DNA of 64,000 bases from Geothrix sp. SG200 (GTDB lineage: Bacteria; Acidobacteriota; Holophagae; Holophagales; Holophagaceae), in assembly GCF_022808935.1 (NCBI RefSeq), contig NZ_JAKZFR010000001.1, forward strand, positions 992,001-1,056,000, given 5' to 3'. The stretch's first letter is position 1. Every line of letters begins with the position of its first letter. The translations under genes and the position numbers were made by a program. Of the stretch, positions 1 to 64,000 are shown in pieces. The notes beneath the pieces are model-generated. The model was given only the letters and a program-made list of their open reading frames with translations. It was not told the DNA's origin and did not search any database.

Positions 1-1045
1 GGCCGAAGGATATGAAGGGCAGGGGGATGCCTTTGTTGGGGGCCAGGGACAGCACCACGCTCATGTTCATCAGAGCCTGCACCACCAGCAGCAGTACAAA
101 GCCCATGGCGCACAACTTCAGGAACGGGTCGTTCACGCGCCGGGCGATGCGGTGGCCGCGCCAGAGGATCGCGAGGAAGAGCGCCAGGATCGCCACAGTC
201 CCGATCAGGCCGGCTTCCTCGGCGATCACCGCGTAGATGAAATCCGTGTGCGCCTCGGGAAGAAAGAAGAGCTTCTGCTTGCCGCCGCCGAGCCCCACGC
301 CCATGAAGCCGCCGTTGCCGACAGCCACAAGGCTCTGGAGCGCCTGATGCCCCTTGCCGAGAGGGTCCGCCGAGGGATTGAGGAAGCTCGTCACCCGGGC
401 CAGGCGGTAGGGCGACAGCACCACGAAGGCGGTTCCCAGCGCGCCCAGGACGGGGATGGCCACGGCGAAGATCCACTTCGGAGCACCGCCGAGGAAGACC
501 ACCATCAACGTCACGAAGACAATGAGGAACGAGGTCCCGAAGTCAGGCTCGCGCAGGATGAGAGCCAGAGGAACCAGCATGATGCCGGCCAGGCCCAGGA
601 GCTTGGGCAGGGCGTCGCGATGGCTCGACCAGGCCTCGCGGTGGCGCACCATCCAACCGGCGGCGAGGAGCACCGACAGGGGCTTGAACAGCTCCGAGGG
701 TTGGAGGCTCATGGCCCCCAGGCGGATCCAGCGGTGGGCGCCGTTGACCTTGGGGCCGAAGAGGAGCACCGCCACCAGCAGGAGCACCAGGATCCCGTAC
801 GTGATCTGGAGCGGGCGGGAATGGTCTTGGAGCGGCGCCAGGTCCACCTGGGAGAGCGCCAGCATGAAGGCGATGCCGATGACGCCGCCCATGAGCTGGC
901 GGGTCAGGAAGGCGGTGGCCGCCGCGTGGTTCTGGGAAGCCTTGATGGCGGAGGCGGAGTAGATCCACACCATGCCGACCGCCACCAGCGCGAGTGCGAA
1001 CAGCACCAGCCAGCGGTCGACGGGGCGGCGGACATCCGGGGCCAT
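1..1045 (-). CDS. ftsW: FtsW, peptidoglycan glycosyltransferase of the divisome (3' end cut by window edge)
   Basis: Multipass SEDS-family membrane protein that polymerises lipid II at the division septum. The 348 visible residues carry SEDS hallmarks: NGAHRWI, LQPSELFKP, EPDFGTS, then the long conserved stretch with LGKGHQ, QKLFFLPEAHTDF and VIAEE, and finally GIPLPFISFG at the window edge. The HTDF..AVIAEE motif fits FtsW better than RodA. The ATG at 1045 opens MAPDVRRP ahead of the first membrane helix. It lies 8 bases downstream of the glmM stop and ends the bshC-to-ftsW run. The last C-terminal residues lie outside the window. Confidence 0.93.
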   Translation of the reverse strand, partial: MAPDVRRPVDRWLVLFALALVAVGMVWIYSASAIKASQNHAAATAFLTRQLMGGVIGIAFMLALSQVDLAPLQDHSRPLQITYGILVLLLVAVLLFGPKVNGAHRWIRLGAMSLQPSELFKPLSVLLAAGWMVRHREAWSSHRDALPKLLGLAGIMLVPLALILREPDFGTSFLIVFVTLMVVFLGGAPKWIFAVAIPVLGALGTAFVVLSPYRLARVTSFLNPSADPLGKGHQALQSLVAVGNGGFMGVGLGGGKQKLFFLPEAHTDFIYAVIAEEAGLIGTVAILALFLAILWRGHRIARRVNDPFLKLCAMGFVLLLVVQALMNMSVVLSLAPNKGIPLPFISFG

Positions 1046-1053
1046 GTCCGCTC

Positions 1054-2373
1054 CTAGGCCAGAGCCAGGTCGCGGCGGGCGGCGGTCTCGAGCTCGTGGA
1101 GGGCCTGGTCCACCCAGGCGGTCTCCTGGGCTTCCACCATGAGGCGGAGCTTGGGCTCCGTCCCGGACCAGCGCACCACCTGGCGCACGCCTTCGCCCCA
1201 GCGGGCGTCGATGGCGGCCATGGCGGCGACCAGGTCCGTGCAGGCCGCCACATCGCGGCGGTCTCTGGCGACCACATTCACCAGACGCTGGGGCCAGGGG
1301 CGGAAGGCCCAGGCCCAGCGGCGATCCGCAGGCCGATGCAAGAGCGCGCGGAGGATGCCGAGGGCGGCGGCCATGCCGTCACCGCTGGGGCCCACGCGCT
1401 TCTGGATGAGGTGCCCCGAGGCCTCCGCGGCCAGATCCCAGCCTCGCTTGGCCATCTCCCGCAGCAGGAACTTGTCCCCCACGGGGGTGCGGACGAAGGG
1501 GATCTCCGCACTGGCCAGGGCCTGGGCAAGGCCCCCGTTGGTCATCACGGTGCCCACCACGCCTGGCGGCGCGTCCCCGCTGGCTTTGCGGTCCTGGGCG
1601 AGCAGCCATACCATCTGGTCGCCGTCCACCAGGTCGCCCCGCCCATCCACCAGCAGGCAGCGGTCTCCGTCACCGTCGAAGGCGATGCCCAGCTGGGCGC
1701 CGCGAGCCACCACGGCTGCGGACAGGGCGTTGAGATGCGTGGAACCCACGCCCACGTTGATGGAAGGGCCATCGGCGGGCACACCGATCCAGTCGATGGC
1801 AGGGCCCCGGAAGAGCTCCTGGGCCGCCTCCGCCGTGGCTCCATGGGCGCAGTCGATGACCACGCCGAAGTTCCGGGGCAGGTCAATGCCGCCCAGGTGC
1901 CTCAGGTAGGGCCCGAGATCCAGATGCTCCGGGGGGATCGAGATGGTGGTCGGCTCGGGGATGGCCTCGAAGGCGGCCTCGATGGCTTGTTCCTGATCTT
2001 CCTCCAGCTTCTCGCCCAGTTCATTGAAGCCCTTGAGGCCGTTGTCCTCCGGCGGATTGTGGCTGGCGGAGATCATGAGACCCCAGGTCTTGGGGCCCTC
2101 CGCGCTCAGATGGGCCACGGTCCAGGCCACGGCCGGGGTCGGGACCATGCCGAGGACCAGTACCCTCAGGCCCATCCCGAGGCCCAGGATGAAAGCCTCG
2201 GACATGGGGCCGGAGCTGGACCTGGGATCCCAGCCGATCACCATCCGCTTTACGCCGGCTTTCCGGGCCACCTGGGCCCAGGCGGCGCCCCAGCGGGAGA
2301 CCTCTTCCAGGGTGAGGGGGGAGCGCAGGGCGACCCCGCGGATGCCGTCGGTTCCGAAGTAGCAGAGACTCAT
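1054..2373 (-). CDS. glmM: Phosphoglucosamine mutase
   Basis: Converts glucosamine-6-phosphate to glucosamine-1-phosphate for UDP-GlcNAc, peptidoglycan and, in this genome, probably bacillithiol precursor supply. The protein is 439 residues, normal for the family. FGTDGIRG is at the N-terminus, the phosphoserine loop SASHNP is at residues 102-107 (Ser104), the metal loop DGDGDR is at 233-238, and the substrate loop RWSGTEPKLR is near the C-terminus. It follows folP by 9 bases; the ftsH-folP-glmM order is conserved in many bacteria. Confidence 0.97.
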   Translation of the reverse strand: MSLCYFGTDGIRGVALRSPLTLEEVSRWGAAWAQVARKAGVKRMVIGWDPRSSSGPMSEAFILGLGMGLRVLVLGMVPTPAVAWTVAHLSAEGPKTWGLMISASHNPPEDNGLKGFNELGEKLEEDQEQAIEAAFEAIPEPTTISIPPEHLDLGPYLRHLGGIDLPRNFGVVIDCAHGATAEAAQELFRGPAIDWIGVPADGPSINVGVGSTHLNALSAAVVARGAQLGIAFDGDGDRCLLVDGRGDLVDGDQMVWLLAQDRKASGDAPPGVVGTVMTNGGLAQALASAEIPFVRTPVGDKFLLREMAKRGWDLAAEASGHLIQKRVGPSGDGMAAALGILRALLHRPADRRWAWAFRPWPQRLVNVVARDRRDVAACTDLVAAMAAIDARWGEGVRQVVRWSGTEPKLRLMVEAQETAWVDQALHELETAARRDLALA

Positions 2374-2382
2374 GCCGGAAGT

Positions 2383-3194
2383 TTACCTGATGGCGTGCGT
2401 CCTGAAGACTTTGTATCCCCACCCCGCAGCCTCGGCGTGGGCGGCGGCCGTGAGGCCGTCCCGTTGATCCGGGGCGAGGGACATGCCGGCGCGGGCCACC
2501 AGGAACCGCTTGCGAGAGATGCCGATGCACATTCGTGCGGCGGACCACACAAGCGCCTCCGGCAGCCGGGGGAGGGCGTTCCAGAGGGCAAGGTCCTCGG
2601 CGAAGGTGGTGCCAAAGCCGAAGCCGGGGTCCAGCAATACGCGCTGGTCCGCGATGCCGGCGCCCCGCAAGCGGTCTCGGACCCCCATCAGCTCCGCGAT
2701 GGCCAGGGACGCGTCCTTCGGGGCGGGATCATCATAGGGGGGCATGAGGAAGCCCTCGCCCTGGCACCGGCTGCGCATGGCGATGAGGCCGCAGGCGGAG
2801 CCGGCGGCCAGCTCCAGCATGGCGGGGTCGGCCAGGCCAGCCACGTCGTTGATGACGGCGATCCCTGCGTCCAGGCCCTTCGCAGCCACCGCGGCGTGCC
2901 GGGTGTCCAGGCTGAGGGGAATGTCCGGCAGAGCATCCCGCAGCGCCGCCAGGACAGGCTCCAGGCGGCCCCATTCCGTGGTGGCGTCCACCACGGCGGA
3001 TCCGGGGCGGGTGCTTTCGGCACCCAGGTCGAGCATGCGGGCCCCGGCGGCCACGAGGTGCCGGGCCTGGGTCAGGGCCGCAGAGGGATCCAGGTAGCGT
3101 CCCCCGTCGCTGAAGGAGTCCGGCGTCAGATTGAGGATGCCAAGGAAAAGGGGACCACCCTCCAGGAGCGGTCCCCATTGAAACGGTGCGGACT

Positions 3195-3198
<4 letters not shown>
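2383..3198 (-). CDS. folP: Dihydropteroate synthase
   Basis: Condenses 6-hydroxymethyl-dihydropterin pyrophosphate with p-aminobenzoate in folate synthesis; it is the target of sulfonamides. The 271 residues include the two PROSITE-type signatures: [14 protein letters not shown] (about 20-33) and [11 protein letters not shown] (about 57-67). [22 protein letters not shown] and the C-terminal SRKRFL follow. Its ATG overlaps the ftsH stop as ATGA, implying translational coupling. The pabB gene at 17359-18654 would supply the pABA branch. Confidence 0.96.
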
Positions 3199-5123
<1,925 letters not shown>

Positions 5124-5127
5124 AGGG

Positions 5128-6147
5128 TCACTCCTTCGGGCCTTCGCCCAAGTGTCCTTCCAGTGTACTAGGCCCCGGAAGGCGGCTGAACCTAAGATGC
5201 ACGTAATCGCCCTCTGGTTCGGAATCCAGATGGAAATTCCCCCAGGAGGAAGGCTTGCGGCCCCTCTCAAGGCGCGCGGCGAGCCAGGGCGCGAGGCCCC
5301 GCAACAGGGCCGCCTCCCGCGGCCAGTCGAGTCGGCGGAAGGCGCATTCCAGCGTCCAGCGCAGCTCCGGCTCGGCCCACGCGCCTCGCTGGAAGGTGAT
5401 TCCATGATCGGCAATGGACCAGCGGGTGCCCTCCCAGCCAGCGATGAGCAGACCCGCCAGGTGCTTGGCCTCCTCAGCCTGGAGGTGGGTCTCGAACAGA
5501 TGGCGGTCCAGGTCGGGCGCCTCTCGCCGCAGGGTGTCGAGGAGGGGCCGCCAGCGGTTCCGCGCCGTGAAGGGCTCGGCGTTGCTGGCGTCTTCCCGCC
5601 AGGGGATGCCCCGGGCCGCCAGGTAGGACCTCAGATCGGCGCGGCGGATCTCCGCCAGGGGCGACCAGCGGAGGCCCTGACGCGGCGCCAGAGGCTGCAG
5701 GCAGCCCAGGCCGCCGCCCCGGGTCAGGCGCAGGAAGACGGTCTCTGTGTGGTCGTCCAGGGTGTGGCCCGTGGCCACGGCTGTCGCGCCGCTCTGCCTG
5801 GCTTCCTGGCGGAACCAATCCCACCGGAGGGCCCGGGCGGCCATCTCGAGGCCAAGCCGGTGGGCATCCGCGTGAGCCCTGACGCCGAGGGTGGCCTCGG
5901 CGAGATCCAGGTTGAGGGCGCGGCAGAGCTGGCGCACGAAGTCCGCATCCTCCCCCGACTCCGCGCGCAGGCCGTGGTCCGCGTGGAGTACGGCCAGATC
6001 CAGGTCCAGGCTCTTCCGGAGCGTCCACAGGAGCATGAGGAGCGCGGTCGAATCCCCGCCGCCCGAGCAGGCCACCAGCACGCGGCCATGGACGCCATCG
6101 CCCCGGCGCTGGATCTGCGCGAACAGGTCGGATTCGAACCGGTTCAT
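5128..6147 (-). CDS. tilS: tRNA(Ile)-lysidine synthase
   Basis: Modifies cytidine 34 of the CAU-anticodon tRNA-Ile to lysidine so that it reads AUA. It has 339 residues with the N-type ATP pyrophosphatase loop SGGGDS at 28-33, followed by HADHGLR and [15 protein letters not shown], typical of TilS. The ATG at 6147 overlaps the bshB stop (ATGA). The frame is open further upstream, but that part is antisense-like shadow of bshB. The ftsH ribosome binding site lies just beyond the tilS stop. C-terminal conservation is weaker, as usual in this family. Confidence 0.93.
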
Positions 6148-6863
6148 GCGGGGGGGTCCAGCCGTCCCACGAGTTCCAGCAGCGCCTTCGGCACGGGCAG
6201 GTCGCACCAGAGCGCCTCGGCCCATTCGCACATGCGCAGGGAGCCCCAGTGCATGGCCCGGCCCACGACACCTCGGCGGAAGGCGGGATGGGCGATCCGC
6301 GTGACGGGCTGGGAGGGATCCTGGTTGAACTGGCTCCCGAAGGCGTCGAAGGCGGCCATGCGGCGGGCCCACACAGCGCTCACGTCGACCAGCAGGTGCG
6401 GCTGGGCCGGGTTCTCGCCGCCGGCCCAGGCCACCGCCTCCGGCCGCCAGGGCGTCCCGGGGCAGGGGTAGTTCTTCAGACCCGCGTAGTAGGCGGCTTC
6501 CCGGGCCAGGCGATGGGCCCGGCGGTGATCGGGGTGGCGGTCGTCCGGGGCGGGGAGGATCAGCACCCGGGGCCGCATCCGGCGGATCTCCGCCATGAGG
6601 CGGATTCGGAAGGCCTCATCCTCCGTGAACCTCCCGTCGGGGAAATCGAGGACCGTGCGGGTCACGCCGAGGATTCGTGCCGCCTCCTGCGCCTCGGCGC
6701 GGCGGGTCTCCGCGGTACCGCGGGTGCCGAGGTCGCCGCTGGTGAGATCCAGGATGGCCGCCCTCATCCCCCGATCCGAGGCCAGGGCCAGGATCCCGCC
6801 CACGTGGACTTCCACGTCGTCGGGGTGGGCGCCAAGGGCGAGCAGATCCAAATCGTGGCTCAT
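6144..6863 (-). CDS. bshB: Bacillithiol biosynthesis deacetylase BshB (PIG-L/LmbE family)
   Basis: Predicted zinc-dependent deacetylase of GlcNAc-malate, the second step of bacillithiol synthesis. It has 239 residues. The N-terminal AHPDDVE motif (His13, Asp15, Asp16) and the downstream HPDHRRAH supply the zinc and catalytic residues; SGDLGTRGT and AYYAGLKNY are typical of the BshB1 subgroup. Its coupling to bshC (ATGA overlap at 6860-6863) supports the thiol role over other PIG-L functions. The glycosyltransferase BshA is not in this window. Confidence 0.9.
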   Translation of the reverse strand: MSHDLDLLALGAHPDDVEVHVGGILALASDRGMRAAILDLTSGDLGTRGTAETRRAEAQEAARILGVTRTVLDFPDGRFTEDEAFRIRLMAEIRRMRPRVLILPAPDDRHPDHRRAHRLAREAAYYAGLKNYPCPGTPWRPEAVAWAGGENPAQPHLLVDVSAVWARRMAAFDAFGSQFNQDPSQPVTRIAHPAFRRGVVGRAMHWGSLRMCEWAEALWCDLPVPKALLELVGRLDPPA

Positions 6864-8029
6864 GGTTCCTCCACCAAGATCACGGGGGCGCCGTCCATGC
6901 GCGCCAGGATGGCTTCCAGCAGGGCTTCGTTCCTCAGCCAGGTGAGGCCCGGGATGACCCGCTCCTGGGGGGCGCCGAAAGGGAAGAGGGCCTGGCGGAG
7001 CCGCTCGGGGTCACCGCCCACCATGGCTGCGGCCGCTTCCCTGTGCAGGCGCCGGTCCAGCTTTGCCAGTCGCTGTCGCGTGCGCTCCTGCTCCTGCCGG
7101 AATCGGGCCTGGAGGGAGGCCGGCCACCCTTCGTCCGGATTCGTGGTCTGGAACTTGGAACTTGGGAGCTCGCCCGGCCAGGCGGCGAGGCGGTCCCAGG
7201 CGCCCAGGCGCAGGGCCTCCAGGTGGCCCGGGGTGGCATGGAAGCCCGTCGGCACCACGTAGACACTGGGGCGCGGAAGGATCTTCGGCGCCGGAAGGTC
7301 CACGCGTTCCCAGAGAGGCTCGCAGAGCCGCCAGTAGGCACGCTCCGAAGGACCCAGGACCACCGCGGCCACGGGCATCAGCAGGGACTGCATCAGGGGA
7401 CGGATGGCCGCCCCGGGGCTGAGCCAACGGCCCGCGGGCAGGGTTTGGCCGGGGTCCAGGCGCTCGCGATGGCCGGTCCGGGGGTCCAGCGAGAACCAGG
7501 CGGCCTGCACGCGGGGATCCAGGGGCAGCGGGGCGCCTTCCGCCTCCAGCCGCCCCGCCTGCCGGACCAGGTCGGCTTCCAGGCCAAGGCTCCGCCAGCG
7601 CTCCAGTTCCGCCTGGATGGGCTGGCGCACGGTGGGGTTCGTGGGGGAGAAGGGACGGAGACCGCGATCCCAGAGAGCCCGACCCAGGGCCAGGACATGG
7701 CCGCGCAGAGTGGGCTCATCGGGCGTCGGTACGGGGCCCCAGAGGGCCTCCGCCTCGGCCTGGTGGACGGAGGTCCAGGGCAGCCAGCCGGTGGCTGTGC
7801 CCAGCCTCGCGTCGAAGCGGAACCGGTGACGGGCGAGGCGGCCCCCAGTCACGCCGACGACGGACGCCACCTCAGCCCGATCATGGTCTTCGTCGGCCAG
7901 CCAATAGACCGCCTCGGCCCCGGTTCGGCGGGCCTCGGCCAGGGCGGCGAGGGCCTTGGCCACGGACAGGGCGGGGCTCCAACCGGCGCCGATCTGCTGG
8001 CCGGTGGCGATGACGGGCTTGGGATTCAC
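6860..8029 (-). CDS. bshC: Short BshC, putative cysteine-adding enzyme of bacillithiol synthesis
   Basis: BshC is thought to ligate cysteine to glucosamine-malate. This protein keeps family landmarks: VIATGQQIGAG near the N-terminus, YWLADEDHD, LSPGAAIRPLMQS and PRPSVYVVP, plus a charged coiled-coil-like stretch near the end. From the GTG at 8029 it has only 389 residues against roughly 540 in Bacillus. The GTG is chosen because GGGGGAAGG lies just upstream and because the frame further upstream overlaps the plus-strand gene at 8106. The N-terminal segment of about 80 residues that normally precedes the GQQ motif is absent. A doubled CAAGTTC word sits inside the gene at 7150-7167. Confidence 0.82.
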   Translation of the reverse strand: MNPKPVIATGQQIGAGWSPALSVAKALAALAEARRTGAEAVYWLADEDHDRAEVASVVGVTGGRLARHRFRFDARLGTATGWLPWTSVHQAEAEALWGPVPTPDEPTLRGHVLALGRALWDRGLRPFSPTNPTVRQPIQAELERWRSLGLEADLVRQAGRLEAEGAPLPLDPRVQAAWFSLDPRTGHRERLDPGQTLPAGRWLSPGAAIRPLMQSLLMPVAAVVLGPSERAYWRLCEPLWERVDLPAPKILPRPSVYVVPTGFHATPGHLEALRLGAWDRLAAWPGELPSSKFQTTNPDEGWPASLQARFRQEQERTRQRLAKLDRRLHREAAAAMVGGDPERLRQALFPFGAPQERVIPGLTWLRNEALLEAILARMDGAPVILVEEP

Positions 8030-8105
8030 GGCCTTCCCCCTCTGTTCATCTCGGGCCTTTTCAGTCGGCGCGTCGTACCCATGGGCCCAGCCTAACCGAT
8101 CTGCC

Positions 8106-8579
8106 ATGCTCGACGGCATGTGGAGCGTGGAACCCTGGATTCCCCCCGCCTCGCCGGATCTCGGGGCGCTGGCCATGGAGGCGGCGGACGCGGCCGGCTT
8201 GGCTTCCTTGAGGGCCTGGCCGGACATCCGTAAGGGCGGCATCGGGTTCGGCAACCTTCCCCCCTTCTTGTGCTGGCGCGGGAAAGCTGAGGGTCGGTGG
8301 CACCTGGTGCTGGTCCAGGCCCGGGAGGTCGGCGCACGGGTGCCCGGCGCTCGCACCGCACCGCTGCCGGAGGACTGGCTTGAGGGGTTGGATCTCGAGT
8401 CCCTGGGTCGCCCTCTCCGCCTGCATCCGGATTTCCCGGGCGGCGCAGCGGTCCATGTGGTCCACCTCTCCGGCGCTGACCAGTTCCAGGTCAGGAGCCT
8501 CGGTCCAGAGGCCCCGGGCCTGGTCTCCGAAGTCCTGAAACGCATCAGCCACATCCAAACCTGGCATCCCGCCGATTAG
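8106..8579 (+). CDS. Hypothetical protein, 157 residues
   Basis: I do not recognise this protein. It starts MLDGMWSVEP, has no signal peptide or membrane segment, and contains a well-composed central part (WHLVLVQAREVGARV) with hydrophobic and charged residues alternating as in a folded alpha/beta domain. The start could also be the ATG at 8118; neither has a clear ribosome binding site. It is divergent from bshC with 76 bases between, and ends 19 bases before the MgtC/DUF4010 gene, so the two could be co-transcribed. Confidence 0.6.
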   Translation: MLDGMWSVEPWIPPASPDLGALAMEAADAAGLASLRAWPDIRKGGIGFGNLPPFLCWRGKAEGRWHLVLVQAREVGARVPGARTAPLPEDWLEGLDLESLGRPLRLHPDFPGGAAVHVVHLSGADQFQVRSLGPEAPGLVSEVLKRISHIQTWHPAD

Positions 8580-8598
8580 AGACCAACGGGAGCGCACC

Positions 8599-9900
8599 AT
8601 GCTGACCCTCGACTTCTCCACCCTGAAGGAAGCCATCATGGCCGCCGCCCTGGGCCTGATGATGGGGCTGGAGCGGGAGAGCAGCGGGTTCGAGCGGAGC
8701 CGCGAGAGCCAGGAGGCGCTGAACCGCCGCGAGACCGACCGCGTCGAGGGCCTTCAGGGCGCCCTGGGGGCGCGCACCTTCGCCCTGCTGACCCTTCTGG
8801 GCTGGATTTCGGTGAAGGTGGGGGGCGGAAGCCTCGCCATGCCCATCGCCGTCCAGGCCTTCGCGGCGATCCTGATCGGCCTCTTCTATTTCCGGAACAG
8901 TTCGCCGGACCGCGGGCTGACCACGGAGGTCGCCGCCCTGGCCGCGCCGCTGCTGGGCATGCTCCTCACCCGGGACGCCCTGCTGGCGGTGGCGCTGGCC
9001 GTGATCATGACCCTGCTCCTGCTGTCCAAGCCCTGGATCCGCGCCTGGATCCCCCGGCTCCATCGCGAGGACCTGATCGCGGCGATGCAGCTGCTCCTCG
9101 TCTTCGCCATCCTTCTGCCGCTGCTGCCGTCCCGGGTGCTGGATCCGTGGGGCGTGCTTTCGCCGCAGAAGGTGGGGTGGATGGTGGCTCTGGTGGCGTC
9201 CGTGGATTTTCTGGGGTACGCCCTTAGCCGTGTGCTGGGATCCAGGCGGGGGGCCGCGCTGACGGGCCTGGTGGGTGGGATGGTCAGTTCGACGGTGGTG
9301 GCCGTCACCATGTCCAGGCAGGCCCGGGAGCACCCTTCGATGCGGAGCGCCGGCCAGGTGGCCGTGATGCTGGCTTGCGCCACCATGGCGGTTCGCGTGG
9401 CCTTCCTCGCGGGAGTCGTCGGCGGAGGGAGTCTCCTCCGTCCGCTCCTGCTGCCCATGGCAGCCATGGTGGCGACCTTGCTGGCTGCGACCTGGTGGAT
9501 GTACCGGTCCGGCGAGGGCCTGGGTGTCGGTACGGACGACATGCCCCTGCGCAACCCCTTCCACCTGAAACGCGCCCTGGCCTGGGGCCTGGCCCTGGCC
9601 ACGGTCTTGCTCCTGTCGGCCGCGGCCCGGGCCTGGTTCGGGGATCGGGGGCTGCTGGTGACGGCCGGGATCTCAGGACTGGCGGATGTGACGCCCATTA
9701 CCCTGGCGGTGAGCAGCCAGGTCCACTCGATCGGCCTGGATTCCCGGACGGCCGTCCTGGCCATCGTCCTGGCCATCGGCGCGAACACCCTCGCCAAGGC
9801 CGGATTCGCTTGGATCTCCGGCGGCCGTGCCTTCGGCATGCGCCTGACCGCCATGCTGGCTGCCTCGCTGGTGGCGGCTCTGGCGATGGTGGTTCTCTGA
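8599..9900 (+). CDS. MgtC/SapB-DUF4010 family inner membrane protein
   Basis: 433-residue polytopic membrane protein with roughly a dozen hydrophobic segments. The N-terminal part (AALGLMMGLERE, then GLQGALGARTFALLTLLGW) resembles the MgtC/SapB domain. The C-terminal half (GLVGGMVSSTVVAVTMSRQAREHPS and ISGLADVTPITLAVSS) matches the DUF4010 permease-like domain. Its substrate is unknown; MgtC relatives are tied to magnesium homeostasis and ATP synthase control, and direct transport is unproven. GGGAG upstream of the ATG supports the start. Confidence 0.85.
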   Translation: MLTLDFSTLKEAIMAAALGLMMGLERESSGFERSRESQEALNRRETDRVEGLQGALGARTFALLTLLGWISVKVGGGSLAMPIAVQAFAAILIGLFYFRNSSPDRGLTTEVAALAAPLLGMLLTRDALLAVALAVIMTLLLLSKPWIRAWIPRLHREDLIAAMQLLLVFAILLPLLPSRVLDPWGVLSPQKVGWMVALVASVDFLGYALSRVLGSRRGAALTGLVGGMVSSTVVAVTMSRQAREHPSMRSAGQVAVMLACATMAVRVAFLAGVVGGGSLLRPLLLPMAAMVATLLAATWWMYRSGEGLGVGTDDMPLRNPFHLKRALAWGLALATVLLLSAAARAWFGDRGLLVTAGISGLADVTPITLAVSSQVHSIGLDSRTAVLAIVLAIGANTLAKAGFAWISGGRAFGMRLTAMLAASLVAALAMVVL

Positions 9901-9918
9901 AACCTGTGCCCGCAGGGC

Positions 9919-10104
9919 CTATTTCCCGCGGTTGCTCATTCGCGTATGAGCGACGCCGCTCTTGCCCTGGGGCCGGGCGGAAGCTTTGACCACAGGCTTG
10001 GGGTGGGCATCGGCCTTCGGTTTTCCGGTGGTGGACACTGGAACCGGCTTGTCCGCGGCCTGGACCTGCTTCAGGAGATCGGCGGGGACGAGTGGCTTGG
10101 TCAT
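9919..10104 (-). CDS. Small basic hypothetical protein, 61 residues
   Basis: Short, lysine-, proline- and alanine-rich protein starting MTKPLVPADLLKQ and ending RMSNRGK. It looks intrinsically disordered, has no cysteines and no membrane segment. AGGAG seven bases before the ATG at 10104 is a good ribosome binding site and is the main reason to call it. Function unknown; the basic tail would suit nucleic-acid contact, which is only a guess. Confidence 0.5.
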   Translation of the reverse strand: MTKPLVPADLLKQVQAADKPVPVSTTGKPKADAHPKPVVKASARPQGKSGVAHTRMSNRGK

Positions 10105-10244
10105 GGGAGTGCTCCTGGCTTCGATTCTAGCCCAGCATGCCAATGCCCCGTCGGCGCGGATGTGACTGACCTCAAATCGCATGCTCCCCAGCCGGGGTTA
10201 ATCTGGATTGAGGCGGGGCGCAGCCTGGGCCTTCCAGGGGGGGG

Positions 10245-11582
10245 ATGACCATGGTGACAGCGGCGGGGGAACGCATGGTGGAAGCGGCCCTGAGCTCCTT
10301 CGACGCCTGGCGGGCCGCCTCCCGCCTGGAGCGCAGGCGGCTCATCGACGCCTGGCTCGGGGAGGTGGGCCACGCGAGAGAGGAACTCGCGCGTCTCCTG
10401 ACCCAGGAGACCGGCAAGCCCATCACCCTGGCGCGGGGCGAGGTGGGCCGGGCCGAGGCGACCCTCCGGGCAACCGCCGAGGCGATCGGGACCTTCGGGG
10501 AGGAGGCGGTGCCCTACGACCTGATGGCCGGCGCGGATGGCTGCCGGGCGATTTTCCGGCGCTTCCCCGTAGGACCCGTCCTGGCGATCACGCCCTTCAA
10601 CTTCCCCGTGAACCTGGCGGTCCACAAGCTTGGACCGGCCCTGGCCGCGGGCTGCAGCGCCATCTGGAAGCCCTGCCCCCAGGCGCCTCTCACCTCGACG
10701 CTGCTGTGGGACACATTCGAGACGGCCCGCCGGGGCACCGGGGCGCCCGCCGGCCTGCTCCAGCTGGCGCCCTCGGATCCAGTCTCGGCCGAGGCCATGG
10801 CGAAGGATCCGCGCATCGCGGCGGTGAGCTTCACCGGCTCCGAGCGGGTAGGGCGGCATCTGGAGCAGGTGCTCGCCGGCAAGCGGCTGCTTCTGGAGCT
10901 GGGCGGCAACGGCGCTGTGGTGGTGGATGAAGGGGTGGATGCCGCGGCTGTGGCGCGCTCGCTGGCGCCCGCCGCCGTGGCCGGAGCGGGGCAGAGCTGC
11001 TCCAAGGCCCAGCGGATCTATGTGCACCGGAACCTCTGGGAGTCCTTCGCCCCGGCCTTCGTGGCGGCCGTGAAGGCCATGCCCGTGGGCGATCCCATGG
11101 ATCCCGCCACCGTGGTCGGTCCCCTCATCGACGAGGCCACGGCCCGCCGCATGGACGAGGGCCTCGACCGGGCGGTGGCTGCGGGCGCCGAAGTGCTCCT
11201 GCGGGGATCCCGGCAGGGGGCGCTGTTGCCGCCCGCCATCCTTGCGGGTCTGCCCGAAGACGACCCCTTCCAATGCGAGGAGGCTTTCTCCCCCATCACG
11301 GTGCTTACGCCTGTGGACAGCTTCGAGGAGGGCCTCGACCGGGCCGCCGCCACGCGCTATGGCTTGCGGGCCAGCGCCTACAGCCGGGACCAGCGGCACC
11401 TCCGCCTGGCGGAGGCGAGCCTGCGGGCCGGGGGCGTCCTGCTGAACCTGCCGCCCACCTTCCGGCTGGATGCGGCCCCGTTCGGTGGGGTGCGGGCCAG
11501 CGGCAACGGATTCGAAGGTCCCCGGTGGGCGATGGAGGGCTTCACCGAAGGCCGTCTCATCGTCGAAGGTCCGGCCCTGTAA
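10245..11582 (+). CDS. NAD(P)-dependent aldehyde dehydrogenase
   Basis: 445-residue member of the ALDH superfamily that oxidises an aldehyde to the acid. Visible landmarks are the TPFNFP loop (Asn119), the nucleotide-binding FTGSERVG (196-203), general base Glu218 in LELGG, and nucleophile Cys252 in [12 protein letters not shown]. The serine-rich setting SCSK and the short N-terminus are closest to succinate-semialdehyde-type or broad-range enzymes; the substrate cannot be fixed from sequence. A strong GGGGG tract precedes the ATG. The divergent spacer to 10104 contains TAATCT at 10199, a possible -10. Confidence 0.9.
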
Positions 11583-11603
11583 GAATCGACCTGGAGCCGA
11601 CCC

Positions 11604-11966
11604 ATGCCTCTGTCCATGCCCTTCCGTTCCGGCGATCTCGTGGTGGTGGTGCTGCACTCCCCGCGGGAGCGGGTGTGGGGCAGGCTCCTGGGGCTCGAGG
11701 CCGCGGGCATCGCCATCCGGGGCGTCGACCTCGCGCCCTGGGCGGAGGTCCTCACCCTCGTCCGCACGGGCCAGACCGACCAGGTGGCCCTCAGCACCCG
11801 CTTCCTGCCCATGCACCGCGTCGAAACCGTGTACCTCGACGAGCCCAGCTCTGGCGCGCCCAGCCTGGCGGACACGTTCTGCGACCGGACGGGCCAGGAC
11901 CCGCATCTCTTCCTGGCGGACCCGCCTTCACCCAAACCCTCCACCCGACACCGGAGACTCCCATGA
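11604..11966 (+). CDS. Hypothetical protein, 120 residues, coupled to pta
   Basis: Not recognised. The first half is a compact beta-rich segment ([29 protein letters not shown]), suggesting a small barrel. The last 25 residues are proline-rich and likely disordered. GGAG precedes the ATG. Its stop overlaps the pta start as ATGA, so it is translated with Pta and may act with it, although nothing in the sequence shows how. Confidence 0.65.
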
Positions 11967-12967
11967 GCCACGCCAATCACGCCCGCTGGATGGCGCGCTT
12001 CCGCGATCGCGCCAAGGTCCTCAAGCGCCACATCGTGCTGCCCGAGGGCCGGGACGACCGGACCCTCCAGGCCGCCCAGCTGTTGCTGGACCAGGGGCTC
12101 GGTCGCATCACCCTGCTGGGTGACCCCACCGACATGGCGAAGCGGGGCGCGGCCCAGGGCCTCTCCCTGAAGGGGGCGGCGATGGTGGATCCCCTCGCCA
12201 GCGCCCTGTTGCCCGAGTTGGCCGGGGCCTACTTCGAGCGCCGCAAGTCGAAGGGCATCACGGAGGCCCAGGCGCTGGAGGCCGTGAAGAACCCACTCTG
12301 GTTCGGGGCCATGATGGTTCAGGCGGGTTCCTGCAACGGCATGGTGGCGGGCGCCCTGAACACCACCGCGGAAACGGTGCGCGCCTGCCTCCAGGCCATC
12401 GGCGCCGCGCCCGGCATCAAGACCGTCTCCAGCTTCTTCCTGATGATCCATCCCGATACCGCCTTCGGCGAGCAGGGCGCCATGATCTTCGCGGATTGCG
12501 CCGTGGTGCCGGATCCGACACCCGAACAGCTGGCGGACATCGCCCTGGCCTCGGCGGAGAATGCCCGCCGGGTGCTGGACGTGGAGCCCCGCGTGGCCCT
12601 CCTGAGCTTCTCCACCCGTGGTTCCGCCGAGCACGCCCGGGTGGACAAGGTGCGTGCCGCCCTGGCTCTCATCAAGGAGCGGGCGCCGAACCTCGCCGTG
12701 GATGGCGAGTTGCAGGCGGACGCCGCGCTCCTGGCCTCCGTAGGCCAGCGGAAAGCGCCGGGCTCACCGGTGGCGGGCCGGGCCAACGTCCTGGTGTTCC
12801 CTGACCTGGACGCGGGGAACATCTCCTACAAGCTCACGGAGCGCCTGGGCGGCGCCGTGGCTCTGGGTCCGCTGCTCCAGGGGCTGGCCCGCCCGGCCAA
12901 CGACCTCAGCCGCGGATGCAGCCCCCAGGACATCGCGGACGTGGCGGTGTTGACGGCCCTCCAGTGA
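11963..12967 (+). CDS. pta: Phosphate acetyltransferase
   Basis: Interconverts acetyl-CoA and acetyl phosphate. The 334-residue protein is the short, catalytic-domain-only form. Family motifs are [77 protein letters not shown] and [18 protein letters not shown] precedes the ATG. No ackA is visible nearby, so acetate kinase must lie elsewhere if the pathway runs to acetate. A second, probably regulatory Pta domain occurs in the malic enzyme at 46312. Confidence 0.95.
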
Positions 12968-13545
12968 AACGGATCGCGCTCTTCATCTCCGGGACCGGCG
13001 GCAACGCCCTGAACCTGCTCAGGGCCTGCCAGGAAGGCCGTGTGCCCGCCGTTCCGGTCCTGGGCCTCGCCTCCACCGCCAAGGCCGGGGGCATCCCCCG
13101 GCTCGAGGCGGAGGGTTTGCCCACGGTCGCGGTCATACGGAAGGATTTCGATTCGGACGAGGCGTTCTCGGAGGCCTGCTACGGACGGGCGGAACAGGCC
13201 GGGGCGGAGGTCATCTGCCTCTGCGGGTGGTTGAAGAAGCTGACGGTGCCCCGGCGCTGGGAGGGGCGGATCCTCAACATCCACCCGGGCCTTCTGCCCC
13301 GGTTCGGCGGACCTGGCATGTACGGCATGCACGTCCACCGGGCTGTGCTGGAAGCCCGCGAAGCCGAGTCCGGGGCCACCGTGCATCTGGTGGATGCCGA
13401 GTACGACCATGGCCGGATCCTGGACCAGATGCGCGTCCCCGTCCTTCCTGGCGACACCCCCGAGGATCTCCAGAGGCGGGTCTATGCGGCGGAGATGGAA
13501 CTCTATCCGAAGGCACTGCGGGCATATCTGGCTGAAGAGCCTTAG
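12964..13545 (+). CDS. purN: Phosphoribosylglycinamide formyltransferase
   Basis: Third step of purine synthesis, transferring a formyl group from 10-formyl-THF to GAR. The 193 residues show the N-terminal FISGTGGNA phosphate loop and the catalytic triad Asn105, His107 ([12 protein letters not shown]) and Asp144 (VDAEYDHG). The GTG start at 12964 overlaps the pta stop (GTGA). The frame opens further upstream, but that stretch is shadow of pta. The triad spacing agrees with the E. coli enzyme. Confidence 0.94.
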
Positions 13546-13554
13546 ACTGCTCCC

Positions 13555-14949
13555 ATGATTCCCCTCCTCACCGCCGACGACATGCGGGCCGCGGAGCGCC
13601 AGGCCATCGAAGGCTGGGGCATCCCGTCCCTGGTGCTCCAGGAGCATGCGGCCCTCGGAGCCCTGGCCCTGATTCCCGCAGGCGAACCCGTGCATGTGCT
13701 GGCGGGCCCGGGCAACAACGGCGGCGACGCCCTGGCCTTGGCTCGCCTCGCGCGCCTGGAGGGCCGGGAGGTGTCCGTGTGGTCCCCATCGGCGCAGCCG
13801 GGGTGGCGCGGCGACGCGGCCCACCAGGCCCGCCTCTGGAAGGGCCTCGGTGGCGAAATCCGCACCTCGGCGGCCCCCACCGAGGCCATGCAGCTCTGGC
13901 GCGGGTGGGTGGTGGATGGGCTCTTCGGTCTGGGTACCTCGCGGCCTCTGGAGGGGGCGGCCCTGGCCTGGGCGCGGGCCCTGAACGCGTCCGGCCTTCC
14001 GGTGCTCGCCCTGGACCTGCCCTCCGGCCTGGACCCCAGTTCTGCGGAGATCCCGGGCGAAGCCGTCCGCGCGACGCGGACGGCCTGCTTCGGGCACCGC
14101 AAGGTCTGTCACGGACTGATGCCCGCGCGGGAGGCCTGCGGCGACATCACCGTGGTGCCCATTCCCCTCGATCGGACGCCCACGGCCGCCCTGCAGCTTC
14201 TGGAGCGTCCCGCGCTCCCGCCGCGCGCCTGGGACGCCCACAAGGGCAGCTTCGGGCATGTGGCCATCCGCGCGAGCAGCCTGGGCATGAGCGGTGCCGC
14301 CGTGCTCTCGGCCCTGGGGGCCCTGCGCGTGGGCGCGGGCCTCGTAACCGTATTGACGGATCCTGACGTTCGCGCCGAGGTGGCCGCCCAGGTGCCCGAG
14401 GCCATGGTGCGGCCTTGGCAGGGGAGCGTGCCACCCGAGGCCGATGTCCTCCTCGCCGGTCCAGGGGGCATCTCCCAGGTGCCCGAATGGGACGGGCCCC
14501 TGGTTCTGGACGCGTCAGCCCTGAAGGAAGGTGAAGGGGGACGCTGGATGGAACGCCCTGGCACGGCCATCACGCCGCATCCCGGCGAGTTCGCGCGCCT
14601 GTTCCGGCTGCCCCGGCCGTTGCTGATGGATGAGCGCCTGGCCCAGGCCCGCCAGGTGGCCGCCGGAAAGCCAGGCGTCCTGCTGCTCAAGGGTGCCCAG
14701 AGCGTGCTGGCCGGTGGCGCCAGCGAGGACCTGTGGATCAATCCCACAGGCCATCCCGGTCTGGCCACCGGCGGAAGCGGAGACCTGCTGGCGGGCATGG
14801 TGGCGGGCTTCCGCGCCCAGGGCCTGCCCATGCGCGAGGCCGTGGCCGCCGCCGCCTGGTTCCATGGGGCCGCGGCCGATCTTCTACCGGGGGCGGGCCT
14901 GCTGCCGCGGGACCTGGCGGACCAGCTGCCGGGGCTGCTGCGTGGCTGA
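13555..14949 (+). CDS. nnr: Bifunctional NAD(P)H-hydrate epimerase / ADP-dependent hydrate dehydratase
   Basis: Repairs damaged hydrated NADH and NADPH. The N-terminal YjeF domain (about 1-205) has GPGNNGGDALALAR near residue 50 and GLFGLGTSR. The C-terminal kinase-like dehydratase domain (about 225-464) has GSFGHVAIRASSLGMSGAAV and the NPTGHPGLATGGSGDLLAG nucleotide motif. The 464-residue length is slightly below the usual fusion length of about 500. No Shine-Dalgarno sequence is seen: TAGACT at 13543-13548, sharing the purN stop codon, ends six bases before the ATG. Confidence 0.93.
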   Translation: MIPLLTADDMRAAERQAIEGWGIPSLVLQEHAALGALALIPAGEPVHVLAGPGNNGGDALALARLARLEGREVSVWSPSAQPGWRGDAAHQARLWKGLGGEIRTSAAPTEAMQLWRGWVVDGLFGLGTSRPLEGAALAWARALNASGLPVLALDLPSGLDPSSAEIPGEAVRATRTACFGHRKVCHGLMPAREACGDITVVPIPLDRTPTAALQLLERPALPPRAWDAHKGSFGHVAIRASSLGMSGAAVLSALGALRVGAGLVTVLTDPDVRAEVAAQVPEAMVRPWQGSVPPEADVLLAGPGGISQVPEWDGPLVLDASALKEGEGGRWMERPGTAITPHPGEFARLFRLPRPLLMDERLAQARQVAAGKPGVLLLKGAQSVLAGGASEDLWINPTGHPGLATGGSGDLLAGMVAGFRAQGLPMREAVAAAAWFHGAAADLLPGAGLLPRDLADQLPGLLRG

Positions 14950-15376
14950 GCGGTACCTCGCCGACGATGCCGCCACCGAGGCCCTGGGCGAGGCCCTGGC
15001 CCAGGTCACGCCGCCGGGCGGAACCTGGCTGCTGCGGGGCGAGCTGGGCGCGGGCAAGACCACCTGGACCCGGGGCTTCCTGCGGGGGTTGGGCGGCGAC
15101 CCGGAGGAGGTGGCCTCGCCCACCTATGCCGTGCTCCACCGCTACGATCTGCCGGAGGGGCGCCTCTTCCACCTGGATCTCTACCGGCCGGGCCCTGAAG
15201 GCGCCTGGGCTCTGGGGCTCGAGGAGACCATCGGACCCGGGGACCGGCTGGTGGTTGAGTGGGCGGGCCAGGACGGCCCCTGGCCCACGGACTGGGTGGC
15301 CGAGCTAGTGCTGGTTCCCGAGGGCGAAGGGCGTTGGGCCGAATGGACATACCCTGACGGATCCAGCGGACGATGA
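14942..15376 (+). CDS. tsaE: tRNA threonylcarbamoyladenosine biosynthesis ATPase TsaE
   Basis: ATPase partner of TsaB and TsaD in t6A37 modification of ANN-decoding tRNAs. It has 144 residues with Walker A GELGAGKTT at 33-41, SPTYAVLHRYD near 60-70 and the diagnostic HLDLYR near 77-82. It starts at a GTG inside the end of nnr (8-base overlap). The nnr-tsaE pairing is very common in bacteria and supports both calls. Confidence 0.94.
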   Translation: MAERYLADDAATEALGEALAQVTPPGGTWLLRGELGAGKTTWTRGFLRGLGGDPEEVASPTYAVLHRYDLPEGRLFHLDLYRPGPEGAWALGLEETIGPGDRLVVEWAGQDGPWPTDWVAELVLVPEGEGRWAEWTYPDGSSGR

Positions 15377-15382
15377 TGGGGC

Positions 15383-16681
15383 ATGAGCCTTTCCCTCGCC
15401 CTCTCCCTCATGGCCTGTCTGGCGGCTCTCTTCGCCGCGTGGTCGGCCATGCGCCGGACTCCCCCCGATCCTGCGCCCTTCGAAGCGCTGCGACGCCACG
15501 CCGAGGAGTTGGCTTCCAGGGACCGTGCCGAATCGCACCAGGCGCTCGCGGCCCAGATCAGGCCTCTGCTGGCGGAGCTCGGGGAGCTCCGGACGGCTCA
15601 GGCCGAGAAGCTGGCGGAAGGGTTCCGCCTGCTTTCGGCCACGATCCAGGAAGCCTTGCGGTCCTCCCGCGCTGAACAGGCGGCCCAGCTCGGGCAGGTC
15701 CAGCAGCAGGTCCAGGAGCGGCTCGACGCCATCCAGGCGGCCAACGAGGCGAAGCTCGAGCAGATGCGCCGCACCGTGGACGAGAAGCTGCACGAGGCCC
15801 TGGAGAAGCGCCTGGGCGAGAGCTTCAACCTGGTCGCCCAGCGGCTGGAGCAAGTTCAGCGCGGCCTGGGTGAGATGCAGGGACTGGCCCAGGACGTGGG
15901 CGGGCTCAAGCGGGCCCTGACCAATGTAAAGGCCAGGGGTGTCCTGGGCGAGGCGCAATTGGGAGCCCTGCTGGAGCAGTTCCTGTCGCCGGGGCAGTAC
16001 CAGGCCAATGTCCACATCCGCCCGAGGTCCCCGGAGGTGGTCGAATACGCGGTGAAGCTGCCTGGACCTGACGAGAGCGGTCCCGTCTGGCTTCCCATCG
16101 ACGCCAAGTTCCCCCTGGAGGACTACCAGCGCCTCACCGAAGCCTACGAAACCGGCGACCTCGTCGCCATGGAGGCTGCCGGCAAGGCCCTGGAGATCCG
16201 GCTGCTCTCCCAGGCCCGGGACATCCGCGACAAGTACATCGCGCCGCCGAGCAGCACGGACTTCGCGCTGCTCTTCCTTCCCTTCGAGGGACTCTACGCG
16301 GAGGTCCTCCGTCGTCCGGGCCTCTTCGAGCGATTGCAGCGCGAATGCAAGGTCATCCTGGTGGGTCCCACGACCCTCACGGCCTTCCTCAACAGCCTCC
16401 AAGTGGGCTTCAAGACCCTGGCCATCAGCCGGCAGACCAGCGAGATCTGGAAGGTGCTCGGCCAGGTGAAGGCGGAGTTCGGCCGCTTCGGCGCGGCCCT
16501 CGCGACGGTCCAGAGGAAGCTGGAGGAGGCCAGCGGCAAGCTGGGGGATGTCGCGGCCCGGCGGGACCAGATGGAAAAGAAGCTTGCCGGCGTGGAGGCG
16601 GCTCCGGAGGTCGGCCCTGCGGGCCTGTCACTGGAGCTCCAGAAATCATCTATGCCTTATTTATCCAATCAAGCAGAATAA
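15383..16681 (+). CDS. rmuC: RmuC-family DNA recombination protein
   Basis: 432 residues. A short N-terminal membrane anchor (about 1-22) is followed by a long coiled coil (about 30-175) rich in Glu, Gln and Arg, then the RmuC nuclease-like core: GVLGEAQLGALLEQFLSPGQY, WLPIDAKFPLEDYQRL, LLFLPFEGLYAEVL and GPTTLTAFLNSLQVGFKTLAI. The family limits DNA inversion and rearrangement in E. coli; its biochemical activity is only partly known. The gene starts six bases after tsaE. Confidence 0.93.
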   Translation: MSLSLALSLMACLAALFAAWSAMRRTPPDPAPFEALRRHAEELASRDRAESHQALAAQIRPLLAELGELRTAQAEKLAEGFRLLSATIQEALRSSRAEQAAQLGQVQQQVQERLDAIQAANEAKLEQMRRTVDEKLHEALEKRLGESFNLVAQRLEQVQRGLGEMQGLAQDVGGLKRALTNVKARGVLGEAQLGALLEQFLSPGQYQANVHIRPRSPEVVEYAVKLPGPDESGPVWLPIDAKFPLEDYQRLTEAYETGDLVAMEAAGKALEIRLLSQARDIRDKYIAPPSSTDFALLFLPFEGLYAEVLRRPGLFERLQRECKVILVGPTTLTAFLNSLQVGFKTLAISRQTSEIWKVLGQVKAEFGRFGAALATVQRKLEEASGKLGDVAARRDQMEKKLAGVEAAPEVGPAGLSLELQKSSMPYLSNQAE

Positions 16682-16686
16682 TTCAC

Positions 16687-16714
16687 TTCACAAATCAGAG
16701 GAATGTCTTAGGAT
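16687..16714 (+). promoter_or_regulatory. Candidate sigma-70-type promoter for the HNH gene
   Basis: TTCACA (16687-16692), 16 bases, then TAGGAT (16709-16714), in a conspicuously A/T-rich gap after rmuC. The -10 lies about 20 bases before the GTG start of the HNH gene. Pattern match only. Confidence 0.38.
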
Positions 16715-16732
16715 ACGGCCCAATCCGGGGGT

Positions 16733-17242
16733 GTGATGCTGAAGGGCCGGGAACGTCACGGGGCAGGTGAGGTGATTGCCGTCGACCGGAACTATGTCCC
16801 GATGCAGGAAGTGAGCCGAAGGCGCGCCCTCTGCGCCGTGGTGGCGGGCCGCGCCCACGTGCTCAACCCCGCCACCTTCGAGCGGCACGGGAGCCTGGAG
16901 GGGAGTCTCGAACTCATCATCTTCCCGAACGTTCAGGCCTGCAGCGATTCCAAGCTTCTCATCGGGCGGCTGGAGCGCCGTGTCCTGCGCCGGGATCACT
17001 ACCTCTGCCAGTACGAAGGGTGCCAGCGGAAGGCCACGACCGTGGATCACGTCGTCCCCCTGTGCCAGGGCGGCTCCACCACCTGGCAGAACCTGGTGGG
17101 GTGCTGCCTCATCTGCAACCAGAACAAGGGGGGACGCACCCCCGATCAGGCGGGCATGGTCCTCAAGCGCCAGCCCAAGGGCCCCAGGGCCCACCTCTTC
17201 GAGCGCTTCGAAGAGCTGCTGAAGCGGGCCAGCGCCGCCTGA
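16733..17242 (+). CDS. HNH endonuclease family protein
   Basis: 169 residues. The C-terminal half is a zinc-bound HNH fold: Cys92-x4-Cys97, Asp105-His106 (TVDHVVP), Asn120 and Cys125-x2-Cys128, followed by NKGGRTP. The N-terminal half (NYVPMQEVSRRRALCAVVAGRAHVL) is the conserved partner region of the stand-alone McrA-like HNH proteins common in soil bacteria, whose role is unclear (repair or DNA maintenance rather than proven restriction). No methylase or other defence gene is adjacent. The start is GTG at 16733 or ATG at 16736; no clear ribosome binding site. Confidence 0.85.
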   Translation: MMLKGRERHGAGEVIAVDRNYVPMQEVSRRRALCAVVAGRAHVLNPATFERHGSLEGSLELIIFPNVQACSDSKLLIGRLERRVLRRDHYLCQYEGCQRKATTVDHVVPLCQGGSTTWQNLVGCCLICNQNKGGRTPDQAGMVLKRQPKGPRAHLFERFEELLKRASAA

Positions 17243-17294
17243 GGCGAGTTTCGCTTCGTCCTGATAAGCCTCCCCGAAGAGCTCTGCTGGCATT

Positions 17295-17323
17295 CGAAGG
17301 ACGCGATTTTTTCGTGTCCTTCG
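17295..17323. terminator. Hairpin between convergent HNH gene and pabB
   Basis: CGAAGGAC and GTCCTTCG form an 8-base stem around a T-rich loop, in the 116-base convergent spacer 17243-17358. A run of five T follows about 15 bases downstream of the stem. It may stop transcription in either direction, but it lacks an adjacent U-tract. The right arm is part of a TTCGTGTCCTTCGTGG doubled word. Confidence 0.4.
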
Positions 17324-17358
17324 TGGAAGTCTTCCCCCTTTTTGAGCTGGGACCCCGC

Positions 17359-18654
17359 TCACCCCGTCAGCGCCCGCGTCTTGAGGAACAGTTCCGCCCA
17401 CTCGCGGGCCGGGTCGCTGCGCCGGGTGATGCCCCCTCCGGCCCAGTAGGTAAGGGCTTCGCCGCGGATCTGGGCGGTGCGGATGGGCAGGGCGAGGTCG
17501 AGGTCGCCGTTGGGGGCGATCCACCCGAGGGCCCCGCAATAGAACCCCCGGGGCGCCGCCTCGGTCCGGGCCAGATGCGCACAGACAGCCTGCTTGGGAG
17601 CCCCCGTGACGCTGCCGCCGGGGAGGACCGCACGAAGCAGGTCGGTCAGTCCCAGCCCCGGACGGGCCTCGGCTTCCACCGTGCTCACCAGGTGCTGGAC
17701 GGTGGGGTAGCGTTCCACGCGCATGGGGCGGCTCACCGTGACGGTGCCGGTCCGCGCCACGCGGCCCAGGTCGTTGCGCACCAGGTCCACGATCATCGTG
17801 TGCTCGGCCCGCTCCTTGGGATCCGCGGCCAGGGCCTCGGCGGCGAGCTGGTCCTGCGGCGCATCGCCCGTCAGGGGAACGCTGCCCTTGATGGGCTGGG
17901 ACCAGATCCGTTTCCCCCGGCGAGACAGGAGCCCCTCCATGCTCAAGGAGAGGAGCCGGAGGCCGTCCAGGTCCAGCAGGGCGCCGAAGGGCGGGCGGGC
18001 CCGCCTGAAGGCCCCCAGGGCCAGGTCCACGGGATCTCCTGGATAGATGGAATCAAAGGGAACACAGAGGTTGGTCACATAGAAGCCACCCTCGAGGATG
18101 CGCTCTCGGATCGTTTCCACGGCAGCCCGATGTTCGGCCTCGGTCCAGCGGGCCTGGAGGCTCAAGGACGGTGATTCGGAAGGGGCCCCGGGGCGGAGAA
18201 AGGATGTCCAGGCCTCCGGGTCCGGGGGCACCTCGCTCCAGGACCACAGCTCGGCTTCTCCGTTCTGGACGTGCAGTGCCTGTTGGATGCCCTGCCAATG
18301 CTGACCCAGGGTGCCGGGAGCGCACTCCTGGCGGGGCAGCGAAGCCTCATCGCAGGCCAGCTCGAAGGAGGCCGCGCCGATCCAGGGTCCGGGGTGTTCC
18401 GGAAGCGCCGCTTCCAGGGCTTCCCAGGGGGACCCCGGCCAGGGCCTGCCATCCAGGCGGCTGGCCCAGGCGGCGCCGGACCACCGGGAAGCCAGGATCG
18501 GCCCCCCCGGCAGACCGAGGAGCCCGTCCCCGGTGCAGCCGGTATGGAGCCAGGCGGCCCCGCGCCTCAGCAGGTCCTGGGCGCAGTCGGGCCAGGGGCC
18601 GGGAAGAGGGATGGGCCGGCGGTGCCGGGGGGTGAGGTCCATGGAGGACATCAT
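17359..18654 (-). CDS. pabB: Aminodeoxychorismate synthase component I
   Basis: Chorismate-utilising enzyme of pABA (folate) synthesis. It has 431 residues. PIKGS at 254-258, with Lys256, is the PabB/ADCS hallmark that separates it from anthranilate synthase. VDLVRNDLGRVAR, VQHLVST, LPGGSVTGAPK and the C-terminal WAGGGITRRSDP follow. No fused pabC lyase domain or pabA glutaminase is adjacent. Several Met codons occur at the N-terminus (18654, 18651, 18642) and the start is unsure. It is convergent with the HNH gene and divergent from pepA. Confidence 0.88.
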   Translation of the reverse strand: MMSSMDLTPRHRRPIPLPGPWPDCAQDLLRRGAAWLHTGCTGDGLLGLPGGPILASRWSGAAWASRLDGRPWPGSPWEALEAALPEHPGPWIGAASFELACDEASLPRQECAPGTLGQHWQGIQQALHVQNGEAELWSWSEVPPDPEAWTSFLRPGAPSESPSLSLQARWTEAEHRAAVETIRERILEGGFYVTNLCVPFDSIYPGDPVDLALGAFRRARPPFGALLDLDGLRLLSLSMEGLLSRRGKRIWSQPIKGSVPLTGDAPQDQLAAEALAADPKERAEHTMIVDLVRNDLGRVARTGTVTVSRPMRVERYPTVQHLVSTVEAEARPGLGLTDLLRAVLPGGSVTGAPKQAVCAHLARTEAAPRGFYCGALGWIAPNGDLDLALPIRTAQIRGEALTYWAGGGITRRSDPAREWAELFLKTRALTG

Positions 18655-18799
18655 CCCACTGGAGGCCGGAATTCCTTCTAATGGCTAGTGTTGAAAAAGT
18701 TGCAGCTAATAAATCAGATGTTCATGACAAATAATGACGAAAAACAGGCTTTTCTTTTTTTCGATCAGGACCTAGGCTCTTGGGCCAGGAGGAACCTCC
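18655..18799 (+). promoter_or_regulatory. A/T-rich divergent control region, pabB / pepA
   Basis: A 145-base gap that is far more A/T-rich than the rest of the window between about 18680 and 18765, including a T-tract. TAGGCT at 18773-18778, preceded 17 bases upstream by TTTTCT, is a possible pepA promoter. AGGAGG lies just before the pepA ATG. No operator palindrome was evident. Confidence 0.4.
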
Positions 18800-20272
18800 A
18801 TGCCTTCAGTGGATATCAGCTCACAGACGGGTAAGGACTTCGCGGGAGACGCATTGATCGTCCCCGTGTTCTCGGGGCGTGAACGCCATCGCCTGCCACT
18901 TGCCATCAGCAAGGTCGCGCGCCAGGTGATGGATGAAGAGGATTTCAAGGCGGACTATCTCGAAGTTGTGCCGCTTCATCATCCCAATGGCGTCAAGGAG
19001 AGCCGCTGGATGGTGCTTGTCGGCCTCGGCGACGAAGAGAAGGTCACGCTCAACAAGATCCGGAAGGCGGTGGGAACCGCTGGTCGCTTCTGCCTCAAGA
19101 AGAAGTGGAAGAAGATCGGCGTGCTCTCGCCATCCACGTCCACCCTGGACCACGACGCCGTGCAGGCCGCCGTGGCCGAGGGCACGCTGCTCGCGAACTA
19201 CGACCTCGTGACGTTCAAGGGCGGGAAACAGGACCCGAAGCAGTTCTCGTCCATCGAGATCTTCACCAACGGCGACGATACCCGGAAGGCCCGCCGCAAG
19301 CTGCCTGCCATCGAGGCCGGCGTGGCCGCCTGCCATCGCGTCCGTGACCTGGCCAACACCCCCGCGGGCGATCTCTATCCTGAAGTGTTCGCCGAAATGG
19401 CCGTGAAATTGGCCAAGCAGCACAAGCTCCACTGTGAGGTGCTGGATGTTCCCGCCCTGGAAAAGGGTGGCTTCCGTTCGGTCCTGGCGGTCGGGCAGGG
19501 GAGCCCGCGCGCCCCGAGGGTGGTGAAACTCGAGTACAAGCCCAAGGAGAAGCCCAAGAAGCACGTGGTGCTGGTGGGCAAGGGCGTCTGCTTCGACTCC
19601 GGCGGCCTGTCCCTCAAGGACGCATCAGGCATGGAGACCATGAAGGACGACATGACCGGCGCGGCCATCGTGCTCGCGACCCTGGCCGCCTGTGCCCAGC
19701 TGGAGATCCCGGTCCAGGTGACTGGGCTCATGGGCCTGGTGGAGAACATGCCTTCGGGCACCAGCTACAAGCCCGGGGACGTCCTCCGCAGCCGCAGCGG
19801 CAAGACCATCGAGGTCCTCAACACGGATGCCGAGGGCCGGCTCGTCCTGGCGGACCTCCTCCATTACGCCGGGGAACTGGGCGCGGATCACGTGGTGGAT
19901 CTGGCCACCCTCACTGGGGCGGCCCTGGTGGCCATGGGCGATGGCGTGTCAGCGGTCATGGGCACGGACCAGAAGCTGGTGGACCGCCTGCTGGATGCCG
20001 GCAGCGCCGCGGGTGAGCATCTCTGGCAGCTGCCGCTGGTGGAGGAGTATGCCGAGCTGCTGAAGAGCCCGCTGGCCGACCTGAAGAACATCACCGGCAT
20101 CCGGTGGGGCGGCACCATCACCGCCGGTCTCTTCCTCCGGGAATTCGTGGGCGACGCCTCATGGGCGCACGTGGATCTTGCCGGCAGCTGGTCGGGCAAG
20201 GAACGGGACTACCGGACCCACGGCGCCAGCGGCGAGGGCCCCCGGTTCCTCCTCGAATGGCTCATGGACTGA
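18800..20272 (+). CDS. pepA: Leucyl aminopeptidase (M17 family)
   Basis: Cytosolic two-metal aminopeptidase removing N-terminal residues from peptides. The 490 residues divide into a variable N-terminal domain (1-170) and the catalytic domain. Metal ligands and catalytic residues are visible: Lys261, Asp266, Lys273 and Asp284 in GKGVCFDSGGLSLK...MKDDMTGA, and NTDAEGRL at 341-348. Homologues such as E. coli PepA also bind DNA; nothing here shows that. An AGGAGG site precedes the ATG and a strong terminator follows. Confidence 0.95.
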   Translation: MPSVDISSQTGKDFAGDALIVPVFSGRERHRLPLAISKVARQVMDEEDFKADYLEVVPLHHPNGVKESRWMVLVGLGDEEKVTLNKIRKAVGTAGRFCLKKKWKKIGVLSPSTSTLDHDAVQAAVAEGTLLANYDLVTFKGGKQDPKQFSSIEIFTNGDDTRKARRKLPAIEAGVAACHRVRDLANTPAGDLYPEVFAEMAVKLAKQHKLHCEVLDVPALEKGGFRSVLAVGQGSPRAPRVVKLEYKPKEKPKKHVVLVGKGVCFDSGGLSLKDASGMETMKDDMTGAAIVLATLAACAQLEIPVQVTGLMGLVENMPSGTSYKPGDVLRSRSGKTIEVLNTDAEGRLVLADLLHYAGELGADHVVDLATLTGAALVAMGDGVSAVMGTDQKLVDRLLDAGSAAGEHLWQLPLVEEYAELLKSPLADLKNITGIRWGGTITAGLFLREFVGDASWAHVDLAGSWSGKERDYRTHGASGEGPRFLLEWLMD

Positions 20273-20291
20273 TCTGCCCGATGGCTTGGCC

Positions 20292-20318
20292 AAAGGGGGG
20301 CATCGCCCCCCTTTTTTT
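20292..20318 (+). terminator. Rho-independent terminator of pepA
   Basis: AAAGGGGGGC, loop ATC, GCCCCCC then a run of seven T, 20 bases after the pepA stop. A textbook GC stem plus U-tract. Confidence 0.85.
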
Positions 20319-20340
20319 CAAATGGGTGAAGATATCCCCC

Positions 20341-20370
20341 TTGACCGGGAGGCATGGATGGGGATTTATT
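20341..20370 (+). promoter_or_regulatory. Candidate promoter of the HU-like gene
   Basis: TTGACC (20341-20346), 18 bases, TTTATT (20365-20370), between the pepA terminator and the HU-like gene, leaving a leader of about 42 bases. Pattern match only. Confidence 0.4.
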
Positions 20371-20418
20371 GAGGACTGCCTTCAAGCCACCTGAGCCCTC
20401 ACCCCCTTCGGAGTTCCC

Positions 20419-20715
20419 ATGGAAGCGATGGAGACCCTCACCAAAGCTGACCTCTCCCGGCACTTGATGGAGCGGCTCGAACTGGGAAAGAAGGATGCGG
20501 ATCTCCTGGTGAACACGTTCCTGGAGAGCATCATCGAGTCCCTCCGGACCGGCGAAGGGGTGGAACTCCGCGGGTTCGGCAGCTTCCGCCTGAGGGACCG
20601 GCGGGCCCGGCAGGGCCGGAACCCCCGCAGCGGCGAGAGCATCCAGGTGCCGCCGAAGCGTGTGGTCTATTTCAAGCTCGGCAAGGAGCTTCGCAGCAAG
20701 CTGATCGACGAATAG
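20419..20715 (+). CDS. HU/IHF-family DNA-binding protein
   Basis: 98-residue nucleoid-type protein. The helical dimerisation half (LTKADLSRHLMERL...DADLLVNTFLESI) is followed by the beta arms: VELRGFGSFRLRDRRARQGRNPRSGE and VPPKRVVYFKLGKEL. The GRNPRSGE arm and the GFGSF turn place it in the IHF-like branch that bends DNA. GGAGTTCCC precedes the ATG. It probably shares a transcript with the CsgG-like gene that starts 27 bases after it. Confidence 0.93.
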   Translation: MEAMETLTKADLSRHLMERLELGKKDADLLVNTFLESIIESLRTGEGVELRGFGSFRLRDRRARQGRNPRSGESIQVPPKRVVYFKLGKELRSKLIDE

Positions 20716-20742
20716 CCAACTACCCCCACCCTCGGAGTCCCC

Positions 20743-21480
20743 ATGCGTTTCCGCAAGCTGCTCCTGGCCTTGTTGGCCACCCTGGCTGTCGCCACGCCGG
20801 CCCTTGCCCAGAAGAAACTCTCCAAGGAAGAGAAGGCCAAGCTGCCCCGCATCGCCATTCTCGAATTCAAGGCCGCACCGGATGCCTGGCACGGCTGGCG
20901 CTTCGGCGGCTGGGGCAACCAGATGGGCACCATCTCCAACCAGCTGCGCGACCTCTTCACCACGGAGATCATGGAGAAGGGCCGGGGCAAGATCCGCGTC
21001 ATCGAGCGCGAGCGGCTCTCCGAGATCCGCGAGGAGCTGAACTTCCAGCAGAGCGGCGAGGTGGACACAAGCACGGTCCAGAAGATCGGCAAGCTGCTGG
21101 GCGTGAAGTACGTGATGACCGGCAAGGTCACCCGTTTCGCCTACAAGGAGGGCGGCTTCGGCACCGGCTGGGGCGTGGGCGCCCTGGTGGGCAAGCTCAC
21201 GGGCGACAGCACGGCCGGCGCGGTGGCCGGCAGCGTGAACGTGAAGAAGGCCTCGTTCTCAGGCCGTCTGGACATCCGTCTCATCGAAGTGGAGACCGGG
21301 GAGATCCTGGGCGCCTGGAAGGACGAGGACAAGGTCAACGACACCAGCGTGAAGGTGGCGGGCACCGGCGCCGAGGTCCAGTACGACGAGGAGCTGGTGA
21401 ACAAGGTCTTCGAGCCCATCGTCCAGCGCATCACGCCCAAGCTGCTGCGCGCCACGGTCGCGGCCCACGAGGAAGACTAG
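20743..21480 (+). CDS. Secreted CsgG/HfaB-like protein
   Basis: 245 residues with a Sec signal peptide (MRFRKLLLALLATLAVATPALA). The mature part resembles the CsgG periplasmic domain: IAILEF, a long helix ending in FTTEIME, RVIERERLSEIREEL, VQKIGKLLGVKYVMTGKVTRF, then a glycine-rich hairpin region and LDIRLIEVETGEIL. Unlike true CsgG it has no cysteine and so no lipobox. It may be a soluble periplasmic or pore-forming relative. The start has the CGGAGTCCCC-ATG context. Confidence 0.75.
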   Translation: MRFRKLLLALLATLAVATPALAQKKLSKEEKAKLPRIAILEFKAAPDAWHGWRFGGWGNQMGTISNQLRDLFTTEIMEKGRGKIRVIERERLSEIREELNFQQSGEVDTSTVQKIGKLLGVKYVMTGKVTRFAYKEGGFGTGWGVGALVGKLTGDSTAGAVAGSVNVKKASFSGRLDIRLIEVETGEILGAWKDEDKVNDTSVKVAGTGAEVQYDEELVNKVFEPIVQRITPKLLRATVAAHEED

Positions 21481-21501
21481 CCCGTCCATCCGTCGCGACC
21501 T

Positions 21502-21530
21502 GGAAAGGGGGCCCTCAGCGGCCCCCTTCC
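21502..21530. terminator. Bidirectional hairpin between convergent genes
   Basis: GGAAAGGGGGCC and GGCCCCCTTCC pair around CTCAGC. It lies right after the CsgG-like gene and overlaps the last codons of the minus-strand hydrolase gene. A/T flanks are short, so termination strength is uncertain. Confidence 0.55.
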
Positions 21531-22483
21531 TCATTCCGGAACCAGGCGTCCGTGGCCTCGCGGATGGCTCCGGCATACCGGGGGCCCAGCACCTCGGAGC
21601 AGTGGAGGTGCCAGGTCGGCACTTCGATCACCTGGCTGGTGAGGAATCGGGCGGCCATGGCCCGCTGCACCTCGGGAGGGGCCAAGCGGTCCTGGGTGGC
21701 GAGAAAGCAGAGGCTGGGCGTGGCGAAGCGGAGGCCCTTGGTGCGGCGCAGCAGATCCGTGTCCGCGGGATCATAGCCGCCCATGTGGCCCGCACCTCGG
21801 CTGGCCAGGGCCCCGATGGGGGGAGCCAGAAGGTGCCACCACCGGTCCGCCGGTCCGCGCACCAGGCGCTCCGCGAAGCTGCGGCTGCTGGCGGGGGCCC
21901 CTTCCCACACCAGGCCGGCGAGGGGCCCGCGGCCCTCCCGCTCCAAGTCCGCCAGGGCCAGGAGGCCCACGGAGGCGCCCAGGCTCCGGCCCATGAGGAG
22001 GATCCTCCGGCGGGGGATGCCTGAGGCCTCCAGGTGGTGGACCATGCGGACCACCTCCTGGGATTCGCTCACGCCGAAGGTCACAGCGGGGGCTGCGCTG
22101 CCCGCACGCAGGGCGTCGTCCCGCCGCCGATAGGTGAAGATCGCCGCATCGAGTTCCGGGAACCACTTCAGGGCCGGGCTCGTTCCCCAGCGATCATCTC
22201 CGAACCCGTGGAGGAGCAGCACGATGCCGGGGGAGTGCGCGCGTCGATGGAGTTGCCAGAGCTGGAGGCCGTCCACTTCCTCGGAGGACCAGACGCCGCC
22301 GGGGTCTCCATCCCCGCCAGTGGCGAGCTCCCGGTAGGTGGCCTCCACCCGCGACAGAGGCTGGGGACGGTAGAAGGGCGGGTCCACCAGCTCTCTGGCG
22401 ACGGCCCGGGACTTCCATGCCATGAATCCCCCCACAGCCAGGAGGGGCAGGGTGCCCAGGGACAACCAGGCCCCGCGTGTCAC
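21515..22483 (-). CDS. Membrane-anchored alpha/beta hydrolase
   Basis: 322 residues: an N-terminal hydrophobic anchor (about 5-23), then an alpha/beta hydrolase fold with oxyanion motif LLHGFGDD near 90-97 and nucleophile Ser167 in GRSLGAS. The late His is probably in PTWHLHCSE. Substrate unknown. The GTG start overlaps the ferredoxin stop (GTGA), linking it to the lipoprotein-ferredoxin genes upstream. Confidence 0.82.
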   Translation of the reverse strand: MTRGAWLSLGTLPLLAVGGFMAWKSRAVARELVDPPFYRPQPLSRVEATYRELATGGDGDPGGVWSSEEVDGLQLWQLHRRAHSPGIVLLLHGFGDDRWGTSPALKWFPELDAAIFTYRRRDDALRAGSAAPAVTFGVSESQEVVRMVHHLEASGIPRRRILLMGRSLGASVGLLALADLEREGRGPLAGLVWEGAPASSRSFAERLVRGPADRWWHLLAPPIGALASRGAGHMGGYDPADTDLLRRTKGLRFATPSLCFLATQDRLAPPEVQRAMAARFLTSQVIEVPTWHLHCSEVLGPRYAGAIREATDAWFRNEEGGR

Positions 22484-22785
22484 CAGTAGCCCGTCGTGGC
22501 AAGGACCTCAGAGGTCGGATCCGTGATCTGGCACTGGCAGCTGAGCCGCTGGTCCGGTCCTGCGTCGTTGCGAGCCAACGTCTGGGATTCATGGGGGCGG
22601 GGCGGCGTCAGGTGGGCGGCGCCGCTCAGGATCGTGACCACACACCGGGCGCAGGCTCCCCGGCCTGAGCAGGCCGAAGCCACGGGCAGGCCCGCGGCCA
22701 GGAACCGGTCCATCAGGGTCCCCCGCCCTCCGATGATGAGGTCTGCGGTGAGGTTCGCCCGACGGGTGCGGGCCACCAGCGCCAT
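22480..22785 (-). CDS. Plant-type [2Fe-2S] ferredoxin
   Basis: About 101 residues, with the ligand set Cys40-x5-Cys46-x2-Cys49 and Cys84 (numbered from the GTG at 22788). The motif ACSGRGACARC and the later RLSCQCQI fit plant/adrenodoxin-type electron carriers. The start is the ATG at 22785 or the GTG at 22788, the latter sharing a base with the lipoprotein stop. No oxidoreductase partner is adjacent, so its electron acceptor is unknown. Confidence 0.88.
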   Translation of the reverse strand: MALVARTRRANLTADLIIGGRGTLMDRFLAAGLPVASACSGRGACARCVVTILSGAAHLTPPRPHESQTLARNDAGPDQRLSCQCQITDPTSEVLATTGYW

Positions 22786-22787
22786 CA

Positions 22788-23213
22788 CTACCTGGCGAGG
22801 GCCGCGGTCACCCCGGGGAGCCCTTCGGCGGTGGGCAGGGGATCCGGCTTGCCGTAGAGGACGGCATCCAGCTTCTGGACCAGCGTGATCTGGTAGAGGC
22901 CTTTGTCTCCAGCCATGTCCAGCTCGCCGAGATCGGGGCTGAAGGTCTCGTGCTGGCTGGTGAGGAAGAAGCGGTGCTTGCCGGAGGCGAGGCCCTTCAC
23001 GATGAGACTGGTGGCCCCTTTGGGCAGCTGCTGGACCGGGATGCGGGCTCCGTCAAGACTCAGCTCCACCGGGCCCTGCACTTTCCGCGTGAAGCGGAAC
23101 ACGACCGTTCCCGCAGGGATGGGCGTCTTGGGCGTCAGGGGCATCTTGCGGCAACCCAGGAAGGAGACGGATCCCAGCAGCACGAGGGCGGGAACGAGGG
23201 GGTGGAGCTTCAT
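22788..23213 (-). CDS. Putative lipoprotein, 141 residues
   Basis: Signal peptide ending in FLGC, a lipobox with Cys21, so probably lipidated. The mature part (VVFRFTRKVQGPVELSLDGARIPV, GATSLIVKGLASGKHRFFL) is beta-rich with a PEGA-like flavour. Not assigned to a family. CCGGAGGTTTC precedes the ATG. It heads the coupled lipoprotein-ferredoxin-hydrolase cluster. Confidence 0.75.
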   Translation of the reverse strand: MKLHPLVPALVLLGSVSFLGCRKMPLTPKTPIPAGTVVFRFTRKVQGPVELSLDGARIPVQQLPKGATSLIVKGLASGKHRFFLTSQHETFSPDLGELDMAGDKGLYQITLVQKLDAVLYGKPDPLPTAEGLPGVTAALAR

Positions 23214-23260
23214 GAAACCTCCGGAACCTTTGATGATATGCGATCAACGGCCCCGAGGTC

Positions 23261-23728
23261 TCAGGGCAGCTCGGCCCAGAGGGAGCCGTGCCAGGTGGCG
23301 TTCCTGGGCTTCCGGCCGATGACGCCGGTCAGTGGACCGGAGCAGGCCAGCTCCAGCCGCCCCCCGCTGCGGTCTTCCAGCCGCGTGAACCGCACCCGGG
23401 TCTTTCCCGTGGCGGCCCAGGAGTCGGGGTAACCGCCGGACTTCTGGCGCACCACACGCAGCAGGTAGAGAGTACCGTTCTTGAGGACGCTCAGCTCCAG
23501 GTCGAAGGCGCGGGCGGGCTCCTCGGGGACCAGACGGCCTGTCAGGCGGATCAGGGGCGGCAGGCCCGACCGGGCCGGAATGGAGGCCACGGAGGCCAGC
23601 TCCAGGCGATAAGGGATCCCATCGAGGGTGAGGTCTCCGCCCCCGCGGACCACGGCCTCGAGCCCCGGGGCCTGGGCCCGGAGGCCGAAGGCCAGGAAGA
23701 GGCAGGGCAGGGCGCGCAGGAAGTTCAT
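23261..23728 (-). CDS. Secreted hypothetical protein, 155 residues
   Basis: Signal peptide (MNFLRALPCLFLAFGLRAQA). The mature part is beta-rich and has one conserved-looking block, SGGYPDSWAATGKTRVRF. I do not recognise the family. CCGGAG stands before the ATG. Forty-seven bases separate it from the lipoprotein gene downstream, so co-transcription is possible. Confidence 0.7.
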   Translation of the reverse strand: MNFLRALPCLFLAFGLRAQAPGLEAVVRGGGDLTLDGIPYRLELASVASIPARSGLPPLIRLTGRLVPEEPARAFDLELSVLKNGTLYLLRVVRQKSGGYPDSWAATGKTRVRFTRLEDRSGGRLELACSGPLTGVIGRKPRNATWHGSLWAELP

Positions 23729-23784
23729 GCTGACTCCGGGAGATCCGCCTTCTATTCTGGTGGTTTGACGCAGAGAGGTGAACC

Positions 23785-24252
23785 ATGACCCGTGTGCTGT
23801 TCCAGACCGACAAGGGCGACATCAACCTGGATCTCTTCCCCAAGGAGGCCCCCGGCACCGTGGCCAACTTCGTGAAGCTCATCGAATCGGGCTTCTACGA
23901 CGGCTTGGCCTTCCATCGCGTCATTCCCGACTTCGTCATCCAGGGCGGCTGCCCCAACACCCGTCCCGGCGCCTCGGGCATGCCCGGCACCGGCGGCCCC
24001 GGCTGGAAGATCAAGTGCGAGACCGCCGGCAACCCCCACCAGCACAAGCTGGGCGCCCTCTCCATGGCCCACGCCGGCAAGGACACCGGCGGCAGCCAGT
24101 TCTTCGTGGTGAACGGCGACCGTCGCAATGTCCAGCACCTCGATGGCGTGCACACGGTCTTCGGCCAGTGCGCCTCCGACGCCGACATCAAGGTGGTCCA
24201 GGCCATCCGCGCCAACGACCGCATCATCAAGGCGACGGTGGTGGAGGCTTAA
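23785..24252 (+). CDS. ppiB: Cyclophilin-type peptidyl-prolyl isomerase
   Basis: 155-residue cytosolic cyclophilin (no signal peptide) that isomerises X-Pro bonds. Core motifs are [49 protein letters not shown] and [12 protein letters not shown]. The catalytic Arg is in FHRVI and the Gln-Phe-Phe pocket is present. A perfect terminator follows the gene. The name ppiB is by similarity to the cytosolic E. coli enzyme. Confidence 0.94.
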
Positions 24253-24271
24253 GCTTCCTGAGGTTCATGCG

Positions 24272-24302
24272 AAAAACAGGGCGGCGTCGCCGCCCTGTTT
24301 TT
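24272..24302 (+). terminator. Rho-independent terminator after the cyclophilin
   Basis: AAAAACAGGGCGGCG, loop TCG, CGCCGCCCTGTTTTT, ending in a T-run; 19 bases after the stop. The arms are fully complementary, so it could work both ways. Confidence 0.88.
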
Positions 24303-24321
24303 GTAGGGGAGGGACGAAGGC

Positions 24322-24888
24322 ATGGACGGGAAGATTCGCTGTGGGTGGTGCGGGACAGACCCGCTCTACGTGGCCTACCACGACGAGGAGTGGGGCGTTC
24401 CCCAGCACGATGACCGACGCCTCTTCGAGAAGCTGGTGCTGGAGGGGGCCCAGGCGGGGCTGAGCTGGATCACCGTCCTGCGCAAGCGGGAGGCCTACCG
24501 GAGACTGTTCCAAGGCCTCGATCCTGCGAAGGTCGCCGCCATGACGGACGCCGAGCTGGAGTCCGTCCTCCAGGACCCGGGGATCGTCCGGAACCGGCTC
24601 AAGGTCTTCTCGGCCCGGAAGAACGCACAGGCCTTTCTGGCCGTTCAGAAGGAGTGCGGCAGCTTCGACGCCTTCCTGTGGGCCTTCGTGGACGGGAGGA
24701 CGAAGGTGAACCATCCGAAGACCCTGGCAGAGGTGCCCGCCGTGAGCCCCGAGGCCGAGGCCCTGTCCAAAGCCCTCAAGAAGCGGGGCTTCACGTTCGT
24801 GGGGCCCACGATCATGTACGCCTACCTGCAGTCCATGGGCCTGGTGGACGACCATGTGGCCACCTGCTGGAAGGGCCGACGGGCCTGA
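24322..24888 (+). CDS. tag: DNA-3-methyladenine glycosylase I
   Basis: Removes 3-methyladenine from alkylated DNA. It has 188 residues with the Tag zinc site: Cys7 and His20 near the N-terminus (RCGWC...YHDEEWG) and a C-terminal DHVATCW His-x3-Cys pair. LFEKLVLEGAQAGLSWITVLRKR and FVGPTIMYAYLQSMGLVDDH are family signatures. It starts just past the terminator. Confidence 0.95.
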   Translation: MDGKIRCGWCGTDPLYVAYHDEEWGVPQHDDRRLFEKLVLEGAQAGLSWITVLRKREAYRRLFQGLDPAKVAAMTDAELESVLQDPGIVRNRLKVFSARKNAQAFLAVQKECGSFDAFLWAFVDGRTKVNHPKTLAEVPAVSPEAEALSKALKKRGFTFVGPTIMYAYLQSMGLVDDHVATCWKGRRA

Positions 24889-24936
24889 CTCGCCGAGCAG
24901 GGCCGGGGCCGGTAGACTGGAAGGCTCGGAGTTGCC

Positions 24937-26838
24937 GTGTCCAAGCCCTTCTACATCACCACGCCCATCTACTACGTGAACGACCGGCCCCACATCGGCC
25001 ACACCTACACCACGGTGCTGGCGGACGTGATCGCGCGGTTCCACCGCATGCGCGGCGAAGAGGTGTACTTCCTCACGGGCACGGACGAGCACGGCCAGAA
25101 GGTGGAGAAGGCCGCCGCCGCCCGGGGCATCACGCCCAAGCAGCTGGCGGACGAGGTGGTGGCCAACTACACGGACCTCTGGCAGCGCATGGGCATGACC
25201 CACTTCCGCTTCATCCGCACCACGGACCAGGACCACCGCGAGCAGGTGCAGCGCCTCTTCAAGCGCCTGCTGGACAAGGGCGACATCTACAAGGCCACCT
25301 ACAAGGGGCTGTACTCCGTCAGCGACGAGGCCTATGTCACCGAGACCCAGGCCAAGGAGCTGCAGGCCCAGGGCCTCGCCCACCAGCTGGTGGAGCTGGA
25401 GGAGGAGACCTATTTCTTCCGCCTCAGCGCCTACCAGGATCGTCTGCTGAAGCTGTACGAGGAACGCCCGGAGTTCGTGCAGCCGGACTTCCGCTTCAAC
25501 GAGGTGAAGCGCTTCGTGGAGGGCGGCCTGCAGGATCTCTCCATCAGCCGGACCAGCATCACCTGGGGCATCCCCGTGCCCGGCGACGAGAAGCACGTCA
25601 TCTACGTGTGGTTCGACGCGCTGCTCAACTACCTCACGGGCTGCCCGGCCAACACCTGGCCACCGGACCTTCAGCTGGTGGGCAAGGACATCCTCCGCTT
25701 CCACGCCGTATACTGGCCCGCCTTCCTCATGGCCGCGGGCATGTTCCAGCCCACCACCATCCTGGCCCACGGCTGGTGGCTCATGGGCGAGGACAAGATG
25801 TCCAAGAGCAAGGGCAACGTGGTGCGTCCCGACACTCTCCTGCGCTTCGGCAACGACGCGCTGCGCTTCTACTTCATGCGCGACATGCAGGTGGGCCACG
25901 ACCGGGGCTTCAGCTACGAGGGCTTCATGGACCGCCTCAACGCGGACCTGGCCAACGGCCTGGGCAACCTGGCCTCGCGCACCCTCAGCATGATCCAGCG
26001 CTACCGGGGCGGCGTGGTGCCCATGCCCGCCGCGATGGACGATCTCGACCGGGACATGGCCCAGCAGCTCCTCGCGGTCTTCCCTGAATATCTGGAGCAG
26101 GCGCGGGCGAACAACTTCCACGGCGCCCTGGACGCACTCTGGACCTACCTGCGCGCCCTGGACGGCTACATCGTGAAGGCCGAGCCCTGGAAGCTGGCCA
26201 AGGACCCCGCCAACGATCCCAAGCTGGACGCGGTCCTGGCGAACCTCTACCGGGCCCTGCGCGCCACGGCCCTGCTGGTGGCGCCGGTCATGCCCGACAT
26301 GGCCCAGAGCCTCTGGGAATCCCTGGGCCACGCGGACCAGGTGGGCCAGCGCACCTTCCACGGTTTCGCGCTTGATGGCCCAGCCATCGGCCCCATCGGC
26401 GAGCCCAAGCCCCTGTTCCAGCGCATCGACAAGGAGAAGGAAATGAGTGACCTCGAGGCCTCCGCGGCCCCCGTCGAAACCAAGCCCACCCTGGACGTGC
26501 CGGAGATCCGCGAGACGGTGGACGCCGACACCTTCTTCAAGGTGGACCTCCGCGTGGGGAAAATCCTCGAGGCCGAGCGCGTGCCCAAGAGCGACAAGCT
26601 CATCAAGATGAAGGTGGACATCGGCCTGGAGCAGCGCACCATCGTGGGCGGCATCGGCAAGGCCTACGAGCCCGCCGACCTGCTCAACCGGTTGGTGGTG
26701 GTGGTGGCGAACCTGGCCCCCCGCAAGCTCATGGGCATCGAGAGCCACGGGATGCTGCTGGCGGCCAGCGACAGCGCCAGCAAGCCCTACCTGGTGGCGC
26801 CGCCCGCGGACGCCCTCCCCGGGTTCCTGGTGAAGTGA
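24937..26838 (+). CDS. metG: Methionyl-tRNA synthetase with C-terminal tRNA-binding domain
   Basis: Class I synthetase, 633 residues. HIGH is at 19-22 and KMSKS at 287-291. The C-terminal EMAP/Trbp111-type domain (about 525-633) contains FFKVDLRVGKILEAERVPKSDKL and a final HGMLLAAS. A glutamate- and proline-rich linker joins the two. I see no four-cysteine knuckle between the catalytic halves, which fits the knuckle-less MetG type. The start is GTG, with TAGACT 18 bases upstream and GGAG just before it. Confidence 0.96.
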   Translation: MSKPFYITTPIYYVNDRPHIGHTYTTVLADVIARFHRMRGEEVYFLTGTDEHGQKVEKAAAARGITPKQLADEVVANYTDLWQRMGMTHFRFIRTTDQDHREQVQRLFKRLLDKGDIYKATYKGLYSVSDEAYVTETQAKELQAQGLAHQLVELEEETYFFRLSAYQDRLLKLYEERPEFVQPDFRFNEVKRFVEGGLQDLSISRTSITWGIPVPGDEKHVIYVWFDALLNYLTGCPANTWPPDLQLVGKDILRFHAVYWPAFLMAAGMFQPTTILAHGWWLMGEDKMSKSKGNVVRPDTLLRFGNDALRFYFMRDMQVGHDRGFSYEGFMDRLNADLANGLGNLASRTLSMIQRYRGGVVPMPAAMDDLDRDMAQQLLAVFPEYLEQARANNFHGALDALWTYLRALDGYIVKAEPWKLAKDPANDPKLDAVLANLYRALRATALLVAPVMPDMAQSLWESLGHADQVGQRTFHGFALDGPAIGPIGEPKPLFQRIDKEKEMSDLEASAAPVETKPTLDVPEIRETVDADTFFKVDLRVGKILEAERVPKSDKLIKMKVDIGLEQRTIVGGIGKAYEPADLLNRLVVVVANLAPRKLMGIESHGMLLAASDSASKPYLVAPPADALPGFLVK

Positions 26839-27176
26839 AGCAGCCCGTCTTCAGCTTCGAGGCGGAACTCCTCACGGACGCGCCCTTCGACCTGGTGGCC
26901 GGGAGGCTGCGCGATCCCGGACCCGCGGGCTTCCGCTGCCTCCGTGCTCTCCAGGGTTGGCAAGGGCCCGCGACCGAAGGGGAGTGCCTGGTGCTCCGCT
27001 GGTCCCGGAACCTGGCGGGCAGCCAGGAATCCGGAGCTCTGGTCCTGTCCCCGGATCCCAAGGGCGCCCACCTCCGCCTGGAGGGCCGCCTGAAGGGATG
27101 GACCGGCTTCCTGCTGCTGGGCTGGCTGCGCTGGCGGACGGACCGGCTGCTGGACCGCTTCGTGGGGGAACTGTGA
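26835..27176 (+). CDS. Hypothetical protein, 113 residues, coupled to metG
   Basis: Unrecognised. The GTG overlaps the metG stop and its own stop overlaps a possible GTG of the next gene, so it sits inside a coupled run. The pattern (FSFEAELLTDAPFDLV, LVLRWSRNLAG, GAHLRLEGRLKGWTGF, a C-terminal amphipathic helix RWRTDRLLDRFV) resembles a shortened START/SRPBCC-like fold, but this is only a structural impression. Confidence 0.65.
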   Translation: MKQPVFSFEAELLTDAPFDLVAGRLRDPGPAGFRCLRALQGWQGPATEGECLVLRWSRNLAGSQESGALVLSPDPKGAHLRLEGRLKGWTGFLLLGWLRWRTDRLLDRFVGEL

Positions 27177-27190
27177 AGACTGGAGTTTCT

Positions 27191-27532
27191 TTGAAGCCGG
27201 TCCTCTGGATGAAGTCGAGCTGCACCACCTGCCGGAACGCCAGGGCGAAGCTGGCGGAGCTGGGCATCGAGGTGGAGATCCGGGACTATTTCAGGAAGCC
27301 CCTGGCGGCCGCGGAACTGGAAGGCCTGCTGCCCGCGGACCCCGCGCCCATGCTCGGCACGAAGAGCCCGAAGTACAAGGAACTCGGATTGAAGGACCGG
27401 CAGCTGTCCAAGGCCGAGGCCATCGCCCTCATGGTCCAGGACAACAACCTGCTCAAGCGGCCCATCCTGGTGCATCCCAAGGGCACAGTCATTGGTTTCG
27501 ATCCGGAAGCCTATGCCAGACTGGTCCCCTGA
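27191..27532 (+). CDS. ArsC/Spx-family thioredoxin-fold protein
   Basis: 113 residues with the ArsC/Spx/YffB pattern: a Cys-x2-Cys pair in SSCTTCRNA, IEVEIRDYFRKPL, NLLKRPILVHPKG and GFDPEAY. The two-cysteine active site is Spx-like rather than the single-cysteine ArsC type. It could be a reductase or a transcription-related protein; there are no arsenic genes nearby. The TTG start at 27191 has GGAG five bases upstream; the GTG at 27173 overlaps the preceding stop and is the alternative. Confidence 0.8.
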   Translation: MKPVLWMKSSCTTCRNARAKLAELGIEVEIRDYFRKPLAAAELEGLLPADPAPMLGTKSPKYKELGLKDRQLSKAEAIALMVQDNNLLKRPILVHPKGTVIGFDPEAYARLVP

Positions 27533-27542
27533 GGGAGGATCC

Positions 27543-28319
27543 ATGCGCTTCTACAGCTGGAACGTGAACGGCTTCCGGTCGGTCCTGAAGAAGGGCTTCA
27601 TGGACTGGCTGGAGGAGACGGAACCGGATGTCCTCTCCCTCCAGGAGATCCGCTGCGAGTGGGAAGAGGCGGACCTGGGCGTGCGCCGCCAGATCGAGAG
27701 CGCCTACGACGTCTGCTGGTTCCCTGCCACCAGCAAGAAGGGCTATGCGGGCTCGGCGACCTTTTCAAAGAAGGAGCTGGGATTCACCCACGCCAAGGGC
27801 CTGGGCATCGACGGCTACGACGCCGAGGGCCGCATGATCGTCTCGCGGAAGGACCAGCTCGTCTTCATCGGCGGCTACTTCCCCAACGCCTCCCAAGGTC
27901 TGGTGCGCCTTCCCTTCAAGCGCCAGTTCGCCCGTGACCTCGCCGCCATCGTGGCGAAGCACCACCAGGCTGGAGACCAGATCATCCTCACCGGCGACAT
28001 GAACGTGGCCCCGGAGGAGATCGACCTCGCCCGCCCGAAGGACAACGTGAAGAACCCGGGCTTCACCCCCGAGGAGCGGGAGGACTTCAAGCTCTATCTG
28101 GGCGCGGGTCTGGCGGACGTCCTGCGGGAGCGGAATCCCGAGGTGCCGGGTCTCTATACCTGGTGGACCGCCCGGGGCGGTGCGCGGGAGCGGAATGTGG
28201 GATGGAGGATTGACCTCTTCCTCGCGAGCCGCACGCTGCTCGACCGCGTGAAGGACGCCCGCATCCACGCCGACGTGATGGGTTCTGACCACTGCCCCAT
28301 CAGTCTCGAGCTGCTCTGA
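27543..28319 (+). CDS. xth: Exodeoxyribonuclease III / AP endonuclease
   Basis: Base-excision repair nuclease, 258 residues. EEP-fold motifs are YSWNVNGFRS, LSLQEIRCEWEE (catalytic Glu), GGYFPNAS, LTGDMNVAPEEIDL, and the C-terminal WRIDLFLAS and SDHCPISLEL. GAGGGAGGATCC supplies the ribosome binding site for the ATG at 27543; the open frame upstream overlaps the ArsC-like gene. Confidence 0.96.
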   Translation: MRFYSWNVNGFRSVLKKGFMDWLEETEPDVLSLQEIRCEWEEADLGVRRQIESAYDVCWFPATSKKGYAGSATFSKKELGFTHAKGLGIDGYDAEGRMIVSRKDQLVFIGGYFPNASQGLVRLPFKRQFARDLAAIVAKHHQAGDQIILTGDMNVAPEEIDLARPKDNVKNPGFTPEEREDFKLYLGAGLADVLRERNPEVPGLYTWWTARGGARERNVGWRIDLFLASRTLLDRVKDARIHADVMGSDHCPISLELL

Positions 28320-28330
28320 TTTCGGCTCGA

Positions 28331-28372
28331 CGGCAAAAAGAGGGGCCCCGACCGGGGCCCCTCTTTTTGCCG
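28331..28372. terminator. Perfect bidirectional terminator, xth / TPR gene
   Basis: Two 20-base arms, each with an A5 or T5 tract and GAGGGGCCCC, are separated by only two bases. The palindrome is exact and sits between convergent genes, so transcripts from both sides would end in a GC stem followed by U5. Confidence 0.9.
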
Positions 28373-28379
28373 CGGATGA

Positions 28380-29402
28380 CTACTTGATCTTCTTCAGCGA
28401 GGGGTCCTTCAGCATCTCCCGGGCCGTGGCGGCGTTCTTGCCGGTGGGCGCGAGTTCGAGGTACTTCTCCAGGTTGTGCTTGGTTCCCCGCAGGTTGTTC
28501 TCGCCGAATTCGACCATGGCCAGCAGGTAGTGGGCTTCGGCGTACTTGGGGTCCACTTCAAGGGCCTTCAGCAAGTGGGCCTTCGCCTCCTTGGTCTTGC
28601 CGGCGTTGAAGGCCTCGACGCCCTTGTTGTAGATCACGTCTGGGTTGGGCCCCTGGATGGCTTCCAGCATGGCCGTGTACTTCTGCTCGGCAGCCTTGTC
28701 GGACTTGGCCTTGCTGGTCTCGATGAGGCCGGCGATCACACGCTCGTCTTTCGGGTTCCGCTCCAGGGCCTTCAGGAGGTAAGGCTCGGCCGCTTCTTTC
28801 TTCTCGCCCGCCTGGGCCATGCAGATGCCCAGCACGCGCTCGATCTTCAGGAGCTCGGGCGCCAGCTCGGTCTTGGCCGCCTCGTCCTTCAGCTGGGCCA
28901 TGGCATCGGTGAGGGTCTTGTAGGCCTTGTCCACATGGGGGAGGGCTTCGGCGTAGTTGCCTTCGTTGTAGAGGGGGATGGCGGCGTTGAACGCATCCCG
29001 GCCCTCGGCGTCCAGGGCGGCTCCGGGATCCTCGGGAACGGCCTGGGTGCCGCCTGCAGCGGGGGCCATCGTGCGGGCTTCGGTCGGCGTGTACAAGGTG
29101 ACGTCCTTGACCAGCACATCGGCCAGGGGAATGCGGATCATCTCCTTGTGCTCGACATAGCCTTCAGCCTTGACGGTGAGCTCGAACTCCTTCGGGTCCA
29201 GGCCCACCTGGAGGAAGCTGCCCTTCTTGTCGGACGTCAGTTCCTTGGTCCAGGCACGGTCGAGGCGCTTCAGGATGATCTTGGCTCCGGCGATGGGCTT
29301 GCCGTCCTTGGCCGTCACTTTGCCGCTGATGCGACCGGTGGTCTCGGCGTACAGGGACAGGCAGGCGGCCGGAATGAGGAGCGCTGAGATGAGGCGTCGC
29401 AT
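28380..29402 (-). CDS. Exported TPR protein with carboxypeptidase-regulatory-like domain
   Basis: 340 residues. A signal peptide ends near ACLSLYAE, then comes a CarboxypepD_reg-like beta-sandwich (GRISGKVTAKDGKPIAGAKIIL...GYVEHKEMIRI, about 20-100). After a Pro/Ala linker come at least four TPR-like helix pairs, the clearest being IYNKGVEAFNAGKTKEAKAH and PKYAEAHYLLAMVEFGENN. Likely a periplasmic scaffold. The ATG at 29402 is preceded by GGAGGAAACCCC. Confidence 0.82.
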   Translation of the reverse strand: MRRLISALLIPAACLSLYAETTGRISGKVTAKDGKPIAGAKIILKRLDRAWTKELTSDKKGSFLQVGLDPKEFELTVKAEGYVEHKEMIRIPLADVLVKDVTLYTPTEARTMAPAAGGTQAVPEDPGAALDAEGRDAFNAAIPLYNEGNYAEALPHVDKAYKTLTDAMAQLKDEAAKTELAPELLKIERVLGICMAQAGEKKEAAEPYLLKALERNPKDERVIAGLIETSKAKSDKAAEQKYTAMLEAIQGPNPDVIYNKGVEAFNAGKTKEAKAHLLKALEVDPKYAEAHYLLAMVEFGENNLRGTKHNLEKYLELAPTGKNAATAREMLKDPSLKKIK

Positions 29403-29587
29403 GGGGTTTCCTCCAAACCCATCCATCGTTCCACAGGGCTGCTCCGGTGCCGAGTGCTTTTCGTCAAAAAAGCGCTTCCCCGGTCTCCCCTGCCGCCCAT
29501 CCCGGGGTATTTCGCGTCAGGTGCGGGAAAAGCAGGGCTGTGGTAGGCTTCCCGGCAGACAAGTCCTGAGAGTGTTTGAGGTAGCAC

Positions 29588-29875
29588 ATGAATCCTGCGG
29601 TGCCGGAAGCGTCCTTGACCGCCCTGATGCATCTCCTGGCGGAGCAGGCACTTCTGGCCCTTGGTGTGCCCCATCCGATGATGAAGGAGATCCCTCCCGC
29701 GAACCCGGCGGTGGCCCGCTTCTACGTGGACCTGCTCGGTGTGCTCAAGGACAAGACCGAAGCTTCCCGGAACGATGCGGAAACGCGCCAGCTCGAGGAC
29801 CTCCTGTACGGACTGCGCATGCGACTGATGGACCTGAAGCCGGCGGCAGGCGTCCCCGAGGATCCCAAGTCATGA
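29588..29875 (+). CDS. DUF1844 protein
   Basis: 95 residues, almost entirely helical: LMHLLAEQALLALGVP, ARFYVDLLGVLKDKTE, ETRQLEDLLYGLRMRLMDL. The IDLL..LxxKT...L..LLYxLR pattern is DUF1844, of unknown function and common in Acidobacteriota and Myxococcota. Its stop overlaps an ATG of the next gene (ATGA). The 185-base gap upstream holds a TAGGCT hexamer at 29544 and no other feature I can name. Confidence 0.82.
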   Translation: MNPAVPEASLTALMHLLAEQALLALGVPHPMMKEIPPANPAVARFYVDLLGVLKDKTEASRNDAETRQLEDLLYGLRMRLMDLKPAAGVPEDPKS

Positions 29876-29892
29876 ACCTCGAAAGGAAGACC

Positions 29893-31758
29893 ATGGGACT
29901 CACCCGAATCTTCCGCGCGCTGGTTCTCGCGGCTTGCGCAGGGATTGGCGTCCTGCAGGCCGCCCCTGCGCCCTCGACCACCGGTCAGGCTGTGGCGCCT
30001 GCGGCGACGGCCACCGAATCGGCCATCGCCCTCAGCCATCGCGCGAACCATCTGTTCGAGGCCCTGTCGAAGGGGGATCCCGAAGCAGTGAGGGCCGCCC
30101 AGCTTGAAGTCGAGATGCTTCGCCGCACCTATTCCACGATGGATGTCACTCCGCTGGTGGAAGCCGCGGCCTTCTGGGCCCGCCAGAAAGGCCTGGCCGG
30201 TCGGCCCGAGCTCGGGCTGGAGGCGCTCCAGGCCGTGGAGCGGTGGGCGCCAGACCACCCGACCCTGCTCGGGACCAGGATCGCGCTGATGCGCCAGCAG
30301 GGGCCTCGGGGCTGGCTCTGGAGCTTCCCGGATCTCCTCCGCCTCACCCGTCAGCGCCTCGAGCAGCCTGCCCACCGCTGGCTCTGGCTGCTGCAGCACC
30401 TGGGGATCCTCCGGCTGAGCGCCACGCTGCTGCTATGGGGCTGGGCCCTCACCATGGGATTGCGCTATCGCCACGTGCTCCGGCACATCTGGGAGGAACC
30501 GCTCCAGCGCAAAGGGATCGATCCGACCCTGGCCGCCCTGATCGGGGCGATCATCCTTGCGGGGCCGGTGCTCCTGGGCCTGGATCCACTGGTGGCCGCC
30601 CTGGTCTGGCTCTTCCTGCTGGCCCCCTTCCTGCTGCCCATCGAGGTGAAGGTCACCGTCTTCATCATGCTGTTCCAGATGGTCCATCCCGTCCTCGCCG
30701 TCATGGAACCTCTCGCGGCCCGCGATCCGGCGCCCAGCATCGAGACCCTTCAGCTGCAGCCTCATGTACAGCCCATCCCGGCGGAGGCCTTGAGGCTGCT
30801 GCCCCCCACCGATCAGGCATTCCTCACTGGGTGGGAACAGCTCCAGAACCAGCAATGGAAGGAAGCCGAAGGGACCTTCCACGACCTGGTGGGCCGCCAT
30901 CCTGACCAGGCGGAAGTGTTGAACAACCTCGGCGTCGCCCGGTACCAGCTGGGGGATACCGCAGGCGCCGAGAAGACCTTCCAGGAGGCGCTGCGCGCTG
31001 GAACCCGGATGGAGATCCTCCTGAACCAGAGCGTCCTCGCCTTCAACCGGCTCGATACCACGCTGGGAGCCTCCAAGCAGGACGAGGCCAAGGCGGCGGA
31101 TCCCGAGGCCTATGCAAGTCTCATCGCCCTGAATGACGCACGGAAGGATGTGCGCGCCTACCCCATCCCCATGCCCGACACGGCCGCCCGGTCCGAGGCG
31201 CTCGCGGAAGCCGCCGGGACTCACAGCAAGGCGGGCCGGTTGCCCCTCTCCGAGCCGGCCTTCCTGGCGGCCTTCCTGCTGCCTCTCCTGGGCATCTCCG
31301 CCTTCCTCCTGCGGGTCCGGAGGAGCGTCCGCCTGGCCCATCCGGGGCAGTGCATCCGTTGCGGGGAGCCCTACCACACCACGGACAGCCCCGATCCCGA
31401 AGTCTGCTCGAAGTGCCACCACCTCTTCGTCCTGCGGGACGGTCTCCACACGGAGAGCCGGCGCAAGAAGCTCGATGAGGTGGCGGAGCACCAGCGGAAC
31501 ACGCGGTGGATCCACAAGACCCTGATCGTCCTGCTGCCGGGTTGCGATCTGGCCTTCCTGGGGGAGACGCGGGAGGCCCTGATGGAGTTCATCCCCCTGT
31601 GCCTCGCCGCGGGCATGGTCCTCGCTACCGGACGCTCGGTGAGGTACCCGGGAGAGGCCATCCCCGATCCCACCTCCACGTGGATGGCCCTCGGAGCGGT
31701 CCTGGTCGCCGTGTTCTACCTCCGCTCCTGGCTGAAACTGTTCCTGAGGAGGGCCTGA
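29893..31758 (+). CDS. Membrane TPR protein with zinc ribbon
   Basis: 621 residues from the ATG at 29893, which has AAGGAAG upstream; the ATG at 29872 overlaps the DUF1844 stop and would add seven residues. Order: signal peptide, helical domain, three membrane helices (about 175-285), TPR pair (WKEAEGTFHDLVGRHPDQAEVLNNLGVARY), another membrane helix, a zinc ribbon CIRC...CSKCHH, and three C-terminal helices. Unnamed. It resembles co-chaperone-like or secretion-scaffold proteins and is likely co-expressed with the DUF4388 gene. Confidence 0.78.
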   Translation: MGLTRIFRALVLAACAGIGVLQAAPAPSTTGQAVAPAATATESAIALSHRANHLFEALSKGDPEAVRAAQLEVEMLRRTYSTMDVTPLVEAAAFWARQKGLAGRPELGLEALQAVERWAPDHPTLLGTRIALMRQQGPRGWLWSFPDLLRLTRQRLEQPAHRWLWLLQHLGILRLSATLLLWGWALTMGLRYRHVLRHIWEEPLQRKGIDPTLAALIGAIILAGPVLLGLDPLVAALVWLFLLAPFLLPIEVKVTVFIMLFQMVHPVLAVMEPLAARDPAPSIETLQLQPHVQPIPAEALRLLPPTDQAFLTGWEQLQNQQWKEAEGTFHDLVGRHPDQAEVLNNLGVARYQLGDTAGAEKTFQEALRAGTRMEILLNQSVLAFNRLDTTLGASKQDEAKAADPEAYASLIALNDARKDVRAYPIPMPDTAARSEALAEAAGTHSKAGRLPLSEPAFLAAFLLPLLGISAFLLRVRRSVRLAHPGQCIRCGEPYHTTDSPDPEVCSKCHHLFVLRDGLHTESRRKKLDEVAEHQRNTRWIHKTLIVLLPGCDLAFLGETREALMEFIPLCLAAGMVLATGRSVRYPGEAIPDPTSTWMALGAVLVAVFYLRSWLKLFLRRA

Positions 31759-31759
31759 A

Positions 31760-32920
31760 ATGGCGCTGGAAGGATCCCTCCGGGACTTCGACCTCTTCTC
31801 CCTGTTCAACATGATCAAGATCCAGGGGAAGAACGGCACCCTGGTGCTGTCCCAGGGGCAGGAGTTCGTCAAAGTCTTCTTCGAGAACGGCGAGATCGTC
31901 GGCTGCGACTCGAACCAGGTCCGCATGGAGGACCGCCTGGGCACCATGCTCGTTCGCCTGGGGCGGCTCACCGGCGAGGAGCTCCTGGGCATGGTCCAGG
32001 TCCAGCGGCAGACCCTCAAGCGCATGGGGACTCTGCTCCTCGAGAGCGGCAAGGTCACCCCCACGGATCTCCAGGACGCGCTCTTCAACCAGGCCACCGC
32101 CATCCTCCACCGCACCTTCCGCTGGGTGGAGGGGGACTACCGCTTCGATTCCTTCCTGCCGACGGACCTGGATCGGGAGCACTTCGTACCGATCCCCGTG
32201 GACACGGTGCTGATGGAGGCCGCCCGCATCCAGGACGAGTGGCCCGAGGTGGAGCGCCGCCTGCCGGGGCTCGACACGCCTCTCGGGAAATCGCCCAGGG
32301 CCCAGGCCCTCCACCTCGACATCGACCGCGAAGTCTCGTCGGTGCTGGATGGGAAGGGGCAGGTGCACGGATCCTCGGGGCTCACCCATGAGCAGGAGAT
32401 GGTCCTCTCCTATTTCGACCATCCCCAGAGCGCCCGGGAGATCACGCAGATCAGCCGCTACGAGGAGCTGGATACCTGCAAGGCCATCGCGGATCTCCTG
32501 GAGGCGGGCCTGCTGGAGACCAAATCGGGAGACACCGCGGTCAAGGTGATCCGACCCTGGGTTGAAGGCCACCCCGACCTGGCGCCCGAGACCTGGGAGC
32601 CCAGCCCGCTCTTGTGGCCCCTGGTCGTGCTGGGATTCGCCGTTCCGCTGGCGATGTACGTGCCCAACCAGCGCGGCTCCGTGAACCTGGGGCTGGCCAG
32701 CCTCCAGCCGGTGGATGTCCGGGTCGTTCCGGAAGGGGCCACGCGCCTCCGGCATGAATGGGCGCTCCGCATGGCCGCTCCCAAGGGCGGCGGATCGGCG
32801 CTGGCGAAGCTGCTGGGGAGCTCCGTGGACGGGAAGAATCCCGTTCCCGACCTGACCAGCCTCCCTGACCCCATGGCCCCGGCCAAGGCTCCCGACCCCG
32901 CCCCGCGGGACAAGCGATAA
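31760..32920 (+). CDS. DUF4388 (PATAN-like) protein with membrane anchor
   Basis: 386 residues. The N-terminal DUF4388 domain (about 1-115: LEGSLRDFDLFSLFNMIKIQGKNGTLVL...FENGEIVGCDS) is typical of signalling proteins in Acidobacteriota and Myxococcota. A winged-helix-like part (about 205-265) follows, then one membrane helix (about 285-302) and a disordered tail ending PAPRDKR. The ribosome binding site is AGGAGGG inside the end of the previous gene. Confidence 0.82.
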   Translation: MALEGSLRDFDLFSLFNMIKIQGKNGTLVLSQGQEFVKVFFENGEIVGCDSNQVRMEDRLGTMLVRLGRLTGEELLGMVQVQRQTLKRMGTLLLESGKVTPTDLQDALFNQATAILHRTFRWVEGDYRFDSFLPTDLDREHFVPIPVDTVLMEAARIQDEWPEVERRLPGLDTPLGKSPRAQALHLDIDREVSSVLDGKGQVHGSSGLTHEQEMVLSYFDHPQSAREITQISRYEELDTCKAIADLLEAGLLETKSGDTAVKVIRPWVEGHPDLAPETWEPSPLLWPLVVLGFAVPLAMYVPNQRGSVNLGLASLQPVDVRVVPEGATRLRHEWALRMAAPKGGGSALAKLLGSSVDGKNPVPDLTSLPDPMAPAKAPDPAPRDKR

Positions 32921-32929
32921 GGATTTCCG

Positions 32930-33517
32930 ATGTTCGTGCACCAGCGCCAGGGCTGCCTGGAGGTGATCTGCGGCCCCATGTTCTCGGGCAAGTCCGAGGA
33001 GCTGATCCGGCGCATCAAGCGGGCCATCATCGCCCGGCAGAAGGTCCAGGTCTTCAAGCCGGCCCTGGATGACCGCTACGACGTCTCCGCCATCGCCAGC
33101 CACAGCCAGCGCAAGCACGACGCCATCCCGGTGAAGGACAGCGTGGAGCTGGCGCGTCATTTGGATCCGGAAGCCGAGGTGGTGGCCCTGGACGAGGTGC
33201 AGTTCATGGACGAGGGCCTCATCCCCATCATTGAGGATCTGGCCGACCGGGGCGTGCGCGTCATCGCCGGCGGCCTCGACCAGGACTCCAACGGCGAGCC
33301 CTTCGGCATCATGCCCATCCTTCTGGCCAAGGCCGAGTACGTCACCAAGCTCCAGGCCATCTGCATGGTGTGCGGGGCCCTGGCCGGCCGCACCCAGCGC
33401 ATGGTGCAGACCGGCGGCCAGGTGCTGGTGGGCGCCGCCGAGGCCTACGAGGCCCGCTGCCGCCACTGCCACGAGACGCCCCACGCCACCGGCCCGCGGA
33501 TGCTCGAAGGGGAGTGA
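32930..33517 (+). CDS. tdk: Thymidine kinase (type II)
   Basis: Salvages thymidine to dTMP. It has 195 residues with P-loop GPMFSGKS at 15-22, [13 protein letters not shown] (Walker B-like) and two zinc-binding Cys pairs (CMVCG and CRHCHE). Length and zinc site are those of the TK1-like bacterial family. Confidence 0.96.
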
Positions 33518-33531
33518 CTCTCCTGGGAATA

Positions 33532-33546
33532 TTGACACTCCGTCAA
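33532..33546. promoter_or_regulatory. Candidate operator TTGAC-N5-GTCAA
   Basis: A 15-base inverted repeat, 14 bases after the tdk stop and 151 bases before the acyl-CoA dehydrogenase start, in an otherwise empty 180-base gap. The form suits a dimeric repressor of the TetR or MerR type that controls acyl-CoA metabolism; the link is inferred from position only. Confidence 0.4.
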
Positions 33547-33697
33547 AGCGATTCCTGCCGCGACAGGAAGCTGGGGCGTGGGGGCGGCTGCTCTGCTGTC
33601 TGGGGTTCTGGGGGGCGCTAGACTGGCCCCGACGCGCTGCCGCAGCGTCGTTTTCCCACTCCCCGCCCGAGGCTTCAGGGCAATCCAGGAGGTTTCC

Positions 33698-34888
33698 ATG
33701 GCCGGCGCCTACGCCACGTTCACCCACATCACCGACTACATGGGCTTCGAGGGCCTGCTCACCGAGGAAGAACGGATGATCCGCGAGACCGCGCGGAAGT
33801 TCGTCAACGCCGAGGTGCTGCCCATCATCGAGAAGCATGCCCAGGATCAGACCTTCCCCAAGCACCTCATCCCCAAGATGGGCGAGCTGGGCTTCTTCGG
33901 CCCTGCGCTGCCCGAGGAGTACGGCTGCATGGGCGTCTCCAACGTGGCCTACGGCATCCTCATGTACGAACTGGAGCGGGGCGATTCCGGCCTGCGCTCC
34001 TTCGCCTCCGTCCAGGGCAGCCTCGTCATGTGGCCCATCTACGCCTATGGCAGCGAGGAGCAGAAGCGGTACTGGCTGCCCAAGCTGGCCACGGGCGAGA
34101 AGATCGGCTGCTTCGGCCTCACCGAGCCCGACTTCGGCTCCAACCCCGGCGGCATGCTCACGAAGGCCGTCCGTGAGCCCGGCGGCAAGTGGCGCATCAA
34201 TGGCACGAAGATGTGGATCACCAACGGCACTGTGGCCGACGTGGCCGTGGTGTGGGCCCAGACCGAAGACGGCATCCGCGGCTTCCTGGTAGAGAAGGGC
34301 ACGCCCGGCTTCAGCGCCCCCGAGATGAAGGGCAAGTGGAGCCTGCGCGCCTCCACCACCTCCGAGCTGGTGCTGGAGGACGTCATCGTGGACGAGGCCA
34401 AGTCGCTGCTCCCCAACGTGAAGGGCCTCAAGGGCCCCCTGGGTTGCCTGACCCAGGCCCGCTACGGCATTGCCTGGGGCGCGCTCGGTGCCGCGGACGC
34501 CTGCTACCAGTGCGCCTTGGACTATGCGAAGACCCGCATCCAGTTCGACAAGCCCATCGCCAGCTTCCAGCTCCAGCAGGAGAAGCTGGCCTGGATGGTC
34601 ACCGAGCTGACCAAGGGCCAGCTGCTCGTGCACCAGCTGGGCCGCCTGAAGGACGCCAAGACGTTCACGCCTGCCCAGGTCTCCATGGCCAAGATGAACA
34701 ACGTGAACGTCGCCCTCGAGATCTGCCGCAAAGCCCGCACCATCCTCGGCGCCAACGGCATCCTCGACGAGTATCCGGTCATGCGCCACATGGCCAATCT
34801 CGAAAGCGTCTACACCTACGAGGGCACGCACGATATGCACACCCTCGTCATCGGCCAGGAAGTGACTGGGATTCCCGCTTACCGCTGA
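33698..34888 (+). CDS. Acyl-CoA dehydrogenase, glutaryl-CoA dehydrogenase-like
   Basis: 396-residue FAD flavoenzyme. Sequence blocks follow human and bacterial GCDH closely: SVQGSLVMWPIYAYGSEEQK, CFGLTEPDFGSNPGGM, TKMWITNGTVADVAVVWAQ, and the C-terminal ESVYTYEGTHDMHTL, whose Glu in YEGTHD is the catalytic base. The likely reaction is oxidation and decarboxylation of glutaryl-CoA to crotonyl-CoA in lysine or aromatic breakdown. AGGAGG precedes the ATG. TAGACT at 33619 may be a -10. Confidence 0.88.
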   Translation: MAGAYATFTHITDYMGFEGLLTEEERMIRETARKFVNAEVLPIIEKHAQDQTFPKHLIPKMGELGFFGPALPEEYGCMGVSNVAYGILMYELERGDSGLRSFASVQGSLVMWPIYAYGSEEQKRYWLPKLATGEKIGCFGLTEPDFGSNPGGMLTKAVREPGGKWRINGTKMWITNGTVADVAVVWAQTEDGIRGFLVEKGTPGFSAPEMKGKWSLRASTTSELVLEDVIVDEAKSLLPNVKGLKGPLGCLTQARYGIAWGALGAADACYQCALDYAKTRIQFDKPIASFQLQQEKLAWMVTELTKGQLLVHQLGRLKDAKTFTPAQVSMAKMNNVNVALEICRKARTILGANGILDEYPVMRHMANLESVYTYEGTHDMHTLVIGQEVTGIPAYR

Positions 34889-34900
34889 TCGCGGTTTCCG

Positions 34901-34938
34901 GCGCAGAAAAACGGGCCGCGCGGCCCGTTTTTCTGCGC
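34901..34938 (+). terminator. Rho-independent terminator after the acyl-CoA dehydrogenase
   Basis: GCGCAGAAAAACGGGCCG and CGGCCCGTTTTTCTGCGC form a near-perfect hairpin with a T5 tract in the right arm. It ends 12 bases before the patatin ATG, so the patatin gene must start transcription inside or right after it. Confidence 0.85.
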
Positions 34939-34950
34939 ATAAAATGCCGG

Positions 34951-35919
34951 ATGCCCAAACCCTTCCGCATCCTCTCCATCGACGGCGGTGGTATCCGCGG
35001 CCTCATTCCCGCGCTGGTGCTGGCGGAGCTGGAGCGGCGGACTCGGCGGTCCATCTCCGATTGTTTCGACCTCATCGCCGGCACCAGCACAGGGGGCATC
35101 TTGGCCCTGGGGCTCGCGGTGCCGGGTCAGGGCGGGCGTCCCCGCTACTCGGCCCAGGACCTGGGCGGCCTCTACCTGAAGGAGGGGGCCCGGATCTTCG
35201 ACGAGAGCCTCTGGCGGCGCCTTACGAATCCCATGGGCCTGCGGGCGGCGAAGTACCCGTCGGACGGCCTCGAGGGCGTCCTGGCGCAGTACTTCGGCGA
35301 GGCCCGCCTCAAGGACGCTCTGGTGGAGGTGTTGGTGACGGCCTACGACCTCGAGAAGCGGGACGCCTTCTTCTACCGCCGCCGGCGGGCCCGTGCGAAC
35401 GCCCGTTACGACGTGCCCATGCGCGTGGCGGCCCGCGGCACCAGCGCTGCGCCCACCTACTTCGAGCCCCTGCTGGTGTCCTGGCCTGGGGATCGCGACG
35501 TGCTGGTGGACGGTGGCGTCTTCGCGAACAACCCGGCCATGTGCGCCTACGCGGAGGCCCGGCAGGGACTGGGCGGGAGCGCCGAGGATATCCTGCTGGT
35601 GTCCCTGGGCACGGGCATCCACGCCACGCCCTACCGCTACGAGGAGGCGAAGGGCTGGGGCGTGGCGGGCTGGGCCCGGCCCATCCTGGATGTCATCTTC
35701 GATGGCGTGGCGGACACCGTGGACTACCAGCTGCGCCAGCTCCTTCCTGCCGGTGCGGACGGCAGGCCGCGCTACCTCCGCTTCCAGACGGACCTCGATG
35801 CAGGTCTCAGCGAGATGGATGACGCCAGCCCCGAGCATCTCGAAGGCCTGCGACGCGCGGCGGAGGCCATTCTCCGCCGCCAGGCCCCGGCCTTCGAGGC
35901 GCTGGTGGCGTCGCTCTGA
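34951..35919 (+). CDS. Patatin-like phospholipase
   Basis: 322-residue serine acyl hydrolase. The oxyanion loop DGGGIRG is at 11-17, nucleophile Ser46 in GTSTGG, and the dyad Asp near 187 in VDGGVFANNP. RGTSAAPTYFEPL is also typical. No signal peptide, so cytosolic or membrane-associated. No ribosome binding site: TAAAAT lies 5 bases before the ATG, fitting a leaderless mRNA. Confidence 0.92.
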   Translation: MPKPFRILSIDGGGIRGLIPALVLAELERRTRRSISDCFDLIAGTSTGGILALGLAVPGQGGRPRYSAQDLGGLYLKEGARIFDESLWRRLTNPMGLRAAKYPSDGLEGVLAQYFGEARLKDALVEVLVTAYDLEKRDAFFYRRRRARANARYDVPMRVAARGTSAAPTYFEPLLVSWPGDRDVLVDGGVFANNPAMCAYAEARQGLGGSAEDILLVSLGTGIHATPYRYEEAKGWGVAGWARPILDVIFDGVADTVDYQLRQLLPAGADGRPRYLRFQTDLDAGLSEMDDASPEHLEGLRRAAEAILRRQAPAFEALVASL

Positions 35920-35920
35920 G

Positions 35921-36394
35921 CTACCGCGCCTTCTCGGTGCGCACCACCAGCACGTCGCAGGGCGCGAGCCTCACCACCCGGGCCGCGGTGCTGCCGAACA
36001 GCAGCCGCTCCAGGGTGGAATGGCCCACCTGGGCCACCACCAGCAGGGTCGTCGGGTCCGCCGCGGACACCAGCTCCTCCGCGGGCCCGCCCCACTTCAC
36101 GATGACCTCGGTGCCGCCGAACGGCTTGACCCAGGATTCAAGCTGCTCCCGGGCATGGTCTTCCATGTTCTTCAGCCAGGCGGGGTCGGGAAGGGCGATC
36201 TGGGCTTCGGGCAGCATGGGGGCGGGAGGCTGGAGCACGTGCATGGCTACCAGGGGCACGCCGCAACGGGATGCCCAGTTCCCGGCACGCTCCAGCGCCT
36301 GCTTCGAGGCTTCGGAGAAGTCCACACCCACCAGCACCCGCGTGATCACGGCGGCCTCCGTCGGATGCCCCAAAGATACGTCCAGGTCATCCAT
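35921..36394 (-). CDS. Universal stress protein (UspA family)
   Basis: 157 residues. LVGVDFSEASKQAL near the N-terminus and the ATP-type C-terminal motif QVGHSTLERLLFGSTAARVVRL (G-x2-S-x9-G-S-T) mark an ATP-binding Usp. The first 16 residues (MDDLDVSLGHPTEAA) precede the normal Usp start, so a later GTG at VITRVLVG is possible. It is convergent with the patatin gene, one base apart. Confidence 0.9.
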   Translation of the reverse strand: MDDLDVSLGHPTEAAVITRVLVGVDFSEASKQALERAGNWASRCGVPLVAMHVLQPPAPMLPEAQIALPDPAWLKNMEDHAREQLESWVKPFGGTEVIVKWGGPAEELVSAADPTTLLVVAQVGHSTLERLLFGSTAARVVRLAPCDVLVVRTEKAR

Positions 36395-36420
36395 CGGTGC
36401 CGTTTTTTTTCAGGAGGGGG

Positions 36421-36448
36421 TTGAAATACGAGTTTAAACACGTAAAAT
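36421..36448 (+). promoter_or_regulatory. Candidate promoter of the pirin pair
   Basis: TTGAAA (36421-36426), 16 bases, TAAAAT (36443-36448). The expected start of transcription would fall at the AGGAGG site (36455-36460) of the first pirin, giving an almost leaderless message, so spacing weakens the call. Confidence 0.35.
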
Positions 36449-36464
36449 GGATCCAGGAGGCGCC

Positions 36465-37163
36465 ATGATCACGCTGCGACCTGCTGGAGCCAGGGGCCAC
36501 TTCGATTTCGGATGGCTCGACACCCGCCACACCTTCTCCTTCGGGGAATACTTCGATCCCGAGCACACCCAGTTCCACGCCCTGCGCGTGCTGAACGAAG
36601 ACCGCGTCCAGCCCGGCAAGGGGTTCGGCACCCATGGCCACCGGGACATGGAGATCCTCACCTGGGTGCTCTCAGGCGCCCTGGAGCACCGCGACAGCCT
36701 GGGGACGCATGGCGTCATCCGGCCGGGCGAAGCCCAGGTCATGAGTGCCGGCACCGGCATCCGCCACAGCGAGTTCAACGCTTCGGCCACAGACCCGGTG
36801 CACTTCCTCCAGATCTGGATCGTACCCGAGCGCCAAGGCCTTGCCCCCCGCTACGACCAGGTGGCCTTCCCCGGCCCTGAGCTGGAAAACCGCCTCCGGC
36901 TCATCGCCAGCCCGGACGGGGCGGAGGGGTCCGTGAAGCTATTCCAGGATGTGAAGGTCTTCGCGGCGCGTCTCAATCCCGGCCGCGAAGTCCAGGCCAC
37001 GGTGCCAGCCGGGCGCGCCGGCTTCCTCCATGTGGCCAAGGGAACCGTGACGCTCAACGGCGCGGCCATGAACGCCGGAGACGCGGCGCGCATCGAAGGG
37101 GAACCCTCCCTCACCGTGGCGGCCGGATCGCCCGCTGAAGTCCTGTTCTTCGATCTCGCCTGA
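36465..37163 (+). CDS. Pirin-family protein (YhhW-like bicupin)
   Basis: 232-residue bicupin. The metal-binding N-terminal cupin carries FGTHGHRDMEILTWVLSG and GEAQVMSAGTGIRHSEFN, with the His-x-His, later His and Glu expected of iron pirins and quercetinase-type enzymes. The C-terminal cupin (GRAGFLHVAKGTVTLNG) lacks metal ligands. AGGAGG precedes the ATG at 36465. The second pirin gene starts 9 bases later. Confidence 0.9.
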   Translation: MITLRPAGARGHFDFGWLDTRHTFSFGEYFDPEHTQFHALRVLNEDRVQPGKGFGTHGHRDMEILTWVLSGALEHRDSLGTHGVIRPGEAQVMSAGTGIRHSEFNASATDPVHFLQIWIVPERQGLAPRYDQVAFPGPELENRLRLIASPDGAEGSVKLFQDVKVFAARLNPGREVQATVPAGRAGFLHVAKGTVTLNGAAMNAGDAARIEGEPSLTVAAGSPAEVLFFDLA

Positions 37164-37172
37164 GGTTCCGCC

Positions 37173-38039
37173 ATGACCATCAAACCTGTCGCCACCCTCG
37201 TGTCCGGCCTCCCCACGGAGGACGGCAATCGTGTTCCCTTGACCCGTCTGGTGCCCGGTCAGGGACACCGGGGGGCCGACGCCTTCCGCGCCATGGATCC
37301 CTTCCTGCTCATGGATCACTTCGGTCCCATGGTGCTGCCGCCGGGCACGGATGCGGGCTTCCCGCCCCACCCCCACAAAGGCTTCCAGACCCTCACCTAC
37401 CTCATCCAGGGGGCCTTCCGGCACCGGGACAGCACGGGCGGATCCGGTCTGCTGCGGCCCGGTGGCGCCCAGCTCATGAATGCGGGCTCGGGCATCGTCC
37501 ACGAGGAGATGCCGGTGCCCGAACACCTCGAGACCGGCGGCCCCATCGAAGGTGTGCAGCTCTGGATCAACCTGCCCAAGGCGGCCAAGGGATCCGCGCC
37601 CGGCTACACGGACCTCCAGCCGGAGGCCATGCCCTGGCAGGCCCTGCCCGGCGGTCGGCTTCGCGTGCTGGCGGGCACCTGGGCCGGCGTGACGGGTCCC
37701 GCGCAGACTCCGGCGCGGATTGCCTATGCCCACCTGGAGCTGGAAGCCGGCGCCCGCTTCCAGCAGGCGATCCCGGAGGGCTGGATCGCCGCCGTAGTGC
37801 CCCTGCACGGCACCGTCCGGGTGGAGGGCACCGAGGTTCCCGCGGATACCGTGGCCCTGCTGGGCGAAGGAGACACTCTGGCGCTGGAAACGGCGACACC
37901 CGCGAGCCTCATGCTGTTGGCGGGGGAACCCATCCGGGAACCCATCGCCCACTACGGTCCCTTCGTGATGAACACCCGGGATGAGATCGAGGAGGCCATC
38001 CGGGACTACCAGGAAGGGCGCATGGGACACCTCGACTGA
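37173..38039 (+). CDS. Pirin-family protein, second copy
   Basis: 288 residues, clearly a different subfamily from the gene before it: PFLLMDHFGP, FPPHPHKGFQTLTYLIQG and AGSGIVHEEMP carry the His-x-His...Glu cupin metal set. The C-terminus ends NTRDEIEEAIRDYQEGRMG, a pirin signature. Tandem pirins suggest a joint redox or flavonoid-type stress role; the substrate is unknown. Confidence 0.92.
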   Translation: MTIKPVATLVSGLPTEDGNRVPLTRLVPGQGHRGADAFRAMDPFLLMDHFGPMVLPPGTDAGFPPHPHKGFQTLTYLIQGAFRHRDSTGGSGLLRPGGAQLMNAGSGIVHEEMPVPEHLETGGPIEGVQLWINLPKAAKGSAPGYTDLQPEAMPWQALPGGRLRVLAGTWAGVTGPAQTPARIAYAHLELEAGARFQQAIPEGWIAAVVPLHGTVRVEGTEVPADTVALLGEGDTLALETATPASLMLLAGEPIREPIAHYGPFVMNTRDEIEEAIRDYQEGRMGHLD

Positions 38040-39431
38040 TCAGATCGGCTTCGCTTCCAGCTTCCGGCCCAGGGTGAACTTGCCCTGGGCCAATTTCTGG
38101 ATGGCCCGCGCCAGGGCCTCGCGGCTGCAGGCCAACTCAACACTCCAGGCATCCAGGGGCAGCTCGCCGCCTTCGGGATGCAGCTCCAGCCAGGCCTCCC
38201 AGAGGGCCGCGAGGGCTGCCGCATCCGGCTCCTGGCGGTCCCGCCAGCTGCGTTCCTGGGGGCGCTTCGGTTCGTAAAACGATTGGTCTCGCAGCTTGTC
38301 GGGCAGGAAGACCTGCTCCCGGTCGTAGTCATCGTGGGAGTAGTGGTAGCCCGCGCCCCGGCCGGCCTTCCGGGCGGTGGCGGTGTGGGCGTCGCGAATG
38401 GCCTCGGGGATGGGCGCGTCGTCGGCGGCCAGGGCCGTGTCGATGGCCAGCACCGTGGCGTTGCTCTTGGGGGCGTTGGCCACGTAGATCACCGCCTGGG
38501 CCAGGGGGATGCGGGCCTCGGGCCAGCCGATCTGCTCCACGGCGCGGCTGGCGGCCTCGCAGAGGATGAAGGCCTGGGGATCGGCGTTGCCCACGTCCTC
38601 GGCGGCGCAGACCATGAGGCGCCGGGCGATGAAGCGGGGATCCTCGCCGCCCCGGATCATCCGGCTCAGGTAGTAGAGGGCCGCGTCGGCATCGGAACCC
38701 CGCAGGCTCTTCTGGAAGGCGCTGGCCAGGTCGTAGTGGCCGTCGGCGCGGTCGAACATCATGCGGCCACCCAGGGCCCCCTGGAGGGATTCCAGGTCGG
38801 GATCCGGCATCTCCATCCAGGTTTCCAGTCCGGAGAGCGCCGAGCGCAGGTCGCCGCCGGCCCAGTGGGAGAGCCACTCGAAGACCTCGGCGGGCTCCGG
38901 TTTGCCAGGCTCTTCCTTGGCCCAGGCCCGCTTGAGCACCTGCTGGATGTGGGCCGGTTCCAAGGCCTTGAGGGCGATGAGCTGGCAGCGGCTGCGGAGC
39001 GCCGGGTTCAGGTAGAAGGCCGGGTTCTCCGTGGTGGCGCCGATGAGGATGGCCTCGCCCCGCTCCAGGAAGGGCAGGAGGATGTCCTGCTGGGCCCGGT
39101 TGAAGCGGTGAATCTCGTCCAGGAACACCACCGGTGGCACCGTGCGGAACAGGGGCATCTCGCGGCTGTCCTGGAGGAACTTCTTCAGCTCCGCGGCGCT
39201 GCCGCTCACGCCTGAGAACTCCATGAAGCCATGCCCCGTGGCCTCCGCCAGGATGCGGGCCAGGGTGGTCTTGCCCGTGCCCGGCGGCCCCCACATCACC
39301 ATGGAGGGCAGCCGGCCCCCGGCTGTGAGCCGCCGCAGGGCGCCCTTGGGGCCCAGCAGGTGGGCCTGGCCCACCACCTCGTCCAGTGTCGAAGGTCGCA
39401 TGCGTTCGGGGAGCGGGGTGGTGTGGCTCAC
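38040..39431 (-). CDS. rarA: Replication-associated recombination protein A (RarA/MgsA)
   Basis: 463-residue clamp-loader-like AAA+ ATPase acting at stalled forks. Walker A GPPGTGKT is at 48-55, then [18 protein letters not shown] and [18 protein letters not shown]; the C-terminal oligomerisation part includes [21 protein letters not shown] and a late YSHDD. GTG start. It is convergent with the second pirin with no gap between stop codons. TAGGCT (minus strand, 39446-39441) ends 9 bases before the start. Confidence 0.95.
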
Positions 39432-39495
39432 AGTCCTTCCAGCCTAGCGCGTCCTGTCTGCGCGTAGGATGGGACCATCCCCGGAGAGTCTGGTC

Positions 39496-40011
39496 ATGAG
39501 GATCACTTCCAAGACTGTTTTTCTCGGGCTGCCTGTCTTCGAATTCGCGGTGGCGGAGGTCGGTGCGAGTCCTCACTTGAAGGGGCCGGCCTGCGCCTGG
39601 GTCGCCATCGGGGATCTCGCTCTCAGCCCCTTCCTGGCCATCGGTGGCTTGGCCTTCGGCACGGTCTCATTCGGTGGGCTCGCCCTGGGCGGCCTGGCCA
39701 TCGGTGGTTGCGCCATCGGTGGACTCGCACTGGGCGGTTGCTCGATCGGAGTGTGGGCCATGGGCGGGCTTGCGCTCGGTCTTCAGGCGGCGAAGGGAGG
39801 CCTGGCCGCTTCACCTGGCTATGCCCTGGGCGGGGCAGCTTTCGGACCCCAGGCCAACACGCGGGAAGCGGCCGCCTGGTTCGCCAGAGCCCCCTTCTGG
39901 ATGGTACCGCCCGGGCGGATCTTCCTTCTGTTTCTGCCACTGGCGCTGCTGCCGGTCCTGGTCCGGCCACGCGCGGTGAAGGGAAAAGACCGGGGGATCA
40001 CTCCGAGGTAG
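39496..40011 (+). CDS. Glycine-rich pentad-repeat membrane-type protein, 171 residues
   Basis: Residues about 48-97 are ten imperfect five-residue units of the form [AS][ILFM]G[GTV][LVC] (for example AIGGL, SFGGL, ALGGC). A less regular glycine stretch follows, then a clear membrane helix (about 142-157: IFLLFLPLALLPVLV) and a basic tail. No signal peptide. The five-residue period recalls pentapeptide-repeat beta-helices but with a hydrophobic outer face. Function unknown. Its TAG stop overlaps the TAGGCT before alaX. Confidence 0.72.
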   Translation: MRITSKTVFLGLPVFEFAVAEVGASPHLKGPACAWVAIGDLALSPFLAIGGLAFGTVSFGGLALGGLAIGGCAIGGLALGGCSIGVWAMGGLALGLQAAKGGLAASPGYALGGAAFGPQANTREAAAWFARAPFWMVPPGRIFLLFLPLALLPVLVRPRAVKGKDRGITPR

Positions 40012-40020
40012 GCTGGTCCC

Positions 40021-41202
40021 ATGGATACGATCCCCGCCTACGAACGCGATCCCTACGCCGCCACCCTGGAGACCCGCGTGCTCCGAACGGGGGCGGAGCA
40101 GGGCCGTCCCTTCGCGATCCTGGAGGACACCATCCTGTATCCGGAGGGGGGTGGTCAGCCCGCGGACCGGGGAACGCTGGGCGGCGTGACGGTCCTGGAC
40201 GTCCAGAAGCGGGAGGGCGAAATCCGCCACTTCCTGGCTTCGCCTTTGGCGGAAGGACCCGCCTTGATGGAACTCGACTGGACCCGCCGTTTCGACCACA
40301 TGCAGCAGCACACAGGCCAGCACCTGCTCACGGCTGTTGCCCAGGACCGCTTTGGCTGGGGCACCACGGCCTTCCACCTGGGGGCAGCGGTCTGCGACAT
40401 CGAGGTGACAGCGGCCTCCATGTCGCTGCGCGACCTGGAGGTATTGGAAGAAGCTGTGGCCGCGGAGATCCGGGCCTGCCGCGGGATCTCGGCGCGGCGG
40501 GTGAGTCCGGAGACCTACAAGCTGGAAGCTGTGCGCTCCCGGGGCCTGCCGGAGGGGCACACGGGGGACATCCGCCTGGTGCAGATCGCCGGGGTGGACC
40601 TGAACACTTGCGGCGGCACGCACCTGCGCCACACGGGCGAGATCGAGGTCCTCAAGCTGCTGGGCACCGAACCCATCCGGGGAGGTACGCGCCTCTTCTA
40701 TGTGGCCGGAAGGCGCGCCAGACTGCGCCTGGACGCGCATGAAAAGCGCAATGCGGCCCTGCGGGCTCTGCTGGGCGCGCCGGACGAGGACCTGGCACCC
40801 GCCCTCCAGACCAAGCTGGACCAGCTCCAAGCCGCCGAGCGCCGTGTGCGCAGGCTCGAGGATGACCTGGCCGAGGTCCAGGCCACGGCTCTGGCCACCC
40901 GGCCGGAGGCGCTGGTGGAGGCCCACCTCGAAGGGCGCGACATGGCCTTCCTCCAGAAGCTGGCGAAGCAGGCGGTCTCGGCGGCCCCGACGAAGGCTGT
41001 GTTCCTCACCTCGGAAACCGGCGGGCAGGGCCTCTTCCTGCTGAGCGCGGGCGAGGCGTGCGCGCTGGACGTGCCTGCCCTCGGGAAGGCCGTGGCGGCG
41101 CTCCTGGGCGCCAAGGGGGGCGGCTCGGGGAAGACCTTCCAGGGCAAGGCGCCGGGTCTGGCGGCACGGGCCGAGGCGCTGGCCCGGCTGCGCGAGGGCT
41201 GA
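40021..41202 (+). CDS. AlaX-type alanyl-tRNA editing protein with DHHA1 domain
   Basis: 393 residues resembling the editing part of AlaRS: LYPEGGGQPADRG, zinc site His97-x3-His101 (HTGQH) and Cys197-x3-His201 (CGGTH), then a coiled coil (about 240-300) and a DHHA1-like end with GGGSGKTFQGKA. Expected to hydrolyse Ser- or Gly-tRNA-Ala in trans. No aminoacylation domain is present. TAGGCT, six bases, then ATG: no Shine-Dalgarno. Confidence 0.9.
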   Translation: MDTIPAYERDPYAATLETRVLRTGAEQGRPFAILEDTILYPEGGGQPADRGTLGGVTVLDVQKREGEIRHFLASPLAEGPALMELDWTRRFDHMQQHTGQHLLTAVAQDRFGWGTTAFHLGAAVCDIEVTAASMSLRDLEVLEEAVAAEIRACRGISARRVSPETYKLEAVRSRGLPEGHTGDIRLVQIAGVDLNTCGGTHLRHTGEIEVLKLLGTEPIRGGTRLFYVAGRRARLRLDAHEKRNAALRALLGAPDEDLAPALQTKLDQLQAAERRVRRLEDDLAEVQATALATRPEALVEAHLEGRDMAFLQKLAKQAVSAAPTKAVFLTSETGGQGLFLLSAGEACALDVPALGKAVAALLGAKGGGSGKTFQGKAPGLAARAEALARLREG

Positions 41203-41206
41203 TCCC

Positions 41207-42034
41207 ATGCGGGCGGCGGGCCTCCTCAAACTGCTGGCCTGGGGCGTCGGGCTCTATGCGGGGCTCTGCCTCCTGGCCTTCCTGGCCCAGCGTCGGATGA
41301 TGTACTTCCCGGATCGCGAGCCTGAGCCGGAGGCCGTCCCGCGGGCCCTGGAGGCGCGCCTGGTGCCCTGGCGTGACGGAAAGGGTGCCGTGCTCGGCTG
41401 GCGACGGGCCGCGAGGTCGGGCGGGCCCCGGATCCTCGTCCTGCACGGCAATGCGGGCGATGCTCTGGGTCGCGAGGACTACCTTCCCATGCTCGAGGCC
41501 GCGGGTTTCGAGGGGGTGCTGCTGGAGTATCCGGGCTACGGTCCCCGGGAGGGCGAGCGGTCGGAGGCCTCCCTGGTGGCCGATGCCCGGGCGGCGGTGC
41601 GGCAGCTGAAGGTGGAATCCGGCGCGCCGGTGATCCTGCTGGGGGAGAGCCTCGGGTCCGGTGTGGCGGCGCAGGTGGCCGCCGCCGAGCCCAAGCTGGT
41701 GGCGGGGCTCCTCCTGGCCGCGCCCTTCGCCCGAATGACCGAGGTGGCCGCCCGTCACTATCCGTACCTGCCCATGAAGCTGATCCTGCGGGATCGCTGG
41801 GACAGCCTGGGGGCCATCCGCGGCTACCGCGGACCCGTGGCCGTGGTGATCGCCGGGCAGGACGAGGTGGTGGGTGCGGAACAGGGGCGGCGCCTGGCCC
41901 AGGGATGCCCGGGGCCCGTCCGGATCTGGGAGGTCCCCCGGGCCACCCACAACGGCCTGCCCCTGACCCCGGGCCGGCCGCCCTGGTCCCTGGCCCTGGC
42001 CTTTCTCCACGAGCGCGCTGGGATGAAACAATAG
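41207..42034 (+). CDS. Alpha/beta hydrolase (BEM46/YfhR-like)
   Basis: 275 residues with an N-terminal membrane anchor (about 7-24). HGNAGDAL provides the oxyanion site, GESLGSG the nucleophile elbow, and the late Asp and His are in GQDEVVG and ATHNGLP. The KLLAWGVGLYAGLCLLAFLAQRRMMYFPDRE start is typical of BEM46-like membrane hydrolases. It follows alaX by 4 bases; substrate unknown. Confidence 0.87.
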   Translation: MRAAGLLKLLAWGVGLYAGLCLLAFLAQRRMMYFPDREPEPEAVPRALEARLVPWRDGKGAVLGWRRAARSGGPRILVLHGNAGDALGREDYLPMLEAAGFEGVLLEYPGYGPREGERSEASLVADARAAVRQLKVESGAPVILLGESLGSGVAAQVAAAEPKLVAGLLLAAPFARMTEVAARHYPYLPMKLILRDRWDSLGAIRGYRGPVAVVIAGQDEVVGAEQGRRLAQGCPGPVRIWEVPRATHNGLPLTPGRPPWSLALAFLHERAGMKQ

Positions 42035-42039
42035 GGCCC

Positions 42040-43200
42040 ATGGACCTGATCTACCTCGATCACAACGCCACCACCGCCCTCGACCCCGAGGCCTTCGAGG
42101 CCATGCGGCCCTGGTTCACAGAGCGCTTTGGCAATGCCAGCGCGGCCTATGCCCTCGGACACCTGTCGGATGGCGCCGTGGTGGCCGCTCGGGATCAGAC
42201 GGCAGCCTTGGTGGGCTGCTCGCCTGCGGAGATCGTCTTCACCAGCGGCGGCACGGAGAGCCTGAACCACGCGTTCCGTGGCGTGTGGGAGGCCTTCCCG
42301 ACGAAGCGCCACCTGGTGGCGACCGCCGTGGAGCACCCCGCCGTGCGGGCCCTGGTGGCCTGGTGGAGGGTCCAGGGCGGCGAAGCCACGGACGTGGGCG
42401 TGGATGGGGAGGGCCGACTCGACCTGGCCGCCCTGGAAGCCGCCGTGCGCCCGGATACGGCCCTGGTGGCCGTCATGGCCGCCAACAACGAATCCGGCGT
42501 GCTGTTTCCGGTGGCCGAAGCGGGTAAGGTCGCGAAGGCGAAGGGCGCCCTCTTCCTGGTGGACGCCACCCAGGCCATGGGCAAGGTCCCGGTGGATGCC
42601 ACAGCCTGGGGCGCGGATCTCCTGTGCCTCAGCGGCCACAAGTTCCATGGGCCCAAGGGCACCGGCCTGCTCATGATCCGCCGGGGCGTGCGGCTGAAGC
42701 CGCTCATGTTGGGCGGCTCCCAGGAGCGGGGCCGCCGCGGGGGCACGGAGAACGTTCCCGGCATCGTGGGTCTGGGCAGGGCCGCGGAACGGGCCCTGGC
42801 GCGACTGCCGGAAATGGACCGGGTGCGCGGCCTGCGGGATGCCCTGGAGGCCCGTATCCTCGCGGAGATCCCGGAGGTTCGCATCCACGGCGCGGGCACG
42901 GACCGCCTGCCCAACACGAGCTTGGTGGGTTTCGCGGGTCTTGAGGGCGAAGCGCTGCAGTTGAAGCTGGCGGAACACGGCATCTGCGTGTCCACCGGCA
43001 GCGCCTGCAGCACGGGCATGCGGGAGCCCAGCCATGTGCTGCGTGCCATGCGAGTGCCCGATGCCCACGCGCGAGGCACCGTGCGCTTCAGCCTGGGGCT
43101 GGGCACCACTGACCCGCAGATCCGGGCGGTGGCTGGTCTGCTTCCAGGCCTTGTGGAGGCCTTGCGGCAGGGAGGGTATGGGATTGGAATGCATCGATAA
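42040..43200 (+). CDS. Cysteine desulfurase (NifS/IscS family)
   Basis: 386-residue PLP enzyme releasing sulfur from cysteine for Fe-S clusters and tRNA thiolation. YLDHNATTALDP at the N-terminus, the PLP Lys201 in SGHKFHGPKG, and the sulfur-carrying Cys323 in STGSACSTGMREPSHVL mark the group I (NifS/IscS) type. No iscU or regulator is adjacent, so its acceptor is open. The start follows a TAG stop by five bases without a clear ribosome binding site. Confidence 0.94.
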   Translation: MDLIYLDHNATTALDPEAFEAMRPWFTERFGNASAAYALGHLSDGAVVAARDQTAALVGCSPAEIVFTSGGTESLNHAFRGVWEAFPTKRHLVATAVEHPAVRALVAWWRVQGGEATDVGVDGEGRLDLAALEAAVRPDTALVAVMAANNESGVLFPVAEAGKVAKAKGALFLVDATQAMGKVPVDATAWGADLLCLSGHKFHGPKGTGLLMIRRGVRLKPLMLGGSQERGRRGGTENVPGIVGLGRAAERALARLPEMDRVRGLRDALEARILAEIPEVRIHGAGTDRLPNTSLVGFAGLEGEALQLKLAEHGICVSTGSACSTGMREPSHVLRAMRVPDAHARGTVRFSLGLGTTDPQIRAVAGLLPGLVEALRQGGYGIGMHR

Positions 43201-43308
43201 ATGCCAAGTAGGCTCATCGTGACATAGGCCTCTGTTGACATGGTCGTCGGTGCGTGGTGAGGTGGCCTGAGCCCATCAGCCCCTATCCGACCAGCATGGA
43301 AGCGCACC

Positions 43309-44568
43309 ATGTCCCTGGACCTCCTCAAGCGCCTGACTCGGGGATTCCGTTCCGCTCCGGAAGCCTCGTCCGCCAGCACATGGTCGAGGCCAGCTCACCT
43401 TGACCGCGGGGATCTGGGCGAGGCCCGGTTGGCCGTGGATCACCGGGCTCAGGGGATCGCCCTCTGGGAGAATCACGGGACCTTGTGGACCCTGCCCGTG
43501 GGGGCCGTCTCGGCGCCGGCGCTCAGGCGCACTCCCTTCGGCGCGGGAACCACGCCGCGCCTGGCGATCAATCATGAAGGCCGGGGGCTGGCCGTCTGGC
43601 TGGCCGACCTCGGAGAGGAACGGCAGATCCTCGGGAAGACCCTCGGATCCAGTGAGAACCAGGAGCATGTGGTGTTCCGGACGCCTGGCTGGGTCCGCAA
43701 GCTCCAGGTCGCCGTGGACCGCAGGGGCAACGCGCTGGTGGTCTGGCTTCACGAGAAGGTGGGAAGGATCGAAGTGATGGTCCAGTCCTTCGACACGAGG
43801 GGTGAGGCCTGGGAGAAAGGGCCCACGATTCTCGGACTGGCCTCGGATCCCGCGGCCTCGCCACAGCTCGCGGTCAATCACCGCGAGCACGCCATGGTGG
43901 TCTGGGAGGCCCGGGACAGCCTCTTCGACGGACTGCTGGCCAGTCATCACTGGCCCAAGGATCGGATCTGGTCCGACCGTCCGATGCCCGTGGTGACGCA
44001 CGCCTCCCGCCACCACCAAGTGGCCATGGACGATCATGGGAATGCCGTGGCGCTCTGGGTTCACGCGCCCTACGGCCAGCGGAGCATTCTGGAAGCCAGC
44101 TTCTTCGATGTCGTGGCGGGAGAGTGGCGGGAGCCCACCACGTTGGCGAAGGCCCAGGAGATATCGCTGCCACGTCTGGTCATGAACGGGTCCGGGGAGG
44201 CCCTGGCCGCCTGGTGCCAGCGCGAGAGCGGGGAAGGCTCGCACTTGCTGGCCAGGGCCTTCCAGAATGGTGGTTGGGAGTCAGGCGCGGCATGTCTCGA
44301 CCGCAGCCGAGGCCGGAGCCATGACTATGCCATCGGCCTGGACAGCGACGGGCGGGCAGGTGCCCTGGTGGTGCAGCATGGGAAGGACGGGGACCAGGTC
44401 GTGCTCCTCACTCGCCTGGGGGCCTGGTCCAAGCCGAAGGTGATGGCCGAATGCCGGGAAGGAGCCTGCTCCTCACCCAGGATCGCGGTCTCCCCCCAAG
44501 GGATGTCCCTCCTCTGGATGCAGGGTACGGGATCCGAGAAGGCGCTGGTGGCGGTGGGCTCCCACTGA
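43309..44568 (+). CDS. Putative eight-repeat beta-propeller protein, unknown function
   Basis: 419 residues, no signal peptide or membrane helix. Eight copies of a motif like [LV]A[VIM][ND]xxGxAxx[VL]W start near residues 41, 85, 133, 187, 238, 290, 341 and 391, spaced 44-54 apart, each on a predicted strand-turn-strand ending in W-x-(acidic/charged). This is how a propeller or similar repeat fold looks in sequence. I cannot name the family. The 108-base gap upstream contains TTGACA at 43235 but no matching -10. Confidence 0.8.
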   Translation: MSLDLLKRLTRGFRSAPEASSASTWSRPAHLDRGDLGEARLAVDHRAQGIALWENHGTLWTLPVGAVSAPALRRTPFGAGTTPRLAINHEGRGLAVWLADLGEERQILGKTLGSSENQEHVVFRTPGWVRKLQVAVDRRGNALVVWLHEKVGRIEVMVQSFDTRGEAWEKGPTILGLASDPAASPQLAVNHREHAMVVWEARDSLFDGLLASHHWPKDRIWSDRPMPVVTHASRHHQVAMDDHGNAVALWVHAPYGQRSILEASFFDVVAGEWREPTTLAKAQEISLPRLVMNGSGEALAAWCQRESGEGSHLLARAFQNGGWESGAACLDRSRGRSHDYAIGLDSDGRAGALVVQHGKDGDQVVLLTRLGAWSKPKVMAECREGACSSPRIAVSPQGMSLLWMQGTGSEKALVAVGSH

Positions 44569-44583
44569 TGCAGAGGGAGGCCT

Positions 44584-45558
44584 TCAGGCTTGCAGCAATT
44601 CCTTGGCGTAGTGCTCCACCGCGTAGGGCAGCCAGCGGTGGCCAGGAAGATCACGGCTGAGGTAGCCCATGTGGCCGCCATGCGTCTCCAGGTGGAGATG
44701 GACGGCAGGCGAGGGGTTGGCCCCGGCCGCGTGTTCCCAGGGGATGAAGGGATCATCCTTGGCCATGAGGACCACCGTCGGCACGGTGATCTTGGACAGG
44801 TGGTGTCGCGCGGAACACCTGGCGTAGTAGTCGTCGGCGTCCTCGAAGCCCGCGGCCTTCGTGGTGTAGGCATCGTCGAACTCGCGCAGGCTCATGAAGG
44901 GGCCGGTCCGGTAGATGTCCGGGATGAGTCCGTCCTCCACCCGCTGGCGGATGGCCTTGCGGCAGCGCTTGATGAAACGCAGCTCATAGAGGCGGCTGAG
45001 CCCCGTGTGGATCGCCAGGGAGCAGGCGCCCAGATCGACCGGTGGGTTCACGGCGATCGCACAATCGGGTCGGGCCACTGGTCTGGGCAGGCCGTCGCCC
45101 AGGTTCAGCAGGAGGGCGTTCGCGGAGAGGGAGTAGCCGATGGCCAGCTGGCGGAGATCCGGATGCCGCTCCCGGGCGGCGGTGAAGGCTGCGCCCAGGT
45201 CGTCGCCGGAACCGCTGTGGTAGGGATGCTTCGCCAGGCCCCGGCCCTCGCCGCAGCCGCGGTGGTTCACGGCCCAGACATGGTGGCCCAGCTTGCGCGC
45301 GAGGGCGACCGTGCGGCGCACGTAGTGGGCCTGGTCATCGCCTCCCAGGCCATGGAAGACCATCACCAGCGCGTCTGTCTCGCCAGGGTAGTGGCGGCCG
45401 GTGAGCTGATCGCCATCGGGCAGCAGGATGCGGAAGGGCTCGGATGGATGGCGGGAGGGCTCTCCGGGCAGGTAGTTGCCGAGGATGGTCTGCAGGTGGC
45501 CTGATGGAGCCCACCAGGGGGGCCGGCAGGGCAGGGGCGGCGGGGCGAGCTTGCGCAT
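44584..45558 (-). CDS. YheT-family alpha/beta hydrolase
   Basis: 324 residues. PPWWAPSGHLQTI at the N-terminus is the hallmark of the YheT/ABHD1-3 family. VMVFHGLGGDD, the nucleophile elbow GYSLSAN, and THGGHMGYL with the catalytic His follow; Asp is in MAKDDPFIP. Relatives act on lipids or esters; the exact substrate is unknown. The frame opens upstream through the next gene, but MRKLAPPP at 45558 is the natural start. Confidence 0.9.
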   Translation of the reverse strand: MRKLAPPPLPCRPPWWAPSGHLQTILGNYLPGEPSRHPSEPFRILLPDGDQLTGRHYPGETDALVMVFHGLGGDDQAHYVRRTVALARKLGHHVWAVNHRGCGEGRGLAKHPYHSGSGDDLGAAFTAARERHPDLRQLAIGYSLSANALLLNLGDGLPRPVARPDCAIAVNPPVDLGACSLAIHTGLSRLYELRFIKRCRKAIRQRVEDGLIPDIYRTGPFMSLREFDDAYTTKAAGFEDADDYYARCSARHHLSKITVPTVVLMAKDDPFIPWEHAAGANPSPAVHLHLETHGGHMGYLSRDLPGHRWLPYAVEHYAKELLQA

Positions 45559-45581
45559 CCGCCTAGTGTGCCCGAGCGGGC

Positions 45582-46130
45582 TCAGTCGTTCCGCTTGAAG
45601 ACCAGCTTGTAGCTGAAGGGATTGTCCAGCTTGGGGTGGGTATAGGTCACCTGGAGGGCCAGCGAGTTGCCGTCCTTCCGCATGGAGTAGACGTACTTCA
45701 GCGTGTACCCGTCGCCGGCGATGGTCTGGACCATGGTGGGACCGTCCTTGGTGAGGGTGGCCTTGAACACCTTCTCGTCGCTTCGCTTCCAGTCGCTCTC
45801 GGTGCCGTCGGCCGGGGTATCGATGGGGCGCTCCCTCCCCATGGTCACGGAAAAGGTCTCGCCGGCCAGGATGTCGAGCTTGTTGAACTCCCGGCAAGCG
45901 CCCTGCAGCTTCTTCTTCCAGAGGAGCTTCATGGCGAAGTTCAGGTCCTTGACGTGCTCGTCGATGCGCTCTTCGACCTTGTCACTTTGTGAAGCCGAGA
46001 GGGTCCACTCCCCGTCCCAGTCCACCTTGTCTTCCTTGGCGGGCAAGGCGGTTTTGGCCGGGGCCTTGGCCTTCTGGGCGGTCATGGGAAGAACCAGCAG
46101 GCAGGGCAGGATGAAGGGCAGCACGCGCAT
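45582..46130 (-). CDS. Secreted hypothetical protein, 182 residues
   Basis: Signal peptide MRVLPFILPCLLVLPMTAQ, then a lysine-rich linker and a beta-rich domain (DGEWTLSASQSDKVEERIDEH, VFKATLTKDGPTMVQTI, SFKYKL-type end FSYKLVFKRND). It looks like a lipocalin-type or DUF-class periplasmic protein; not assigned. The ATG has the CCGGAGTCCCC context. It is divergent from maeB with 181 bases between. Confidence 0.75.
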   Translation of the reverse strand: MRVLPFILPCLLVLPMTAQKAKAPAKTALPAKEDKVDWDGEWTLSASQSDKVEERIDEHVKDLNFAMKLLWKKKLQGACREFNKLDILAGETFSVTMGRERPIDTPADGTESDWKRSDEKVFKATLTKDGPTMVQTIAGDGYTLKYVYSMRKDGNSLALQVTYTHPKLDNPFSYKLVFKRND

Positions 46131-46311
46131 GGGGACTCCGGGTGGGGATCGTCGGATCGTACTCCGGCGCGGCGCATCGCGAAAGCATCTCTTGTGATCC
46201 GTGCAACAAAGGCGTGGATTGATGACCTTGCAGGCAGGATCGCGCAACACGAGGTGTAAGCTTGGTGGCATTCAGCCCAAAATGAGGGCACTCAATTCAA
46301 GGAGTGTGGCC

Positions 46312-48564
46312 ATGAAACGTAAGCAGGAAGCCCTCGACTACCATTCGCAGGGACGGAAGGGGAAGATCGAAGTCATTGCCACGAAGCCCTGCTCCACCGC
46401 ACGGGACCTGTCGCTGGCCTACTCCCCGGGCGTGGCGGAACCCTGCCTGGAGATCGAGAAGGACAACGAGCTTGCCTACACCTACACTGCCAAGGGCAAC
46501 CTGGTGGCCGTGATCTCCAACGGCACCGCCGTGCTGGGCCTGGGCGACATCGGCGCCGTGGCCGGCAAGCCGGTGATGGAGGGCAAGGGAGTCCTGTTCA
46601 AGCGCTTCGCCGACATCGATGTGTTCGACATCGAAGTGGACGAGAAGGACATCGACAAGTTCTGCCAGGTCGTCAAGGCCCTGGAGCCCACCTTCGGCGG
46701 CGTGAACCTCGAGGACATCAAGGCCCCCGAGTGCTTCGAGATCGAGACCCGCCTGAAGAAGGAGATGAAGATCCCCGTCTTCCACGACGATCAGCACGGC
46801 ACCGCCATCATCAGCACGGCAGCGTTGATGAACGCCTCCGAGATCGTGAAGAAGAAGCTGGGCGACATGAAGGTGGTGTTCAGCGGCGCCGGGGCCTCCG
46901 CCATCGCCTGCGCCAACATGATGATCCGCGCCGGCGTCAAGCTCGAGAACCTGTGGCTCTGCGACACCAAGGGGCTGGTCTACACCGGCCGCAAGGAGGG
47001 CATGAACAAGTACAAGGACAAGTTCGCCAAGCCCAGCGACTGGCGCACGCTCTCGGACACGATCAAGGACGCCGATGTCTTCGTGGGCTGCTCGAGCAAG
47101 GGCGCGCTGACGCCCGAGATGCTCCTGAGCATGGCCAAGAACCCCATCGTCTTCGCCCTGGCCAACCCCGATCCCGAGATCGACTACCCCACGGCCAAGG
47201 CCACCCGCGACGACATCATCCTGGCCACGGGCCGCAGCGACTACCCGAACCAGGTGAACAACGTCCTGGGCTTCCCCTTCATCTTCCGCGGCGCCCTCGA
47301 TGTCCGCGCCTCGGAGATCAACGAGGAGATGAAGCTGGCCGCCGCCAAGGCCCTGGCGGCCCTGGCCAAGGAAGAGGTGCCGGATGCCGTGGTGAAGGCC
47401 TACTCGGGCCAGAAGTTCACCTTCGGTCCCGAGTACATCATCCCCAAGCCCTTCGATCCCCGCGTGCTGCTGTGGGTGGCTCCGGCCGTGGCCAAGGCGG
47501 CCATGGAGAACGGCGTCGCCAAGCAGCCCATCCCTGACATGCAGGCCTACAAGGAGCGCCTCGAAGGCCTCCAGGGCCGCAGCAAGGACGTGATCCGGAG
47601 CGTGGTCCACCGGGCCAAGACCAATCCCAAGCGCGTGGTCTTCCCCGAGAGCACCCACCCGCTGATCCTGCAGGCCGTGTCCCAGATGGTGGACGAAGGC
47701 ATCTGCGTGCCCATCCTGCTGGGCGATCCCGCCAAGGTGAAGGCCGTGGCCGCCGATCACGGCATCTCCATCGAGGGCGTCGAGATCCAGGATCCCGCCA
47801 CCGTCTCCTGGCGGAAGGACGCGGAGGACGCCTACCTGGAGCTGCGGAAGCGCCGGGGCGTCACCCGCGACGAGGCCAGCCGGAAGGTGCTCGAGCCGAT
47901 CTACTTCGGCGCACTGATGTGCCGCCTGGGCAAGGCCGACGGCCTCATCGCGGGCCTGACGATGTACTACCCCGACACCATCCGGCCCTGTCTGGAGGTG
48001 ATCGGCACCCGCAAGGGCGTCAAGCGCGTCTGCGGCGTCTACACCATGGTGCTGAAGAACCGCGTGCTCTTCTTCTCCGACACCACCATGAACATCGAGC
48101 CCAGCAGCGAGGAACTGGCCGAGATCGCCCTGCTCACGGCCGACCTGGCCAAGGATCGGTTCAACATGGAGCCCAAGGTGGCCATGCTGTCCTTCTCCGA
48201 CTTCGGCAGCGTGGACCATCCCCTGGTCCGCAAGGTCCAGAAGGCGGTGGAGATCGTCAAGGTCCAGCGACCCGACCTCAAGTGCGATGGCGAGATGCAG
48301 GCGGACACGGCCCTCGGGGATGGCATCCTGGCCGAGAGCTACCCCTGGGTGGACCTCCCGGGCGGCCCGAACGTGCTGATCTTCCCCGACCTCACCAGCG
48401 GCAACATCGGCTACAAGCTGGTGCAGCGGCTGGCGGGCGCCGAGGTCATCGGCCCCATCACCTGCGGCATGGCCGCTCCTGTGCATGTGCTCCAGCGCCA
48501 CAGCGACCTGAACGACATCATCCACCTCACGGCGCTCACCGTCGTGGAGGCACAGCAGAAGTAG
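46312..48564 (+). CDS. maeB: NADP-type malic enzyme fused to a phosphotransacetylase domain
   Basis: 750 residues, the size of MaeB. The malic enzyme part (1-425) has [21 protein letters not shown] and the dinucleotide fold [12 protein letters not shown]. The C-terminal Pta-like domain (about 440-750) has [24 protein letters not shown] and [12 protein letters not shown]. In characterised MaeB the Pta domain is regulatory (acetyl-CoA sensing) rather than catalytic. AAGGAG precedes the ATG. TAAGCT at 46256 is a possible -10. It makes pyruvate and reducing power from malate. Confidence 0.95.
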
Positions 48565-48590
48565 CCGTCAGCTGTCAGCTTTCAGGTTTA

Positions 48591-48618
48591 AATGCGGGGG
48601 CCGGTCGGCCCCCGCATT
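48591..48618 (+). terminator. Hairpin terminator after maeB
   Basis: AATGCGGGGGCC and GGCCCCCGCATT pair around a short loop, 26 bases after the maeB stop; only ATTCTGT follows, so the U-tract is weak. Upstream, GTCAGCTGTCAGCTTTCAG is a doubled-word repeat. Confidence 0.65.
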
Positions 48619-48656
48619 CTGTATGATGGCGTGCACGTGATCGACAGGAGGCGGAG

Positions 48657-49040
48657 ATGTACTACATCGTCGAATCCGAAAAACCCTTCGAGCAGGCCTC
48701 GGCCGACCTGGAGGTTGCGGTGCAGGCCGGCGGCTTCGGTGTGCTCCACGTCCACGACCTGGGGAACACCCTGCGCAGCAAGGGCTTTCCATTCACGGAG
48801 GCCTGCCGGGTCTTCGAGGTGTGCAACCCGGGCCAGGCATCCAAGGTCCTTGGACTCGATCTGCGCTTGAACATGGCGCTGCCCTGCCGCATCTCCGTCT
48901 ACACGGATCAGGGACGCACCCGGATCGGCCTCATTCCACCTTCGGATCTGCTCGAGGGCCTGTCGAAGGATCCCGCGCTGCTTCCCACCGCCCGTGAGGT
49001 GGAGACGGCCTTGATCCGGATGGTGGATGCGGCCCGCTGA
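48657..49040 (+). CDS. DUF302 protein
   Basis: 127 residues with the DUF302 pattern: LEVAVQAGGFGVLHVHDLGNTLRSKG, the cysteine motif CRVFEVCNP, and LPCRISVYTDQG. Family function is unknown; homologues occur beside sulfur and redox genes and bind small ligands or haem in some cases. AGGAGGCGG precedes the ATG. TATGAT at 48622 may be the -10. Confidence 0.87.
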   Translation: MYYIVESEKPFEQASADLEVAVQAGGFGVLHVHDLGNTLRSKGFPFTEACRVFEVCNPGQASKVLGLDLRLNMALPCRISVYTDQGRTRIGLIPPSDLLEGLSKDPALLPTAREVETALIRMVDAAR

Positions 49041-49128
49041 CCCGTGCCATCGGTCGCGAGTGGCCGGTGGCGCGGCGCGGGCCGCCCTGCAGGCCGCTCC
49101 GATCCACTTTCCATGAGCCGGGGTTGCG

Positions 49129-49575
49129 ATGGGTGATGTGCTGTGTGCGTGGTGCGGAGCCGTGGTCGGCCAGAGCGAGGTCGACCATTCCCATGGCATC
49201 TGCCGCGCCTGCTACCGGGAGCTGCTTCGCATTCCGGATCTGTCCGAGGAGGCCTTGGACGACTTGCCGTTCGGGGTGATCATCCTGGCCAAGGACGGGA
49301 CCGTCCTCGCCTATAACCCCGCGGAAGGCGCGCTCGCGGGCCGCGAGCCCAGCGCGGTGATCGGCCGCCATTTCTTCACCGAGATCGCCCCCTGCACCTC
49401 GGTCCGGGAATTCCAGGGCGTCTTCCGCGAATTCTGCGAGAGGGAAGATGCTTCCAGGACGTTCCAGTTCACCTTCCACTTTCCAACTGGTTCGGTCCGG
49501 GTGCAGATCGTTTTCCTCCACCGAGGCACGGACGTGGTCGTCGCCGTCCGGAAACGGACCGATCCGGCTGCCTGA
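49129..49575 (+). CDS. Zinc-motif plus photoactive-yellow-protein-like PAS protein
   Basis: 148 residues. The N-terminal part (1-35) has Cys6-x2-Cys9 and SHGICRAC (His22, Cys25, Cys28), a compact form of the SHGIC zinc motif seen in signalling proteins. Residues 45-145 align without gaps, offset 20, to photoactive yellow protein: Tyr62, Glu66, Arg72 and Cys89 (in IAPCT) match PYP Tyr42, Glu46, Arg52 and Cys69; Thr50 is Ala70 here. The cysteine that binds p-coumarate is thus kept. No tyrosine ammonia lyase or coumarate-CoA ligase gene is seen here. It could be a photoreceptor or a PYP-derived sensor without chromophore. Confidence 0.85.
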   Translation: MGDVLCAWCGAVVGQSEVDHSHGICRACYRELLRIPDLSEEALDDLPFGVIILAKDGTVLAYNPAEGALAGREPSAVIGRHFFTEIAPCTSVREFQGVFREFCEREDASRTFQFTFHFPTGSVRVQIVFLHRGTDVVVAVRKRTDPAA

Positions 49576-49582
49576 GGGCGAT

Positions 49583-50380
49583 CTAGCTGGAGGACTCCAG
49601 CTGCTGCAGCCAGGCCCGGATCTCGGGATCGGGGTCCTGGCTGAGGCGCAGGGCCTCGCGGAGGTCAGCCAGGGCGGGGGCGGGTTCGTCCCTCTGGAGG
49701 TGCACGAAGGCGCGTTCCTTGTGGGACCGGGCATCGCCGGGATCCAGCAGGATCAGGTGGGTGGCCGTCCACAGGGCCTCCTCCCAGTCCTCGGCGTGCA
49801 TGAACCGCAGGTGGAGGTTGCGTACGAGGCGGATGAGGATCTGGCGGTCTGTGGCGGGCCTCAGCATGTCGCGGTGGAAGGTGATCCGTCCGGCGCTGGC
49901 GGCCTTCACCAGGGCAGCGCCTCCCTCTTCGCCCACGGCGCGCCCACGGTTGAAGGGATCGAAGCACAGCAGGCCGGACGGCGAGCGCAGGGCGGCAATG
50001 AAGTGGCCCGGCAGGCCCACGCCCACGGCATCGAAGCCCATGCGCCGGGCCAGATCGATCCACAGGATGGATAGGGAGATGGGCAGGCCCTTGCGCCGGG
50101 CCACCACGGCGGGGAGCAGAGCGTTCAGGGGATCGTCGTAGGTCTCTCGATCCCCGTCGAAGCCGAGCTCCTCGAAGAGCAGGTGGTTGAGGGCCTCCAG
50201 GGCCCGGCCGGTGTCCCAGGGCAGGGGCATGCGCCCCGCGAGGGTGAAGGCCCATTCGTTGAGCTGCATCACCACCGAGGCGGGATCGGGGTCTTCCAGG
50301 GCCGGCGCCACGGCGTGGATGGCCCCTTCGGCCAGGTTCCGGCACTCCGGATCCAGGCGGAGGTATTCGAGCAGGGACAT
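49583..50380 (-). CDS. SirB1-family protein (transglutaminase-like plus TPR)
   Basis: 265 residues. The SirB1_N domain includes LNALLPAVVARRKGLPISLSILWIDLARRMG and GVGLPGHFIAAL; the TPR-like end has WEEALWTATHLILLDPGDARSHKERAFVHLQR. The transglutaminase-like core normally has Cys-His-Asp; here the nucleophile position reads as Ser (PISLSILW), so activity is doubtful. The ATG shares a base with the stop of the upstream gene (TGATG). Confidence 0.85.
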   Translation of the reverse strand: MSLLEYLRLDPECRNLAEGAIHAVAPALEDPDPASVVMQLNEWAFTLAGRMPLPWDTGRALEALNHLLFEELGFDGDRETYDDPLNALLPAVVARRKGLPISLSILWIDLARRMGFDAVGVGLPGHFIAALRSPSGLLCFDPFNRGRAVGEEGGAALVKAASAGRITFHRDMLRPATDRQILIRLVRNLHLRFMHAEDWEEALWTATHLILLDPGDARSHKERAFVHLQRDEPAPALADLREALRLSQDPDPEIRAWLQQLESSS

Positions 50381-50871
50381 CAGCCCCTCCGGCGAATCAC
50401 CGCGCGGGCCACGAGGGCCGCTGCGACCAGGCCCATGGCGCCCCAGGCCCAGTTCATCCACGAGCTGGTGGCGGCCTGGACCTTCTTGGCCTCCTCGGCC
50501 TTCCTGGCGTTCTCTTCGATGGAGATCTTGGACTGCGCCTCGCGGGCATCCTTCACGGCCTTCTGGCCGGATTCACGGGAGGCCTGGAGCTCCTTGGCCG
50601 CAGCCTCCTGTTCCTCCTGGATGCCCAGAACCGCGACATGCCTCTGGGGCTGGACCTTGGGTCCGGTGCTGGCGGGCACCACATCACACTCGTCGCTGTC
50701 GGAAACCGGGCCCTGGCTGGAATCCAGGGATTCGGTGAGGGCCTGGATGTCCTCCCGCAGGCCCTGCATCACCTGGTTCTGGCGGTGGAGTTGGGCGCCC
50801 TGCAGCCAGAGCATGAGCAGCTGGAGCACCAGGAGGGTGGGGATGGTCCATTGGAGTGGGCGGCGGGTCAT
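50380..50871 (-). CDS. Coiled-coil protein with two membrane helices, 163 residues
   Basis: N-terminal helix (about 8-25), a Ser/Asp-rich spacer, a coiled coil (about 85-130: EEQEAAAKELQASRESGQKA and on) and a C-terminal membrane helix (about 137-158) ending RAVIRRRG. No family match. ATGA overlap with the phosphatase upstream and TGATG overlap with the SirB1 gene downstream put it in the middle of a three-gene operon. Confidence 0.72.
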   Translation of the reverse strand: MTRRPLQWTIPTLLVLQLLMLWLQGAQLHRQNQVMQGLREDIQALTESLDSSQGPVSDSDECDVVPASTGPKVQPQRHVAVLGIQEEQEAAAKELQASRESGQKAVKDAREAQSKISIEENARKAEEAKKVQAATSSWMNWAWGAMGLVAAALVARAVIRRRG

Positions 50872-53426
50872 GAATGCTCCCTTCCCAGGATAAACAGAGT
50901 CCGGTCATCCCGGTTCTGAGTATCGAATGACGCTACATCCCGGAAGATGGCCTCGCAGGCCGCCCGGGGGCTGCCCGTGCCCCAGAGGCGGCGGAGCTGG
51001 CCGCAGAGACGGGCCACGCCATAGAGCTCGCCTTCCCGGTTCATCGCCTCGGACAGGCCGTCGCTGTACAGCACCACCCAGCCCTTGGGGGGAAGGACGC
51101 CTTCGACCACTTCCCAGTTCCCCGGGGCCGCCGGACGGAGGCCGAGGCCACGGCCCTGGGGCGTCATTTCGGTCGAACAGTCCTCCACGACCCCCTGGAG
51201 CAGGAGGGCGCCCGGATGGCCGGCCCGGGCCAGCCGGTAGTTCCCCTGCTGATCCCACTCCAGCAGCACGAGGGTGAGGAAGCCCCTCTGACCCAGCAGC
51301 TGGCGGAGGGTGTGATCCATGGCGCGGAGCATCTCCTCCAGCCCCTGGTCCTCCCGCTGGGCCGCCTGTTCGAGCAGGGCGGTCGCCTGGGCCATGTAGA
51401 GGGCCGCCGCAAGGCCTTTGCCGCAGACATCACCCACGGCCGCCAGCCACTTGCCGCTGGGCCTCCGCTTCACGAAGAGCAGGTCCCCGCCGGTCTCCAG
51501 CGCGGGTTCCAGGCGCAGGGCCACCTGGAATCCGGGAATGGGCGGTAGATGGGAGGTGATGAGGCCCTCCTGGATGCGCCTGGCGGTCTCCAGCTCCTGG
51601 CTCAGGCGCTCCTGGGCCAACAGGCGCTGGTGCATCACGGCCGTCTCCAGCACCTGGCCGGCCGCCAGGGCCGCCTCGCGCAGCAGCTCGCGGTCCTCGC
51701 GGCCATAGTTCAGCTCCGAGTACTTGCCACCCAGCAGCACGGCGCTGTGCGGGTGGTCTCCGGCCAGGATCAGCAGCAGAAGCTGGGCTTCCAGGGCGTC
51801 CACATGGGCCCGGAGACCCTCGCCCTGCTCGCGGATCCAGTCGGCCTCCTCGCTGCCCAGTCCCAGCACCAGCTCGCGGTTCTCCCGGGCCAGCCGGAGG
51901 AGTCCTGGCGGGATCCGGAGGGGCTGAGGCGGGAAGTGCCTGCGCCGATCCTCCCGATCCATGGACTCGGCGGCGGGCAGGAGGATCTGCCGCGACTCGA
52001 TGGGCAGCACCTCGAGGAACTGGGGCCGGAAGGCCTCGTCGAGGGCCTTCCGCAGGGACTTCAGCAGGGCTTCCTCGCTGAAGCGTTTCCGGGGTTCGCG
52101 CACGGCGCTGAGGGCGATCTCGCGGGTGCTGGCGAAGTCCCGCCGGAAGCGGCGGCGGATGCCTTTCAGCAGGCGGCGCAGGGCCCAGCCCAGGGGCAGG
52201 GCCAGAAGCCCGATGAGGGCGCCAGCCCAACCCGGCGGGATGGAGGAGAGATGGGAGAAGGCCCATGCAAGCCCGCCCAGGTACAGCGCCACCGTGAGCG
52301 CCAGGATGGCCATGTAGCTCACCCACCGCAGCAGCACCTTCCGCACTTCGAAGAGGCCATGCCGGAAGATGGCGAAGGCGAAGCTCAACGGCAACAGCGG
52401 CACCGGCAGCATGAAAATGAAGACCTGGCGACGGAAGAGGAGGCTGTTGCCGTACCGCGCCCGGAGCACGGTCCAGGCCAGGAGATCCAGGCAGAGCGCC
52501 GCCGTCACGATGAGGGAAGGCAACAGGGCCCGGCGCAAGCGCTCGTGGGTCCGGAAGGTACCGACGAGAAAGAAGGCCAGGCCCGTCAGCGCTGCCCCGA
52601 GGTAGAGGGGAATGGGCAGGTAGCCGAAGCCAGCCAGGAGGGATTTGAGGAGCCCCTCCGGAGGCGTGCCGGCGGGCGTGTGGAGCTTACCGTCGCTGAG
52701 GACCACCCAGAGGCGCACGAGGAACTGCACCAGAGCCACCAGGGCGAATGTTCCGTAGAGCGCCTGGAGAAATCGCCGGTTCTTGCGCAGGTGAAAGGGA
52801 TGCGGGAAGCGCAGGAAGAAGTGGACCCACAGTGGGGGGAGCACGGCCGCCGTGATGGACGCCATGATGCCCACGGCGATGCGCAGGGCCTCCGGCGCGT
52901 TCAGCCCCACGGTGGCGCCCGACATCAGCAGGGCCGTGGCCGCCAGGTAGAAGAAGTGCCGGGCTGTCTTCCTTTCGGGCGCGGACAGGACCACCAGGAG
53001 GGAGATGGCCCAGGCCAGGATGCCGTTCAGGAGCAGGGCCACCTGCTCCAGATCCAGGGGCTTCACCAGCCGGATGGGAAGCAGGATCGCCCGCCCCTGG
53101 CGCTTCACGGTGTAGATCAGGATGGTGCCCTGGGATTTGGCGTTGATGAACCGCTGCGCCTTGAGGGTCCCCTCCAGCGTGGGTTCGAAGGCGCGCCCCT
53201 GGATCTTCAGGAGCTCATCGCCCTCGAGCAGTCCGGCCTCCTCCGCCACCCCGTCCGGGAGGATCTCGCGGATGACGATCTTGCCGTTCTCCACCACCCA
53301 GGAACACTGGTCGTCCGAGGGGGCGTACACCCACTGGTTCAGGCCGAACGACCCCAGAGCGAGCACGAGGCAGGCGAAGCTGATCCACAGCAGGCGCCAG
53401 CGGATGCGTTTGAGGTAGGGGTTCAT
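50868..53426 (-). CDS. Membrane PP2C/SpoIIE-type phosphatase with PDZ domain
   Basis: 852 residues. Signal anchor (about 8-30), an exported PDZ-like domain (about 35-125: GVAEEAGLLEGDELLKIQG), seven to eight membrane helices (about 130-400), a GAF-like region (about 450-590), a short coiled coil, and a SpoIIE phosphatase domain (about 610-852) with metal motifs GGDLLF, GDVCGKGLAAALYMA, YSDGLSEAMN and NRDDRTLF. It probably dephosphorylates an anti-sigma antagonist in response to an envelope cue. The ATG at 53426 is preceded by AAGG. Confidence 0.9.
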   Translation of the reverse strand: MNPYLKRIRWRLLWISFACLVLALGSFGLNQWVYAPSDDQCSWVVENGKIVIREILPDGVAEEAGLLEGDELLKIQGRAFEPTLEGTLKAQRFINAKSQGTILIYTVKRQGRAILLPIRLVKPLDLEQVALLLNGILAWAISLLVVLSAPERKTARHFFYLAATALLMSGATVGLNAPEALRIAVGIMASITAAVLPPLWVHFFLRFPHPFHLRKNRRFLQALYGTFALVALVQFLVRLWVVLSDGKLHTPAGTPPEGLLKSLLAGFGYLPIPLYLGAALTGLAFFLVGTFRTHERLRRALLPSLIVTAALCLDLLAWTVLRARYGNSLLFRRQVFIFMLPVPLLPLSFAFAIFRHGLFEVRKVLLRWVSYMAILALTVALYLGGLAWAFSHLSSIPPGWAGALIGLLALPLGWALRRLLKGIRRRFRRDFASTREIALSAVREPRKRFSEEALLKSLRKALDEAFRPQFLEVLPIESRQILLPAAESMDREDRRRHFPPQPLRIPPGLLRLARENRELVLGLGSEEADWIREQGEGLRAHVDALEAQLLLLILAGDHPHSAVLLGGKYSELNYGREDRELLREAALAAGQVLETAVMHQRLLAQERLSQELETARRIQEGLITSHLPPIPGFQVALRLEPALETGGDLLFVKRRPSGKWLAAVGDVCGKGLAAALYMAQATALLEQAAQREDQGLEEMLRAMDHTLRQLLGQRGFLTLVLLEWDQQGNYRLARAGHPGALLLQGVVEDCSTEMTPQGRGLGLRPAAPGNWEVVEGVLPPKGWVVLYSDGLSEAMNREGELYGVARLCGQLRRLWGTGSPRAACEAIFRDVASFDTQNRDDRTLFILGREHS

Positions 53427-53451
53427 GGGACCTTTGTGGAAGAATGCCCCG

Positions 53452-54186
53452 ATGGAGCGGATCTCGCGAAACGGCAGGCCCTGCTGGGTGCTGGTGGGAG
53501 GACGGCGGCGCCTGGGGCGGGCCCTGGCTGAGGATCTGGCCGGGGACCATGATCTGGTGCTGACCAGCTCGGAACCCTGGGATGGGGAAACGTGGGTGGA
53601 GGACCTTTCGAAGAGGGCGGCGATCCAGACGCTTGTATGGAATGCCGAGAACCCGGAGGTGAGCTCCAGAATGATGGCAGATCTCCAGTCCGTGAAGGCG
53701 GCTGGCGGACTGATTTCAGGTGCCGTGCTGCTGGCCGGGACCTTCCCCGAGCAGCCGCTCGGAACCTGGACCTCCCAGCGGCTCGATGCCACCTGGCGCA
53801 TGAACCTCAGCTTTCCTTTCCTCTGCGCCCAGGCCCTGGCCCCGCACCTTGGCGAGGGCGCCTGCATCCAGGTCCTCCTTGACACGTCCATCCACCATCC
53901 CTGGCTGAAGCGCCTGCCCTACAGCGCCGCCAAGGCCGGGCTCGCGGCCCTGGTGCCCGGGCTCGCCCAGCTCCTGGGGCCCAAGGTGCGCGTGGTGGGC
54001 CACGCCCTGGGAGCGATCCTGCCCGCGGAAGGCAGCGATGAGGCGTTCCTGGCGGACCGCACCTTGCTGAAGCGCCTGGGCGACCCTGCGGATCTCGCCC
54101 GAGCGGTGCGCTACGCCGCCGACAGCCCCTTCCTCACGGGAGACATCCTCACCCTGGACGGGGGGCGGCGCTGGGTGGATCGATGA
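53452..54186 (+). CDS. Short-chain dehydrogenase/reductase
   Basis: 244 residues. The N-terminal nucleotide loop is atypical (VLVGGRRRLGRALAEDL; G-G-x3-L-G). The active site Tyr-x3-Lys is YSAAK, and LTGDILTLDGGRRW closes the C-terminus. FabG-like or PTR1-like substrate range. Only 25 bases separate its ATG from that of the divergent phosphatase. Its stop overlaps the ATG of the queE remnant (ATGA). Confidence 0.85.
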   Translation: MERISRNGRPCWVLVGGRRRLGRALAEDLAGDHDLVLTSSEPWDGETWVEDLSKRAAIQTLVWNAENPEVSSRMMADLQSVKAAGGLISGAVLLAGTFPEQPLGTWTSQRLDATWRMNLSFPFLCAQALAPHLGEGACIQVLLDTSIHHPWLKRLPYSAAKAGLAALVPGLAQLLGPKVRVVGHALGAILPAEGSDEAFLADRTLLKRLGDPADLARAVRYAADSPFLTGDILTLDGGRRWVDR

Positions 54187-54229
54187 AGCTCAAGGTCAAC
54201 GAGGTGTTCCACAGCATCCAGGGGGAGGG
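54183..54229 (+). repeat. Direct repeat, copy 1 (copy 2 at 54344-54390)
   Basis: Two 47-base copies, 43 identical. The four differences (positions 7, 12, 18 and 45) are all transitions and all give A or T in copy 2; three are silent and one changes Leu to Phe. The segment between them holds GGACGGGGCCCCGTCC (54228-54243, a perfect 16-base palindrome) and ACGCGCC-AGT-GGCGCGT (54248-54264). Confidence 0.88.
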
Positions 54230-54341
54230 ACGGGGCCCCGTCCGCGAACGCGCCAGTGGCGCGTCCGATCCGGGGGTAGTCATGGGCGCCCCGCGATCGC
54301 CCGCAGGGCGGGAGCGGAGGACAATGAAGCAGGTTGGGTGA
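54183..54341 (+). pseudogene. Duplicated 5' end of queE, now a 52-codon leader ORF
   Basis: The ATG overlaps the SDR stop (ATGA). The first 16 codons read MKLKVNEVFHSIQGEG, almost identical to the true queE start 161 bases downstream. The frame then runs through a palindrome-rich segment and stops at TGA 54339-54341, immediately before the queE start. Probably a queE start split from its gene by insertion with duplication. Its translation may still couple SDR to queE. Confidence 0.75.
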
Positions 54342-54343
54342 AC

Positions 54344-55012
54344 ATGAAGTTCAAAGTCAATGAGGTGTTCCACAGCATCCAGGGGGAAGGCGCCCGCATC
54401 GGACGCCCCTGCCTGTTCATCCGCCTCACGGGCTGCCCCCTGCGCTGCTCGTACTGCGACACGGAGTACGCCTTCTACGACGGGACCCTGCGGAGTCTGG
54501 AAGAGCTCCTCATCGAGACCCGGCAGCGCCTCGGCCCCCCGCGGAAGGGCCCCAGCGCCCCGTTCGTGGAGCTCACGGGGGGAGAGCCGATGGCCCATCC
54601 CCACGCCCCCGACCTGCTGCGGGCCCTGCTGGACCTGGGTTACGAGGTGGCGCTGGAGACGGCTGGCAGCCACGATCTGGCGCCGGTGCCCCGGGAGGTC
54701 ATCAAGATCGTGGATCGCAAGACCCCAGGCAGCGGGGAGGTCCACCGCTGGCTGGAAACGAATCTCGACCACATGGTGGCGGGGCAGGACGAGCTGAAGT
54801 TCGTGCTCTGCGACCAGGCAGACTACGAATGGGCCCGGGCCTGGTGCGCCGAGCGCAAGGTGTGGGATCGCCTGGAGGTGCTCTTCAGCCCCGTCTGGGG
54901 CAGCCTCGACCCCGCCTGGCTCGCCGAGCAGGTTGTCGCCGACGGCCTTCCCGTACGGGTCCAGATGCAGCTGCACAAAGTCATCTGGGGGGCGGACAAG
55001 AAGGGGGTCTGA
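54344..55012 (+). CDS. queE: 7-carboxy-7-deazaguanine synthase
   Basis: Radical SAM enzyme of the queuosine/7-deazapurine pathway. It has 222 residues. FHSIQGEGARIGRPCLFIRL is typical, the [4Fe-4S] motif is Cys31-x3-Cys35-x2-Cys38 (CPLRCSYCDTEYAF), and ELTGGEP binds SAM. The C-terminus QMQLHKVIWG is the usual queE end. The start is ATG 54344 (GTG 54338 overlaps the leader ORF stop); the ribosome binding site is weak. queC, queD and queF are not in the window. Confidence 0.94.
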   Translation: MKFKVNEVFHSIQGEGARIGRPCLFIRLTGCPLRCSYCDTEYAFYDGTLRSLEELLIETRQRLGPPRKGPSAPFVELTGGEPMAHPHAPDLLRALLDLGYEVALETAGSHDLAPVPREVIKIVDRKTPGSGEVHRWLETNLDHMVAGQDELKFVLCDQADYEWARAWCAERKVWDRLEVLFSPVWGSLDPAWLAEQVVADGLPVRVQMQLHKVIWGADKKGV

Positions 55013-55015
55013 GCC

Positions 55016-55885
55016 CTACTTCCCGCCCTTCCAGACCGCCAGTTCCTTCTCCAGGTTCTCGGTGTATTCCTTCGGGGCCTTGCCCTTCGAGAGGTCGATG
55101 GCCTTCTGGAGCTGGGCGAGGGCGTCGGGCATGCGCTTGGCGTCTTTGTAGATCCGGGCGGCCGTCTCGTGGTTCCAGAAGCTGTCGCCGGCCTTGAGGC
55201 TCTTTTCGATCCAGGCCTGGGCCTTCTGGGGCTCGATGCCCTGGGCCTGGCAGTAGGCCGCGGCCTGGTACCAGGGCACCCAGTCCGTGTCCGGCGCCTT
55301 CTTCAGCGTGTCCTCCAGGTGGGCCCAGTAGATGGCCTTGGTGTCGAACACCACGGGGAAGCTCACGCGGAGGTTCTCCCAGCCCAGCTCCACCGTGGCG
55401 CTGCCGGTACCCGTGGGAACCACCCGGTAGTCCAGGTACTCGAGAAAGGGGCCGGCCTGGGGGGTAGCCTCCCAGCGCAGGAGGTCCTCCTCGGCCTTGT
55501 AGTCGTAGGCGCCCCACTGCTTGGCCTTCTTGTTGAGGATGAGCGTCCAGGTCTTCGCGCCGGGGATGGCGAAGAACCCGTAGGTGCCTGCAGGGACGGC
55601 CCTCCCGGCCACCTGCGCCGCGTGGCTGAGGGTGATCGTGGTGGCGCTGTTGGCGCCGGCCCGCCACACCTGGCCGTAGGGAACCAGGCCGCCCCAGATC
55701 TGCCGGCCCTTCACGGCGGGGCGGGCGAAGGCCACCTCGATCCGGCTGATGCCGATGTCCTGGGACACGGTGCAGGCGGGACTGACGCGCAAGGGCGTCA
55801 GGCGCACGGGGGCGGGCTTGTCCTGGGCGGCGGAGGGGAGGGCGGTGGAAGCGAGCAGCAGGATGGGGAGGAAGACGCTACGCAT
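55016..55885 (-). CDS. DUF2911 secreted protein with TPR-like tail
   Basis: 289 residues. A signal peptide ends at SAAQ. The DUF2911 domain (about 30-180) has SPACTVSQDIGISRIEVAFARPAVKGRQIWGGLVPYGQVWRAG, AGTYGFFAIPG and NKKAKQWGAYDY. The C-terminal helical part (AAAYCQAQGIEPQKAQAWIEKSL, MPDALAQLQKAIDL) is TPR-like. Periplasmic, function unknown; widespread in Bacteroidota and Acidobacteriota. CCGGAG before the ATG, inside the end of the Gcr-like gene. Confidence 0.87.
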   Translation of the reverse strand: MRSVFLPILLLASTALPSAAQDKPAPVRLTPLRVSPACTVSQDIGISRIEVAFARPAVKGRQIWGGLVPYGQVWRAGANSATTITLSHAAQVAGRAVPAGTYGFFAIPGAKTWTLILNKKAKQWGAYDYKAEEDLLRWEATPQAGPFLEYLDYRVVPTGTGSATVELGWENLRVSFPVVFDTKAIYWAHLEDTLKKAPDTDWVPWYQAAAYCQAQGIEPQKAQAWIEKSLKAGDSFWNHETAARIYKDAKRMPDALAQLQKAIDLSKGKAPKEYTENLEKELAVWKGGK

Positions 55886-57806
55886 GGGAATCTCCGGGGA
55901 GGCGGCTGTCGAGGGTAGCATCCCGGCGCGGCGGGAGGAGGAATCGTCCCGGATTCCGGTTGAAGGCCCTGAGGATGTCCCACCAGAGGCGGCGGCTCGC
56001 CCGGCCGCTGAGATCGCGGGCGCGCAAAGCCGTCCACAGCGCGAGGGCGAAGGACACGGCGAAGTTCATCACCCCGATGAGGCCGATGCCCAGCAGGCTC
56101 CAGAGGACATCCGACCAGGCCAGGGATCCATGGAACCACAACGTGGCGGAGCCCAGGGCCAGCGAGGCCGCCTGCAGCGTGACGTGGCGGACCTCGACAT
56201 GGATCCCGGCGAAGGCGAAGGCCATGGGCACGAAGACCAGCAGGGCGCCGAGCGCCGTGTAGCCCGCGAAACCCGCCAGGTGCTTTTGGATGAAGCGGCC
56301 CAGGGCGTCGGCCTTCTCGGGCCCCAGCCAGGAGCGGATGCGGTGATTCTGGGCCAGGGCCTCCGGCAGGCAGCGGTAGGCGCTCCAGTTGGCGGTCCAC
56401 CCGGCCGCGAGGCTGGAAAGCCAGAGCAGCACGCCCGTGAGCGCCGCGAAGACCAGGGTCCAGCCGTGGAAGGGGTGGGTGCCCCGCAGGCTGTGGAGGG
56501 CTGATTCCTGGTTCAGGGGCGAGTGGCTCGTCAGCCAGACCCACGCCGCCACGAGACCCACCGCCACAGGCATGGTGATCAACACGTTGCCCAGGGTGGC
56601 GATGACCTGGGTGCGGGTGATGGACGCCACCAGCTCGATCTCCCGCGTCTGGCCATCATCGATCTCCAGGGCCCGTGCCAGGGCCGAGGCCGTCATGGCC
56701 GGTTGCTTCGACGCCAGGCTGAATCCCAGGAGCTGCATGGCGCAGAAGCTCACCGCGTAGTTGGCGGTCAGGGTGAGGCCGGAGAGCAGGGGCGCCATGG
56801 CCAGGGCGGAAAGGCCGACCTTGAACAGAGCCGTGCCCGCCGTGAGAAGGCCGCCACCCGCCGCCGACCGGCCCATGGCCCACCACTCGGACCGGTCCCG
56901 GGCGATGTAGTGCTCACCGGTCTCACCCGTGTGCTCCACGACCTTGCGGGCCAGGCGCTTGACGGTGGTGCGCAGGAGGGACAACAGCCCATGCTGCGCG
57001 GCGCTGCCCCGCACCAGTTCGGCCGCGAAGGCCGCGCCATCCCCTCGGCCCGCCGCGAAATCGAGGATCTGGCCGATCCGCGTCAGCTGGGCCTCCAGCA
57101 GCTCCAGCCGGAACACCAGGTCCGTGGAGACGCCACGCTCGTCGAGTCGGGCGTGGGCCTCGGCCAGGGTCGCGACGCAGGCCGTCCAGCAGGCCTCCCA
57201 GGCGGCCCGGGCGGCGGGATCGTGGGGGTGCTCCCCGACATCGTGGACCACTCTCGTGAGGCGGAAGAAGGGTGAATCGGCGTCGCTGCCCTCGGGATCC
57301 AGGGCCAGGAGGTCGCGGGAGAGGCCCACGGCGGCCGCCCGGTGGGCCAGCAGGCGGGCCGCATGGGCCCAGATGTCCGGCGGAGGCGCCAGCAGGGGAG
57401 CCCACAGGATTTTGAGATCCGCCGGCAGGCCTTCCACCCAGGCGGCATCCTCCTCATCCAGGTGCAGGCGGTCGAGCAGCGCGTAGAGGTCGCCCTCGGG
57501 ATCGAGACGGGGGATGATCCGGTCCACGATCCGCAGGAAGCCCTCGCCCATCAGGGTGGTGCGGTCCGGCAGGCCGGTCTCGGCGAGGAGGCGGATGGCC
57601 GATGCGTGATTCCAGGCGTCGGAAAGCGGGCCCGTGAGCCCCCGGAAGACCAGGCCCCCGTGGAGCCGCCGCAGCCGCGTCGTGCGCCGGGGCTCCCCGT
57701 CCACCGAGCTCACCGGCGAAGCTTCCAGCAGCCACCGCAGCAGCTGCTCCAGGTTCGGTGCGCCGCCGGTCAGGAGTTGGTCCAGCCTGGGGTCGGACAG
57801 GGGCAT
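55878..57806 (-). CDS. Gcr-family membrane protein ('site-specific recombinase' family)
   Basis: 642 residues: a large helical N-terminal half (about 1-300) and seven or so membrane helices in the C-terminal half (for example MPVAVGLVAAWVWL, FVPMAFAFAGIHVEVRHVTLQAASLALG). This is the layout of the PF10136 family, which is labelled site-specific recombinase after Neisseria gcr although a membrane protein makes that role doubtful. The ATG follows CCCCGGAGTCCCG. Overlaps the DUF2911 gene by 8 bases. Confidence 0.8.
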   Translation of the reverse strand: MPLSDPRLDQLLTGGAPNLEQLLRWLLEASPVSSVDGEPRRTTRLRRLHGGLVFRGLTGPLSDAWNHASAIRLLAETGLPDRTTLMGEGFLRIVDRIIPRLDPEGDLYALLDRLHLDEEDAAWVEGLPADLKILWAPLLAPPPDIWAHAARLLAHRAAAVGLSRDLLALDPEGSDADSPFFRLTRVVHDVGEHPHDPAARAAWEACWTACVATLAEAHARLDERGVSTDLVFRLELLEAQLTRIGQILDFAAGRGDGAAFAAELVRGSAAQHGLLSLLRTTVKRLARKVVEHTGETGEHYIARDRSEWWAMGRSAAGGGLLTAGTALFKVGLSALAMAPLLSGLTLTANYAVSFCAMQLLGFSLASKQPAMTASALARALEIDDGQTREIELVASITRTQVIATLGNVLITMPVAVGLVAAWVWLTSHSPLNQESALHSLRGTHPFHGWTLVFAALTGVLLWLSSLAAGWTANWSAYRCLPEALAQNHRIRSWLGPEKADALGRFIQKHLAGFAGYTALGALLVFVPMAFAFAGIHVEVRHVTLQAASLALGSATLWFHGSLAWSDVLWSLLGIGLIGVMNFAVSFALALWTALRARDLSGRASRRLWWDILRAFNRNPGRFLLPPRRDATLDSRLPGDSHA

Positions 57807-57840
57807 CGGGACTCCGGGGAGCCCACAGGGTGCCACAACC

Positions 57841-58335
57841 TTAGAATCCAGGCTTCGTCCGATTGGATGAGGAGGGACTAGTCTTGTTTAGGAACTGTTG
57901 CACTGCTTTGGGATCCACTGTCGCGGGAGTGCCGGACCAGGGCTGGGACGGGCGCAGCATGAGCAGCATGTCCTCGGGACAGCCCACCTGTTCGTAGATG
58001 CGTTCCACCTTGGCCGCCAGCTGCGCGGCGGTGCATTCTCCCGCCAGGGCTTCGCGCAGGAGGGCCTCCCGCCAGCGATCCTGGGCGCGGGACCAGCCCG
58101 TGCTCCCCGGTCGCGGCGTCCTGCCCACGGCCTCGGCGCAGGCCGCCCAGAGGTGGGCCTCGAAGGTCCGGAGGGCCTCGCCCCACAGCAGGCGCAGCCG
58201 CCTGGCCGCCGGGCCTTCGCCCGCCACCCAGGCCTGGATCTCGGCGGCCTCGAGGAGCCCGAAGTCGTGGCCGATGACGATGTCATCCCAGCCGGGTTCG
58301 CCATGACAGGTGCGGAAGGCGTCGAGGGCGCTCAT
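57841..58335 (-). CDS. Hypothetical protein, 164 residues
   Basis: Not recognised. Mostly helical with many Trp residues (GWDDIVIGHDFGLLEA, QDRWREALLREALAGE, AQLAAKVERIYEQVG), ending in a polar tail NKTSPSSSNRTKPGF. No membrane or signal segment. It lies 7 bases after the ureohydrolase gene and likely shares its transcript. Confidence 0.68.
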   Translation of the reverse strand: MSALDAFRTCHGEPGWDDIVIGHDFGLLEAAEIQAWVAGEGPAARRLRLLWGEALRTFEAHLWAACAEAVGRTPRPGSTGWSRAQDRWREALLREALAGECTAAQLAAKVERIYEQVGCPEDMLLMLRPSQPWSGTPATVDPKAVQQFLNKTSPSSSNRTKPGF

Positions 58336-58342
58336 GGGGACC

Positions 58343-59281
58343 TCAGGCAAGGAGGTGGAGGGCGAGGTGGGCGCCGATCCTGGCGCTGGTGTCAGCGCCA
58401 TCCAGCATGGGAGCCAGTTCCATGAGGTCCGCACCCACCCAGGGATTGGTCCACAGGCGGCTGGCCTGGATGAGACGTACGGTCTCTTCGAAGCTGAGTC
58501 CTCCGGGGACCGGCTCCGCCACCGCGGGCACGAGGACAGGATCAAGGGCATCGAGGTCCAGGCTCAGGTAGGCGGGGCCCCGGCCCACGGCGGCGATATC
58601 GGCGGCAAGGCGCGAGGCCAGGCGCGGGTCCCGCAGGTCCGCGGGCGTCCACATCCGCACCCCGGCGGCCTGGAGATAGCCCAGCTCGCCGTCGTCGAAC
58701 CGGGGCGCGCGCAGGCCTCCCTGCACCACCCGTCCTGGATCGAGCAGACCTTCCTCGAGGGCCTGCCGAACCCAGGTGCCGTGATGGAGATCCGTGCCCC
58801 AGGCCGCGCCCTCGCCAGCGTCCGGGTGGGCATCCAGGTGCAGGAGGCCCAGGGGACCGTGCTGGAGGGCCAGGGCCCGCAGGGCTCCGAGCGTGAGGCT
58901 GTGATCGCCGCCGAGCATCAGCGTGCGGCAGCCGGTCATGGCCCAGGCGCCCACGGTGGCCTGGACCGTCTCGATGGCTTCGGCCAGAGAGAAGGGCAGG
59001 GTGGGGATGTTGCCGCCATCCAGCCACCCGTCGGCTGCGCCGGGACCCAGACGTGGGCGGCCCTCGCGGAGATGGTCGGGCATGGGATGGGTCCCGAGGC
59101 CCATGGAAGCCGCCCGCAGGGCCCAGGGCCCCAGGCGGGCGCCCGGGCGGTTGATCACGCCGGCGTCGCAGGGCGCCCCCAGCACCACGCCCGTAGCGGG
59201 CTGCGGGTCGAGAACAAGGGGCAGGCCCAGGAAGGGTGTGAGCCCCGTGCGGAGGCCCTGCATGAGGACATCAGTGGACAT
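58343..59281 (-). CDS. Ureohydrolase (arginase/agmatinase family)
   Basis: 312-residue dinuclear manganese hydrolase. Metal ligands are visible in LGGDHSLT, LHLDAHPDAG and YLSLDLDALDP; the C-terminus has VGADLMELAPMLDG. It could be arginase, agmatinase or formimidoylglutamase; no histidine or polyamine genes are close to decide. The start overlaps the plsC stop region by 11 bases. Confidence 0.88.
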   Translation of the reverse strand: MSTDVLMQGLRTGLTPFLGLPLVLDPQPATGVVLGAPCDAGVINRPGARLGPWALRAASMGLGTHPMPDHLREGRPRLGPGAADGWLDGGNIPTLPFSLAEAIETVQATVGAWAMTGCRTLMLGGDHSLTLGALRALALQHGPLGLLHLDAHPDAGEGAAWGTDLHHGTWVRQALEEGLLDPGRVVQGGLRAPRFDDGELGYLQAAGVRMWTPADLRDPRLASRLAADIAAVGRGPAYLSLDLDALDPVLVPAVAEPVPGGLSFEETVRLIQASRLWTNPWVGADLMELAPMLDGADTSARIGAHLALHLLA

Positions 59282-59951
59282 GGCGGCTCCGAGGTTCGAG
59301 GGCGGCGTGGAAGGCATCGATCCACTGGTCCGGATCTTTGAATCCGGCCGGATGAAGGGGTGGCTCCGCCACCACGGTGAGGGGCGTGCGCGTGGTGAAG
59401 AGGGTGCGGAGGTGCGGCAGCAGGGTCTCCTCGCCGGTCCACGGGTAGTGGGGAGCCGGGCTGCTGAGGCGGAAGGGCTGAGCGGGAAGGCCCAGTTCAA
59501 AAGCCGTCCGCAGGCCACCCTCGTAGAACGGCGCCAGACGCTCGCCCCGGGTCGTGGTGCCCTCCGGGAAGAGCAGCATGTCCCGGCCTTCTCGCAGCGA
59601 GGCGGCGAAACGGGCCAGAGCCGCCGCCCGGCTGGTGGCGTCGTCTCGATCCACGAAGTGGATGCCGGATTTTCGCGCCCAGCGGCCGATGACGGGGTAG
59701 CCGGTGACCTCGCCCTTGGCGATGGTGCCCATGGGGCGGAGGCTCATGAGGGCCACGGGATCCACCCAGCTGAGGTGGTTGGCCACCCAGAGGGGGATGT
59801 CTCTCCTGGGATATCCCGCCACTTCGAGGTCCACACCCAGGGCCGGGAGGAGCCGACGCGCCCAGCGATGCAGGCCGGGCTGCGGCTCCGCCCCGGCCGC
59901 CAGCCGGGGCAGCAGGGCGAAGGTCGGCCAGAGGACGCCGGCCCAGCTCAC
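59271..59951 (-). CDS. plsC: 1-acyl-glycerol-3-phosphate acyltransferase (PlsC family)
   Basis: 226 residues. The acyltransferase motifs are NHLSWVDP (H-x4-D) and FPEGTTTRG. GIHFVDRDD lies between them. A hydrophobic N-terminus probably tethers it to the inner membrane. The GTG start shares one base with the GNAT stop (TAGTG). Likely phosphatidic acid synthesis, though lysophospholipid or ornithine-lipid acyltransferases share these motifs. Confidence 0.85.
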   Translation of the reverse strand: MSWAGVLWPTFALLPRLAAGAEPQPGLHRWARRLLPALGVDLEVAGYPRRDIPLWVANHLSWVDPVALMSLRPMGTIAKGEVTGYPVIGRWARKSGIHFVDRDDATSRAAALARFAASLREGRDMLLFPEGTTTRGERLAPFYEGGLRTAFELGLPAQPFRLSSPAPHYPWTGEETLLPHLRTLFTTRTPLTVVAEPPLHPAGFKDPDQWIDAFHAALEPRSRHVH

Positions 59952-60487
59952 TAGCTCACCAGCTTCAGGCGGGTGTAGCGGGCCCGCACGCGCTCCAGGT
60001 CGTCTCGGGTGATGGCGGACCAGAGCCGGGTGTCGCCGGGGCCGTAGTAGTCGCGGACTTCCGCCACCACGCGGGCGCCGAGGGCGTGGTGCACGCTGCG
60101 GGCGTCATCGTTGCCAGGCTCCACCAGGAACCGGCACTCCTCCACGTTCTCCTGGAGCAGCTTGGCCACCATGGCCCGGATGAGCAGGTAGTTCACCCGG
60201 CCCTTCTGGAAGTCGGGATGCACGGCCAGCGTGGCGCAGTAGACCGTGGTCCCCTTCACGAAGTTGAGGACGTAGCCCACGGGCCGGCCGCCATCCATGG
60301 CCAGGAAACACCAGTCGCCGTAGAGCTCGGTGCAGAGGCGCAGGTAGTGGGGGCACAGTTGGCCTGCCCCGTCCCCGGACCAGATCTCGGACTCGAGGCG
60401 CTGGAGGTGGGCGAAGTCGGCGCTGCCGAGCGGCCGGACGGTGTAGCGGGCGCCTTCAGGATGAGGGCTGAGGGTCGCGATGGTCAT
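59951..60487 (-). CDS. GNAT-family N-acetyltransferase
   Basis: 178 residues. The GNAT core reads VGYVLNFVKGTTVYCATLAVHPDFQKGRVNYLLIRAM, with the acetyl-CoA loop in FQKGRVNYLL; this lacks the usual Q/R-x2-G-x-G/A pattern, so a divergent member. The ATG at 60487 has GGGAGG upstream, next to a hairpin. Followed in the same run by plsC; substrate unknown. Confidence 0.82.
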   Translation of the reverse strand: MTIATLSPHPEGARYTVRPLGSADFAHLQRLESEIWSGDGAGQLCPHYLRLCTELYGDWCFLAMDGGRPVGYVLNFVKGTTVYCATLAVHPDFQKGRVNYLLIRAMVAKLLQENVEECRFLVEPGNDDARSVHHALGARVVAEVRDYYGPGDTRLWSAITRDDLERVRARYTRLKLVS

Positions 60488-60497
60488 GGCGGGCCTC

Positions 60498-60515
60498 CCT
60501 GGTGTTTGCACCAGG
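60498..60515 (-). promoter_or_regulatory. Hairpin abutting the GNAT ribosome binding site
   Basis: On the minus strand CCTGGTG-CAAA-CACCAGG is a 7-base stem with a 4-base loop; its right end shares a G with the GGAGG ribosome binding site. It could mask translation initiation or be the remains of a terminator. A second stem, CGCGGC...GCCGCG, lies at 60547-60564 after the pit stop. Confidence 0.45.
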
Positions 60516-60577
60516 ATCGGAGGCAGTCATGACGGGCCTGCGAAGGCGCGGCGATTTTGCCGCGACATTCCTGCGGA

Positions 60578-61585
60578 TCAGAAGAACGGCGCCAGCAGCT
60601 TGAGGAAGCCCGCGGCGAGCAGGGCGCTGATGGGGATGGTGAGCACCCAGGCCACGACGATGTTCCCGGCCACGCCCCAGCGCACGGCGGAGACGTTCAT
60701 GCTGGCGCCCACGCCCATGATGGCGCCGCTGATCACGTGGGTGGTGCTGACCGGAATGCCCATGTGGGCGGTGGCGAAGAGGACGATGGCCGAGGCCGTC
60801 TCCGCGGCGAACCCATGGATGGGCCTCAGCTTGACGATCTTGGCGCCCATGGTGCGAATGATCTTCCAGCCGCCGGACATGGTGCCGAGGCCCATGGCCG
60901 TGGCGCAGGCCAGCTTGACCCAGACGGGGACGTCGACCTTCACGCCATGGGTGTGGAGCTTCCCGTAGGTGATGAGGGCCAGGGCGATGATGCCCATGGC
61001 CTTCTGCGCGTCGTTGGTTCCGTGGGTGAAGGCCATGGCGCCGGCGGAGACCAGCTGGAGCTTCCGGAAGGCCAGGTTGACGCGGTGCCCGGCCGTATGG
61101 CGCACGATCCACAGGATGACGATGATGAGGAGCATGGCGATGAAGAAGCCGACCACGGGGCTCACGATGAGGAAGGTCCCAACCTCTTCGAGCTTGGCGG
61201 TGTGGAGGGCTCCACGTCCTGCCTGGGCGACCACGGCGCCGGCGAGACCACCGACGAGCGCATGGCTGGAGCTGGAAGGGATGCCGAAATACCAGGTGAT
61301 GAGGTTCCAGACGATGGCGGAAAGCAGGGCCGCCACGATGACGGCGGGCACCACGAACTGGCTGTCCGCGATGCCCTTGGCGATGGTGGTGGCCACCTGA
61401 GTGCCCAGGAGGGCGCCGCCGAAGTTCAGGACGCCCGCCATGAGGATGGCGTTCCGGGCGCTGAGCACGCCGGTTGAAACGACCGTGGCGATGGCATTGG
61501 CGGTGTCATGGAAACCGTTGATGTAGTCGAACGCGAGCGCAAGCCCGACGATCAGCACCAGGGCCGGAGCGATGCCTTCAAGCAT
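60578..61585 (-). CDS. pit: Inorganic phosphate transporter, Pit family
   Basis: 335-residue low-affinity phosphate symporter with two inverted halves: GFHDTANAIATVVSTGVLSARNAILMAGVLNF near the start and FTHGTNDAQKAMG with VSTTHVISGAIMG in the second half. SSSHALVGGLAG is also typical of PitA/Pho-4. It starts 13 bases after the DUF47 gene, the classic pairing for Pit. Confidence 0.95.
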   Translation of the reverse strand: MLEGIAPALVLIVGLALAFDYINGFHDTANAIATVVSTGVLSARNAILMAGVLNFGGALLGTQVATTIAKGIADSQFVVPAVIVAALLSAIVWNLITWYFGIPSSSSHALVGGLAGAVVAQAGRGALHTAKLEEVGTFLIVSPVVGFFIAMLLIIVILWIVRHTAGHRVNLAFRKLQLVSAGAMAFTHGTNDAQKAMGIIALALITYGKLHTHGVKVDVPVWVKLACATAMGLGTMSGGWKIIRTMGAKIVKLRPIHGFAAETASAIVLFATAHMGIPVSTTHVISGAIMGVGASMNVSAVRWGVAGNIVVAWVLTIPISALLAAGFLKLLAPFF

Positions 61586-61598
61586 GGATGGCCCCGGC

Positions 61599-62246
61599 CT
61601 ACGCGTTCTTCATGACGGTTGAACCGATGACCTTGGCCACCAACTCGATCTTGTCGGTGGCGTCCTCGATCTTTTCGAGCATTTCCTTCCACTTCACGAG
61701 CTCGATGGGATCCTTGGGATCCTGGAAGATCTGGGCCAGTCCCGCGTGGTAGATGGAGTCGGCCTTGTTCTCCAGGGCGTGGACCCGGCGGATGCGGTCC
61801 CCGATCTCCTTCTGGTTGGACATGTTGCGCAGGGACCGGGTGAGGTGGAGGATCTCGCCGGCGCCCTCCACGATGATGGAGCTGATCTCCGTGACGGCGG
61901 GCATCACGTGGCTGATGCGGTAGAGGATCAGGCGCTCGCAGACCGAATGGATGCGGTCGATCACGTCATCGATGGAATGCGCCAGGGCCAGGATGTCCTC
62001 CCGGTCGATGGGCGTGACGAAGGTGTGGTTCAGGCGGTCGATGATCTCGTGGGTGATGTCGTCGCCGGCATGCTCCAGGTCCTTCATCTGCCGGCGCAGC
62101 TCCGCGAACCGGTCCGGGTCGCCGCTGCGGATCTCACGATCGAAGAGCTGCGCTGCTTGGTAGACATTGCCCGAAGCGGATTCCAGGAGATCGAAGAAAA
62201 CCATCTCCCGGGGCTTGAGCCAGCGCATCACGGCATTTAAGGACAT
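61599..62246 (-). CDS. DUF47/PhoU-like phosphate transport regulator
   Basis: 215-residue all-helical PhoU-like protein: FFDLLESASGNVYQAAQLFD, EHAGDDITHEIIDRLNHTFVTPIDREDI, LAHSIDDVIDRI and LENKADSIYH are the DUF47 metal-binding repeats. It is expected to gate the Pit transporter encoded downstream. The ATG at 62246 has GGGAG upstream. Confidence 0.93.
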   Translation of the reverse strand: MSLNAVMRWLKPREMVFFDLLESASGNVYQAAQLFDREIRSGDPDRFAELRRQMKDLEHAGDDITHEIIDRLNHTFVTPIDREDILALAHSIDDVIDRIHSVCERLILYRISHVMPAVTEISSIIVEGAGEILHLTRSLRNMSNQKEIGDRIRRVHALENKADSIYHAGLAQIFQDPKDPIELVKWKEMLEKIEDATDKIELVAKVIGSTVMKNA

Positions 62247-62288
62247 GACCACTCCCAACAGATTCCGTCCTCCACTGTACCGGTTCCG

Positions 62289-62309
62289 GGAGCGTAAACG
62301 GAGCGTAAA
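62289..62309. promoter_or_regulatory. Candidate Pho box (11-base-period direct repeat)
   Basis: GGAGCGTAAA occurs twice, at 62289-62298 and 62300-62309, exactly 11 bases apart; on the minus strand it reads GTTTACGCTCC twice. PhoB-type regulators bind direct repeats of 11-base period, and actinobacterial PHO boxes have a similar GTTCACC core. It lies 43 bases upstream of the DUF47-pit operon and 54 bases upstream of the phoR-like gene, so it could control both. Confidence 0.5.
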
Positions 62310-62362
62310 TTGGCCGCTGGCCGGTGGGTTGTGACCCCGTAGACGGTGTATGGTCAGAAGGC

Positions 62363-63715
62363 ATGGCGGAACGCAGCTCACATCGCGAGACGGGGCCCGG
62401 CGTGAGGGCCTTCCTGGAACGCGCCCTCGTCTGCCTGGGAGCCGTGCTGTTCCTGGGCCTGGGACTGGGCATGACGGTCCAGAAAGGAGTGTCCGCGCCC
62501 TGGGTCCTGGGACTCGTGGCCACGGTGGTCCTGGTGGTCATCCTCATGGCCCGCTGGCAGGTGCGCCTGGTGGCGGAACCCCTGGGTCGCCTCCTGGGCG
62601 GGTCGCGACCCAGCGCCATCGCGGATCTTCCCCAGGCATGGTCGGCGCTGGAACAGGAGAACCTGGACCTGCGGGAGCGCGCGGCCCGCGAAGATCGCCT
62701 GCTCCCCGGCATCATGGCCCGGCTCGAGGAGGGCGTGCTGCTCTTCGGACCCACGGGCGGCCTGGAGCAGTTCAACCCGGCGGCCCAGCGGCACCTGGGC
62801 TTGGGGGCGCCCCTGGACAAGGGGATGGCCGTGGCCGAGGTGTTCAGGGATCCCGACAGCCCTCCTGCGGTGCAGCGGGCCTACCAGGGCGTCCCTTCCG
62901 AATGGCGGCTGGCGCGTGCGGGCCGCACGCTCCGGGTGCGGGCCATCCCCTTCGCGCCGGTGGGCAGCATCTCCGGCGTGCTGCTGACCGTCGACGATGT
63001 GACCAGCCAGGAGGCCCTGGAGACCACCCGGCAGAAGTTCATCTCCAACGTCAGCCACGAGCTGAAGACGCCGGTGACGGCCATCCGGATCGCGGCGGAA
63101 AACCTGCAGGAGGAGGACCTGCCCGAGGCTGCCCTGGGTGGGACGCGTTCCATCCTCCGGTCCGTGGATCGGCTGGCCATGCTGCTGGGGGATCTGTCGG
63201 AACTGAGCCGCATCGAAAGCGGGGCCATGCATCTGGAGCCGGTCCGGCTTGACCTCGCCGCCTTCATCGCCACGGTGGTGAAGGATCAGCAGGCCCGGCT
63301 GGCGGAAGCCTCCGTCCGGTTGGACGTGGACGTCGAGGCCCCGGATGGGGCCACCCTCATGGCAGACCCCCTCCGCCTGAGCCAGGTGCTGGAGAACCTT
63401 CTGTCGAACGCCATCAAGTTCAGCCCGCCTGGAGGCCGTGTGCGGCTCGGCGTCCGCCTATCGGCCCAGGGGCAGGTCTGGGAAGTCAGCGACGAGGGAC
63501 CGGGCGTTCCAGAGGCGGAGCAGGGGCGCATCTTCGAGCGGTTCTACCGGGCCCAGGCCGCGAAGGCCAAGCCCGGGACGGGCCTGGGGCTGGCCATCGT
63601 GAAGCACCTCTGCCGCCTGATGGGGGGCGAGGTCGCCCTCGAGAGCCGACCGGGGGAAGGGGCCACCTTCCGGGTGATCCTGCCGCCCCAGCCCGGAGAG
63701 CGCGACCAGGCCTAG
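62363..63715 (+). CDS. phoR: PhoR-like sensor histidine kinase
   Basis: 450 residues. Two N-terminal membrane helices (about 22-40 and 46-63) with almost no periplasmic loop, as in PhoR. A PAS-like domain (about 100-215), HisKA with FISNVSHELKTPVTAIRIAAE (phospho-His near 231), and HATPase_c with NLLSNAIKFSPPGG, DEGPGVP, FERFYR and GTGLGLAIVK. Position beside Pit/DUF47 and the PhoB-like regulator supports phosphate sensing. The ATG at 62363 is preceded by AGAAGGC. Confidence 0.9.
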   Translation: MAERSSHRETGPGVRAFLERALVCLGAVLFLGLGLGMTVQKGVSAPWVLGLVATVVLVVILMARWQVRLVAEPLGRLLGGSRPSAIADLPQAWSALEQENLDLRERAAREDRLLPGIMARLEEGVLLFGPTGGLEQFNPAAQRHLGLGAPLDKGMAVAEVFRDPDSPPAVQRAYQGVPSEWRLARAGRTLRVRAIPFAPVGSISGVLLTVDDVTSQEALETTRQKFISNVSHELKTPVTAIRIAAENLQEEDLPEAALGGTRSILRSVDRLAMLLGDLSELSRIESGAMHLEPVRLDLAAFIATVVKDQQARLAEASVRLDVDVEAPDGATLMADPLRLSQVLENLLSNAIKFSPPGGRVRLGVRLSAQGQVWEVSDEGPGVPEAEQGRIFERFYRAQAAKAKPGTGLGLAIVKHLCRLMGGEVALESRPGEGATFRVILPPQPGERDQA

Positions 63716-63764
63716 CGGACCGGACGGGATCCCGTGCGCCGCCGCCACATCCTTCCGGGTGTCC

Positions 63765-64000
63765 TCAAGCCTCGCTGGGCCCGCCCAGGCGGTAGCCGAC
63801 TCCCACCACCGTTTCGATCTGCTCCGCCGCCACGGGGCCGATCTTGGCCCGGACCCGGCGGACGTGGGCGTCGATGGTGCGGCTCTCGCCGAGGTATTCC
63901 AGGCCCCAGACCTGCTGCAGGATCTTCTCGCGGGTGAGGACCCGGCGGGGATTGGCGAGGAAGTACACCAGGAGCTCGAACTCGCGGCGCGTGAGGTCTA
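63765..64000 (-). CDS. PhoB/OmpR-family response regulator, C-terminal part (cut by window edge)
   Basis: The visible 78 codons are the winged-helix DNA-binding domain: LTRREFELLVYFLANPRRVLTREKI, LQQVWG, SRTIDAHVRRVRAKIG and VVGVGYRL. The receiver domain lies beyond the window. It is convergent with the phoR-like kinase (49 bases between stops) rather than in an operon with it. Probably the cognate regulator of that kinase. Confidence 0.9.
   Translation of the reverse strand, partial: DLTRREFELLVYFLANPRRVLTREKILQQVWGLEYLGESRTIDAHVRRVRAKIGPVAAEQIETVVGVGYRLGGPSEA

What the first reader, a model, noticed from the sequence alone, without database searches (positions are those of the whole stretch)
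49129..49575. Photoactive-yellow-protein-like domain fused to a compact zinc motif
The C-terminal 100 residues align with photoactive yellow protein with a constant offset of 20 and no gap. They keep the chromophore cysteine (Cys89 in APCT) and the hydrogen-bonding Tyr62, Glu66 and gating Arg72; only Thr50 is replaced (Ala70). In front lies a Cys-x2-Cys...SHGIC-x2-Cys zinc-type motif, giving a zinc-PYP architecture that I do not know as a characterised protein. It may be a light or redox sensor, possibly a partner of a kinase or phosphatase such as the SpoIIE-type one nearby.
Basis: partly seen in the sequence, partly recalled or inferred. Interest (0 to 1): 0.78.

Follow-up and report, generated by a model that had tools for sequence, protein, structure and literature searches.

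The report
Zinc-capped photoactive-yellow-protein family, also in phages
A bacterial gene encodes a light-sensor-like domain capped by a small zinc-type motif, and five relatives turn up in virus sequences, each right behind another gene that in most of them looks like the virus's own on/off switch.

Summary
The 148-aa ORF at 49129-49575 is a photoactive yellow protein (PYP) family PAS domain (TIGR02373 E=1.9e-28, below its equivalog cut-off; top fold matches are solved PYPs) behind a compact C-x-W-C...C-x2-C zinc-type motif. In 16 aligned Geothrix sequences Cys6/9/25/28 and Tyr62/Glu66/Cys89 are invariant. Ala70 is the PYP-family consensus, not an oddity. The light reading is unproven: 37 of 37 Geothrix genomes lack the PYP-type coumarate-CoA ligase, and the window genome's one aromatic lyase is HutH. 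SpoIIE stays where the PYP gene is absent. The motif also precedes non-PYP PAS domains.

Unexpected: all five PYP-family genes found by pattern scans of IMG/VR are of this zinc type. Each starts within 25 bp of, or overlapping, the end of a same-strand gene: two S24 repressors, one HTH gene plus M78 protease, one weakly Arc-like, one unassigned. None matched in 50,697 annotated phage records, and no paper on a phage PYP was among the rows listed. Best reading: a stand-alone sensor acting on partners through its zinc cap; in phages probably the repressor. Light versus redox or another thiol ligand is open.

The parts
49129..49575 (+). Zn-PYP gene, 148 aa: zinc-type N-terminal cap plus PYP-family PAS domain
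49129..49224 (+). Compact zinc-type motif, residues 1-32: C6-A-W-C9 ... S-H-G-I-C25-R-A-C28
   Evidence: four Cys and the Trp invariant in 16 Geothrix sequences and also across five viral homologues and G130; zinc itself inferred
49240..49560 (+). PYP domain, residues 38-144 (PYP number = residue minus 20): Ile51, Tyr62, Glu66, Ala70, Arg72, Phe82, Ala87-Pro88-Cys89, Phe116
   Evidence: AlphaFold2 model pLDDT 78; VIA Z 16.6 to PYP 1otd
48657..49040 (+). DUF302 gene upstream; optional neighbour, beside Zn-PYP in 6 of 12 loci of the same chromosomal site (window included), on either side of it
46312..48564 (+). maeB-like malic enzyme/phosphotransacetylase gene (name recalled from the sequence, not searched; start chosen by eye); left border of the accessory site
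49583..50461 (-). Transglutaminase-like/TPR gene; right border of the accessory site, convergent, found with and without Zn-PYP

Best explanation
The gene encodes a stand-alone sensory protein: a PYP-type PAS domain whose N-terminal cap is replaced by a four-cysteine zinc knuckle. SHOWN: family, predicted fold, conserved pocket (Cys69, Glu46, Tyr42 equivalents), conserved Cys4 motif, accessory status in Geothrix, and five viral members of the same layout directly behind another gene that is repressor-type clearly in 3 of 5 and weakly in 1 of 5. INFERRED: the four cysteines hold zinc; the pocket cysteine is acylated with p-coumarate (or another thiol ligand from the surroundings or the host); a signal in the pocket loosens the cap, as in classical PYP, and so exposes or hides the zinc knuckle, which binds a partner. 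In the phages the most likely partner is the co-encoded repressor or its M78 protease, so that the sensor biases the choice between lysogeny and lysis. In Geothrix no partner is seen nearby and it is unknown.
For: PYP membership by profile, sequence and fold. Cys4 and pocket invariance over 16 Geothrix sequences. Cys69, Glu46, Phe62, Ala67 and Pro68 in 22 of 22 Zn-type rows, Tyr42 in 17 of 22. Model residues 24-143 superpose on PYP 7-125, so the second half of the motif lies where PYP's cap begins and the first half is extra. The same motif is fused to PYP in a second Acidobacteriota family (G130) and to non-PYP PAS domains (G166, G092, G250), and the window genome has a long version at the end of another protein, so it behaves like a partner module of PAS sensors. 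Viral copies. Upstream genes: Peptidase_S24 E=1.4e-16 and 1.9e-12; HTH_3 3.9e-8 plus Peptidase_M78 3e-12; Arc-like 0.0011. Terminase in 3 and integrase in 2 of 5 viral records. One origin of the 22 Zn rows is not rejected (p-AU 0.41).
Against: No experiment. No zinc family passes a Pfam cut-off in the window protein. No dedicated chromophore genes in Geothrix. No conserved signalling neighbour in bacteria beyond the shared chromosomal site (other sites judged by eye). In L120 the upstream gene matches no family convincingly and in L123 the match is weak. The place behind a repressor is also where lambda keeps rexAB (recalled), so position does not prove regulation, and no background rate was counted. 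L122 and L123 gave no terminase match; L118, L121 and L122 no integrase match. Viral Tyr42 is Phe in 4 and Val in 1 of 5, Phe96 is Tyr in 5 of 5. The tree does not resolve the order inside the clade, which also holds two Zn-less proteins and several long branches.
Confidence: 0.45

Rival explanations
1. Ordinary blue-light PYP: the pocket binds p-coumarate made reactive by a broad CoA ligase from plant-derived coumarate, and the zinc knuckle only stabilises the short cap.
For: Tyr42, Glu46 and Cys69 kept in 16 of 16 Geothrix rows; most predicted pyp operons lack TAL and pCL (PMC12826048; PMC9664959); four of 12 characterised PYPs have Ala50.
Against: No TIGR02372 ligase at 1e-20 in 37 of 37 Geothrix genomes, though the same search found one beside the Zn-less PYPs of G048 and G050 in the same class; strict Cys4 and Trp conservation suggests more than a stabiliser.
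Confidence: 0.3
2. Redox or thiol-ligand sensor: the Cys4 site and/or the pocket cysteine respond to oxidants or acyl-CoA-type electrophiles rather than light.
For: No chromophore genes; a light-to-redox change has been proposed for methylobacterial PYPs (PMC9664959).
Against: Those redox candidates have substituted Cys69 and Tyr42; here Cys69 and Glu46 stay in 22 of 22 and Tyr42 in 17 of 22 rows. Glu46 has no obvious role in a thiol switch.
Confidence: 0.25
3. In phages Zn-PYP is a lysogenic-conversion or exclusion gene that merely rides in the repressor operon, as rexAB does in lambda (recalled), and does not act on the repressor.
For: Same position with short overlaps or gaps behind different repressor types; different repressors would need different contacts.
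Against: Sensor fold without an obvious effector; the place recurs in 5 of 5.
Confidence: 0.3
4. Pseudo-receptor: the domain has lost sensing and is only a structural adaptor.
For: In viral copies Tyr42 is replaced and Phe96 is Tyr in 5 of 5.
Against: Cys69 and Glu46 would not be expected to survive at 33-58% identity among the viral copies.
Confidence: 0.12

Closest known systems
Photoactive yellow protein of Halorhodospira halophila (solved, e.g. 1otd, 2phy)
   Same: PAS fold, gap-free alignment over 90 residues, Tyr42/Glu46/Arg52/Cys69 equivalents
   Different: four-Cys N-terminal motif at the place of the first part of the cap; Ala at 50; no pCL found and no TAL recognised in the genome
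Single- and multi-domain PYPs surveyed in PMC12826048 (sections 5, 6, 8 and passages seen) and PMC9664959 (parts 1-3 of 7 and passages seen)
   Same: PYP domain with kept Cys69
   Different: no zinc partner in the parts read, and the word zinc is absent from both main texts; proteins up to 200 aa were counted as single-domain, so a 148-aa Zn-PYP would not show as a fusion
Cys-motif PAS proteins of Acidobacteriota (G250, G166, G092 here)
   Same: compact C-x-W-C ... C-x2-C motif before a PAS domain
   Different: the PAS part lacks the PYP Cys69 context
Phage sensor modules that reach the repressor: VqmA of phage VP882 (PMC12324486, abstract seen) and TF-smORF modules (PMC10432266, abstract and passages seen)
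   Same: a phage-encoded sensor or regulator that reads a cue other than DNA damage and leads to induction
   Different: those are quorum-sensing receptors or transcription factors; Zn-PYP has no recognised DNA-binding domain and its cue is unknown

Membership tests
PYP family (sensu Xing 2022, PMC9664959) | sequence homology to PYP above other PAS domains | tested here: met
   TIGR02373 1.9e-28 against TIGR00229 PAS 0.012; the first 33 of 43 solved-chain sequences matched are PYP, Ppr-PYP or PYP-derived
PYP family (sensu Xing 2022, PMC9664959) | Cys69, the paper's membership criterion | tested here: met
   Cys89; kept in 22 of 22 Zn rows
PYP family (sensu Xing 2022, PMC9664959) | Tyr42 and Glu46 | tested here: met
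   Tyr62 and Glu66, both in 16 of 16 Geothrix rows; the five viral rows keep Glu46 but not Tyr42
PYP family (sensu Xing 2022, PMC9664959) | PYP fold | tested here: met
   predicted model pLDDT 78; top 39 Foldseek rows PYP or PYP-derived; VIA Z 16.6, rmsd 1.8, 102 residues to 1otd, best other PAS 14.5
PYP family (sensu Xing 2022, PMC9664959) | covalent p-coumarate and photocycle | not testable with these tools
   needs expression and spectroscopy
NCBIfam TIGR02373 equivalog (classical PYP) | score over the curated cut-off of 143.05 bits | tested here: not met
   99 bits; not filed as this equivalog. PMC9664959 says the model finds about 20% of BLAST-found homologues
Classical pyp operon | pCL and/or TAL beside pyp | tested here: not met
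   no TIGR02372 match in the genome at 1e-20 and the one aromatic lyase is HutH on another contig
Zinc-binding knuckle/ribbon | two conserved CxxC pairs | tested here: met
Zinc-binding knuckle/ribbon | curated zinc-family score | tested here: not met
   DZR_2 E=0.062, 13.6 of 27 bits; viral L121 DZR_2 3.6e-4, 20.7 of 27 bits
Phage lysogeny-control module | co-encoded with a repressor in a temperate phage | tested here: inconclusive
   adjacent and same strand in 5 of 5; repressor-type by profile in 4 of 5, one of them weak; integrase match in 2 of 5 records; transcription not testable here

The most novel reading that the evidence does not exclude
Temperate phages carry their own PYP-type photoreceptor: a zinc-capped PYP made from the repressor operon that reads light (or a host aromatic thioester) and switches the repressor or its M78 protease, so that light helps decide between lysogeny and lysis; the Geothrix gene is a bacterial member of the same sensor family.
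Probability: 0.17. Interest if true: 0.92.

Novelty: new variant of a known kind. Interest (0 to 1): 0.66.

Why it matters
How single-domain PYPs pass on their signal is called an open question in both surveys consulted. A natural PYP with a compact, conserved cap motif, and relatives encoded directly behind phage regulators, gives concrete partners to test. If the phage copies sense light, viruses of bacteria would have a light-dependent lysogeny switch.

Tried and rejected
SpoIIE as partner: rejected, it is at the same place in 9 of 9 PYP-less loci. DUF302 as obligate partner: rejected, present in 6 of 12 same-site loci. TAL in the window genome: its lyase is HutH. A prophage host for the S24 repressors in Acidobacteriota: 7 of 396 genomes matched at 1e-20, all from about position 66 of 222 on, i.e. 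the peptidase half; I take them for LexA without a test, and the phage host stays unknown. Viral proteins by fold (BFVD): 14 rows at E<=0.001, at most 19% identity, named as PAS, kinase, response regulator, RGS or without a name; none named PYP. Promoter scan: none found, and two terminator-like sites inside the gene, not pursued. The phylogeny does not settle whether the cap was gained once. No chance value was computed for the repressor association. Literature: ten of ten searches. No phage PYP or zinc-PYP paper was among the rows listed, but several searches held thousands of papers of which 8-20 were listed, so this is not proof of absence; the one paper with all three terms is a protein-expression review (listing only).

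Full report
OBSERVATION. The ORF 49129..49575 (+), 148 aa, is as described. Residues 38-127 align without gap to PYP 18-107 (E=3.4e-20), and TIGR02373 gives 1.9e-28 with 99 bits against an equivalog cut-off of 143.05. Pfam sees generic PAS. The AlphaFold2 model (pLDDT 78, pTM 0.72) has PYP or PYP-derived chains in its top 39 Foldseek rows; VIA Z is 16.6 (rmsd 1.8, 102 residues) to 1otd, and the best other PAS chain has 14.5.

CONSERVATION. The genome belongs with Geothrix: named relatives G. paludis, G. terrae and G. fermentans carry orthologues at 88, 88 and 76%. Of 37 same-genus genomes (own included) 16 match at E<=1e-5; 15 of these have the zinc motif and one, G033, is a PYP without it. 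In 16 aligned Zn-PYPs (window and 15 relatives) the four motif cysteines, the Trp of C-x-W-C, and Tyr62, Glu66 and Cys89 are invariant at 69% mean column identity; His22 is replaced in one. Thr50 is Ala here, which is the consensus of 984 PYPs (PMC12826048, section 5).

SITE. In 11 fetched loci and the window the gene lies between a maeB-like gene and a convergent transglutaminase/TPR gene, followed by a small gene, SpoIIE and an SDR; L010 has a run of N at this spot. Four Zn-PYP copies (L046, L051, L052, L053) lie elsewhere. Of 11 PYP-less Geothrix genomes asked, 9 hold the transglutaminase gene, 8 of these with maeB in range: 3 have a junction of 74-116 bp and 5 an interval of 658-697 bp with another reading frame, a lipoprotein by eye. 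Zn-PYP is thus an accessory gene, and SpoIIE, present in all 9 loci, is not tied to it.

CHROMOPHORE. TIGR02372 ligase: 0 of 37 Geothrix at 1e-20. Of all 60 genomes searched 4 match: G050 (337 bits, over the cut-off of 334.7) and G048 (314 bits), both beside their Zn-less PYPs, and G042 and G046 weakly (95 and 87 bits); G048 has an aromatic lyase in the same cluster. In 8 further PYP-bearing genomes only G143 matches, at 133 bits. The lyase family itself is in 57 of 60 genomes; the window genome's one copy is HutH by curated cut-off, while G048's PYP-side copy is not. Light sensing in Geothrix is then possible only with coumarate or its thioester from another source or an unrecognised enzyme.

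MOTIF. By homology to the 38-residue head, the own genome gives two weak further places (E 0.31 and 0.34). One (L058) is a multi-CxxCH stretch that looks like a cytochrome; the other (L059) is a long ICASCKKIRDD...THGICPDC motif at the end of a larger protein, a layout I recall from many sensor proteins. In 396 phylum genomes 30 match the Zn-PYP profile at 1e-6, not all of them PYPs. G130, of another family, also has motif plus PYP; G166, G092 and G250 have the motif before a non-PYP PAS; G143 (histidine kinase) and G217 (EAL) have fused PYPs without it. Among plasmids 4 of 72,556 records have a match at 1e-5; the one opened, a Caballeronia plasmid, is annotated pyp beside an AMP-binding gene and has no zinc motif.

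VIRUSES. A profile scan of IMG/VR (2.9 million contigs) found one Zn-PYP, a broader PYP alignment five. The pattern used there (FF[TRK][EDQ][VI]APC) also fits classical PYPs, yet the 5 homologues confirmed among 17 matching stretches are all of the zinc type. The other five scans gave no new contig. All five keep C-x-W-C and C-x2-C. Pocket: Cys69, Glu46, Phe62, Ala67, Pro68 in 5 of 5; Tyr42 is Phe in 4 (each with Ser50) and Val in 1 (with Ala50); Phe96 is Tyr in 5 of 5. In H. halophila Y42F the pigment's hydrogen bond shifts to Thr50 (PMC9664959), so Phe42 with Ser50 could still hold a pigment; that is an inference.

Positions: L118 repressor 9382-10011, Zn-PYP 10001-10411; L121 repressor 5336-5998, Zn-PYP 5995-6414; L122 HTH 4939-5517, M78 5514-5960, Zn-PYP 5986-6423; L123 95-aa gene 5711-5998, Zn-PYP 5995-6429; L120 gene from 5272 or 5344 to 5985, Zn-PYP 5995-6411. 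Families: Peptidase_S24 1.4e-16 and 1.9e-12; HTH_3 3.9e-8 and Peptidase_M78 3e-12; Arc-like PHROG 0.0011; for L120 only DUF6364 at 0.011-0.013, below its cut-off. A small divergent gene upstream looks like an HTH repressor in L120 (PHROG 2.9e-4) and weakly Arc-like in L118 and L123 (0.0075, 0.055); those tried in L121 and L122 do not. Viral nature: terminase in 3 of 5 records, portal beside it in 2 of those 3, integrase in 2 of 5; both family searches also ring in nearly all of the 14 control genomes, so they mark mobile DNA rather than prove a virus. L118 has phage-type primase/helicase and replication genes. L122 has neither terminase nor integrase match and rests on IMG/VR's classing. No match in 50,697 annotated phage records and no PHROG for the L118 protein. 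A model of the viral protein is again PYP (pLDDT 81; top 39 Foldseek rows PYP or PYP-derived).

TREE. On the PYP domain alone (37 rows), 24 rows (16 Geothrix, 5 viral, G130 Zn, G143 kinase fusion, G381) form a supported set (97/94) apart from classical PYPs; the order inside is unresolved, the viral rows hold together only at 60/77, and G130 Zn, L123 and G143 sit on long branches. A single clade of all 22 Zn rows is not rejected (p-AU 0.41), which does not prove it.

MECHANISM. Classical PYP signals by partial unfolding (PMC9664959) in which its N-terminal cap is released (recalled). Here the cap is the zinc knuckle, so a pocket signal would change how the knuckle is presented to a partner. 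That step, the zinc, the ligand and the partner are inferred. The phage operons give the only concrete candidates. VqmA of phage VP882 and TF-smORF modules show that phages do use extra sensors to reach their repressor (PMC12324486 abstract; PMC10432266 abstract and passages).

VERDICT. Real, conserved, and a new variant of the PYP family. The bacterial gene alone would be of moderate interest; the viral relatives raise it.

Noticed in passing
L131:3539-4084 (record of L118): A receiver-like protein (MTKILIVDDDDG...) close to the terminase gene of the phage contig; read by eye, its PHROG matches are of unknown function.
   Followed up: partly
L088 (G250), L081 (G166), L085 (G092): The compact Cys motif before a non-PYP PAS domain, followed by a second Cys-rich stretch.
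   Followed up: partly
L094:6935-7999; L096:7587-8678: EAL-PYP and PYP-histidine-kinase fusions in Acidobacteriota.
   Followed up: partly
L079 (G385), L087 (G421): Short PYP-like proteins in one Acidobacteriota family that lack the Tyr42/Glu46 context, by eye.
   Followed up: no
L046:2204-3607: A photolyase-like gene (by eye) about 4 kb from the Zn-PYP of G010.
   Followed up: no
G356:C14 and G356:C5: One Geothrix genome has two matches to the Zn-PYP profile (positions 3-145 and 3-144); the second was not read.
   Followed up: no
L056:1054-4208: Lyase, PYP-type ligase and Zn-less PYP in one cluster of a same-class genome (G048): a good positive control.
   Followed up: yes
L120:617-1429: PAPS-reductase-type gene on a Zn-PYP viral contig (phrog_424, 1.3e-39).
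   Followed up: no
NZ_CP049319.1 (L117): Five places similar to PYP on one Caballeronia plasmid record.
   Followed up: no
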